Both the position numbers and the translations under genes were made by a program. A stretch of 40,646 nt of DNA from Oscillospiraceae bacterium. GTDB taxonomy: Bacteria; Bacillota; Clostridia; Oscillospirales; Ruminococcaceae. Positions 1 to 40,646 of the stretch are shown piece by piece; within the stretch, counting starts at the first letter, position 1, and each line of letters begins with the position of its first letter. The notes below the pieces were generated by a model. That model was not told where the DNA came from, did no database searches, and saw only the letters and a list, made by a program, of their open reading frames with translations. The stretch spans positions 1 through 40,646 of the forward strand of contig JAKSPK010000021.1 in NCBI GenBank assembly GCA_024404875.1, given 5' to 3'.

Positions 1-17
1 CTTCTGACTGAATATCA

Positions 18-460
18 AAAGCAGTCAAGGCAAATCTGGCGGAACGGGGAATAGGGGTGAGGAAAAAGGGGGGTGCGGGGGAGAAAACCTAAGGGGGAAG
101 GGGACTGTGAGCGCCAAGCGAACCGTCCTCTTCCCCCTTGGGTGTTCATCCCCCGACCGTGCGGAACGGCTTAAACGGAAAACATACAATCAAAGCAAAT
201 TGGGAATCCAACAGCACCGCCTACCATATTCTCTATGTTCACCCCGTTTACTGTGGTTTGTGCTTTGACTGTCTCCAAGTATGTTGTTTTTGATTTTTCG
301 TCTCTGTGTCTCCAAGGGTGCGAGGGGGACCCATAAGAGAGGGAAGAGACAAGCGCCGCGATGCGGCTTAGTCTCTCCCCTCTCTTAAGGTTGCCCCCTC
401 GCGCTCCCCTTCCTTATCTCTCCTCTCTCCAAGTTCCGCCAGATTTGCCTCATCTGCTTT
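18..460 (+). ncRNA. Candidate large structured RNA or folded element
   Basis: This gene-free block folds into nested helices. An outer stem pairs 18-24 with 454-460 and, after a 3x3 internal loop, 28-45 with 433-450 (18 perfect pairs). Inside it, arm A pairs 76-82 with 149-155 and 88-105 with 125-142. A central arm pairs 181-187 with 279-285 and 190-197 with 261-268. Arm B pairs 316-328 with 394-406, 334-350 with 371-387 and 355-359 with 363-367. The purine-rich 46-74 faces the pyrimidine-rich 405-432. Four non-Watson-Crick pairs (90/140, 101/129, 317/405, 319/403) are G-U if the plus strand is RNA; one (344/377) is A-C. This favours a plus-strand transcript. The repeat TGTCTCCAAG occurs at 270-279 and 307-316. 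I recognise no family, and a MITE-like DNA palindrome remains possible. No promoter or U-tract is visible in the window. Confidence 0.5.
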
Positions 461-672
461 AACAGGCTTCACTTGTATCGTGCGCATAACAGGTACGCTG
501 TACACTGGCTATGCTCCCGATGCGTTCCGTTTCAGCCAAAGCAGCCATATATCAGATGCCCCAATCCCCCCAAAAATATTTTTCCGAACTGTGTGATATT
601 TTGCCGCTGTCATTCGTTTACTATACAGAAGCGCTTCTGAACAATCCAATCTGATCCGAGGTGAAAAACTCT
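461..672. other. Intergenic leader before ECF sigma gene
   Basis: The stretch between the folded element and the sigma factor gene holds no supported gene. An AT-rich segment around 585-630 (including TATACA at 622-627) could carry the sigma-gene promoter, but I could not find a -35/-10 pair with good spacing. The GAGGTG at 658-663 is the likely ribosome binding site of the next gene. Confidence 0.3.
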
Positions 673-1146
673 GTGGAACAACAGAAAATGGAACAAATCT
701 ATGATAAATACCACGAATCTGTCTATCGGCTCGCTTTCGCATACTGCAAAAACCGCGCAGACGCAGAGGATATCACCTCGGATGTATTTCTCAAGCGCTT
801 TGCGAGCAACAAATCATTCGATTCCGAAAGCTATGAGACCGCATGGATGATGCGCGTCACAGTCAATCTCGCGAAAGATCTGCTCCGCTCATTCCGCTAC
901 CGTTTCAGTGTTCCGCTCGAAACTGCGAACCTGATCTTTGAATCGCCGGAGGAAAGCGAGGTCTACCGCGCTGTCATGGATCTGCCCGCAAAATACCGCT
1001 CAGTGATACACCTATACTATTATGAGGGCTATCCGGTCACGAAAATCGCACAGATCATCGGAAGAAGTGAGACCGCTGTTCAGACGCAGCTTTACAGGGC
1101 ACGAAAGCTGCTGAAAAAAGCGCTTGGAGAGGAGATGGAGCTATGA
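673..1146 (+). CDS. ECF-type sigma-70 family RNA polymerase sigma factor
   Basis: Extracytoplasmic-function sigma factor of 157 aa, expected to direct RNA polymerase to a small regulon when released by its membrane partner. Region 2 is visible near the N-terminus (YRLAFAYCKNRADAEDITSD, the usual AEDITSDVF core). Region 4 follows near residues 100-150 (LPAKYRSVIHLYYYEGY, then IAQIIGRSETAVQTQLYRAR, a helix-turn-helix). The reading frame is open from GTG at 661. I prefer GTG at 673, because GAGGTG at 658-663 then sits 9 bases upstream; ATG at 688 is a third option. Its stop overlaps the next start (ATGA at 1143-1146), the classic arrangement of an ECF factor and its anti-sigma partner. The regulon and signal are unknown. 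Confidence 0.9.
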   Translation: MEQQKMEQIYDKYHESVYRLAFAYCKNRADAEDITSDVFLKRFASNKSFDSESYETAWMMRVTVNLAKDLLRSFRYRFSVPLETANLIFESPEESEVYRAVMDLPAKYRSVIHLYYYEGYPVTKIAQIIGRSETAVQTQLYRARKLLKKALGEEMEL

Positions 1147-3203
1147 AAAAGATTCAGCAATACTGCAATGTAACAGACAGGATCGAACACGATCCCGTCT
1201 GCAAGGAGGAGGTCATTGCAATGGCAAAACGAAACGAGATCCGTACCGGCGGCAAGCGGCGCGGCTTCGCTGTGGGCACAGCGGTCGCTGCGGCATTGCT
1301 CGCGGTCAACGGCGGCATCGGCTATCTGCTGTTTACCGGCAGCCGCGCACAGGAAAATCCTATGGTCGCAATGGGCGAAATCAGTGAAATGAGCGATCTG
1401 GCAGAGCAGCAGGCCTGCACCGCAATGCCAGGCTATGCAGCAATGATGCAGCGATATTATTCCTCGAAGAGCGGAATCCCCTGCGATTTCGACTTCACGC
1501 GCTGGGGCATGGAATGCAATTATGTCTATGAGGACGAGGACTGGCGCGTCACGCTCACAGGCATCGCGGGCTGTGACTGGATTCTGTATTATTTCTATGA
1601 TGTCGAGCCGCTTTCCGGTCAAACATGGGAGGAAGACTTCCAGCAGGTATTCCCGAATGTCACAATGCGGGTTGTCCGCGAAGACGGATTCCATTACGAG
1701 GGAACGAACAGTACGAGTACAATGCCTGATCAGGCGCATGAGCCGGATCACGGTATCTGGCACTGCGTCGGCAAGGTCAGCAACACCACGGGCAGACCGT
1801 TCTCCGAGGACGGCGTGACGCTGGAATTTGATACTGGCTATGCTGACACGCCGGCGCAGGAGCTGGGCAGCATAGCCGGCATCAAGCCGGACTTCCTCCG
1901 GCCATTCGATCCGCTCGCGCCAACAAATTCTCCCTGTCCCTACGGCAATGATGAATATGCAGATGCCGTTCCGCAGGAGCTCGATCTTCTGTCGGTCACG
2001 CCGTTCGGCGCGTTCTATACCTGTGAACCGTTTGAATCCGGTCTGACACAGGGATTCCATGTCACACATTTCGGACTCGACCAGCCGGGGATCTCCCTTG
2101 CTTTCGAAAACGCAAATGTCGCACTGGAGGATCAATACGGCAAAACGCTGGACACCTTCAGCATCTTCGAGGATTCTTATTTTGGTGTTCTCGTGGAGGG
2201 TGATAAAGCAATCGCGGTGACATTCCTCATGCTCGATCACCCATGGGATCCCGAAAAGGGAGCACTCGCGATCAACAGTGATGTTTACGAGATAGACGGC
2301 ACTGTCCGCACAGAACATCCACGCAAAGATGCGGATGCAAAGGTGCAGATCAAAATGGACGACCCGGAAAAGGACGCAGACGGCAAAATCAGCTGGACGG
2401 AAACCGAGGAAGGCTCCGAGATAATATTCTCCTATGAGCTCGACATAAGCAAAGCCGACCGTGAGCAGATCATCGACATTGATGCAGATCAGGACGGCGT
2501 ACCGATCCGGTTCACAGCAGAGATCCTCGGTACAGTCGAATCCGGGCAGGAAGGCGAAACGGAACCGGTCAACAGCTGCAGCATCAATCTGGAGCCGCAG
2601 AATACGCCTGTCACGGTCGTGCTGCATCTCCAGCCGTACTGGCCAAACGCGGAATCATTCAAGCTGAATACGAAATTCAAGGTTCATGACGGCAGCGAAG
2701 CCGATGCGCCGGTGCAGGAAATAAGCTATGACACCATAGTTCACAACAAGAAACAGCTTTCCGGAACCTATACATTCAGTATGGGACTGTATGACAATCC
2801 GAAATGCCAGGGCCCAACTTTGGAGCAGTTCACCTGCGGCGAAGGCGATACGGTACTGTACCTCAATACGCAAACGACCGGTCACGACACTGCAAAGGGT
2901 GAGACCTACAGCATTTATGTCAAGGTGAAGCTGGACGATGAGGAGATTCCGTTCGCGCTGACGCTGGACGGCGAAAAGAAGACAGTGCAGTTGATCAAGG
3001 ATCTGCCGCAGGGCGATCTTTTGAATACGGCAACACCTATTTATGCTTCGCTGAACCCCAAGGATTCTGACAGCAGGATTCGCGCGGAGGTTTACTTTGT
3101 ACCGGATGTGATCCCGGCAGACCACAAGCGAGAAACGGCAGAGGAAGGCTTTGAATATGTCAATTTTCAGAAGGCCGAGGCCACAGCGATGCACGAAGAC
3201 TGA
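1143..3203 (+). CDS. Membrane-anchored partner of the ECF sigma factor (putative anti-sigma/sensor)
   Basis: A 686-aa protein with a short N-terminal cytoplasmic stretch (about 40 residues, two Cys) and one transmembrane helix at about 42-63. A very large, acidic extracellular part of about 620 residues follows. Topology and the 4-base overlap with the sigma gene fit an anti-sigma factor that senses something outside the cell through its C-terminal part. The N-terminus has no clear zinc-binding ZAS motif, so it is not a canonical RsiW-type protein. It resembles the unnamed sigma-coupled single-pass proteins common in Clostridia (some carry DUF4179). I recognise no catalytic or carbohydrate-binding motif in the ectodomain. 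The anti-sigma role is inferred from context. Confidence 0.75.
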   Translation: MKKIQQYCNVTDRIEHDPVCKEEVIAMAKRNEIRTGGKRRGFAVGTAVAAALLAVNGGIGYLLFTGSRAQENPMVAMGEISEMSDLAEQQACTAMPGYAAMMQRYYSSKSGIPCDFDFTRWGMECNYVYEDEDWRVTLTGIAGCDWILYYFYDVEPLSGQTWEEDFQQVFPNVTMRVVREDGFHYEGTNSTSTMPDQAHEPDHGIWHCVGKVSNTTGRPFSEDGVTLEFDTGYADTPAQELGSIAGIKPDFLRPFDPLAPTNSPCPYGNDEYADAVPQELDLLSVTPFGAFYTCEPFESGLTQGFHVTHFGLDQPGISLAFENANVALEDQYGKTLDTFSIFEDSYFGVLVEGDKAIAVTFLMLDHPWDPEKGALAINSDVYEIDGTVRTEHPRKDADAKVQIKMDDPEKDADGKISWTETEEGSEIIFSYELDISKADREQIIDIDADQDGVPIRFTAEILGTVESGQEGETEPVNSCSINLEPQNTPVTVVLHLQPYWPNAESFKLNTKFKVHDGSEADAPVQEISYDTIVHNKKQLSGTYTFSMGLYDNPKCQGPTLEQFTCGEGDTVLYLNTQTTGHDTAKGETYSIYVKVKLDDEEIPFALTLDGEKKTVQLIKDLPQGDLLNTATPIYASLNPKDSDSRIRAEVYFVPDVIPADHKRETAEEGFEYVNFQKAEATAMHED

Positions 3204-3244
3204 ATCCCGCTACTACTAGCGACAAACAATAGAATATGCATACT

Positions 3245-3290
3245 GGGGAGCGGCAGGCATAAAAGCCTTGCCGCTCCCATTGTTTCAAAA
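3245..3290 (+). terminator. Intrinsic terminator-like hairpin after ECF/anti-sigma operon
   Basis: GGGAGCGGCA at 3246-3255 pairs with TGCCGCTCCC at 3269-3278, and GGC/GCC extends the stem next to the loop across a bulged T. It is followed by a weak T-tract (ATTGTTTC). It lies about 40 bases after the stop of the membrane partner and before the next promoter, so it probably ends that operon. Confidence 0.55.
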
Positions 3291-3318
3291 GCGAAAGTTC
3301 GCAGCGGGCAGTGCCCGC

Positions 3319-3347
3319 TTGCATTTGAGGGCGGAATGTGGTATAAT
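3319..3347 (+). promoter_or_regulatory. SigA-type promoter with extended -10, upstream of P-loop ATPase
   Basis: TTGCAT at 3319-3324 and TATAAT at 3342-3347 are 17 bases apart, with a TG at 3339-3340 giving an extended -10. A small palindrome (GCGGGC/GCCCGC, 3304-3318) abuts the -35. The ribosome binding site AAAGGAGC lies just before the ATG at 3379. Confidence 0.8.
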
Positions 3348-3378
3348 ATGAGCATAGCACAGAAAAAGGAGCGATCTT

Positions 3379-4077
3379 ATGTATCAGCCGAAGAAAATTA
3401 TCGTGGTCACCGGACATTTCGGCTCCGGCAAGACCAATTTTTCGACCGCCCTCGCCCTCGGCCTAGCAGCATCCGGCAAAAAGGTCACGGTCGTTGATTT
3501 TGACCTCGTCAACCCTTATTTCCGGACGGCGGATTTCGCAGAAGCCTTCGCCAAACGCGGTATCACACTGCGCGCACCGGATTACGCCAATACCAATGTT
3601 GACATTCCGAGCATACAGTTCGATCTCGGCGGACTCGCTGCCGGTGAAGGACATCTCATCATTGATGTCGGCGGTGATGAGGACGGCGCTGTCGCCCTCG
3701 GCCGCTATTCCCATGTGCTGAACAGCTATGCCGAAACCAATGAGCTGGATATGCTCGGCGTGGTATCGTTCCGACGCTACCTCACGCGCTCGGCTGAGGA
3801 TGCGGAGAGCTATCTGCGCGGTATCGAGCGCGCAAGCCGCATGAAGCTGACGCACATCGTCAATAACACCAATCTCGGCATGGAAACCGATGCCGGAATG
3901 ATCGCGGAGAGTATGCCGCTCTGCACGGCACTTTCAGAGCGCATGGGACTGCCCCTCGCCTGCGTAACGGTGCCTGATTTTGCCGATGTGCCGCAGGAGG
4001 TCCCTGCAGAGCTGGTCATGCGCGTACCGGTGGTCGTCCGACTGCCGTGGATGCCAAAATCGGATGCGGTTCAGTGA
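3379..4077 (+). CDS. P-loop NTPase of the MinD/ParA-like (SIMIBI) class
   Basis: A 232-aa cytoplasmic nucleotide-binding protein. The N-terminal GHFGSGKTNFS is a Walker A loop, followed by VVDFDLVNPYFRT, where the Asp after a hydrophobic strand is typical of SIMIBI ATPases. LIIDVGGDEDGA is a Walker B-like strand, and HIVNNTNLG is in the position of the base-recognition loop. The substrate is unknown; relatives are usually annotated only as ParA-like or CobQ/MinD nucleotide-binding proteins. There is no ParB-like gene, centromere or flagellar gene nearby, so chromosome or flagellum positioning is not supported. It is monocistronic, with its own promoter and a terminator hairpin about 150 bases downstream. 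The start is fixed by AAAGGAG upstream. Confidence 0.8.
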   Translation: MYQPKKIIVVTGHFGSGKTNFSTALALGLAASGKKVTVVDFDLVNPYFRTADFAEAFAKRGITLRAPDYANTNVDIPSIQFDLGGLAAGEGHLIIDVGGDEDGAVALGRYSHVLNSYAETNELDMLGVVSFRRYLTRSAEDAESYLRGIERASRMKLTHIVNNTNLGMETDAGMIAESMPLCTALSERMGLPLACVTVPDFADVPQEVPAELVMRVPVVVRLPWMPKSDAVQ

Positions 4078-4226
4078 GCGGCATTCCATGTTTAGATCCC
4101 TTGTTAACAATTATTCATGAGACCGTAAGTCCGTGCCAAAGCACACAGCAGCGAGCGCGGAAAACATTGATTCCTGCAAAACGGAATTCACGGAGCTTTC
4201 AGCAGTGCAAAGCGCCCGTAAATGGC

Positions 4227-4262
4227 AACAGGCTCCCCCGGCATTCGGGGGAGCCTGTTTTC
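4227..4262. terminator. Strong intrinsic terminator between convergent genes
   Basis: A perfect 14-bp stem (4227-4240 with 4246-4259) with a 5-base loop, followed by TTTT on the plus strand. It terminates the plus-strand ATPase transcript and probably also stops readthrough from the minus-strand gene, whose stop codon lies at 4261-4263. The 4078-4226 stretch before it holds nothing I can identify. Confidence 0.85.
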
Positions 4263-5925
4263 AGCCGCAATGCTGCGTGATGGACGCTTCATCGAGATGA
4301 TACCATACCGGTTCTGTCATTGGGTCGGATGAGGAATGCTGTTTTCCTTCATTTTCATATGCCTCGCGGGAGACTGCCTCACCGTTGATAAAGTAGTCCT
4401 CTCCGCTCAGATTCCAGCGGCCGTAGTCCTGCACCAGTTCCGCTCCGTCAATATGATATTCGAAATAATAGTCTGTATATGCGGGCGCACGGAAGCCACT
4501 CTCATGCACATGATTGGTGCGCTCCGAGACGCTGAGTTCATTAATGCCGCCTGCCGTTTCCAACCGGACAGCCGCATCCTCCGCGATCACATAGAGGTTG
4601 TAATAGTGATAGCCGTTTCGGTTCTGCTGAATATCCAGTATCAGCTCCGGCACAGCATCGTCATCCACAAAGCAGAAAGCAAACCGCGCATCCCAGCCCG
4701 GATCGTTCAGCTTCTGCACTGCCTGAAGCTGCTCCCGCAGCGTTTCGCCGTAGAGGGATCGGGCGTGTGCCTCGTCTGATGCCGCATGATCCGACTCAGC
4801 GGTATCCTCCTGCGTATTCTCTGCCGGAGCAGATGTCTCCGGAACAGCCGTGCGGATATTTGTGCTGTCTGCAAAGAGAAATGCAGCGCGTTCCCAGCGT
4901 TCGGCATCCTGCCGCTTCATGCAGGTACAGATCGTCACCGGCGATGTCAAGGACGCACCGAGACCGTGCTTCCAGATCTGCCTGCCGTCCAGATAAACGC
5001 CCTTGCTGTCTGCGGTGACCGTAACAGTCCCGTCAGCATCATAAACACGCTTCAGAAATTCGCGGCTCATCGTTCCGCGGCTTCGCTCGATCTGTCCGCC
5101 GTTTTTTTCATAGGCATCAATCTGCAGATCGCCGTCCGCCATACGGAAGACAGTGAGCTGACCGCCGTCATTGACGGCACTGATGATTCCGGCGGCATCA
5201 TAGGCCGAAACATCCTGTCCGTTCGGGAGATAGCCGAAGTCCGGCAAAACTGTATCCGCAAAATACTGCTGTAATTCGGGATCTTCCTCAGTCTTCACAT
5301 ATGAAACAGCGGACTGCGTCTGACTGCTTTCTGCAGCGCTGCTTTCTGCCGGACTGCCCGAAGCGGCCTTTTCCGGTTCAGAGACTGTCGTTCGTCCGGA
5401 GCGGCTGATGAACCATCCGGCGCCAAGTCCAAGAATGAAGATCAGCAAGATCAGCGCAGGCACCAGACCCTTATAATTGAGCAGCATATAAATTGTACGC
5501 TTGAAATTGCCCCAAAGCGTTTTTTCCGGCTCCGGCACAAGGAAGAAGCCCTGCGGGACAACCTGTACGGACGGCGGTTTCGGTTCGTCCGGCACGGGCT
5601 GTGCAGGCCGTGCAGGCTTCGGGCGCTGCTGTCTGACATTTTCCGGCTGTGGTTCGGCCGGTAAGGGTACGGGCTGCGGCTCCGATGCGGGCGCACTGAC
5701 GGGGCTGACCTCACTCGGTATCAGTGAGATCGTAAATCCGCCGCCGGATGCATCGGAGGACAATGAGAACTTTCCGGCGCTGTTCTCAACACCGGCAGGC
5801 GGCTCAGTGAAAAAGCCATCCTTCAGCGACGGCAGATCAAAAAGCTGCCATGTGCCGCGCAGATCCATTCCGCAATTCCAGCAGCTGCTCCCGTTTGTTT
5901 CTTTTCCGCATTTTGGACAGATCAT
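4261..5925 (-). CDS. Zinc-ribbon, proline-rich, single-pass membrane protein with large outside domain
   Basis: A 554-aa protein. Residues 1-20 form a zinc ribbon (CPKC at 3-6, CWNC at 15-18). A proline-rich linker spans about 74-120. One transmembrane helix lies at about 153-174, leaving about 380 residues outside. The outer part has an Ala/Ser/Thr-rich spacer (180-210), then two segments rich in Asp and Tyr with no motif I recognise. Such zinc-ribbon plus membrane-anchor proteins are common in Clostridia and often uncharacterised. The arrangement suggests a cytoplasmic metal-bound head linked to an extracellular sensor or wall-binding part. It stands alone behind a consensus promoter. No function is assigned. 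Confidence 0.75.
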   Translation of the reverse strand: MICPKCGKETNGSSCWNCGMDLRGTWQLFDLPSLKDGFFTEPPAGVENSAGKFSLSSDASGGGFTISLIPSEVSPVSAPASEPQPVPLPAEPQPENVRQQRPKPARPAQPVPDEPKPPSVQVVPQGFFLVPEPEKTLWGNFKRTIYMLLNYKGLVPALILLIFILGLGAGWFISRSGRTTVSEPEKAASGSPAESSAAESSQTQSAVSYVKTEEDPELQQYFADTVLPDFGYLPNGQDVSAYDAAGIISAVNDGGQLTVFRMADGDLQIDAYEKNGGQIERSRGTMSREFLKRVYDADGTVTVTADSKGVYLDGRQIWKHGLGASLTSPVTICTCMKRQDAERWERAAFLFADSTNIRTAVPETSAPAENTQEDTAESDHAASDEAHARSLYGETLREQLQAVQKLNDPGWDARFAFCFVDDDAVPELILDIQQNRNGYHYYNLYVIAEDAAVRLETAGGINELSVSERTNHVHESGFRAPAYTDYYFEYHIDGAELVQDYGRWNLSGEDYFINGEAVSREAYENEGKQHSSSDPMTEPVWYHLDEASITQHCG

Positions 5926-5969
5926 CGGTTATGCTTACCCCCTTCCCGCTCATATCGTGAATTATATTT

Positions 5970-5998
5970 ATTATAACTCAAATCTCTGTATCTGTCAA
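5970..5998 (-). promoter_or_regulatory. Consensus SigA promoter for the zinc-ribbon protein gene
   Basis: On the minus strand TTGACA (5998-5993) and TATAAT (5975-5970) are separated by exactly 17 bases, a full consensus match. It lies 45-75 bases upstream of the ATG at 5925, with a purine-rich AAGGGGG before the start. Confidence 0.85.
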
Positions 5999-6009
5999 CT
6001 GCCGCCGCT

Positions 6010-6045
6010 GAAAAGAAACGGCCAATCACGAAGCTGATTGGCCGT
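6010..6045 (-). terminator. Intrinsic terminator downstream of ECF operon 2
   Basis: The 11-bp perfect stem 6018-6028/6035-6045 is followed on the minus strand by a T-rich run (TTTCTTTT). It closes the second ECF sigma operon just before the zinc-ribbon gene promoter. Confidence 0.75.
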
Positions 6046-6191
6046 ACCACGCAGAACTAACGATATAGACGGTGTGAACAACCCGCTAAGCTCGTCAGAC
6101 GGACTTTGTGCAGTATTGCCTATATGATTCTTTCAGCAATGGCATCCGGCGGAGAACGAAACTTCTCCCGTTTTCCTGACCGCATATCAAA

Positions 6192-6234
6192 GCCTCATCC
6201 CGGCCGCTGTACGAAACTGCGGCCCGGATGAGGC
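6192..6234 (-). terminator. Long GC-rich hairpin just after the second ECF partner gene
   Basis: 6192-6200 pairs with 6226-6234 and 6202-6207 with 6219-6224, with one C/C mismatch between them. The hairpin starts 24 bases after the stop of the membrane partner. The minus strand follows it with only TTT, so it may be a weak terminator or an RNA 3'-end stabiliser acting before the stronger hairpin at 6018-6045. Confidence 0.5.
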
Positions 6235-6257
6235 GTTCAGAAAGAAGATCGTCATAC

Positions 6258-7373
6258 TCATGTATCAGTGCGGGAATGCTCCGCCAAGTCCAGACGCACA
6301 AAGGGTCTGGAAATGTTTCCGCAGCCGAAGCAGTAATACGGCAAGGCCGCGACCTCCTGTTCAGCATATAGCGAAGAACCCTCTTTCCGTGCAAGATGCT
6401 GCGGCAAAAATACACCCAGCTCAATGGTTTTGCTCTCGCCCGGCGGCAGATAAATCCAGTCGCGCTTTTGGTCTCTGCTCTCCGGATATGCTTCGCCCTC
6501 TGCACTGAAATACATCGGCCACCTTTGACAGACAAGCTGACAGTCATCGTCCGAAGAATATGCAAAAAAACAGAACTGCTTGATATCGAAATCATAATCG
6601 CGTGCATAGCTGTCATCCGGATGGTCAATCGGATATATGCCGTTAAACTGCGTCAGACTTGAGATCGCATTGATGTTTTCGAGCTTTACGCGTACCTTCA
6701 CAAAATACTGATCGCGGAGAAGCTCCTGAATCTTCCGGACATCATCCGCCTGTACCGTGTAGCTGCTGACTGCATCCTGCTTATATCTCAGCGCATAAAA
6801 CTGTTCCTCCTGAAACTGTTCCGTGAAATCGGAAAATTCCAGACCGGCTTCCTCATAGGATGCATAATACTGTGCATCCTCGATTGTTACAGCCAGCACA
6901 CCGCTTGTCGAAAGCCAGTTGACACTCATCCGGTCGCCGACGCTCTGATTCAGTGCAGCATCCGGCATCTCCATATCCGCCGGTACAGGGAGCGTTGACA
7001 TTGCAGTCGTTGTGACGGGCGGCTCCGTGACGATCACCTCAACGAATTCGTCAGAGGGCAACTCTGCGCGTGGCGCAGTCGTGACAGATGCGGTCGCGGT
7101 CTCCGCGCCGGAAATCTGTGTGAGATCAGTACCGGGGAGCGATGCAGCCGTTTCGGTATATCCAGCAGGGGGATTCTGCTGCGCAATGCCGTCGCGGATA
7201 ACGCCGTAAATCACGAATGCGCTGAATCCGAGGATCAGAACAGCCGCTGCCCCGCCTGCATAGGGGAACAGCCTGCGCAGAAGCAGCTTCGGAGAGCGGG
7301 AACCACGCACGGCATCTTCAATAAACTGCGGATCAATTTCGCCCATGATCTCCAGCAGATCGTCATGCTTCAT
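6258..7373 (-). CDS. Membrane partner of second ECF sigma factor
   Basis: A 371-aa protein. The N-terminal MKHDDLLEIMGEIDPQFIEDA helix is of the type found in sigma-coupled membrane proteins of Clostridia. One transmembrane helix lies at about 38-58, followed by a Thr/Ala/Pro-rich linker to about residue 130 and an extracellular domain of about 240 residues. The ATG overlaps the stop of the sigma gene (ATGA, 7370-7373), supporting a sigma/anti-sigma pair. The ectodomain is unrelated by eye to that of the 686-aa partner at 1143-3203, so the two pairs probably sense different signals. There is no ZAS zinc motif. Function is inferred from context and topology. Confidence 0.75.
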   Translation of the reverse strand: MKHDDLLEIMGEIDPQFIEDAVRGSRSPKLLLRRLFPYAGGAAAVLILGFSAFVIYGVIRDGIAQQNPPAGYTETAASLPGTDLTQISGAETATASVTTAPRAELPSDEFVEVIVTEPPVTTTAMSTLPVPADMEMPDAALNQSVGDRMSVNWLSTSGVLAVTIEDAQYYASYEEAGLEFSDFTEQFQEEQFYALRYKQDAVSSYTVQADDVRKIQELLRDQYFVKVRVKLENINAISSLTQFNGIYPIDHPDDSYARDYDFDIKQFCFFAYSSDDDCQLVCQRWPMYFSAEGEAYPESRDQKRDWIYLPPGESKTIELGVFLPQHLARKEGSSLYAEQEVAALPYYCFGCGNISRPFVRLDLAEHSRTDT

Positions 7374-7942
7374 AAAAATCCCTCCTCTTCCAGAAATGTA
7401 TGCAATGCTTTGCGGATACGGCTGAGCGCCATATTCACAGCAGAATCAGTCATGCCGTGGCGCTCGGCAATCTCCGTTGTCCGCAGAAACAGAGTATAGC
7501 GTTCGATAAAAATGCGGCGCTTTTCAGTGGAAAGCTGCATGAGAAAGCGGTCGATCGCATCGCGCAGAAGCGTCCGGTCAACAGCCTGCTCGACATCAGA
7601 ATCTGCGGAGATACATTCCTCCAGTTCACTGAGCGCTGCAGGAACAATGCCGCCGCCGCGCTTGGTGCGGGTCTGAGATTTGCGCATATCGAGTGCAATA
7701 CGGCGTGTGAGGGTGATGAGATACGCCTGCAAATGCGCCGGCGGGGAAGCGGGAATCGCATTCCATGCCCGAAAGAGCGCGTCATTAAGGGCTTCCTCCG
7801 CATCGGCATCACTGCCAAGGATATTCCGTGCAGTTCTCCGGCAGATCTCGCCGTATAACGCGGCAAGCGTTTCGAGTGCCCGCTCGTCACGCGCCGCGAT
7901 CTGTTCAATGATGATTTTGTCCTCTATACGCAAGGAGTTCAC
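7370..7942 (-). CDS. ECF-type sigma-70 family sigma factor (second pair)
   Basis: About 190 aa. Region 2 includes LGSDADAEEALNDALFRAWNAIP and AHLQAYLITLTRRIALDMRKS; region 4 includes LSTEKRRIFIERYTLFLRTTEIAERHGMTDSAVNMALSRIRKAL. It is divergent from the sigma factor at 673-1146. The GTG at 7942 gives the longest frame, but AAAGGCGG lies only a few bases before it. TTG at 7933 would have a better spacing of about 9 bases, so the start is uncertain. CGTCTATATA in the 100-base upstream gap (minus strand, near 7985-7995) resembles the -10 of ECF-dependent promoters, which could mean autoregulation; I could not identify a convincing -35. Confidence 0.88.
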   Translation of the reverse strand: MNSLRIEDKIIIEQIAARDERALETLAALYGEICRRTARNILGSDADAEEALNDALFRAWNAIPASPPAHLQAYLITLTRRIALDMRKSQTRTKRGGGIVPAALSELEECISADSDVEQAVDRTLLRDAIDRFLMQLSTEKRRIFIERYTLFLRTTEIAERHGMTDSAVNMALSRIRKALHTFLEEEGFL

Positions 7943-8043
7943 CGCCTTTCGATCGGGGATAAACCCCGTTTTTCACCCTCACCTATATAGACGACAAAAA
8001 AGATGCAGAAGTAACTGCGCCTGTACCCGGCTGCCGGATTGAT

Positions 8044-10275
8044 TCATCCGCCGCTGTCGTCGGATTCTGTCCGCCGGAAAGCCGACGGCGAGGCTCCGGT
8101 CTTGTCCCGGAACTGCCGCATGAAATGTGTTGCATTCTGATAACCGCAGGATGCAGCGACCTCGCTGATCCGCAGATCGGTCTCCTGCAAAAGCCGCTTT
8201 GCCATCTCGATCCGCGCATCAATCAGATCATCCTTGAAGCTGATCCCGAAATGCTCCTTATAGAGCTTCTGCACATAGCTCTTGCTGATATTCAGCCGCC
8301 GCGACAGCTCGCCGAGTGTCCAGTTCAGCTCCGGCGCCTTGTGAATCTCTCGTCGCAGTCGCCGGAACTGCCCCACGCCTGTAAAGCGGTTTTCTCTCGG
8401 CTGATGTGCATTCAGCGCATCCCAGAGCGCAGAGAGACACTGCGCCGCCGGAGCAGTCACTTCTCCGCAGACATAATATGGCTCCGGCAGAAATGCTGCC
8501 GCCGAGCCCTCCTGCATCTTTCGGATCATCACCTCGAGCTGCATCATCATTTCCTCCGCAAACTGTGCAGGTGCTGTCCGTGCGGCAAGCGGGAATACGA
8601 TCGCAAATGTCTGTTTATCAAGCCGTGCAGTTTGCAGTCTCCGTCCGGAGAGCAGCCGTATCGCATTTGCCAGCAGCAGCTCCGACTGAATCACGCGGTC
8701 GGACAGATGCCCGCCGCCGCTCTCCTGCATATTCGCATAGAGCTTCGCGATCGTGACGATCATCATGCCGTTCTGCGCTCCGGCCCGCTCCTGCTTTTCA
8801 AGATATTGCAGCAGACCTTTCTTGCTGAGCATATCCGTCATCTTGTCATAGAGTGACGCTTCTTCAATCTTCTTTTGCAGATATTCGGCATAGCGTTTGT
8901 GCCGCAGCATCCGCAATCCGTTCGCCGCTGCGCTCATCAGATTAAACAGCAGAATGGAGATCGTGAAATCCGCCGCGTTTTCATAGGCAAAACCGCAATA
9001 GCCGAAAACCTGCGCAGAGGCGTGCAGCGAAAGTAGGTAAAGCAGCGTCGGCGGATGCGGCTGTTCCAGCATGGGAATCGCTTCGGCAGTCGGAAAAAGA
9101 CCATACTGCACGCCATCCTGCCATGCGCTTTTCGAGAGAATGCAGCACATCTGCTTCGGATAAACGCTTTTGCGGATGAGATCAGGATGTGCCGGATCAC
9201 CGTCCCAGTCGGGGTACAGACACCAGTGCATCGAACGAAAGTTTTTCAGATTATGCGCAGTCTGGTCAATCAGCGAAACCAGCTCCGTGAGCGATTCCAC
9301 ACTGGATGCGCGTGTGATGAAATCGGAGTTGATGCGCATTTCAAACATCTCATTTGCTTCGGCCTCATGCCGGATGAATTCCTGCACAAGCAGCGCGGCT
9401 TCCTCATAGCCCTTCATGCGCTCAACGCAGCCGCAGCTTCCGCCATAGAGGATATGCAGGCCATCATCGGAATGCGCCGCAGGAGAAATGCCGATCTTTT
9501 CGAGCAGCTTTTCCGTACTGCGCCGTCCCAGCTCACGCATTCCGCTGCTGACCGTCGTGATCGAGGGGAAATGCGACAGTGCGGAAAGATGGCCGTCGTA
9601 GCCGGTGACGATGATATCCTCCGGAACTGCAATCCCGCCCTTTTGCAGCGTGTCGCAAAGGTGGACTGCCATCATATCGCTTGCACAGATGACCGCATCC
9701 GGCATCGGCCGCTCATGCTGCAAAAGGGCATTGCCAAGCCGGATCGCACTTTCCTTCCAGAAGTCACCGTATTCAATCTCATATTCGCAGGAATGTGCCC
9801 TAACGGAGCGGAGGAATCCTGAAAGCCGCTGCTGCGAATCTGCATTTTCCTGATAGCCTGCAAGAAACAGCAGTCTTCGGCAGCGGTGCCGCTCTATGAC
9901 ATGATCGGTCACAGTACAGATAGCTTCATCCTGCGGGATGCTGACCGTCTCAAAACCGAGTGCCGTACCGCCGAGATCGACACAGGGAATGCCGGCGGCA
10001 CGAATGCGTTCGGAAATCATGCTGCGGATAGTTTTCTTATTAAAATACTGCGAGGCAAACAGCACGCCGTCCAGCCGGACACGCTCCAGCAGTGTATAAA
10101 TCTGCTCCTCGCCCTCCATAATCTCGCTTTGGATATGAAAATCCAGACCATTAGTTGCGGTCGTAAAAACGATCACATCGCAGCCTGCGGCGGCTGCACA
10201 TTTGAACACGCCGTCGAGCAGCTCGCTTTGCAGATTGTCCGTGATCGCCGGTATCACAACACCAATTCGTTTCAT
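8044..10275 (-). CDS. Hybrid regulator: periplasmic-binding-protein fold, degenerate GGDEF, AraC-type HTH
   Basis: A 743-aa cytoplasmic transcription regulator. Residues 1 to about 275 match the LacI/GalR sugar-binding fold without the N-terminal LacI helix-turn-helix (it begins MKRIGVVIPAITDNLQSELL; a later segment is VICASDMMAVHLCDTLQ). Around residues 480-620 there is a GGDEF-like domain (YDKMTDMLSKKGLLQYL, later RLDKQTFAIVFPL where GGDEF is expected), so it cannot be an active cyclase by motif. The last 100 residues are an AraC/XylS domain (LGELSRRLNISKSYVQKLYKEHFG, SEVAASCGYQNATHFMRQF). The frame runs on upstream, but the ATG at 10275 follows AAAAGGGGAT and starts the fold. It lies divergent to the dockerin enzymes and probably controls them in response to a sugar (inference). 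Confidence 0.88.
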   Translation of the reverse strand: MKRIGVVIPAITDNLQSELLDGVFKCAAAAGCDVIVFTTATNGLDFHIQSEIMEGEEQIYTLLERVRLDGVLFASQYFNKKTIRSMISERIRAAGIPCVDLGGTALGFETVSIPQDEAICTVTDHVIERHRCRRLLFLAGYQENADSQQRLSGFLRSVRAHSCEYEIEYGDFWKESAIRLGNALLQHERPMPDAVICASDMMAVHLCDTLQKGGIAVPEDIIVTGYDGHLSALSHFPSITTVSSGMRELGRRSTEKLLEKIGISPAAHSDDGLHILYGGSCGCVERMKGYEEAALLVQEFIRHEAEANEMFEMRINSDFITRASSVESLTELVSLIDQTAHNLKNFRSMHWCLYPDWDGDPAHPDLIRKSVYPKQMCCILSKSAWQDGVQYGLFPTAEAIPMLEQPHPPTLLYLLSLHASAQVFGYCGFAYENAADFTISILLFNLMSAAANGLRMLRHKRYAEYLQKKIEEASLYDKMTDMLSKKGLLQYLEKQERAGAQNGMMIVTIAKLYANMQESGGGHLSDRVIQSELLLANAIRLLSGRRLQTARLDKQTFAIVFPLAARTAPAQFAEEMMMQLEVMIRKMQEGSAAAFLPEPYYVCGEVTAPAAQCLSALWDALNAHQPRENRFTGVGQFRRLRREIHKAPELNWTLGELSRRLNISKSYVQKLYKEHFGISFKDDLIDARIEMAKRLLQETDLRISEVAASCGYQNATHFMRQFRDKTGASPSAFRRTESDDSGG

Positions 10276-10310
10276 GCGGTTATCCCCTTTTCGGTTATAT
10301 GCTGATAAAC

Positions 10311-10350
10311 AAACCGTTATAAATATACACGGTTTCGGCGGAGATGTCAA
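10311..10350 (-). promoter_or_regulatory. Promoter and candidate operator of the hybrid regulator gene
   Basis: On the minus strand TTGACA (10350-10345) is 17 bases from TATATT (10327-10322). An inverted repeat, AAACCGT (10311-10317) and ACGGTTT (10329-10335) with an 11-base spacer, brackets the -10. That position suits repression, perhaps autoregulation. Confidence 0.65.
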
Positions 10351-10393
10351 TATATTATTCTGCATTATGTCAGTCAAATTGTGTAAACAGTGA

Positions 10394-10422
10394 TTGCACT
10401 GCGGCATTTTCTGTGATATGAT
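10394..10422 (+). promoter_or_regulatory. SigA-type promoter of the dockerin enzyme operon
   Basis: TTGCAC at 10394-10399 and TATGAT at 10417-10422 are 17 bases apart. It is divergent from the regulator promoter at 10322-10350, with about 45 bases between the two -35 elements, so one bound regulator could affect both. Confidence 0.65.
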
Positions 10423-10460
10423 GAAAAAAAGAAAACGAAATCCTGTACGAGGTGAATGTA

Positions 10461-11738
10461 ATGCGAAAGAAGGTATCCATATTGATCTCGGCACTGACAG
10501 CGGGGCTGACGGCGATCGGCTGTGGGATGCTGCCCCAGAACCCCGGTGCAACCAATGCCGCAGAGACTGACAAAAAGCTGATTGCACTGACCTTTGACGA
10601 CGGACCGAATACCACAACAACAAATGATGTGCTCGATGTGCTGGCGGAATACGATGCCAGGGCGTCCTTCTTCCTGATCGGTGACAATATCAATTCCGCG
10701 AGCGCGGCTTCCGTCAAGCGAGCGTATGATATGGGCATGGAAATCGACAACCACTCCAAAACACACTCCAATATGTCAAAGATGACCGCCGCAGAAATGC
10801 AGGCGGAGATCGAATTCGTAGATGAAAAGGTCATGGAAATCACCGGCGGGCATACCAGATTTTTCCGGCCGCCGTTCATTGATGTCAGTGCAGCGATGTA
10901 TGAAGCAATCGGCCTGCCGTTCATCTGCGGCATTGACTGTCAGGACTATATGGCAAATGTGACCGCGCAGGAGCGAGCGGATTATATTCTGAACGGCGCA
11001 AAGGACGGCGTAATCGTTTTGCTGCACGATGCCGCCGGCAATCAGCAGACGGTCGAGGCACTGAAGATCGCTATGCCGGAGCTTGTCCGGCAAGGCTACG
11101 AATTTGTGACGCTGACGGAGCTTTTTGAACGGCAGGGCGAAACGCCGAAAAAGAATATCCTCTATTCCAATGTCGCGAAATACCCGCAGGGATATGCGCC
11201 GAAGGAGACAGTCGCCGAAGATGCATCCGACCGCATCGCGCTCGATCCGATGCTGCTGGGCTCACTCGGCAAGAACTATGCCGTCGAGACAGAATATGAC
11301 AGCGCAACAGGCTATCCGCCGGTGATTGCGCTGCAAAAATGGTCAGGTACGCCGACAATCTGGCATACAATCCAGCCCTATTATTTCAACGGCCAAAAGG
11401 CGGTATATCTTGCAGAGGATATTCAATCCGCGCTGGATCAGCTCGAAGTCGGACTGAATGATCTGGACGGCGTACTGCTCACGGCCTACAGCGGAGAGAT
11501 CACGCTCCGCAATGTACGGATCCTCACAAAAACAGACAGCGAAGATCCGGCGGAAACCGTAAAGGGCGATGTCAATGCGGACTGCGTGTGCGATATCGCC
11601 GATGCTGTGCTGATGCACAAAAGCCTGTTGAGTGTGCCGGATGCAAAACTCGCCGACTGGAAGGCCGGCGACCTCAATGCGGATGGAAAGCTTAATTCCG
11701 CAGATCTTTCACTGATCAAAAAGCTGCTGATGAAGTAA
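10461..11738 (+). CDS. Secreted polysaccharide deacetylase (CE4) with type I dockerin
   Basis: A 425-aa exported enzyme. The signal peptide spans about 1-35 with probable cleavage after ATNA; a less likely lipobox Cys is at 21. The NodB/CE4 domain has TFDDGPN (from residue 44, catalytic and metal Asp 46/47), HSKTH (metal His 98 and 102), RPPF (R136) and a late LLHDA. It would remove acetyl groups from xylan, chitin-like or wall polysaccharides; the target is not evident. A middle region (about 230-360) may be a carbohydrate-binding module. The C-terminus has a dockerin with two calcium loops (GDVNADCVCDIAD, GDLNADGKLNSAD), implying attachment to a cellulosome scaffoldin. ATG 10461 follows GAGGTG with a 6-base spacer; the in-frame GTG at 10452 lies inside that site. 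Confidence 0.92.
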   Translation: MRKKVSILISALTAGLTAIGCGMLPQNPGATNAAETDKKLIALTFDDGPNTTTTNDVLDVLAEYDARASFFLIGDNINSASAASVKRAYDMGMEIDNHSKTHSNMSKMTAAEMQAEIEFVDEKVMEITGGHTRFFRPPFIDVSAAMYEAIGLPFICGIDCQDYMANVTAQERADYILNGAKDGVIVLLHDAAGNQQTVEALKIAMPELVRQGYEFVTLTELFERQGETPKKNILYSNVAKYPQGYAPKETVAEDASDRIALDPMLLGSLGKNYAVETEYDSATGYPPVIALQKWSGTPTIWHTIQPYYFNGQKAVYLAEDIQSALDQLEVGLNDLDGVLLTAYSGEITLRNVRILTKTDSEDPAETVKGDVNADCVCDIADAVLMHKSLLSVPDAKLADWKAGDLNADGKLNSADLSLIKKLLMK

Positions 11739-11770
11739 AGAGAAAAGCCAAATACAGGGGGAGAAAATCA

Positions 11771-14470
11771 ATGAAAAACAAGGGAAAAAGATTGTCCGCA
11801 TGGATCTTTACGCTGACGATGATCGGGAACAGTATCCCGCTGACGGCGCTGCCGCAGACCGTGATCGCCGCGGAGACCTACGAAACCCGTGATCCGTTTT
11901 TCGGCTTCGGCAGCGGATACAACTACTACACCTCAGAGCATTTTCAGTTCATCTGGGGAAACGGCGGCGATGCCGGAAAGGTTACGCCGGATTTCCTGAA
12001 AAAAAACGCAGAAAATCTCGAACGCTGCTGGGATATCTATGTCAACAAGCTCGGCATGACTGAATGCGCGGAGTCTGTTGAGGCGCGGCTGCGCGACGGG
12101 CATAAATATAAGCTCAATGTCTACATCTCCGGCACCGGCCTTTCCGGTATGCAGGATGACTGGGCCTATATGTCCTATGACAATCAGGGCTATCCCTATC
12201 TTTTCACCTGCGTCGGCGCGATGCAGACAGATCCGGCCTCGTGGGTGATGCCGCATGAATTCGGCCACGCAATCACGGCACATCAGCTCGGCTGGAACCG
12301 CAACAAATATTCCAACACATGGTGGGAAGCACTCGGAAACTGGTTCCGCGAACAGTGGATTTATGAGGTCTCAGGTGAATACGGCTGGAGCGATGACTTC
12401 TCGCACGGCTACGGCACCGACTTCTTTGAAACATATCTCAAGAACTCCTGTTTCACCTCGCCGTTCGGCAGGGACTATTATTCCGCATGGGTGCTGCTGC
12501 AATATCTGACCGAGAATCCCGATCAGCTTGAAGGCTATGGCGCGAATTTCGTCAAGACCATGCTCCAGAACGGCAAGGATGACGAATATCCGCTTTCCAT
12601 GATCGACCGGCTCGCTCCGGCGGATATGAAGGAAACACTCGGCCATTATGCAAAGCGCATGGCAACGCTGGATTTCGCACAGCAGACCGCCTACCGAAAG
12701 CGGCTGGATTCGCTGCTCGCGCAGGGCGCATGGAACTGGCAGCAGATCTATACCATGCTCGATCCGGCTGACGGCCAGGCGAATGTCTATTCCGTTCCAA
12801 CCGAGCGCGCACCGCAGGCGGCCGGACTGAATATCATTCCGCTGGCACTGACCGGCAGCACCGTGACCGTCACGCTGAATGGCAGATCCGAGCTCAGCGG
12901 CGCAGACTGGCGCGGCTGTATCGTGATCGAGGATGCGGCAGGACAGTCACATTATTCGGAACTGATCGCAAACGGCGAAACGGTCAGCATGGCCGTTCCG
13001 CAGAATGCATCGGCGGCGTATCTCACCGTGATCGCCACGCCGGACGAAGCGCTCTATTGCCCTTCCGGTCTGCACTGGCATCAGGATTCGGATGAATTCG
13101 GCGAAACAAAGCAGCCGTTCTCCTCCAAGTACCGCTACCCGTATCAGGTCACGATAGACGGTGCCGGCATCATGGAACGCCCGCTCCGCATAAACGGCCA
13201 CCGTCACGCAAACGGCGGCGGATTCGTCGCGGATTCCGCACGGGTGGACAGCTCCGTTTATGTCGGCCCTCACGCAGCAGTCATCGGCAATGCATCCGTC
13301 ACCGGCAATGCGGTCATTGACGGCTACGCGATGGTTGCGGAGAATGCGGTGGTTTCCGGCAATGCCTATGTCGGCGACCATGCACTTGTCATGGGCAAAG
13401 CGAATGTCACCGACAATGCAAAGGTGATCGAGAGCGCCTGCGTCTGGGATACCTACAAGGTCAGCGGAGATGCCGTTGTCAAAGGCGTTGCGTTCTGCAT
13501 GGCAAGCGGCAGTGCCTCCGGTCAGGCGATCCTCGACGGCGATTATTACGATGACGGCAGCAACACCGCAACAAAGGGAACCTGCTGCGGCTGGTACGGC
13601 ACGCAGACCTATCTTGATGCGCGTCCCTACACCGACGGGCTGTATCTCAATTACAGCTTTGATTCGGACAGCAATGCAGTCATCAAGGATCAATACACGA
13701 CAACCTATGCACTGCCGCAGGGCGCTTCATGGGAGGAAACCCGCACCGGTGCAAGCGGCGTCATGACGCTGGACGGCATAGATGATTATATCGACATCGA
13801 CGATTCCTTCGGTTATTTCGGAGATTCTGCGGAATATCAGTTTGCGATGCTCTGGCGCGGCGGCGCAGCGGATCAGAAGCTCTTTTATCTCGGCGATGCG
13901 GAACAGTATCTCAGCTTCACGCCGAAGAATGCACAAGGTATGCCTGAGCTGACCTTCCGCCCGAACGGAACAGATACAATCATCGTGACCGGCAGCCGTG
14001 CAATCGAACCGGGAAAATGGTATAAGATCCGGATCATTGCGAAAAACGGAACAATGGCGCTGCATATCGCGGATAATGAAAAAGATTCCGTCAGCAGTGC
14101 AGAACTGCCTGCATCCGTCAGCCTGCGGGATATCATGCGCGGCGAGGATGCCGTCAGCGTAATCGGTAAGGGCTTTGACCGCAGTTATTTCAACGGCTCG
14201 ATCGATTTTGCACGCGCTTATTTCAAGCCTGTTGCAGCACCGGCAGAGACCTATACCGAGACGGAGCAGATCACAGAGCCGGACGACTCACCTGTGCGCG
14301 GCGATATCAATGCTGACCGCAAGTGCGATGTCGCCGATGCTGTTATGATGGTGAAATATCTGCTGACGGTCGAGCATACACTTCCGGATCCGGCAGCGGC
14401 AGATCTGAATGCAGACGGCCGTATTACTGCAGCGGATCTCGCACAGCTCAAACAGATGCTTCTGAACTGA
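11771..14470 (+). CDS. Dockerin-bearing zinc metallopeptidase with beta-helix and LamG-like domains
   Basis: An 899-aa secreted protein with a signal peptide of about 34 residues. The N-terminal catalytic part has HEFGH at 162-166, and Glu186 in WWEALGNW is a candidate third zinc ligand (gluzincin-like; resembles DUF6055 proteins). Residues about 490-605 carry many A-x-V-x-G-N/D hexapeptide-like repeats, as in a left-handed beta-helix. Residues about 624-820 look like a LamG/concanavalin domain (GIDDYIDIDDSFGYFG, WYKIRIIAKNG). A type I dockerin ends the protein (GDINADRKCDVAD, ADLNADGRITAAD). It is 32 bases downstream of the deacetylase gene with its own GGGGGAG ribosome binding site, so both form one operon. 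It may trim proteins or glycoproteins in plant cell wall or on the cellulosome; the substrate is unknown. Confidence 0.85.
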   Translation: MKNKGKRLSAWIFTLTMIGNSIPLTALPQTVIAAETYETRDPFFGFGSGYNYYTSEHFQFIWGNGGDAGKVTPDFLKKNAENLERCWDIYVNKLGMTECAESVEARLRDGHKYKLNVYISGTGLSGMQDDWAYMSYDNQGYPYLFTCVGAMQTDPASWVMPHEFGHAITAHQLGWNRNKYSNTWWEALGNWFREQWIYEVSGEYGWSDDFSHGYGTDFFETYLKNSCFTSPFGRDYYSAWVLLQYLTENPDQLEGYGANFVKTMLQNGKDDEYPLSMIDRLAPADMKETLGHYAKRMATLDFAQQTAYRKRLDSLLAQGAWNWQQIYTMLDPADGQANVYSVPTERAPQAAGLNIIPLALTGSTVTVTLNGRSELSGADWRGCIVIEDAAGQSHYSELIANGETVSMAVPQNASAAYLTVIATPDEALYCPSGLHWHQDSDEFGETKQPFSSKYRYPYQVTIDGAGIMERPLRINGHRHANGGGFVADSARVDSSVYVGPHAAVIGNASVTGNAVIDGYAMVAENAVVSGNAYVGDHALVMGKANVTDNAKVIESACVWDTYKVSGDAVVKGVAFCMASGSASGQAILDGDYYDDGSNTATKGTCCGWYGTQTYLDARPYTDGLYLNYSFDSDSNAVIKDQYTTTYALPQGASWEETRTGASGVMTLDGIDDYIDIDDSFGYFGDSAEYQFAMLWRGGAADQKLFYLGDAEQYLSFTPKNAQGMPELTFRPNGTDTIIVTGSRAIEPGKWYKIRIIAKNGTMALHIADNEKDSVSSAELPASVSLRDIMRGEDAVSVIGKGFDRSYFNGSIDFARAYFKPVAAPAETYTETEQITEPDDSPVRGDINADRKCDVADAVMMVKYLLTVEHTLPDPAAADLNADGRITAADLAQLKQMLLN

Positions 14471-14588
14471 CCGTTGCCTTCAGACTATAACAGCTGCGGG
14501 GCCTCTGCACAAAATGCCGCTACTAACCGCCATGTAATTTGCTGTGCCGAAATGATGCCTGCAAGGTCACAATCGGCTATAGTCCATA

Positions 14589-14630
14589 CAAAAATGCGCT
14601 GCTCTCCGTAACAGAGAACAGCGCATTTTT
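14589..14630. terminator. Bidirectional intrinsic terminator between dockerin operon and suf operon
   Basis: A 12-bp stem (14589-14600 with 14618-14629) is extended inward by CTCT/AGAG. It has an A-tract on one side and a T-tract on the other, so it can end both the plus-strand enzyme operon and the minus-strand suf operon. The rest of 14471-14668 holds nothing else I can identify. Confidence 0.88.
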
Positions 14631-14668
14631 CTATCTGCATATGCAGATTATGATAAGCAGACACTGTA

Positions 14669-15106
14669 TCAGACTGTACTGCCGCTCTCCGGATCCAGCA
14701 GATGCTCCAGCGTCCGCCAGCTCAAGAGCGCACACTTCACACGCGCCGGCATTCGCGCAATGTTTTGCAGCGCACCGGCTTCCTCCAGCTGCTCCAGCTC
14801 ATCTGCCGTAATCTCACCGGCAATCATCTTCCGGAACAGCACCGTCAGCGACCGCGCTTCATCCACCGTCCGCCCGATAATAAGATCAAGCATGATATCT
14901 GCGGATGCCTGCGATACGGCGCATCCGACGCCGGTGAATGCGCCGTCCGCGATCACACCGTCCTGCACCGTCAGATGCAGCGTGATCTCATCACCGCAGC
15001 TCGGATTCATCCCCGCATGAGAGCAGGTCGCGCCTGGCAGCCCGTGCAGATGCTGCGGGTGCAGATTGTGGTCAATCAGCACCTCATCATAAAAATTATC
15101 CGGCAA
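14669..15106 (-). CDS. sufU: SufU-type Fe-S cluster scaffold / sulfur acceptor
   Basis: A 145-aa IscU/NifU N-terminal family protein. The three conserved cysteines are Cys37 (NPSCGD, with Asp39), Cys62 (GVGCAVSQAS) and Cys125 (VKCALLSW). The roughly 18-residue insertion before the third Cys typical of Gram-positive SufU (ITADELEQLEEA region) is present. In Firmicutes SufU accepts persulfide sulfur from SufS and passes it to the SufBCD complex. The frame starts with TTG at 15106, preceded by AGGGGGCG at good spacing. It overlaps the end of sufS by 11 bases, which suggests translational coupling. Last gene of the suf operon. Confidence 0.93.
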   Translation of the reverse strand: MPDNFYDEVLIDHNLHPQHLHGLPGATCSHAGMNPSCGDEITLHLTVQDGVIADGAFTGVGCAVSQASADIMLDLIIGRTVDEARSLTVLFRKMIAGEITADELEQLEEAGALQNIARMPARVKCALLSWRTLEHLLDPESGSTV

Positions 15107-16313
15107 ATCCCATTCGCCCCCTCACTGTTTTTAGCGTATTTACAAACTTTTCAATATCCTGTTCATCGTTGTAGAATGCAAGGCTCATGCGAGTCGTTGA
15201 AGGCACACCGAGATGCTGATGCAGCGGCTGTGCACAGTGATGTCCCGCACGAACCGCAATGCCGTCAGCATCGAAGATCGCAGCAACATCATGCGGATGC
15301 ACACCCTCCACCGCGAATGTCACAATGCCGTGATGCGCCGCCGGATCGTTCCCGCCGATGATCTGAATATGCGGGATGCGCTGCATCTGCTCCACGGCAA
15401 GTGCCGTCAGTGCATCCTCGCGCTGCATGATCTCCGCAAAGCCGACCGACCTGATATATTCAATCGCCGCGTGCAGTCCGACGGCACCGCCGACATTGAC
15501 CGTTCCAGCCTCGAATTTATGCGGCAGCTCGGCATATTCCGCGCCCTCCCGCGTCACATATTCGATCATCTCACCGCCATACAGAAACGGCGGCATTTTT
15601 TGCAGCAGAGTCTCTTTTCCGTAGAGGACACCGATCCCCATCGGCGCAAACATCTTGTGTCCGGAAAAAGCAAGAAAGTCCACATCCAGTGCCTGCACAT
15701 CCACGGGGATATGCGGAACGCTCTGTGCGCCGTCACAAACGATCAGCGTGCCGTTCTCATGACAGAGTTTGGCAAATTCCGCGATGGGCTGAATGCGTCC
15801 GAATACATTTGAGATCTGCGCAATCGCAAAGATTTTCGTATGCGGCGTCAAGGCGGAACGGAGGGCCTCCTCCGTATAGATCCCGCGGTTGTCACATTCG
15901 AGATAGCGCAGTCTTGCGCCGGTCTCCCGCGCCAGCATTTGCCAAGGAAGCATATTGCTGTGATGCTCCGAGATTGCAACAAGGATCTCATCATCCGCAC
16001 ACAGTTCCGATCTTCCGAGGCTGTATGCGATCAAATTCAGGCTTTCGGTCGCATTGCGCGTAAACACGATCTCCTTCGCTGATGCCGCACCGATGAATCC
16101 ACGCACAGCCTCCCGTGCACCTTCATACGCATCCGTCGCACGAATGCTCAGATCATAGAGCCCGCGCAGCGGATTCGCATTCGCTTCACGATAATACGCG
16201 GCCTCGGCTGCGATCACCGCAGCAGGCTTCTGCGCGGTTGCGGCGCTGTCCAGATAGACCATATCCGGGAACTGCGCAAATACAGGAAAATCATTCTTCC
16301 GTAAATGGCTCAT
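15096..16313 (-). CDS. sufS: SufS cysteine desulfurase
   Basis: A 405-aa PLP enzyme that takes sulfur from cysteine, leaving alanine, for Fe-S cluster assembly. Visible hallmarks are the PLP-binding Lys220 (SGHKMFAP), His118 (SEHHSN), Asp194 (CDGAQSV), the active-site Cys360 in RAGHHCAQPLH, and a C-terminal TTRMSLAFYN. The frame is open further upstream, but ATG 16313 follows GGGAGGAC with 6-base spacing and begins at the family's usual N-terminus (MSHLRKNDFPVF). It overlaps the 3' end of sufD by 23 bases. It acts with SufU and the SufBCD scaffold. Confidence 0.95.
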   Translation of the reverse strand: MSHLRKNDFPVFAQFPDMVYLDSAATAQKPAAVIAAEAAYYREANANPLRGLYDLSIRATDAYEGAREAVRGFIGAASAKEIVFTRNATESLNLIAYSLGRSELCADDEILVAISEHHSNMLPWQMLARETGARLRYLECDNRGIYTEEALRSALTPHTKIFAIAQISNVFGRIQPIAEFAKLCHENGTLIVCDGAQSVPHIPVDVQALDVDFLAFSGHKMFAPMGIGVLYGKETLLQKMPPFLYGGEMIEYVTREGAEYAELPHKFEAGTVNVGGAVGLHAAIEYIRSVGFAEIMQREDALTALAVEQMQRIPHIQIIGGNDPAAHHGIVTFAVEGVHPHDVAAIFDADGIAVRAGHHCAQPLHQHLGVPSTTRMSLAFYNDEQDIEKFVNTLKTVRGRMGFAG

Positions 16314-17172
16314 CCGCGTCCTCCCTTCCGAGCAGCCGCCAGACATCGCGCTCTGTTGCTGCATCGCCGATCTTCCGGATCACGCTGCCGAGTTTCGTCT
16401 GCGCAATCAGCTCACGGATCTCCGCTTCCGGAATTCCACGCGACTGCAAATAGAATACTCCCCGCGCATCGAGCTGACCGGCGGTCGCGCCGTGCGTTCC
16501 TACGACATCCTCCTCCGCGCAGAGAATCACCGGAACAGTCTTGTTGACTACCTCCGGATCAGTCAGCAGCACATCCTCATGCTCTGCGCCGGATGCACCA
16601 GCTGCGCCCTGCTGAAAGTCAATCGTTCCGCGAAAGATCTTCTTTGCGCGGCCGCGCAGAACGCCCTGCACATCAATATCCGAAACGGATTTCTTCCCGG
16701 ACTGTATGACATTCAGATTCAGATCGAGCTGTGCATCTCCGTCCGCAAGGTAGCCGATATTCGCTGTGAATGCGGACTTTCTGCCGTTCATTCGGATCTC
16801 CGTATCACTGACGGTATCGGTTCCGTGCAGATAAATCTGTATTAGCTCGGCGGACGCAGAATCGGCAAGATCCGCGGTCAGGCGACTGCAAACGCTGTCA
16901 CCGTGAAAGATCTGCACGAGCCGGACCTTTTCATATGCATTCGCTTGCAGATGCGTTTGCAGATATGCATGCTCCGCGTGAATGTCCATTATGACAGTCT
17001 GCCCTCCTGCGACAGTAAATGCTGCATCTGCGGCCACATCTAGCCGCTGAATGCCTGTACCGCTGAGCACTTCCGGCTCCGGCTGCTCCGCCGGAAGCGG
17101 GCGCTCCGTGCCGTTGACGCCGAGAAAGCGGAAGGTCGGCACGGGCAGTCTTGTGCTGAATTTTGTTTCCAT
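16291..17172 (-). CDS. sufD: SufD-like subunit of the SufBCD complex
   Basis: A 293-aa member of the SufB/SufD beta-helix family. The C-terminal signature (EDVVGTHGATAGQLDARGVFYLQSRGI, split here as VGTHGATAG and FYLQSRGI) is well conserved. The central region (IYLHGTDTVSDTEIRMNGRK) is divergent and shorter than the roughly 400-residue SufD of enterobacteria, as often in Clostridia. SufD pairs with SufB and is needed with SufC for iron entry and cluster assembly. It has AGGGAGGG before the ATG and sits between sufB and sufS. Confidence 0.9.
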   Translation of the reverse strand: METKFSTRLPVPTFRFLGVNGTERPLPAEQPEPEVLSGTGIQRLDVAADAAFTVAGGQTVIMDIHAEHAYLQTHLQANAYEKVRLVQIFHGDSVCSRLTADLADSASAELIQIYLHGTDTVSDTEIRMNGRKSAFTANIGYLADGDAQLDLNLNVIQSGKKSVSDIDVQGVLRGRAKKIFRGTIDFQQGAAGASGAEHEDVLLTDPEVVNKTVPVILCAEEDVVGTHGATAGQLDARGVFYLQSRGIPEAEIRELIAQTKLGSVIRKIGDAATERDVWRLLGREDADEPFTEE

Positions 17173-17183
17173 GATGCCCTCCC

Positions 17184-18593
17184 TCAGCCGGCGCTGCCGG
17201 TCATTTCCAGCCGGATCAGATTATTCATTTCCATTGCATATTCAAGCGGAAGTTCCTTCGAGACATTGTCTGCAAAGCCGCTGACGATCATCGCACGGGC
17301 ACTCTGCTCATCCAGCCCGCGCGACATCAGATAAAATACCGCATCATCACTGATTCGGCCGATCTTTGCTTCATGACCGATATCGGCCTGATCGGTGCGG
17401 ATGTCCATGACCGGAACAGTATCCGAACGCGAGATGCTGTCAAGCATCAGCGATTCGCAGCTCACCGAAGAACGGCTCCCGACCGCCTGTTCCGCAACTG
17501 TCACAGCACTGCGGAAGGTGCTGATACCGCCGCTTTTCGAGATCGACTTTGTGTCGATATGTGAAGAAGTTTCCGGTGCATTGTGAACGATCTTCGCACC
17601 GGTATCAAGATTCTGTCCCGCGCCGGCGAATGTGATGCCGGTGAATTCGGCGTGTGCTCCGCGGCCGTTCAGAATACTCATAGGATAGAGATACGAAACA
17701 TGCGAGCCAAAGCTGCCGGATACCCATTCGATACGGCCGCCCTCCGCTACAACCGCGCGCTTCGTATTTAGATTATACATATTCTTCGACCAGTTTTCGA
17801 TCGTCGAATAACGCAGCGTCGCGCGCTTTCCGACATAAAGCTCCACACATCCGGCGTGCAGTCCGGCCTCATAGTATTTCGGTGCCGAGCAGCCCTCGAT
17901 GAAATGCAGATAGGCGTCATCCTCGACGATGATGAGCGTATGCTCAAATTGTCCTGCACCCTTTGCATTGAGCCGGAAGTAGGATTGCAGCGGAATCTCC
18001 AGCCGCACGCCCGCCGGCACATAGACAAACGATCCGCCCGACCAGACCGCGCCGTGCAGCGCTGCAAATTTATGATCAGTCGGCGGAACGAGCTTCATGA
18101 AATGCGTCTGAATCATCTCCGCAAATCGCGGATCATGCATCGCGCTTTCGAGATCGGTGTAGACAACGCCGGATTCTGCAACCTCCTTGCGGACATTGTG
18201 ATAGACCAGCTCAGAGTCATACTGCGCACCCACACCCGCCAGTGATTCGCGCTCCGCCTGCGGGATGCCGAGCCGCTCGAAAGTCTCCTTGATATTTTCA
18301 GGTACATTGTTCCAGTCAGTATTCATGCGGGATTTCGGGCGGATATATGCGACAATATTGTCCAGATTCAACCCGTCGATCGGCGGACCCCACGGCGGCA
18401 TTTCTGTTTTTGCGAAGATCTCCAGTGAATGCAGACGGAACTGACGCATCCACTCAGGATCGCCCTTTTCTTCAGATATTTCGCGAATGATCTCCGGGGT
18501 AATGCCGCTTGCCAGCAGATCCGATGCATCCTCATCATAGCGGAAATCATAGAGACTGCGGTCGATATCCGCGACCTGTGTTTTTTGTTTCAT
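17184..18593 (-). CDS. sufB: SufB Fe-S cluster assembly scaffold
   Basis: A 469-aa SufB. Typical stretches include GDPEWMRQFRLHSLEIF near 43-60, FVYVPAGVRLEIPLQSYFRLNA, VELYVGKRATLRYSTIENWSKNMYNLNTKRA, and the C-terminal HEAKIGRISDDAVFYLMSRG. Full family length. SufB is the main scaffold on which the nascent cluster forms in the SufBC2D complex. Its ATG overlaps the end of sufC by 4 bases. Confidence 0.96.
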   Translation of the reverse strand: MKQKTQVADIDRSLYDFRYDEDASDLLASGITPEIIREISEEKGDPEWMRQFRLHSLEIFAKTEMPPWGPPIDGLNLDNIVAYIRPKSRMNTDWNNVPENIKETFERLGIPQAERESLAGVGAQYDSELVYHNVRKEVAESGVVYTDLESAMHDPRFAEMIQTHFMKLVPPTDHKFAALHGAVWSGGSFVYVPAGVRLEIPLQSYFRLNAKGAGQFEHTLIIVEDDAYLHFIEGCSAPKYYEAGLHAGCVELYVGKRATLRYSTIENWSKNMYNLNTKRAVVAEGGRIEWVSGSFGSHVSYLYPMSILNGRGAHAEFTGITFAGAGQNLDTGAKIVHNAPETSSHIDTKSISKSGGISTFRSAVTVAEQAVGSRSSVSCESLMLDSISRSDTVPVMDIRTDQADIGHEAKIGRISDDAVFYLMSRGLDEQSARAMIVSGFADNVSKELPLEYAMEMNNLIRLEMTGSAG

Positions 18594-19336
18594 ATCGCTC
18601 TCTCCGTGTATTTTTCAAAGCCGCTGCGGTTGATTTCGTCGATCAGTTCCGCGCCGCCCTCCGCCGTGATCCGTCCATCCGCAATGATATGCGTCCGGTC
18701 AACTGTCAGCGATTCGAGGATTTTCGTATTGTGCGTGATGATAAGCAGCGATCCGCCGCACTGCTCCCGATAGGCTGCAATGCCTGCCGAGACCGTCCGC
18801 ACCGCATCCACATCCAGCCCGGAATCTGTCTCATCAAGGATCGCAAGCTTCGGCTTCAGCATCAATAATTGCAGGATCTCCGCCTTTTTCTTCTCACCGC
18901 CCGAAAAACCGACATTCAGATCACGGTCGGCATAGGCGGGATCCATTTGCAGAACATCCATTGCTGCGCGAAGCTGCTTTTTGAAGTCCCAGAGCTTCAT
19001 ACGCTGTCCCGACAGCTGTTCCATCGCATTACGCAGAAAATCCGAAAGTGAAAGTCCGGGAATCTCGACTGGATTCTGAAACGAAAGGAAGATCCCGCGC
19101 TTCGCACGCCGGTCGGCGGATTCCTCCGTGATATCCTCACCCTCAAAGAAAATCTTGCCGCCCGTAACATGATACTCCGGACTTCCCATGAGCGTAAGCC
19201 CGATTGTAGATTTGCCCGCGCCGTTCGGCCCCATTAAAATGTGCGTTTCGCCGCTTCCGACGGTCAGTGAGACGCCATGCAGCAATTCCTTCTCCTCTAT
19301 GCCGGCAGCAAGCCGGTCGATCCGCAATAATTCCAT
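18590..19336 (-). CDS. sufC: SufC ABC-type ATPase
   Basis: A 248-aa soluble ABC ATPase. Walker A GPNGAGKST is at 36-44, the Q-loop is in LSFQNPVEIPG, the signature FSGGEKKK at 144-151 and Walker B LAILDE at 164-169. This is the SufC form of the signature (SGGEKK rather than LSGGQ). It drives conformational change in SufB-SufD. First gene of the operon, preceded by AAAGGAAT and the promoter at 19386-19414. Confidence 0.96.
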   Translation of the reverse strand: MELLRIDRLAAGIEEKELLHGVSLTVGSGETHILMGPNGAGKSTIGLTLMGSPEYHVTGGKIFFEGEDITEESADRRAKRGIFLSFQNPVEIPGLSLSDFLRNAMEQLSGQRMKLWDFKKQLRAAMDVLQMDPAYADRDLNVGFSGGEKKKAEILQLLMLKPKLAILDETDSGLDVDAVRTVSAGIAAYREQCGGSLLIITHNTKILESLTVDRTHIIADGRITAEGGAELIDEINRSGFEKYTERAI

Positions 19337-19385
19337 GCTTTATTCCTTTCTGGTTATTCCTAGTAAAATAATAGAGATTAAAGAT

Positions 19386-19419
19386 ATTATAGCACAGAAA
19401 GCCTATTTTGTCAATAGGC
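19386..19419 (-). promoter_or_regulatory. suf operon promoter overlapped by a palindromic operator
   Basis: On the minus strand TTGACA (19414-19409), a 17-base spacer and TATAAT (19391-19386) form a full consensus promoter with TGTGC before the -10. The palindrome GCCTATT-N5-AATAGGC (19401-19419) covers the -35. Such placement implies repression by a dimeric regulator. An Rrf2/IscR-type iron-sulfur sensor is the likely candidate because those proteins control suf operons, but none is encoded here. Confidence 0.75.
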
Positions 19420-19445
19420 ATTATACTGTTTTCTTTCTGATTCTA

Positions 19446-19490
19446 TAAAAACAGAAGCGACGGTGCCCGCATGGACGCCGCCGCTCCTGT
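19446..19490 (-). terminator. Second terminator-like hairpin upstream of suf promoter
   Basis: 19451-19463 pairs with 19478-19490 over 13 positions. The two non-Watson-Crick positions are G-U pairs in minus-strand RNA, and the stem is followed there by TTTTTATA. It acts in tandem with 19568-19587 to insulate suf from the dehydrogenase operon. Confidence 0.6.
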
Positions 19491-19555
19491 GTACTATGTT
19501 TTCATTCAGCTGCTGCGCGTGATGCTTCCGGCAGAATATTAAGCCGGAGAGCTGT

Positions 19556-19587
19556 GACAAAAAAAACAGCCCGACAGATGTCGGGCT
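19556..19587 (-). terminator. Intrinsic terminator after alcohol dehydrogenase gene
   Basis: An 8-bp stem AGCCCGAC/GTCGGGCT (19568-19575 with 19580-19587), followed on the minus strand by nearly uninterrupted T residues. It lies 42 bases after the dehydrogenase stop codon. Confidence 0.88.
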
Positions 19588-19628
19588 CAGTATGAAGGGA
19601 GATTTTCCTGAAGATCAGATTTCAGGTC

Positions 19629-20810
19629 TCAGGCTTGTGCAGTGGCAGCAATCTTATAGATCGCCGCGATATCATCAGCACTCAGCGAAACAAATCCGCC
19701 GGTTTTTCCCGTGCCGATGCCGATCTTTTCGACCAGATACGGAATATCCGATTCCTTTGCGCCCAGTTCGGCGAAATTGACCGGCATCCCAATGCTCTTC
19801 AAAAATCTGCGGAAACGCATGATGCCTTCACGCGCTGTGTTCTCCGGATGCGCAAAATCCATCTGGCATCCCCAGACACGCACTGCCATCTGCGCAAATC
19901 GCATTACACCTTGCGGACAAACATATTCCATCCACGCCGGCATAATAACCGCAAGTCCTGCGCCGTGCGCACAGTCATACAGTGCTGAAAGCTCATGCTC
20001 AATCATATGGCTGTTCCAGTCCTGCGCTCTGCCAACACCGCAGATATTGGTATGTGCAACAGTTCCTGCCCACATGATATTTGCGCGGGCATCATAATTA
20101 TCCGGCTGCGCTATAGCTCGCGGCGTCTCATGCACCATCGTCTGCAAAACCGCCTCGCAGAGCCGGTCTGTAATCTCGACCTCTGTGGTCATTGTGAAAT
20201 AGCGCTCAAACACATGAGCCATGATGTCCGTCGCACCGCACGCCGTCTGATAGGCAGGCAATGTGCAGGTCAGCGCCGGATTCAGGATGGAGAAACGCGG
20301 ACGAATCAGATCAGAGCCTGTACCTCTTTTCAGTCCGTCAGATATTTTGGTTATAACGGAATCGCCGGAGCCCTCGCTGCCGGCTGCCGCAATCGTCAGG
20401 ATCGTTCCGACGGGAAGCGCCGCTGCGATTTTCGCCTTTCCGGAATAGAAATCCCAGAAATCGCCGGAATACGGCACACCCATTGCGATCGCTTTGGAGG
20501 AATCAATGACAGAGCCGCCGCCGACCGCGAGAATGAAGTCAATCTTTTCGCTGCGACAAAGCTCGATACCCTGATAGACAAGTGTATCATGCGGATTCGG
20601 CTGGACACCGCCCAGCTCCGAGAACGGGATCCCCGCCTCGCTGAGCGACTGTCGGACTCTGCCGAGCAGACCGCTGCGCTCCGCAGAGCTTCCGCCGTAG
20701 TGGAGCAGCACTCTTGTGCCGCCGTGTTTTTTGATATATGCACCGGCCTGCATCTCCGTATCCTTCCCGAATACGAACTCGGTCGGGCTGCAAAACTGGA
20801 AATTATTCAA
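19629..20810 (-). CDS. Iron-type (group III) alcohol dehydrogenase, butanol dehydrogenase-like
   Basis: A 393-aa NAD(P)H-dependent dehydrogenase of the iron-containing family, BdhA/YqhD branch. The nucleotide-binding GGGSVIDSSK starts at 97. Probable metal ligands are Asp195 and His199 (DIMAHVFE), His268 (WNSHMIEHEL) and His282 (DCAHGAGLAV). It would interconvert an aldehyde and an alcohol, which in a fermenter helps reoxidise reduced cofactor; the exact substrate cannot be told. TTG at 20810 overlaps the stop of the upstream epimerase gene (TTGA), and AAAGGAG lies 10 bases before it, so translation is probably coupled. Confidence 0.9.
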   Translation of the reverse strand: MNNFQFCSPTEFVFGKDTEMQAGAYIKKHGGTRVLLHYGGSSAERSGLLGRVRQSLSEAGIPFSELGGVQPNPHDTLVYQGIELCRSEKIDFILAVGGGSVIDSSKAIAMGVPYSGDFWDFYSGKAKIAAALPVGTILTIAAAGSEGSGDSVITKISDGLKRGTGSDLIRPRFSILNPALTCTLPAYQTACGATDIMAHVFERYFTMTTEVEITDRLCEAVLQTMVHETPRAIAQPDNYDARANIMWAGTVAHTNICGVGRAQDWNSHMIEHELSALYDCAHGAGLAVIMPAWMEYVCPQGVMRFAQMAVRVWGCQMDFAHPENTAREGIMRFRRFLKSIGMPVNFAELGAKESDIPYLVEKIGIGTGKTGGFVSLSADDIAAIYKIAATAQA

Positions 20811-21826
20811 GTCCCCAGCGCTCCTTTCAGATTTTCATATGCAGAGATCACGCGGTCGCACCATGCATCAAATTCCGGATCGGCGATCTGATGCTCCGGA
20901 TGCGCAAGGATATACTGCACGGTATTGCGTATACCCTGATCGGCCCGCACGGTCGCGGTAAATCCCGGAACAGCGTGCTTAACCTTGCTGTTGTCGAATA
21001 TCACAGAATTGGCCTTATCGCCGATCAGACTGCCTGTAAGGTCATAGTCACTCACCGCGGCAAGAAAATCAGAAGGAATATGCACGGCATTCAGCTTCAC
21101 ACCGAGCGTATCCGCAATGCACTGATAGATCTGATTCCAAGTCACGCTCTCATCGGAGGTAATGTGATAGGCCTGTCCGAGCGCGTGGATATTACCGCAA
21201 AGCCCTGCATAGGCTTTGGCAAAATCACTGTTGTGCGTGATTGTCCAGAGCGAAGTGCCGTCACCATGTATAATGACCGGCTTGCCCGCCATAATCCGCC
21301 GTACAACCTCCCAGCTGCCGTTCTTGCCGTGAACGCCCAGCGGTACAGAGCGCTCATCGTAGGTATGGCTCGGACGGACGATCGTCACCGGAAAACCGTT
21401 TTCACGGTACTGCTTCATGAGGAATTCCTCGCAGGCGATCTTGTCACGCGAATACTGCCAGTAGGGATTTGCAAGGGGCGTGCTTTCAGTGATCACAGCA
21501 TCCGCAGGCGGCTTCTGATAGGCCGAAGCGGAGCTGATGTAGATATACTGTTTTGTCCTATTACGGAAGAGCCGATAATCGCGTTCCACCTGTGCGGGGA
21601 CAAAACCGATAAACTCGCCGACAACATCGAATGTCATGCCATCAAGCGCCGCGGCTGCCTCTGCTTCATTGCCAATATCGCCGCGAATGATATGTATATT
21701 CTCGGCACCCTCAAAGATATCCCGGGTACCGCGATTAAACAGATATAGATCGTGTCCTTGTGCGGCGAGCAGTCTAGTAACCGCCGTACTGATCGTACCA
21801 GTGCCGCCGATGAACAATATTTTCAT
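20807..21826 (-). CDS. NAD-dependent epimerase/dehydratase family protein (extended SDR)
   Basis: A 339-aa Rossmann-fold protein. The dinucleotide-binding GGTGTIS is at 7-13, the active-site pair is Tyr125 and Lys129 (YSRDK), and SSASAY at 99-103 supplies the usual Ser region. It belongs to the extended short-chain dehydrogenases acting on nucleotide sugars or related compounds; some close family members are mRNA-binding rather than enzymatic, so substrate is open. The frame is open further upstream, but ATG 21826 follows AGGAGGC at 5-base spacing and starts the Rossmann fold. Co-transcribed and coupled with the alcohol dehydrogenase. Confidence 0.85.
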   Translation of the reverse strand: MKILFIGGTGTISTAVTRLLAAQGHDLYLFNRGTRDIFEGAENIHIIRGDIGNEAEAAAALDGMTFDVVGEFIGFVPAQVERDYRLFRNRTKQYIYISSASAYQKPPADAVITESTPLANPYWQYSRDKIACEEFLMKQYRENGFPVTIVRPSHTYDERSVPLGVHGKNGSWEVVRRIMAGKPVIIHGDGTSLWTITHNSDFAKAYAGLCGNIHALGQAYHITSDESVTWNQIYQCIADTLGVKLNAVHIPSDFLAAVSDYDLTGSLIGDKANSVIFDNSKVKHAVPGFTATVRADQGIRNTVQYILAHPEHQIADPEFDAWCDRVISAYENLKGALGT

Positions 21827-21990
21827 AGCTGCCTCCTGCGCCAAAACCGCCCACACTGCCGCCCTCTCCTCGGCAGTGCAGACGACCGGCATTCATGTCA
21901 GGGGTGCATACACCCGTACTGATGCACCGCTGTATCCCGATCTCACATATTCTCTGATATGCCGTCGGATTCAGCCCTCTCTGTAATTGT

Positions 21991-22078
21991 ATTATAGCAC
22001 AGCAGCGTGGCAAATAGAATAGGATATGTTATTGAGTTTTTAACATATCCTATGATTCTAAATACGATATGTAAAAAA
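21991..22078 (-). promoter_or_regulatory. Epimerase operon promoter with AT-rich palindrome
   Basis: A TGTGC-TATAAT extended -10 is on the minus strand (TATAAT 21996-21991), but the expected -35 position reads ATTCTA, far from consensus. Covering and extending upstream of it is a long palindrome: 22021-22031 pairs perfectly with 22041-22051, and AGAAT (22016-22020) with ATTCT (22055-22059). A third GATATGT lies near 22065. The block is AT-rich compared with its surroundings. The rest of 21827-22100 shows no gene. Confidence 0.6.
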
Positions 22079-22104
22079 TGCCCTGTTCGCTCATCCGATG
22101 AAGC

Positions 22105-22167
22105 AGAAAAAAAACACGGGACACCACACCGGTACTCCGATGAAATGTCCCGACATTTTTTTGCAAT
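22105..22167 (-). terminator. Intrinsic terminator after khpA
   Basis: CGGGACA (22117-22123) pairs with TGTCCCG (22146-22152) around an internally foldable loop. The minus strand continues into at least eight T residues, and the plus strand has a T7 on the other side. It ends the ylxM-ffh-rpsP-khpA transcript about 15 bases after the khpA stop. Confidence 0.8.
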
Positions 22168-22182
22168 GCAGCTGCCGTGATC

Positions 22183-22416
22183 TCAGTCGATCTCAACAGC
22201 GACCTTACGGTTTTCTCTGGCTGCACCTGCACGCATCAGCGTGCGGATTGCCTTTGCAATTCTTCCCTGCTTGCCGATGACGCGGCCCATATCGTCCGCT
22301 GCAACGGTCAGATGCAGGACGGTGACACCCTCATCATTAACGGCATCCTCCGTGATCTGAATCGCAGTTTTGTCCGTAACCAGTCCTTCTACGATTGCAT
22401 ACAACAGTTCTTTCAT
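22183..22416 (-). CDS. khpA: KH-domain RNA-binding protein KhpA
   Basis: A 77-aa single-KH protein (YlqC/KhpA). The type-specific GxxG loop is present in VIGKQGRIAKAIRTLM. In Gram-positive bacteria KhpA forms a dimer or pairs with KhpB/Jag and binds many RNAs, affecting cell elongation and translation. ATG at 22416 is preceded by GGAG at 7 bases; an in-frame TTG at 22428 lies inside that ribosome binding site. It follows rpsP by 28 bases, the usual order. In many relatives rimM and trmD follow; here a terminator follows instead. Confidence 0.93.
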   Translation of the reverse strand: MKELLYAIVEGLVTDKTAIQITEDAVNDEGVTVLHLTVAADDMGRVIGKQGRIAKAIRTLMRAGAARENRKVAVEID

Positions 22417-22444
22417 AGTGTTCTCCAATAGCGGTTATGGGCGA

Positions 22445-22687
22445 TCACAGAACGCCCTGCTTTTTGAGGATCACGCGGACGGTATCAGTCGGCTGTGCGC
22501 CGTTCTGGAGCCATGCCTTTGCCTTCTCTGCGTCAACCTTCACAACGGACGGCTCCTTGGTCGGATCGTAGTAACCGATCTCCTCGATGAAGCGGCCGTC
22601 TCTCGGATATCTGCCGTCAGCGACGACAATTCTGTAGAACGGAGCCTTCTTTGCGCCCATTCTTCTCAGACGGATCTTAACTGCCAT
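22445..22687 (-). CDS. rpsP: 30S ribosomal protein S16
   Basis: 80 aa, full length. It begins [21 protein letters not shown], diagnostic of bS16, with [13 protein letters not shown] following. The protein stabilises the 5' domain of 16S rRNA in the small subunit. ATG 22687 is set by GGAGGTG at 8 bases; the longer open frame upstream is not coding. Confidence 0.98.
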
Positions 22688-22759
22688 AATTCTTTCACCT
22701 CCAAAAATTGATAACATATATATTCATGCAAATTTGTAATTTTGCAATGAAATCAGATT

Positions 22760-23026
22760 TCAGCGTACCGTGGCACCGTAGATCCAGTGCCAGAGCAGCC
22801 AGCCGCCGAACGCCAGCAGCAAAAGCGAGACGACTGCATGGATGATACGCGTTTTTGTCTTTCCCCAACGCGTAATCTGTTCGCGAACCTGCGGGTATTT
22901 GCTGTCTTCATACTGCTTCGGACTGCCGATCAGTGCAGTCACCAGTGTCAGCACTCCGCTGAATAGAATCAACACCGGAAATGCCAGCGACAGCCAATGC
23001 ATCACCGGATCATTCTGTCTGTTCAT
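22760..23026 (-). CDS. Small two-helix membrane protein, function unknown
   Basis: An 88-aa hydrophobic protein with predicted helices at about 10-33 (HWLSLAFPVLILFSGVLTLV) and 63-82 (HAVVSLLLLAFGGWLLWHWI). A charged loop of about 25 residues between them contains RWGKTKTR. It lies 9 bases after ffh and 72 bases before rpsP, on the same transcript. The position next to the SRP GTPase makes a role in membrane insertion conceivable, but nothing in the sequence shows it. I do not recognise a family. Confidence 0.65.
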   Translation of the reverse strand: MNRQNDPVMHWLSLAFPVLILFSGVLTLVTALIGSPKQYEDSKYPQVREQITRWGKTKTRIIHAVVSLLLLAFGGWLLWHWIYGATVR

Positions 23027-23035
23027 GTCACGCCC

Positions 23036-24409
23036 TCAGAATTTCGGGAAGCCGCCCATGCCCTCCAGCATCTTCGGATCAAACTTCGGCATCTTTCTTC
23101 TGCCGAAAAGTCCGCGCTTGCCGGTATTGCCGAGTTTCTTCATCAACTGCTGCATCTGCTCAAACTGCTTGAGCAGGCGATTGACATCCTGCACCTCGGT
23201 GCCGGAGCCCTTTGCGATTCTGCGCTTACGCGACGGATTGATAATCGAGGGCTTCGCTCGTTCTGCCGGTGTCATTGAGGTGATGATCGCCTCGACACGG
23301 CCGAAGGCATTGTCATCGATATCCAGCTCATCGAGCTTATTGCCGACGCCGGGCAGCATTCCGACGATCTTTTTAAGATCGCCCATTTTCTTGATCTGAC
23401 GGAGCTGATCCAGCAGATCATCCATATCAAACTGGCTCTTTTGCAGCTTCTGGGAGAGCCGCTCAGCCTCCTGCTTCGAGTAGACATCCTCCGCCTTCTC
23501 GATGAGCGAAAGTACATCGCCCATACCGAGGATTCGGGACGCCATTCTGTCGGGGTGGAACTGCTCGAAATCGTCGAGCTTCTCGCCCATGCCGACATAC
23601 TTGATCGGCTTGCCCGTGACGGATAACACGGAGAGTGCCGCACCGCCTCTGGTATCGGAATCGAGCTTGGACATCAGCACGCTCGTGATGCCGAGTGCAT
23701 CATCGAATGCCTTTGCGACATTGACGGCATCCTGGCCAGTCATCGCATCGACTACGAGCATGATCTCATCCGGCTCAGTCTCTGCCTTGATATTTTTCAG
23801 CTCATCCATGAGCTTCTCGTCGATATGCAGACGACCTGCCGTATCGAGAATTACAATGTCGTGATTGTGATCTTTCGCATACTTCACGCCCTGCACGGCA
23901 ATATCGACCGGGTCAATCTGACCAAGATCGAAGACCGTAGTCTCCGCCTGTCCGCCGACGACCTTGAGCTGGTCGATTGCGGCCGGGCGGTAAACATCAC
24001 ATGCGACGAGCAGCGGATGATGGCCGTCCTTTTTGAGCTGCTTTGCGAGCTTGGCGCAGTGCGTTGTCTTGCCGGAGCCCTGAAGTCCGCAAAACATGAT
24101 GACGGTCGGGGGCTTCGAGGCAAAATTCAGTCTCGCATCTCCGTTGCCCATGAGTGAGACAAGCTCCTCATTGACGATCTTGACTACCTGCTGCGCCGGT
24201 GTCAGGCTTGCGAGAACCTCTTCACCGACGGCACGTTCCGAGACCTTTTTAACGAAGTCCTTGACGACCTTATAGCTGACATCCGCTTCGAGGAGTGCAA
24301 GCCGCACCTCGCGCATCGCTTCCTTTACATCGGCTTCGGTCAGCTTTCCGCGTGCTTTCAGCTTTTTGAATACCTGACCGAGCTTATCCTGCAAACCTTC
24401 AAATGCCAA
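23036..24409 (-). CDS. ffh: Signal recognition particle protein Ffh (SRP54)
   Basis: 457 aa. It comprises an N-terminal helical bundle, then a GTPase domain with GLQGSGKTT at 108-116, DTAGRLHID from 189 and KLDSDTRGGAAL, and a C-terminal methionine-rich M domain (about 325-457, with GSGTEVQDVNRLLKQFEQMQQ split by a helix). It binds 4.5S RNA and signal sequences and delivers ribosomes to FtsY at the membrane. The start codon is TTG at 24409 (TTG GCA TTT GAA) with AGGAGGG about 7 bases upstream. No SRP RNA gene was seen in the window. Confidence 0.97.
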   Translation of the reverse strand: MAFEGLQDKLGQVFKKLKARGKLTEADVKEAMREVRLALLEADVSYKVVKDFVKKVSERAVGEEVLASLTPAQQVVKIVNEELVSLMGNGDARLNFASKPPTVIMFCGLQGSGKTTHCAKLAKQLKKDGHHPLLVACDVYRPAAIDQLKVVGGQAETTVFDLGQIDPVDIAVQGVKYAKDHNHDIVILDTAGRLHIDEKLMDELKNIKAETEPDEIMLVVDAMTGQDAVNVAKAFDDALGITSVLMSKLDSDTRGGAALSVLSVTGKPIKYVGMGEKLDDFEQFHPDRMASRILGMGDVLSLIEKAEDVYSKQEAERLSQKLQKSQFDMDDLLDQLRQIKKMGDLKKIVGMLPGVGNKLDELDIDDNAFGRVEAIITSMTPAERAKPSIINPSRKRRIAKGSGTEVQDVNRLLKQFEQMQQLMKKLGNTGKRGLFGRRKMPKFDPKMLEGMGGFPKF

Positions 24410-24433
24410 GGCTGCTCCCTCCTTTTGAAATGT

Positions 24434-24763
24434 TCAGAAAAGTTCCAGTCCCTTTTTGGCGGCATCAGCAATCTGCTGACGCTGCGGTTCGGGAAGTGCA
24501 TCGCTGAGTGTACGGATCTCCGCAAAGAGTGCGCGGGCGGCCTTCAGCCTTGCCGCGATACCCATTTGCTCCTCCAGCGCTGCGAGCTGCCGTTCGCCGC
24601 GGCGGATGCTGTCATGCACGGCCTGCCGCGAGATTCCGAGCGGCTGTGCAAGCTCCGCAAGGGATAGATCCTCGTCATAATAGCCTTCAAGCAGCGAGCG
24701 CTGCCGTTCTGTCAGCAGGCTGCCGTAGCAGTCGAGCAGCAGGACATAATCGAGATTCTTCAC
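24434..24763 (-). CDS. ylxM: YlxM-family helix-turn-helix protein
   Basis: 109 aa with a sigma-70 region 4-like helix-turn-helix: LLTERQRSLLEGYYDEDLSL then AELAQPLGISRQAVHDSIRR. YlxM is regularly encoded just before ffh in Firmicutes and is implicated in SRP-pathway function, although its mechanism is unsettled. The start is GTG at 24763, with AAAGGCGGG about 9 bases upstream. It lies 24 bases before ffh under the consensus promoter at 24819-24847. Confidence 0.9.
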   Translation of the reverse strand: MKNLDYVLLLDCYGSLLTERQRSLLEGYYDEDLSLAELAQPLGISRQAVHDSIRRGERQLAALEEQMGIAARLKAARALFAEIRTLSDALPEPQRQQIADAAKKGLELF

Positions 24764-24818
24764 GAAATACCGCCCGCCTTTCTGCTGTCATGGGTTCGGC
24801 CTTTACACCAGCTCTCTT

Positions 24819-24847
24819 ATTATAACAGCTTTCTGCCGGTTTGTCAA
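24819..24847 (-). promoter_or_regulatory. Consensus promoter of the ylxM-ffh-rpsP-khpA operon
   Basis: On the minus strand TTGACA (24847-24842), 17 bases, then TATAAT (24824-24819). It is about 55 bases upstream of the ylxM GTG. Confidence 0.85.
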
Positions 24848-24849
24848 GA

Positions 24850-24965
24850 GCAAATGCAAAAAAAGCAAGGCGAAAGCAAAAGATATCCCAAAGCTTTTCG
24901 GGTTGCGTCGAAGAATATCTGCAGTCGACATTCGTCCGCTGATCTCGGATCCTCTGGTATATCAT
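24850..24965 (-). pseudogene. Possible truncated HTH-regulator remnant
   Basis: A near-ideal AAAGGAGG precedes ATG at 24965 on the minus strand. The frame begins MIYQRIRDQRTNVD, like the start of clostridial Xre-type repressors (MIYxRIRDLRxDxDLTQ). After about 14 residues the helix-turn-helix does not follow, and the frame runs across the ylxM promoter. This suggests a decayed 5' end of a regulator gene, or a chance match. The other bases of the 24764-25161 gap hold a promoter and a hairpin, listed separately. Confidence 0.3.
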
Positions 24966-25051
24966 GCTGAAGTCCTCCTTTTCAGATGAATTCAATATAC
25001 CACGGCGCCGCACAATGAAAAACTGCCGCATCATGACGGCGAATAACACCT

Positions 25052-25089
25052 CGCCCCGTTCCGACAGAATCGGAACGGGGCGCTTTTTT
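25052..25089 (+). terminator. Perfect terminator hairpin on the strand without genes
   Basis: A 13-bp perfect GC-rich stem (25052-25064 with 25070-25082), then CTTTTTT on the plus strand. By polarity it terminates plus-strand transcripts, yet no plus-strand gene is visible between 14470 and 36492. On the minus strand it lies 80 bases after the pgsA stop and lacks a T-tract, though it may still mark that 3' end. Confidence 0.7.
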
Positions 25090-25161
25090 CATAACAAACG
25101 ATACACCGAAATAATCAACCCATCAAGATTCCGCAAGGTTCTGGTCCTTGAAGGCGACAGC

Positions 25162-25746
25162 TTATTGATTCGGGTTGATGTCCTGCCAGTAGGCCCTGAG
25201 GTACTCCAAGCCCGACCAGACCGTCAGCGCTGCCGCAATCCAGAACATCACTGCGAGTATGATATCTATGATGCGCTCTGTACCATGGCTGTTCTGCATA
25301 CCGAACAACTGAAAATCAAAGAAGATTGTCTGCCAGAGCAGCGCCGCCACGATCGCGACCATTGTGAATGCCGTTTTCGCCTTGCCCGCAAAGCTCGCCG
25401 GCACGACCGTCCCTTTGTTTGCGACAACCAGCCGCAGCGCGGATACCATAAACTCTCTGCCGATGATCAGCAGGAACGGCGCGATGTGAAGCCGCTGCTG
25501 CTGCAAAAAGCAGGAGAGCGCCGACACGACCAGCACCTTATCCGCCAGCGGATCAAGAAACTTTCCAAAATTCGTAATCAGATGGTTTTTCCGCGCCAGA
25601 TATCCGTCGATCGCATCCGTGACCGCTGCGGTCAGAAAAATGATCGTTGCCAGAAGATAATGCCAAGAGATATCCCAGTAATACAGCGCAACAAACAACG
25701 GCACCAGCAGTACCCGCGTCAATGTCAGCTTATTCGGCGTATTCAA
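25162..25746 (-). CDS. pgsA: CDP-diacylglycerol-glycerol-3-phosphate phosphatidyltransferase
   Basis: A 194-aa integral membrane enzyme. The CDP-alcohol phosphatidyltransferase motif is complete: Asp44, Asp47-Gly48, Ala51-Arg52, Gly61, Asp65 and Asp69 (DAIDGYLARK then GKFLDPLAD). Several hydrophobic helices surround it. It makes phosphatidylglycerol phosphate from CDP-diacylglycerol, the first step to phosphatidylglycerol. The start is TTG at 25746, overlapping the rimO stop (TTGA) with GAGGTG 8 bases upstream. The rimO-pgsA order is common in Firmicutes. Confidence 0.95.
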   Translation of the reverse strand: MNTPNKLTLTRVLLVPLFVALYYWDISWHYLLATIIFLTAAVTDAIDGYLARKNHLITNFGKFLDPLADKVLVVSALSCFLQQQRLHIAPFLLIIGREFMVSALRLVVANKGTVVPASFAGKAKTAFTMVAIVAALLWQTIFFDFQLFGMQNSHGTERIIDIILAVMFWIAAALTVWSGLEYLRAYWQDINPNQ

Positions 25747-27074
25747 CGGTCTTTCACCTCACCAAGTAAATCATAGTCATCAACAGTCGATGTCAGCAGG
25801 ACATTTACATACTGTCCCGCACGATACTGCGTCTCCGTCCCCACAAGCCAGAGCCGTCCGTCGATATCCGGTGCGTCCGCCGCAGTCCGCGCATACCACA
25901 TTCCGGCAGCGCTGTCATAGCCCTCGATGACCGCTTCGGTCTCCGTCCCGACACGCTCCGCATTCAGCTCCGCCGCGATCTGCATCTGCTGCTCCATAAG
26001 CAGATCGGCGCGGTGCTGCCGCAGTGCCGGCTCGACCTGATTGGTCATGCGCGCAGCCGGTGTACCCTCCTCCTCGGAATAGGCAAAGCAGCCCATCCGC
26101 TCAAAGCGCATTTCCTGCACAAATTCCGCCAGCTCCGTGAACTGTTCGTCGGTCTCGCCGGGAAATCCGACAAGCAGCGTTGTTCGCAGCGTGATACCGG
26201 GAATGCGCGTCCGCAGCTTCCGGAACAGTCCGCGCAGCATCTCTGCATCGCATTTTCGGCGCATATTTTTTAGCACCTCTGCATTGCAGTGCTGCACAGG
26301 GATGTCAAGATACTTCACAATCTTCGGCTCATCTGCGACCACATCAATGATCTCATCCGAAATGCGCTCCGGATAGCAATACAGCACACGGATCCAGCGG
26401 AAGCCGTCAATGCGGCAGAGCGCACGCAGCAACTCCGGCAGCTTCTGTTCGCAGTAAAGATCCTCGCCGTAGCGCGTGGTATCCTGTGCGATGACGATCA
26501 GCTCAGTAACGCCGTTCTCCGCAAGCGCACGCGCTTCTGTGAGCAGATCTTCCATCGGCACCGAGCGATATTTGCCGCGGATCGCCGGAATCGCACAATA
26601 GGTGCAGCCGTTCGAGCAGCCCTCCGCAATCTTGAGATACGCAAAAAAGGGAAGCGTTGCGACAATGCGTCTGCCGGTCAGCGGCATATCGCATTTCGGA
26701 GCAAAACGCGTAATGCGTTCGCCCGCAGTCACTTCATTCAGCACACGCACGATCTCAGGCTGATCGCCGATACCGATGACGGCATCGGCCTCCGGAAACT
26801 GCTCCGCGACTTCCTCACGATAGCGCTCCGCAAGACAGCCCGTGACAATCAGCTTTTTCAGGCTGCCGGATTCCTTCAGCTGCGCCAGCTCAAGGATCGT
26901 GTCAATCGCCTCTTCTTTTGCGGACTGGATAAATCCGCAGGTATTCACGATCGCGATATCCGCCTCTGCGGGATCGGCTGTCAGGACATAGCCGCCGGCA
27001 CGCAGCGCGGCCAGCATCCGCTCAGAATCCACTAAGTTCTTGGCACAGCCAAGTGATACGATACTAACGATCAT
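25743..27074 (-). CDS. rimO: Ribosomal protein S12 methylthiotransferase RimO
   Basis: A 443-aa radical-SAM methylthiotransferase. N-terminal cluster cysteines are Cys10 (LGCAKN), Cys46 (NTCGFI) and Cys80 (TGCLAER). The radical SAM cysteines are Cys153, Cys157 and Cys160 (CSNGCTYC). A C-terminal TRAM domain occupies about the last 65 residues. SLGCAKNLVDSE and AIRGKYRS favour RimO over MiaB. It methylthiolates an Asp of ribosomal protein S12. The start is ATG 27074, preceded by GGGGGAGC; the longer frame upstream is not needed. It is 83 bases after recX. Confidence 0.95.
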   Translation of the reverse strand: MIVSIVSLGCAKNLVDSERMLAALRAGGYVLTADPAEADIAIVNTCGFIQSAKEEAIDTILELAQLKESGSLKKLIVTGCLAERYREEVAEQFPEADAVIGIGDQPEIVRVLNEVTAGERITRFAPKCDMPLTGRRIVATLPFFAYLKIAEGCSNGCTYCAIPAIRGKYRSVPMEDLLTEARALAENGVTELIVIAQDTTRYGEDLYCEQKLPELLRALCRIDGFRWIRVLYCYPERISDEIIDVVADEPKIVKYLDIPVQHCNAEVLKNMRRKCDAEMLRGLFRKLRTRIPGITLRTTLLVGFPGETDEQFTELAEFVQEMRFERMGCFAYSEEEGTPAARMTNQVEPALRQHRADLLMEQQMQIAAELNAERVGTETEAVIEGYDSAAGMWYARTAADAPDIDGRLWLVGTETQYRAGQYVNVLLTSTVDDYDLLGEVKDR

Positions 27075-27157
27075 AAGCTCCCCCGTTTGTTTCTGCGGCC
27101 TGCACCCGGGCATAGCCGTTCTGATACTGCTTATCCGCGCCGAATGCGGCAAGCTCA

Positions 27158-27811
27158 TCATATTTCATCCCCGGAAATCTCCTCCAGCCATGCGTAATAA
27201 TCCTCGACCGCATAGCGGATCTGCTGATAGCTGTAGCCGCGCCGGACAAGTGCCGCCGTGACCTTTTCCGTTGCTTTGCGGTCATCGGGATCGGTCAGAT
27301 TCCGCGCATATTTCTTTTGAAGCAGCTCCAGAAGCTGTGCAGAGATCTTCTCTGCATCATCATATGCAGCGAGTGCTTCATCAATATCCGTCTGCGAAAG
27401 GCCGCGGTGCCGCATTTCAAATTCCGCGCGGCGAATCCCGTATTTCTTCCCCTCGATATAGTGCCGCGCAAGCTGCTCGGCATAAAGGGCGTCATTGACA
27501 AAACCGTAGCGCGTGAGCTTTTCAAGCGCCGCGAGAACGGCATCCTCCTGCGCGTTCGGCGCCGCAATCAGCTTATCATACAGTTCGCGGTAGGAGTATC
27601 CGCGCTTTTCCAATAGATAAAGCCCGTACTCATAAGCACGGTGCTCTGCGGCACGGCAGCGGAGATCTGCAATACGGTCTTCATCAAGATCATCACCTGA
27701 ACGCAGAAATTCTGACTGCACCAGATCTGCGTGCAGCCAGAGTCTCTGTTCTTCTTCCAGTATGATCTCAAAGAGTTTGCCCTTTGCCGGGCGGATTTCC
27801 GTGATTTTCAT
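27158..27811 (-). CDS. recX: RecX regulatory protein
   Basis: 217 aa. The protein is built of RecX three-helix repeats; recognisable parts are LEKRGYSYRELYDKL, KLTRYGFVNDALYAEQLARHYI and EMRHRGLSQTDIDEAL. RecX binds and modulates RecA filaments. It starts at ATG 27811, 9 bases after the recA stop, with a ribosome binding site inside the end of recA. The recA-recX pairing supports the call. Confidence 0.93.
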   Translation of the reverse strand: MKITEIRPAKGKLFEIILEEEQRLWLHADLVQSEFLRSGDDLDEDRIADLRCRAAEHRAYEYGLYLLEKRGYSYRELYDKLIAAPNAQEDAVLAALEKLTRYGFVNDALYAEQLARHYIEGKKYGIRRAEFEMRHRGLSQTDIDEALAAYDDAEKISAQLLELLQKKYARNLTDPDDRKATEKVTAALVRRGYSYQQIRYAVEDYYAWLEEISGDEI

Positions 27812-27820
27812 GCTGCAGGA

Positions 27821-29005
27821 TTATTCCTCCGGTGCGAATTCCTCAAAATCCTCATCTGTATCACCGGCAGCATCCAGCGCGGCACCTGTCTCCGCGACGG
27901 CCTGATCCGCTTTCGCCTTCGCATCGGAAACAGCGGCTGCCTTTTTGTTCTTCTTGGATGCAAGCACCAGTTCGTCTTTCTGCTCCATGATCTTCCGTTC
28001 GACCTCCTTCGCGAAGTCAGGCTCGTTTTCGAGGATGACCTTGACGGCATCTCTGCCCTGACCAAGCTTACGGTCACCGTAGCTGAACCATGAACCGCTC
28101 TTGTGAATGATATCGAGATCAGTGGCCAGATCCAGCACCTCGCCCAGACGGGAGATACCCTGGCCGTACATCATGTCGAATTCACACTCCTTGAACGGCG
28201 GCGCGACCTTGTTCTTGACGATTTTGACGCGCGTGCGGTTTCCGATGACATTTGCGCCATCCTTGATTGCCTCGCCCTTGCGCACTTCCATGCGGACGGA
28301 TGCGTAAAATTTCAGAGCGCGGCCGCCGGTCGTGGTCTCCGGATTGCCGTACATGACGCCGATCTTCTCGCGCACCTGATTGATAAAGATCGCAACGCAG
28401 TTGGATTTGGAGATAACAGGCGTCAGCTTGCGCATGGCCTGCGACATCAGTCTTGCGAGCATACCGACATGGGAATCGCCCATTTCGCCCTCGATCTCTG
28501 CACGCGTTGTCATGGCTGCGACCGAGTCGATGACCAGCACATCAATCGCGCCGGAGCGGACGAGTGCCTCCGCGATCTCCAGTGCCTGCTCTCCGCTGTC
28601 CGGCTGTGAGATCAGCAAATCGTCGATCTTGACACCGAGTGCCTGCGCATAGACGGGATCAAGCGCGTGCTCGACATCAATAAACGCTGCCTCACCGCCA
28701 AGCTTCTGTGCCTCGGCAATGATCTGGAGCGCAACGGTCGTCTTGCCGGAACTTTCCGGTCCGTAGATCTCGACGATTCTGCCGCGCGGCACACCACCGA
28801 TGCCGAGTGCCATATCCAGCGAAAGCGAGCCTGTCGAGACCGACTGCACATTCTGAACGGTATTCTGGCCGAGCCGCATAATCGCGCCCGCGCCGTACTG
28901 TTTCTCGATCTGCGCGATCGCATTCTTCAGTGCTTTCTCGCGCTCCTCCTTCGTCGCCGGAATGACCAGCCCGATATTCTTCTTTTTCAGTTCTGCCTTT
29001 GCCAT
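27821..29005 (-). CDS. recA: Recombinase RecA
   Basis: A 394-aa RecA. Walker [10 protein letters not shown] is at 82-90, and [21 protein letters not shown] (given here as INQVREKIG and GNPETTTGG) contains loop L2 nearby. The C-terminus is acidic ([11 protein letters not shown]), which normally restrains DNA binding. It carries out strand exchange and triggers LexA self-cleavage. ATG 29005 follows AAAGGAAC; the 22 extra codons upstream in the frame start in the promoter and are not translated. No lexA gene is in the window. Confidence 0.97.
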
Positions 29006-29059
29006 TGATCTGTTCCTTTCTGAGTCTGTGTTTTCCGCTTCTCTCTGCGGTTCACCTGT

Positions 29060-29080
29060 ATTATAGCACATCAGATGTTC
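29060..29080 (-). promoter_or_regulatory. recA promoter with short palindrome
   Basis: TGTGC-TATAAT is on the minus strand (TATAAT 29065-29060). There is no good -35 at 17 bases, so the extended -10 must carry recognition. ACATC-A-GATGT (29068-29078) is a perfect small palindrome just upstream of the -10 and could bind a regulator. It lies within the end of prmC. Confidence 0.55.
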
Positions 29081-29913
29081 AGATCGGATACATCTGAATG
29101 ATTCTGCAGGGAATGATTTCTGCCAAGGACAACGCGGGGATTTCCGCCGAGATCACGGAGAATCTCCGTCTCACGGAAACCGTTTTCCACAAGAATATCC
29201 CGCACCGCACTGGTCTGTGTGCATCCGGTCTCAAAGACGAACAGTCCGCCGTCTTTCAGTGCACCGCGCCAGAGCGCCGTAATCCTGCGGTAGAAATCCA
29301 GACCATCCGCGCCGCCGTACAGCGCCAGCGCCGGTTCATACCGGACCTCCGCCTGCAGATTCTGCATATCTTCTGCCGTCAGATACGGCGGGTTGCAAAC
29401 AACCGCCGCAAGTCCGTGATACCGCGCAGCCGTTTCCGCGGCAAGAACATCGGCACATTCCGTCCGCATATTGTGTGCACCGTTCAGAACGATATTCTTT
29501 TCCGCGTATTGCAGTGCCTGTCCGCTGATGTCAATGCCGGTGAACTGCGTCAGCGGCATATGCGCAGCCAGTGCCAGCGCGATGCAGCCGCTTCCAGTGC
29601 AAAGATCGGCAATCTGCTGTCCGGCGGCATCCGACATCCGCATCAGCACGGCATCAACCAGCGTTTCCGTATCGGCACGCGGGATCAGTACCCCCTCGCC
29701 GACGCAGAACGGCAGCCCGTAAAATTCCCATGTACCGAGCAGATACTGCAGCGGCTCATGCTTTGCGCGCCGCTCCGCGATTTCCAGCGCTGCCGCTTCC
29801 GATGTGGCATCTTCTGTGATCCATTTTGCTTCCAGCTCTGCATCTTCTATGCCGCCCGCACGGAGCATTTTCACCAGCCTGCGCAGCAGCATTGGATTCA
29901 TCTGTTTCATCAT
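29071..29913 (-). CDS. prmC: Peptide chain release factor N5-glutamine methyltransferase PrmC
   Basis: A 280-aa SAM-dependent methyltransferase. The helical N-terminal domain is followed by [11 protein letters not shown] (SAM-binding motif I, 103-113) and the catalytic NPPY at 174-177. It methylates the Gln of the GGQ loop in release factors. Its ATG overlaps by 4 bases the stop of a possible 38-aa open frame. prfA, a frequent neighbour, is not here. Confidence 0.95.
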
Positions 29914-30026
29914 TCACTTTCCGCTCGGAGGAAATGCTTTCCGCAGCAGTCACGGCGATGCAGATCAACCTGATAAAAAGCATTATTCCCGATCGGATCC
30001 GGATGATATCTGAATTTCGAAAACAC
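29910..30026 (-). CDS. Candidate 38-aa small protein coupled to prmC
   Basis: An open frame from GTG 30026 to TGA 29910, preceded by AAAGGAG with ideal 8-base spacing. It ends in an ATGA overlap with prmC, as genuinely coupled genes do. The peptide starts (f)MFSKFRYHPDPIGNNAF and ends [12 protein letters not shown]. It is His-, Asp- and Arg-rich with a Cys-Cys pair. It fills most of the 160-base gap between the YqhQ-like gene and prmC. I recognise no family. It could instead be a leader frame that only serves to bring ribosomes to prmC. Confidence 0.45.
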   Translation of the reverse strand: MFSKFRYHPDPIGNNAFYQVDLHRRDCCGKHFLRAESE

Positions 30027-30075
30027 TCCGCATTCTCCTTTCACAGCGCATCGCAGCTCCGCCGCGGCTGTCGGT

Positions 30076-31299
30076 TCACCACTCGTCATCCTCCATATGT
30101 TCGGGGATGCAGGGCTCCATGGCCGCAATCGCGCATTCGATCTGCGAAGCATCCGGTTCTCTCGTTGTGATGCGCTGCATCCAGAGACCCGGCGCGGAAA
30201 GGATGCGCGTGCAGACATTATCATAGCGGCCGGCCAGCCGGATCAGCTCATAGCTCGCGCCCATGATGAGCGGCAGCTGCATAAAGCCGAACAGCACACG
30301 CGGCAGCACCTCCGTATACGGATTGAAGCAGCCGAAGAAAATGCTGATGAGCAGCACAAGGAAGATGAAGCTTGTTCCGCAGCGCGGGTGGAACCGGCTC
30401 TGTTTCTTCACATTTTCGACCGTCAGCGGGAGCGCTGCCTCAAAGCAGGCGATCGTCTTATGCTCTGCGCCGTGATATTCATATGTCCGGCGAATACTCT
30501 TGCCCTTGCCGGTCAGCCACATATACAGCACAAAGAGGATGATCTTGACCAAACCCTCCGCACAGGATTTCACGATCCTGTTATCCGTCAGCGGCTTGAT
30601 CCATGAGACAACAAGCTTCGGCAGGTACATAAACAGACCGATCGCAATGCCGATGCCGATGATCATCGCAAGCACCATAACTGCGCCCATAATCTTGTCG
30701 CCAAGCTTCTCCTCCAGCCATTCCTCGAATTTGCTTGGCTCCTCATAGTCATAATGCTCCGAGGCCTGCTGCAGATAATCCCAGCGCTTTGCGATTGTTT
30801 CGGCATCGGGACGGCCTGCAGGCTGATAGGATTTATCCGCCTTCGCCTTTTCCTTTTCGGCCTTTTCGCGTTCATCGGGATACCATGCGGCGAATTTTGC
30901 AAACTGCTCCTCTGCGGGCAGCTTGTCGATCTTTTCATGCTTTTTCCATGCGCAGAAATCGTCCACTTCCTCGTCAAACTGCTTTTCTGCGGATTTCATC
31001 ATGCAGCGGTAGCCGTCCACCATCGACATCACGAAATTCACGCAGCCGCGCAGCAGCGGGATGCGGTTATACCATTTCCGGACTACGCGCTGTTTTCCGG
31101 TTTTCGGATCCGTCTCAAAATTTGCAGGGAGATCCCATGTTTCAAGGTCGATCTCTCCGTTCGGCAGACGACAGGCCATTGCGCCGCGGAATGCGCCCTT
31201 CATCATGACGCCCTCGATCAGCGCCTGTCCGCCGATCTTCGATTTATGTGCATATTCAGCTTTGGCAGCCTGCTGCTGCATGTTTTCACTATCAGCCAA
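30076..31299 (-). CDS. DUF1385 (YqhQ-like) membrane protein
   Basis: 407 aa. The family signature is clear: KIGGQALIEGVMMKG near the N-terminus, YHGAEHKTIACFE and FHPRCGTSFIFLV in the C-terminal half. At least two hydrophobic spans precede these (about 215-240 and 265-285) and two follow. A charged insert rich in Lys and Glu lies in the middle. YqhQ proteins are common near prmC and prfA in Firmicutes; their function is not established. The start is probably TTG at 31299, with GGAAAGGAAG 9 bases upstream, rather than ATG 31281 inside the frame. Confidence 0.9.
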   Translation of the reverse strand: MADSENMQQQAAKAEYAHKSKIGGQALIEGVMMKGAFRGAMACRLPNGEIDLETWDLPANFETDPKTGKQRVVRKWYNRIPLLRGCVNFVMSMVDGYRCMMKSAEKQFDEEVDDFCAWKKHEKIDKLPAEEQFAKFAAWYPDEREKAEKEKAKADKSYQPAGRPDAETIAKRWDYLQQASEHYDYEEPSKFEEWLEEKLGDKIMGAVMVLAMIIGIGIAIGLFMYLPKLVVSWIKPLTDNRIVKSCAEGLVKIILFVLYMWLTGKGKSIRRTYEYHGAEHKTIACFEAALPLTVENVKKQSRFHPRCGTSFIFLVLLISIFFGCFNPYTEVLPRVLFGFMQLPLIMGASYELIRLAGRYDNVCTRILSAPGLWMQRITTREPDASQIECAIAAMEPCIPEHMEDDEW

Positions 31300-31425
31300 A
31301 GATTGTTCTTCCTTTCCTGCCAGATCTCCCGGCGAATTCTTGAAGCAGCGCAATCCCGCCGCAAAGTGCAAATTCTGTCAGTATTCGCTGATGATACATC
31401 AATATGTGCATGCGAACCGGTGCGG

Positions 31426-32865
31426 TCAGCCCTGCTTGGCTGCATCCTTCGCCGGAAGCGTAATCGTAACCGTCGTACCGACGCCCTCCTCGCTGTCGAT
31501 CTCCAGCGAACCGTTGTGCATGGAGACGATCTCGTCAGCGACCGCGAGTCCGATGCCGGAACCGCGGCGGGTATGATTCGGCTTATAGAATTTCGTTTTG
31601 ACCTTGCTTAAATCAGATTCCTTGATGCCGCATCCGCTGTCCTGCACGGTTACGCGGACGGCACGGCCTTCATCGGCGGCATCTGCCGTGATATAAACAT
31701 GTCCGCCTGCATCCGAATATTTGATCGCGTTGTCGATGATGTTGATAAACACCTGCCGGACGCGGTTCTTGTCGCCATAGACAAAGGGCAGCATTTCCGG
31801 CTCCTCATACAGCACGCTGATCTGATCCTTCTTGGCGCGCTCCATATAGATGAGAACGGCGTCGCCCAGCTCTGCCAGAACATCCAGTGTGCCCATCTGC
31901 AGCGTGAAGTGACCGCTCTGCATCCGCGAGAAGTCAAGCAGCTCCTCAACCATTTCAGAAAGACGCTCTGTCTCGCCGACAATAATATGCAGCCCTTTCC
32001 GCATCATTTCCGGATCGGTGTCAGCCGGCTCATCCGCGGCCATATCGGTCAGTGTTTCCGCCCAGCCTTTGATCGCGGTCAGCGGCGTGCGCAGCTCATG
32101 GGAAACCGAGCTGATGAATTCATTCTTCATCGCTTCCGCAGCAGAAAGCTCATCAGCCATGTGGTTGATGCCGGCGCAGAGCTCGCCGATCTCGTCCTCG
32201 CTTTCCTGATTGATGCGAGCGGAGAAATCGCCCTGCGCAAATTTTTCGGTATTCGTGTTAATCTCACGGATCGGGCGCAGGATCGAGCCGACGAAATAGA
32301 GGTCGGAAAGCCCCAGCAGCACCAGCACCGCAACGGCAATCAGCGTCACAATCAGCATGAAGCCCGCAACAGTATTGTCAATGGACTCCAGCGAGGTCAC
32401 GACACGGATTGCGCTGTATTCTTCGCTGATATTCGTGATCGGCAGGCAGACCGCCATAATGCGCTCGCCGTTTGCCGTTCTGCCGGTGCTGACGCCGTAG
32501 GTCTGATCCTCCTGCATCGCATCATCATAGTCCGGCATACTGACAGCATAATCCGGCGAAAAGCCGGAGGAGGTAAGAACAATCATGCCGTCATAGTCAA
32601 TCGCCATCAGCTCCATTTTGTCCTTGTCGGAGAAGCTCTCCAGCGTACTGCGGATCTCCGCATTGAGGTTCGTTCCGGTATCGGACGCATATCGCGTCAG
32701 AACGCCGTTCACCGCGTTGATCTTCGATACCAGATATTGCCGCGCAGAATTATAGAAATAGTTCTGCACGGCATAGATCAGTGCCAGCTCAATCACAAGC
32801 AGGATCAGGACGATAACGGCGAGATTGTTTGTGATCCAGCGGCGGGTTATGCTTTTTTTCGCCAT
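31426..32865 (-). CDS. Membrane sensor histidine kinase
   Basis: 479 aa. Two transmembrane helices (about 12-35 and 167-190) flank an extracellular sensor domain of about 130 residues. A HAMP linker follows (about 190-242), then HisKA with the phospho-acceptor His256 (SVSHELRTPLTAIKG). The ATPase domain has N-box RQVFINIIDNAIKYS, DSGCGI and GIGLAVADEIV. It belongs to the WalK/PhoR-like class by layout. It is 16 bases after the response regulator gene, its obvious partner. The signal is unknown; the lipoprotein encoded two genes upstream could be an accessory sensor (inference). Confidence 0.93.
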   Translation of the reverse strand: MAKKSITRRWITNNLAVIVLILLVIELALIYAVQNYFYNSARQYLVSKINAVNGVLTRYASDTGTNLNAEIRSTLESFSDKDKMELMAIDYDGMIVLTSSGFSPDYAVSMPDYDDAMQEDQTYGVSTGRTANGERIMAVCLPITNISEEYSAIRVVTSLESIDNTVAGFMLIVTLIAVAVLVLLGLSDLYFVGSILRPIREINTNTEKFAQGDFSARINQESEDEIGELCAGINHMADELSAAEAMKNEFISSVSHELRTPLTAIKGWAETLTDMAADEPADTDPEMMRKGLHIIVGETERLSEMVEELLDFSRMQSGHFTLQMGTLDVLAELGDAVLIYMERAKKDQISVLYEEPEMLPFVYGDKNRVRQVFINIIDNAIKYSDAGGHVYITADAADEGRAVRVTVQDSGCGIKESDLSKVKTKFYKPNHTRRGSGIGLAVADEIVSMHNGSLEIDSEEGVGTTVTITLPAKDAAKQG

Positions 32866-32881
32866 GCCTGCGCTTCCTCAT

Positions 32882-33595
32882 TCAGCGGTGATTGTCGGTT
32901 TTTTCCTCCCATTTGTAGCCGTAGCCCCAGATCGTCATGATGTATCGCGGCTCGGAGGGATCATCCTCGATCTTCATGCGAAGGCGGCGGATGTTGACAT
33001 CAACGATCTTGTTGTCGCCGTAATAGCTGTCGCTCCAGACATTCGAGAGAATGCTTGCGCGGTCGAGCGCAGTATTCTTGTTTTTCAGGAAATAGGTGAG
33101 GATTTTGTATTCCACATCGGTCAGCTCGATCGGTTCTCCGTTCTTCGTGACCGTCCGGCCGTCAAGATTGATGACGAACGGGCCGGATTCCAGGATCTTC
33201 ACGCCCTCAGTGTTCATCGAATTCATAATGACTCTGCGGTAGAGCGCATCAACGCGGACGGTCAGCTCCGAGGGAGCAAAGGGCTTTGTGATATAGTCAT
33301 CAGCCTCATTCATCAGCGCATTGACCTTGTCCATTTCCTGCGCCTTCGCCGAGAGCATAATGATACCGAGCGTTTTTGATTTCTCGCGCAGTCTTTTCAG
33401 CACCGTGATGCCGTCAATGCCGGGCATCATGATATCGAGCAAAGCAATATCAAAATTGCCGTTTTCCTGCTCAAAGAGGCGAAGAGCCGCCTCGCCGCAG
33501 TCCACATCGACAACCTCATATCCGGCACGCTTCAGATTGATGACAATAAATTCGCGGATGGTCTCCTCATCCTCACAAACAAGCAGCCGCTTCAT
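32882..33595 (-). CDS. OmpR/PhoB-family response regulator
   Basis: 237 aa. The receiver domain has acidic residues Glu8 and Asp9, phospho-acceptor Asp54 (LLDIMMPG) and the conserved Lys104 (YITKPF). A C-terminal winged helix follows (LTDVEYKILTYFLKN, NIRRLRMKIEDDP, IWGYGYKW). It is the cognate regulator of the adjacent kinase. ATG 33595 is used here; TTG 33601, five bases after AAAGGAG, is an equally plausible start, adding two residues. Confidence 0.93.
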   Translation of the reverse strand: MKRLLVCEDEETIREFIVINLKRAGYEVVDVDCGEAALRLFEQENGNFDIALLDIMMPGIDGITVLKRLREKSKTLGIIMLSAKAQEMDKVNALMNEADDYITKPFAPSELTVRVDALYRRVIMNSMNTEGVKILESGPFVINLDGRTVTKNGEPIELTDVEYKILTYFLKNKNTALDRASILSNVWSDSYYGDNKIVDVNIRRLRMKIEDDPSEPRYIMTIWGYGYKWEEKTDNHR

Positions 33596-33624
33596 ATTCA
33601 AGGGCACTCCTTTCCTATTTCTTA

Positions 33625-34968
33625 TTATAAATATTTCATCGCAGTCATCAGCTCGCTCGGACGGAGCGCAAGTGTCCGGCTGCCGGAGAGCAGCCGTCCG
33701 AGATAATATCTGCCGCTCTGCTGCCGGAGAAGCAGATAGCCTTCTGACTGCATCGCATCCGCCGCAACCGGATCGGTCACAACCGCGAGCCGCAGGAGCG
33801 GTTCCTTCAGGATCGGCTCACCGTTTGCCTGCTGCTCACCGGTATCGAATTCATAGAAAACAATCTCATCGTTTTCCGGAAGCGCCGTAACGCAGCGCTC
33901 CCAGCGGCGCGGGATCAGAAAGACATATCCGTTCTGTCCTGAATAGTAAGAGGATCTTGCGCGGATCAGCTGGTTGTTCCGGCAGACATACCAGTTTGTC
34001 ATGCTGAGCTTTGAAGCCTCCGCCGCGTTAGAGTAGCCGTAAAAGACCGTATTAACCGGTATCTCCGCTTCGCCGTTGCCGTCAATGTCGAGCGTCTGAT
34101 AGCCGCCGGCGCGTATCGTATTCGGGAAACGGTCGGCACGGTCAGAATAATCCAGTTTCAGCCGGTTGTCGCTGTAGTGAAGCACAGCAGTCTGCACGGC
34201 GGTCGCACCAGTCGTACCGTCAATATAGATCGCGGGAATGCTCTCATTCCCGGTTCCGGTCGGCAGATCACCGTAGACCAGTCGCTGGATATCCGTGAAG
34301 GCTTCCGGCAGATTGATCTGCGACTGCGCATAAATGCCGTCCGCACCGAGCGCATAGGCAGTCGCTGCAGCGGGATCCGGTGCCTTTGCAGCCGAAACCG
34401 TGAAAAGCTCCAGCGTGCCGTCCTGATTGAGATCGCGCAGCGCCATTGCGGAATACTGCAGCGAACGCGAGCATTCCAGTGTGCCGTCCGCATAATGATA
34501 GACCTCTGCGGCGTGTTCTGCGCCGTCCACCATGCTGTAGCTGATGATGAGATTCAGACGCGGATTGCTGCCAAGCCGCACCAGATCGACACGATCGATC
34601 TCGGCGCCGGCGGCCGCATATTCGGAAATCGCTCTCCATGCACCGTCTGCCTGATCGAGCATACAGATGCGCAGCGGATTTTCGTCAACAGCATTTCTGC
34701 CGGTCTCATAAAAGACGACCGCTTCATCCGCGCCGTCATCGTCGAGATCCTCAACGAGAAAAGCAGAAAGCCGCTCGCCGGATTTCGGATATTTCAGGCT
34801 GATCTGCGTTCCGGCTGAGCTTTGCAGCACCTGATAGATCTCCTCCTGCTCAGCGGTCAGGCGCGGCGGGCTGAGCAGATTGTCCACGCTTGCAGAAAAG
34901 CCGCAGGCGGGCAGCTGTACTGTCAGCAGGCTGAGCGCCGTGCAGCCAATCACCCATTTCGCAGTCAT
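33625..34968 (-). CDS. Lipoprotein with VCBS/FG-GAP-like Asp-rich repeats
   Basis: 447 aa. A lipoprotein signal peptide with the lipobox LPAC (Cys22) anchors it outside the membrane. Three DxDxDG-like loops (DLDDDGADE, DLNQDGTLE, DIDGNGEAE) each sit in a beta-strand setting, as in calcium-binding FG-GAP/VCBS repeats of beta-propellers. The 447-residue length would allow a propeller. Its ATG overlaps the citrate synthase stop (ATGA), and it precedes the response regulator by 17 bases. The context suggests an outer-surface partner of the two-component system. No enzyme motif is seen. Confidence 0.75.
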   Translation of the reverse strand: MTAKWVIGCTALSLLTVQLPACGFSASVDNLLSPPRLTAEQEEIYQVLQSSAGTQISLKYPKSGERLSAFLVEDLDDDGADEAVVFYETGRNAVDENPLRICMLDQADGAWRAISEYAAAGAEIDRVDLVRLGSNPRLNLIISYSMVDGAEHAAEVYHYADGTLECSRSLQYSAMALRDLNQDGTLELFTVSAAKAPDPAAATAYALGADGIYAQSQINLPEAFTDIQRLVYGDLPTGTGNESIPAIYIDGTTGATAVQTAVLHYSDNRLKLDYSDRADRFPNTIRAGGYQTLDIDGNGEAEIPVNTVFYGYSNAAEASKLSMTNWYVCRNNQLIRARSSYYSGQNGYVFLIPRRWERCVTALPENDEIVFYEFDTGEQQANGEPILKEPLLRLAVVTDPVAADAMQSEGYLLLRQQSGRYYLGRLLSGSRTLALRPSELMTAMKYL

Positions 34969-36320
34969 TCGCGTTCTGCCAGCGGTACATATGGCAATGC
35001 CTTCGCGACGGATTTATACGCCGGACGGATAATCCTGCCGCCGGTCAGCACCTCCTCGATACGATGCGCCGACCAGCCGGCAATGCGCGAAACCGCAAAC
35101 ATCGGCGTCAGCAGTTCTGCCGGGATGCCGAGCATCCGGTAAACCAAGCCGGAATAAAGGTCAACATTCGCGCAGATATTCTTCTGCGCAGCGGAAGCAG
35201 ATTTTTCCGCGACAAGTGCAGGCGTCAGGCGCTCAATCGTATCCAGCAGACGGAAATCTTCCTCGATATCCCTGCCCTTTGCGAGCGCAAAGCCATGCTT
35301 CTTGAGCAATACCGCACGCGGATCGGAGAGCGTATAGACCGCGTGTCCCATGCCGTAGATCAGTCCGGCGCCGTCGCCCTCCTCCTTCCGCAGCACCTTG
35401 CGGATGAAATCGGCGACCTCGCCGTCATTATCGGGATTCTTGATCTTCGCTTTGAAATTGTCAAGCTGCTCAATGACCTTGATATTTGCGCCGCCGTGGC
35501 GGAAGCCCTTGAGCGAGCCGATCGCAGCGGCATAAGCCGAATACGGATCGGTGCCGGAGGAAGTCAGTACGCGGCAGGCGAAAGCAGAGTTGTTTCCGCC
35601 GCCGTGCTCAGCGTGGAGCATCATGCAGATATCGAGCAGATGTGCCTCGTCCTCAGTATACTGGCGATCAAGCCGGAGCAGCGAAAGGATCGTCTGCGCA
35701 TTGGTCTCCTCCGGACGAAGCGGGTGCATGACAAGGCTTGCGCCGTCGAAATGCTGCCGCTTGACCTGATAGGCCGCCGACATGATGACCGGCAGATGTG
35801 CGATCATCGAAACTGCGATGCGCACTTCATTTTCCAGTGAGCGCACCTCGCAGTTATCGTCATAGGAATAGAGTGCCAGCACTGAACGCGCCATTTTATT
35901 CATGACATTATTGGACGGTGCCTTTGCGATCATATCCAGCACAAAGCCGTCCGGCAGCGGACGCAGTCTGGAGATGAGCGAGCGGAATTCTGTCATCTGC
36001 TGTTCATTCGGCAGCTTGCCGAACAGGAGCAGATAGGCCGTCTCCTCATAGCCGTAGCGATGCTCCGTTTCCACGGCATGAACGAGATCGGTGATCTGAT
36101 AGCCGCGGTAGATCAGTTCGCCCGGGATCGGCTCCAGCTCGCCCTCATTCAGCATATAGCCGTGAACATTGCAGACCTTCGTAATGCCCGCGACAACGCC
36201 GGTACCGTCAGAGCGCCTCAGGCCGCGGTTCACCTGATATTTCTGATACATCGCGGGATCGAACACGGCATATTCCCGCAGTCCCTCGCATAGATTTTTA
36301 ATAGATTCATTCATGTCCAT
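34965..36320 (-). CDS. gltA: Citrate synthase
   Basis: 451 aa, matching the long Firmicute type. Active-site regions include LHAEHGGGNNSAFACR (citrate synthase His region), SLKGFRHGGAN and GMGHAVYTLSDPRA (second His and Arg). It condenses acetyl-CoA and oxaloacetate to citrate; in a fermentative anaerobe this supplies 2-oxoglutarate for glutamate. ATG 36320 is about 9 bases after GGAAAGG; a GTG at 36329 overlaps that site. It is the first gene of the operon and has a consensus promoter. 2-methylcitrate synthase activity cannot be excluded by sequence. Confidence 0.92.
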   Translation of the reverse strand: MDMNESIKNLCEGLREYAVFDPAMYQKYQVNRGLRRSDGTGVVAGITKVCNVHGYMLNEGELEPIPGELIYRGYQITDLVHAVETEHRYGYEETAYLLLFGKLPNEQQMTEFRSLISRLRPLPDGFVLDMIAKAPSNNVMNKMARSVLALYSYDDNCEVRSLENEVRIAVSMIAHLPVIMSAAYQVKRQHFDGASLVMHPLRPEETNAQTILSLLRLDRQYTEDEAHLLDICMMLHAEHGGGNNSAFACRVLTSSGTDPYSAYAAAIGSLKGFRHGGANIKVIEQLDNFKAKIKNPDNDGEVADFIRKVLRKEEGDGAGLIYGMGHAVYTLSDPRAVLLKKHGFALAKGRDIEEDFRLLDTIERLTPALVAEKSASAAQKNICANVDLYSGLVYRMLGIPAELLTPMFAVSRIAGWSAHRIEEVLTGGRIIRPAYKSVAKALPYVPLAERE

Positions 36321-36368
36321 TTTGCGCACCCTTTCCGGATCGGATTATGATTATACATATACTGCTTT

Positions 36369-36397
36369 ATTATACCGCTTTTTGAGATTTCTGTCAA
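36369..36397 (-). promoter_or_regulatory. Consensus promoter for citrate synthase operon
   Basis: On the minus strand TTGACA (36397-36392), 17 bases, TATAAT (36374-36369). It lies about 50 bases before the gene and probably drives the lipoprotein and two-component genes as well, since no other convincing promoter is visible before recA. Confidence 0.85.
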
Positions 36398-36491
36398 GCA
36401 AAACGACAGATTTCACCGCACGGACACAGTCCCGACTGCTTATCGGCGATTCCTTTGCAGAGTATACAGGCCGTGCCAGAGAGGAGATCCT

Positions 36492-37454
36492 ATGACCAGA
36501 CATTGGGGATATTATGCAATATGCGCGGCAGTGATGTTCCTGCTGCCGGCGGCAGTTTCAGCAGGCTGTCCGGCGGATGTCACGAAACATGGACTCGCCG
36601 GACAGCCCGCAGAATACTACCGCGTACTGGATTCGCATACGGGCGAAATCCGCGAGGTGCCGGTGCGGGATTATCTGATCGGTGCGGTCGGCGCGGAAAT
36701 GCCTGCATCCTATGCAACGGAGGCACTGAAGGCACAGGCAGTCGCCTGTCACACTTATGCGGAGCGTGTCCGCAAAATGCACGAAGACACGCCGGATCCA
36801 TCGCTCGGCGGCGCAGATTTTTCCGATGATCCCAATGTGTATCAGGCATTTTTCACAGAAGATGCGCTGCGCAGATTCTACGGCAGCAGCTTTTCGGAAT
36901 GCTATGCACGGATTGCCGAAGCCGTCGATGCCGCAGGCGATCAGATCCTCTGTTATGCGGATGAGCCGATCGTTGCAGCATTTCACGCAGTCTCATCCGG
37001 CAAGACCGACAGCGCGGAAAATGTCTGGGGCAATGCACTGCCCTATCTGATCCCCGTTGCATCCGATGCAGACCGAAGTGCGCCCCAATATGCGGAAACA
37101 GTCACTTTTTCAGCGGAGACCGTCCGCCGTACACTGGAAGCGGAGGATCCGGAATGCCGTCTGCCGGAAGATCCGTCAGAATGGTTCTCAGAACCGGAAT
37201 GCTCACCCTCCGGAACCGTTCTCCTCCTGAAAGCCGGTGATAAGTCATGGAGCGGCCAGCAGTTCCGACAGATGTTCGCGCTGCGTTCTGCCTGTTTTTC
37301 CCTGGAATATGCCGACGAGGCATTCCGCTTTGTGACGAGAGGCTTCGGACATGATGTCGGGATGAGCCAGTACGGTGCGGATGCGATGGCGCGGCAGGGC
37401 AGCAGCTATGCGGAGATCCTCGCACATTACTATCCCGGGACAGAGCTGATCTGA
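36492..37454 (+). CDS. spoIID: SpoIID/LytB-domain protein
   Basis: 320 aa with a signal peptide (about 1-24, hydrophobic AICAAVMFLLPAAVSA). The SpoIID domain fills the rest. Typical pieces are VPVRDYLIGAVGAEMPASY, EALKAQAVACHTYA, ESPIVAAFH-like DEPIVAAFHAVSSGKT and the C-terminal GFGHDVGMSQYGADAMA with HYYPGTEL. SpoIID is a peptidoglycan lytic transglycosylase needed for engulfment in endospore formers, so the organism may sporulate; related LytB-type proteins exist in non-sporulators. ATG 36492 follows GAGAGGAG. No clear SigE promoter could be read upstream. Confidence 0.85.
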   Translation: MTRHWGYYAICAAVMFLLPAAVSAGCPADVTKHGLAGQPAEYYRVLDSHTGEIREVPVRDYLIGAVGAEMPASYATEALKAQAVACHTYAERVRKMHEDTPDPSLGGADFSDDPNVYQAFFTEDALRRFYGSSFSECYARIAEAVDAAGDQILCYADEPIVAAFHAVSSGKTDSAENVWGNALPYLIPVASDADRSAPQYAETVTFSAETVRRTLEAEDPECRLPEDPSEWFSEPECSPSGTVLLLKAGDKSWSGQQFRQMFALRSACFSLEYADEAFRFVTRGFGHDVGMSQYGADAMARQGSSYAEILAHYYPGTELI

Positions 37455-37560
37455 GCCGAACGCCTCCGGACTCCGCAAGCCTTTGGAAGACATCGCCGGA
37501 AACACCGTACAAGTCCGCCTGACGGCTTGACGGCAAACCATTATTTCTTTTCTGAACCCA
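37455..37560. other. Intergenic region between spoIID-like gene and basic peptide gene
   Basis: About 100 bases with GC-rich short repeats (GACGGCTTGACGGC near 37520) and no clear terminator or gene. Confidence 0.4.
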
Positions 37561-37589
37561 TTGCACTTTTGTCCGTTGTATGGTATAAT
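37561..37589 (+). promoter_or_regulatory. Promoter of the basic small-protein gene
   Basis: TTGCAC at 37561-37566 and TATAAT at 37584-37589 are 17 bases apart, with TGG before the -10. It closely resembles the promoter at 3319-3347. The leader to the ATG is about 75 bases. Confidence 0.75.
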
Positions 37590-37667
37590 ATAAGCGAGGA
37601 AGCCGTGGCCGCTGCAAATCCGCAGCGCAGCCGGAATCCGCCGCTTACCGTGAAAGGAAGGTTCAGG

Positions 37668-37832
37668 ATGGGACACAGAATCGCAAAGCGCGTCATCCGG
37701 AAGGTCGGACGCAAAGTCGTTGAAAAAGCAGTCGAGCAGATCGCTGAGGCCGTAACCGAGCGTGCTGCAAAGAAGATCCGCAAGACCGTTTTGAAGCGCA
37801 GTGCAGGCAGGATTCTCCGCGCCTTCATATAA
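37668..37832 (+). CDS. 54-aa highly basic helical peptide, unknown function
   Basis: Starts at ATG 37668, which has AAAGGAAGG just upstream and its own promoter. The peptide (MGHRIAKRVIRKVGRK..., ending RILRAFI) has about 20 Lys or Arg residues against four Glu and no Cys, Trp, Tyr or Pro. Charged and Ala/Val/Ile residues alternate in a way that would give a long amphipathic helix. It is followed by the nicotinamidase-like gene 37 bases downstream. Possible roles are nucleic-acid binding, membrane association or antimicrobial activity; none is shown. I recognise no family. The frame is open further upstream without a good start. Confidence 0.65.
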   Translation: MGHRIAKRVIRKVGRKVVEKAVEQIAEAVTERAAKKIRKTVLKRSAGRILRAFI

Positions 37833-37869
37833 ACGCTGTTCCGGCAACTTCCGCAGAAAGGAAAACTTT

Positions 37870-38397
37870 ATGAAAGCACTCATTGTGATTGATATGCAGA
37901 AGGACTTCACGACCGGTGTTCTCGGCAATCCGGAAACGGCTGCCGTCGTAGAACCCGTTGTGAAATATATCAAAGCGTTCCGGAAGGAAAATCCAAACGG
38001 ACTGGTCATCGCTACGCTGGATACTCACACGGAAGATTACCTCAATACGCAGGAGGGCAGGAAACTGCCTGTTCCGCACTGCATTAAGGGTACAAAGGGC
38101 TGGGCGCTCGAAAAGGCCGTGCAGACAGCGCTCGGTGAAGATGCGATCCTTGTAGAAAAGGCTGCATTCGGCGCTGCTGATTTGCCGAAAATCATCGGAA
38201 AGCGGCGTAAAATCGAGGAATTTCAGGTAATCGGCGTCTGCACGGATATCTGCGTCATCAGCAACGCCATGATTCTGAAAGCAGCATTCCCGGAAGTGCC
38301 GGTGAAGATCATCTCCGAATGCTGTGCCGGTGTCACGCCGGAGAGCCATGAGACTGCGCTCGCCGCGATGCGTGCCTGCCAGATGGAGATCGAATAA
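37870..38397 (+). CDS. pncA: Isochorismatase-fold cysteine hydrolase, nicotinamidase-like
   Basis: 175 aa. The catalytic triad of the family is present: Asp8 (VIDMQKDF), Lys97 (LVEKAAF) and Cys128 (VCTDICV). Metal-ligand positions of nicotinamidase are also recognisable: Asp51 and His53 (DTHTEDY), His70 (PVPHCIKGT). This pattern favours PncA, which converts nicotinamide to nicotinate for NAD recycling, over isochorismatase. ATG 37870 follows AAAGGAAAAC. It may be cotranscribed with the basic peptide gene. A convergent terminator lies at 38548-38585. Confidence 0.88.
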   Translation: MKALIVIDMQKDFTTGVLGNPETAAVVEPVVKYIKAFRKENPNGLVIATLDTHTEDYLNTQEGRKLPVPHCIKGTKGWALEKAVQTALGEDAILVEKAAFGAADLPKIIGKRRKIEEFQVIGVCTDICVISNAMILKAAFPEVPVKIISECCAGVTPESHETALAAMRACQMEIE

Positions 38398-38547
38398 TAC
38401 CAACCCCTCAAAATTTCATATGACAATTCCGCTGTGCTGTGTCAGAGTCGCTTGCCTGCGGTCATCCGGGCGACTGTCACCTTTTTTGTCTGACATCTTT
38501 ATCATCGCGCCGTTTTGTCTGTGTTATTCCGCGGAATCAGTATATCA

Positions 38548-38586
38548 AAAAGAAACGCACGCTTCACGAAGCGCGCGTTTCTTTTG
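38548..38586. terminator. Bidirectional intrinsic terminator
   Basis: 38548-38558 pairs perfectly with 38575-38585, and CGCTT/AAGCG (38560-38564 with 38569-38573) extends it to a 4-base loop. A- and T-tracts lie on either side, serving the plus-strand hydrolase gene and the minus-strand antiporter gene. Nothing else is seen between 38398 and 38601. Confidence 0.88.
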
Positions 38587-38601
38587 CATTCATATGATCC
38601 G

Positions 38602-40251
38602 TTATTTTGCAGGCTTGGCGCCGGATTCGGTTTTGGAACGGCTGAACGCACGGATGCCGAACAGCACCGCCAGCAGCAGCGCCAGTGATACACCCAACAC
38701 TACAAATACATTCTGCACAAAGCCGGAAAGCAGATACCCAACCACGCAGACACCGGCGACCGTGAACGCATACGGAAGCTGTGTGGAAACATGATTGACA
38801 TGGTCGCACTGCGCGCCGGTCGAGGCCATGATTGTCGTATCGGAAATCGGAGAGCAGTGGTCGCCGCAGACCGCGCCAGCCAGACAAGCCGAGATGCAAA
38901 TGATCACCATAGACGGGATATCGCCGGATTGGGAGACATTCGCCAGCTCATTGCTGAATACGCCGGTCACAATCGGAATAAGGATGCCGAATGTGCCCCA
39001 CGAGGTACCGGTCGCGAATGCAAGCCCGATTGCAACAACAAAGAGAATCATCGGCAGAAGGATCTGAAGCGCCTTTGCACCCTCCACAACGCCGGAAACA
39101 TATTCGCCGGCCGCGAGCAGATTCGTCATAGTTTTCAGTGTCCATGCAAAAGTCAGGATCAGGATCGCCGGAACCATTTGCTTAAAGCCCTCCGCAGCAG
39201 AATCCATGCACTGCGTAAAGGTCAGGACGCGGCGGCAGAGGAAATAGATGATAATGAGCAGCAATGCGCCCAGTGAACCGATCGCAAGACCAAAAGATGA
39301 ATCGCAGTTTGCAAAGGCATCTATGAAGCCTGTTCCGCTGAAGAAGCCGCCCGTATAGATCATTCCGGTGACGCAGAGTGCAATCAGCAGGACAACCGGC
39401 AGAATCAGATCAATGACTCTTCCGCGGTTGTGCTCCGGCTTTGCATCCTCCGCATAAACCTTGCTGCGCGATGTGAAAAGATCGCCTTTGCGCGCATTTT
39501 CCTCATGCTTTCTCATCGGACCGTAATCGGCATTGCTCAGCGAGATGAAGATGACCATGACGAGCGTGAGCAATGCATAGAGATTATAGGGAATCGTGCG
39601 GATAAACAGCGAGATGCCGTTGACGCCGCTGACCGTTCCCGCGACAGCAGCCGCCCATGATGAAATCGGCGCGATGATGCAGACGGGCGCGGCAGTCGCG
39701 TCGATCAGATAGGCAAGCTTGGAGCGCGAAATCTGATGCTTGTCCGTCACGGGACGTATGACCGATCCGACGGTCAGGCAGTTGAAATAATCATCAACAA
39801 AGATCAGCACGCCGAGCAGAAATGTTGCAAGGCTCGCACCTGTGCGGGACCGGATATGCGCAGCCGCCCATTCACCATAAGCGCGGGAGCCGCCTGCTTT
39901 ATTCATCATCACGACGATGATTCCGAGGATGACAAGAAAGATCAGGATGCCGACATTGTAGGTATCGGACAAATTGGTGATCAATCCTTCGCGGACAATC
40001 GTATTGATCACGCCGGCAAACCCGCCGTCTGTGGTGATCGAATAGAGAACACCGCCTGTCACTATGCCGATGAACAGCGATGAATAGACCTCCTTCGTAA
40101 TAAGCGCCAGACCGATTGCAATGATCGGCGGGAGCAGCGACCACAGAGAACCGACCGCCCCGCTCACAGGCGACTGAGCTGCACAGCAGACCATGAAGAT
40201 CACGATGATCGCTGCAAAAACAATTTTGCTGAGATATTGATTCTTTTTCAT
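38602..40251 (-). CDS. nhaC: NhaC-family Na+/H+ antiporter
   Basis: A 549-aa polytopic membrane protein with more than ten hydrophobic spans. Family stretches include WSLLPPIIAIGLALITKEVYSSLFIGI, VILGIIVVMMNKAGG, GVLIFVDDYFNCLTVGSVIRPVTD and GTSWGTFGILIPI. SVIDATAAPVC-like LIDATAAPVCIIAPISSW is diagnostic of NhaC. It exchanges cytoplasmic Na+ (or another substrate) with protons; some relatives instead move malate/lactate. ATG 40251 overlaps the stop of the upstream transporter gene (ATGA) and follows GGAG. Confidence 0.9.
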   Translation of the reverse strand: MKKNQYLSKIVFAAIIVIFMVCCAAQSPVSGAVGSLWSLLPPIIAIGLALITKEVYSSLFIGIVTGGVLYSITTDGGFAGVINTIVREGLITNLSDTYNVGILIFLVILGIIVVMMNKAGGSRAYGEWAAAHIRSRTGASLATFLLGVLIFVDDYFNCLTVGSVIRPVTDKHQISRSKLAYLIDATAAPVCIIAPISSWAAAVAGTVSGVNGISLFIRTIPYNLYALLTLVMVIFISLSNADYGPMRKHEENARKGDLFTSRSKVYAEDAKPEHNRGRVIDLILPVVLLIALCVTGMIYTGGFFSGTGFIDAFANCDSSFGLAIGSLGALLLIIIYFLCRRVLTFTQCMDSAAEGFKQMVPAILILTFAWTLKTMTNLLAAGEYVSGVVEGAKALQILLPMILFVVAIGLAFATGTSWGTFGILIPIVTGVFSNELANVSQSGDIPSMVIICISACLAGAVCGDHCSPISDTTIMASTGAQCDHVNHVSTQLPYAFTVAGVCVVGYLLSGFVQNVFVVLGVSLALLLAVLFGIRAFSRSKTESGAKPAK

Positions 40252-40646
40252 GATGTCTTTTCTCCGTTTCTGGATTCTTGTTGTCCTGTCAGAAGCTGTG
40301 CAGCGATAACGGAAGCCAGCACGAGTACGCAACCGATGCCCTCCTTCAAACTAAGCTGCTCATGCAGAAACAGCCAACCGGACAGCGCCGCAAAGACCGA
40401 TTCCAGACTCATCAGCAGTGTCGCTGCGGTCGGAGAAGTCTCGCGCTGGCCAAGAATTTGCAGCGTATAGCCGCCGCCGCTGGAAAGGATACCCGCATAG
40501 AGAATCGTATTCCGTGCTGCGAAGATGCGCTCTGCCTTCGGAGATTCAAAGAGCAGCATACAGACGGTCAGGAGGATGCCCGCTGTGAAAAACTGGATGC
40601 AGGACATAACAGCCGGATCGGTATGCTTTTCGCAGAAGTGATCGAC
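40248..40646 (-). CDS. DMT/EamA-family transporter, partial (5' end outside window)
   Basis: The reading frame stays open to the window edge (13 codons before the first ATG), so only the C-terminal 132 residues are seen. They contain about four transmembrane helices of the second EamA repeat, including DPAVMSCIQFFTAG, SGGGYTLQILGQRETSPTAATLLMSLE (given as GYTLQILGQ and SPTAATLLMSLE) and AALSGWLFLHEQLS. The family exports amino acids or metabolites; the substrate is unknown. It is coupled to nhaC by a 4-base overlap. Confidence 0.85.
   Translation of the reverse strand, partial: VDHFCEKHTDPAVMSCIQFFTAGILLTVCMLLFESPKAERIFAARNTILYAGILSSGGGYTLQILGQRETSPTAATLLMSLESVFAALSGWLFLHEQLSLKEGIGCVLVLASVIAAQLLTGQQESRNGEKTS

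What the first reader, a model, noticed from the sequence alone, without database searches (positions are those of the whole stretch)
18..460. A 443-base folded element of unknown class
Five or more nested helices, including an 18-bp perfect closing stem, lie in a gene-free block. The mismatches in the stems are mostly G-U pairs for the plus strand (4 of 5), as expected if the RNA structure is under selection. It fits no family I can name. Long purine/pyrimidine stems with small capped arms would be unusual for a riboswitch and closer to large ornate noncoding RNAs, or to a transposable palindrome.
Basis: partly seen in the sequence, partly recalled or inferred. Interest (0 to 1): 0.7.

Follow-up and report, generated by a model that had tools for sequence, protein, structure and literature searches.

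The report
Mobile hairpin repeat, two facing copies
The folded block is two opposite-facing copies of a mobile hairpin repeat that is scattered through one bacterial genus and found in related genera, and whose fold is kept by matched mutations; what the hairpin does is not known.

Summary
The fold is real: z -10, 0 of 100 shuffles as stable, with an 18-bp perfect stem at 28-45/433-450. It is not one 443-nt RNA but two inverted copies of a ~125-nt module (36-158 + and 315-440 -), each a purine-rich leader plus an ~85-nt imperfect hairpin. The closing stem mostly follows from having two inverted copies. Elsewhere the modules stand alone or in other arrangements. A covariance model matches 27 of 30 genus genomes, genomes of 11 other genera in a family sample, and none of 298 other genomes of a phylum sample. 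Rfam has no match in the window. In 32 non-redundant hairpins 24 of 28 pairs covary; 0 of 500 shuffles reach this. The modules travel in short repeats with terminal inverted repeats. In one complete genome 7 of 8 module-bearing repeats lie between two direct copies of a terminator-like stem-loop. I read it as a new family of non-autonomous, MITE/REPIN-like elements carrying a conserved, probably transcribed hairpin module. Its transposase and function were not identified.

The parts
36..158 (+). Module copy 1: purine-rich leader followed by an ~85-nt imperfect hairpin (hairpin about 77-158)
   Evidence: R1 match 77.1 bits (the copy was in the model's training set, A1); nhmmer 77-156; fold
315..440 (-). 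Module copy 2, opposite orientation: leader at about 408-440, hairpin at about 316-407, read on the - strand
   Evidence: R1 match 105.7 bits (also in the training set); opposite-strand match of the hairpin alone 316-407
28..45 (.). 5' arm of the 18-bp perfect closing stem, at the outer side of copy 1
433..450 (.). 3' arm of the closing stem, at the outer side of copy 2
159..314 (.). Middle stretch: the hairpin-side flanks of the two copies facing each other; parts are shared with other copies
   Evidence: blastn coverage of 17-538 by other loci; comparison with L028/L029/L155 by eye
451..538 (.). Continuation of the second half element beyond the finding
   Evidence: 18-538 matches L005 (G023) at 97.3%

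Best explanation
Window 18-538 is a piece of a family of non-autonomous mobile palindromic elements (MITE/REPIN-like) spread through this genus and its bacterial family. The elements carry one or two copies of a conserved ~125-nt module: a purine leader of the type AAGGAAAG.GGGAG, then a hairpin with a nearly invariant AACC/GGTT clamp and recurrent mismatches. In the window two modules from two half elements stand in opposite orientation, which makes the apparent 443-nt fold. Shown: the modules are homologous, multi-copy, dispersed and constrained in structure. Shown in relatives only: they sit inside repeats with terminal inverted repeats, and in G199 these repeats lie between two copies of a terminator-like stem-loop. 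Inferred: a transposase acting in trans moves the elements; in G199 they insert into terminators and duplicate the stem-loop; they settle at gene ends where they do little harm; the module is transcribed leader-first by read-through and works as an RNA hairpin (processing or insulation of the 3' end). I give the mobile-family part about 0.85, an RNA-level role about 0.45.
For: Family: 24 of 30 genus genomes by blastn, 0 of 70 of other genera; R1 27 of 30 genus genomes, 12 genera in 197 family genomes; unrelated contigs at best 16.6 bits. Constraint: 24 of 28 pairs covary, 183 double-change cells against 69.7 shuffled, 0 of 500; slid by one, pairing falls from 88.2 to 66-68%. Mobility: 66 ends of one type in G199, reversed control 0; 69 ends of another type in 8 genus genomes, control 0; 7 of 8 module-bearing G199 loci bracketed by direct stem-loop copies; 49 of 74 G199 ends against 51 of 1480 random positions have such a copy. 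RNA strand: G-U 59 against A-C 35 leader-first, T-tract orientation 6 of 7 by eye.
Against: No transposase was found: Y1_Tnp in 3 of 30 genus genomes, IS1634 model over cut-off in 0 of 28, no element above 700 bp in 40 G199 stretches. The window's own copy shows no terminal repeats or target duplication (contig edge). In the window's genus only 2 of 41 loci showed a stem-loop-bearing direct repeat on both sides. Small G199 repeats without the module share the same ends and stem-loop copies, so the module is not needed for targeting. The G-U excess is modest and may be mutational. No expression data. Within the genus of G199 other genomes have no match (e.g. G044, G353).
Confidence: 0.7

Rival explanations
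1. The hairpin acts as DNA (cruciform or single strand) recognised by a recombinase or transposase, and is not a functional RNA.
For: It lies in mobile repeats; inverted pairs resemble REPINs (passages of PMC3116915); covariation also arises when a DNA palindrome is selected (cannot separate the two).
Against: G199 repeats without the module have the same ends and stem-loop copies; leader and hairpin have a fixed polarity, and G-U exceeds A-C leader-first, 59 to 35; Y1_Tnp is rare (3 of 30).
Confidence: 0.3
2. The module is a transcription stop: read from the hairpin side, a GC-rich hairpin followed by a C/U-rich tail (a Rho-binding-like tract) guards the element from both sides when two modules face inward.
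For: C/U-rich tail after the hairpin in the 59 units listed; inward pairs in several genus loci.
Against: In G199 single modules mostly face the other way relative to the upstream gene; no test of termination; the Rho reading is recalled knowledge.
Confidence: 0.15
3. A single large ornate noncoding RNA of about 443 nt.
For: Very stable fold; no Rfam match.
Against: Modules occur singly and in other arrangements; the two hairpins are homologous and inverted.
Confidence: 0.05
4. An assembly artefact: a palindrome made at a contig end.
For: The block starts 17 bases from the contig edge; several other copies sit at contig edges.
Against: A 99% identical copy lies inside a 46.8-kb contig of G023.
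Confidence: 0.04

Closest known systems
MITEs (BOX, RUP, SPRITE and similar small mobile repeats)
   Same: Short, dispersed, no ORF, inverted repeats; in pneumococcus such elements insert into one another and SPRITE is terminator-like (PMC10969869, passages)
   Different: A conserved module with strong covariation that sits in repeats with different ends in different genera
REPINs / REP doublets with RAYT transposases
   Same: Inverted doublets of a palindromic unit, extragenic, predicted hairpins in ssDNA or mRNA (PMC3116915, passages)
   Different: Unit of ~125 nt instead of short REPs; Y1_Tnp in only 3 of 30 genus genomes
IS1202 group insertion sequences
   Same: Unusually long target duplications, 16-28 bp in the paper (PMC10132070, passages); here direct copies of median 25 bases
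   Different: Paper found no shared target for the long-duplication group; here stem-loops; no such transposase was searched for
Group IIC introns
   Same: A terminator or attC stem-loop lies at the insertion site (PMC7923331, passages)
   Different: No group II intron match in the Rfam scans; terminal inverted repeats and duplicated target point to DNA transposition

Membership tests
MITE | Multi-copy, dispersed, too short for a transposase gene | tested here: met
   24 of 30 genus genomes, up to 68 model matches in one genome, both strands counted; no ORF of 80 aa or more in 18-460
MITE | Terminal inverted repeats | tested here: inconclusive
   Met for relatives; not visible for the window copy, which runs to the contig edge
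MITE | Target-site duplication | tested here: inconclusive
   Direct stem-loop copies on both sides in 7 of 8 G199 loci; 2 of 41 loci of the window's genus incl. the window; empty sites not examined
MITE | Related autonomous element | tested here: not met
   None above 700 bp in the 40 G199 stretches examined; not searched in the other genomes, so this does not settle it
REPIN/RAYT | Inverted doublet of a palindromic unit | tested here: met
   Window (36-158 +, 315-440 -) and several loci; singles also exist
REPIN/RAYT | RAYT (Y1) transposase in the genome | tested here: not met
   PF01797 in 3 of 30 genus genomes, not in G000
Rfam families (4227) | Match at the gathering score | tested here: not met
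   0 in the window; over the modules of 15 relatives only matches below gathering, mostly miRNA-hairpin models
IS1202 family | IS1202-type transposase with matching ends | not tested
   Only the IS1634 model NF033559 was run (0 of 28 over cut-off)
Group IIC intron | Group II intron RNA core | tested here: not met
   No such Rfam match in the window or 15 relatives

The most novel reading that the evidence does not exclude
The ~125-nt module is a portable structured RNA, confined to one bacterial family in the samples searched, that is carried by several unrelated kinds of small mobile elements and helps them live at gene ends; in one genus these elements insert by cutting at the base of terminator stem-loops and so duplicate the whole terminator, a hairpin-directed way of insertion that none of the paper listings I searched described.
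Probability: 0.25. Interest if true: 0.8.

Novelty: new variant of a known kind. Interest (0 to 1): 0.5.

Why it matters
If true, it adds a family of structured mobile repeats with a clear covariation signal to bacteria for which Rfam holds no model of it. It also offers a testable case of elements that enter terminators and copy them, so that the host gene keeps a terminator after insertion.

Tried and rejected
Three pattern scans of viral contigs found nothing; exact patterns would miss diverged copies. A tetraloop-receptor reading of CCUAAG/UAUGG and an integron attC reading were dropped by eye (both motifs recalled). A small-ORF reading of the hairpin-less relative at C75 was not pursued. 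RVT_1 occurs in 17 of 30 genus genomes; I did not look for a link to the repeats. An outer inverted repeat TACTNATATAGAAGTTTTG (52 sites in 11 genomes at up to 2 mismatches, 3 control) did not lead to a transposase.

Counts and drops. The first alignment A1 (42 units) pairs the arms partly out of register, so the statistics were redone from landmarks. Of the 145 matches I gave 90, leaving out opposite-strand, truncated and weak ones; one had no landmark, and 89 became 32 at 85% identity. The register was chosen by best pairing around the AACC/GG landmark, so the counts lean somewhat towards the structure. R2 was built from 79 matches that include five or more opposite-strand ones. Pattern control: G199 66 matches and control 0, but G180 1 match and control 6, G184 2 and 0. 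Large model searches used stricter filters and scored few candidates per genome, so absences there are weak.

Papers: search listings only; passages of PMC10132070, PMC3116915, PMC10969869 and PMC7923331. None of these listings showed a repeat described as this one; most subscription journals are not held.

Full report
What is there. Window 1-500 folds to -239.1 kcal/mol, z -10.03, with 0 of 100 dinucleotide shuffles as stable. The 18-bp perfect stem is at 28-45/433-450. No ORF of 80 aa or more starts before 661, where a sigma-70-like gene begins (Sigma70_r2 and Sigma70_r4_2 over cut-off). The window is a whole contig (C29, 40,646 bases) of a 2.37-Mb assembly in 114 contigs, so the element sits 17 bases from a contig edge.

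It is two copies of one thing. The 5' hairpin on the + strand and the 3' hairpin on the - strand align as members of one family, and both match a covariance model built from 42 such units: 36-158 (+) with 77.1 bits and 315-440 (-) with 105.7 bits (both were in the training set). The module reads: purine-rich leader, then an ~85-nt hairpin. In other loci modules stand alone, in inward pairs, in outward pairs or in the same direction. The window's arrangement recurs as a 99% identical copy in G023 inside a 46.8-kb contig, and in part in G019. The closing stem is thus mostly a consequence of two inverted copies.

Distribution. With blastn, 24 of 30 genus genomes match and 0 of 70 genomes of other genera. 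With the covariance model R1, 27 of 30 genus genomes match at E 1e-3, with up to 68 matches in one (a palindrome can match on both strands and only part of the candidates is scored, so this is not a copy count), and 18 of 197 family genomes at 1e-5, in 12 of 125 genera. With R2, built from 79 matches including other genera, 6 of 295 genomes of the order sample match, all six in the same family, and in the phylum sample only the own genome, 1 of 299. Presence is patchy: in the genus of G199 (g16) other listed genomes have no match. 764 kb of unrelated contigs gave at best 16.6 bits, E 0.097. Rfam has no match in the window; over the modules of 15 relatives there are only matches below gathering, mostly miRNA-hairpin models.

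Structure is under constraint. In 32 non-redundant hairpins, registered by the AACC/GG landmark, 88.2% of 895 cells pair, 24 of 28 pairs show changes on both sides (183 cells against 69.7 shuffled), and 0 of 500 shuffles reach any of the five measures; sliding the partner by one drops pairing to 66-68%. AACC/GGTT is nearly invariant. A.G at position -3 occurs in 12 of 32, U.U or U.G at +2 in 21 of 32. Leaving out +2 and +3, G-U is 59 and A-C 35 in the leader-first reading, a modest excess. The leader motif of the type AAGGAAAG.GGGAG recurs in most of the 32 (listing; one row had no GGAA).

They ride in mobile repeats. In G199, a 2.69-Mb genome in one contig from another genus, eight module-bearing copies align over about 550-600 bp, with ends of the type CAGWYTGTHGAWAAA: 66 sites in G199 and 0 for the reversed control; G184 2 and 0, G180 1 and 6. 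Seven of the eight are bracketed by two direct copies of a terminator-like stem-loop that differs from locus to locus. Over 74 such ends in 40 G199 stretches, 49 have a direct copy of 12 bases or more within 60-750 bases, against 51 of 1480 random positions in the same stretches; 29 of the 49 copies, and 18 of the 51, hold a stem of 5 bp or more. Size classes of about 175 to 600 bp share these ends. Among those aligned only the largest carries the module, and classes differ by inserted segments, several of them palindromic. The simplest reading is insertion into terminators with the stem-loop duplicated; empty sites were not examined. Elsewhere the sign is weaker: 2 of 41 loci of the window's genus (L179, L182) and one of 12 loci of other genera (L224) have a stem-loop-bearing direct repeat on both sides.

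In the window's genus other ends are used. ATAAATCRGAATTT occurs 69 times in 8 genomes, with 0 control matches. In four pairs of ends 434 to 519 bases apart two modules lie between (L259, L263, L264, L269), and in L262 at least one; other pairs enclose genes (see noticed in passing). The left side of three module-bearing copies in G223, another genus, has the same motif, one of them with a changed base; a matching right end was not found, save a two-mismatch site in L303. The window's subtype in G023 (L155) has instead imperfect inverted arms of about 60 bases around a ~630-bp element, by eye. In the own genome a fragment at the end of contig C75 has both flanks of a module without its hairpin, by eye, as if the hairpin had been lost or not yet gained.

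How it works, and how sure. Shown: a multi-copy repeat family and a structure-constrained module; in relatives, repeat ends and stem-loop copies. Inferred: movement by a transposase acting in trans, which I did not find, and transcription of the module by read-through from the upstream gene. The second rests on the T-tract orientation, 6 of 7 by eye, on upstream ORFs that in the clearer cases run in the same direction (several of the 12 are ambiguous or lack flank) and on the G-U excess. The function of the hairpin is open: RNA processing or insulation is my first choice, a DNA role the main rival.

Known relatives. MITEs and REPINs are the nearest kinds (passages). REPIN membership fails on the transposase. 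Long target duplications with no known target are described for the IS1202 group (passages); I did not search for its transposase. Group IIC introns sit at the same kind of stem-loop (passages), but Rfam gives no group II intron match here.

Noticed in passing
L253 (G000:C13, own genome), L254 (G000:C19), L260 (G023:C183): Single-gene cassettes between the inverted repeats ATAAATCRGAATTT, in L253 and L260 with a promoter-like TTGACA-TATAAT just outside on one side and in all three a terminator-like stem-loop on the other. Cargo: a SUKH (SMI1_KNR4) gene over cut-off in L260, weak P-loop matches below cut-off in L253, no match in L254.
   Followed up: partly
L252 (G009:C101), 329-1427: The same inverted repeats about 1.1 kb apart around a 319-aa ORF with a weak alpha/beta-hydrolase match below cut-off.
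   Followed up: no
L258 (G025:C25): What looks like an empty form: the two inverted repeats only 64 bases apart between the promoter-like and the terminator-like flank.
   Followed up: no
G199 size classes (L227, L228, L230-L232, L240, L241, L317, L318): Repeats of about 175, 245, 313 and 375 bp look like one another with further, partly palindromic segments put in: nested growth of palindromes.
   Followed up: partly
L230 (G199): Two repeats in a row with three copies of the same stem-loop around and between them.
   Followed up: no
L208, 1369-1559 (-): A 6S RNA match (49.3 bits, gathering 46.4) next to one of the G199 elements.
   Followed up: no
window 661-1146 (+): ECF-type sigma-70 gene directly downstream of the element; the 686-aa ORF behind it has no Pfam match at 0.01.
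   Followed up: no
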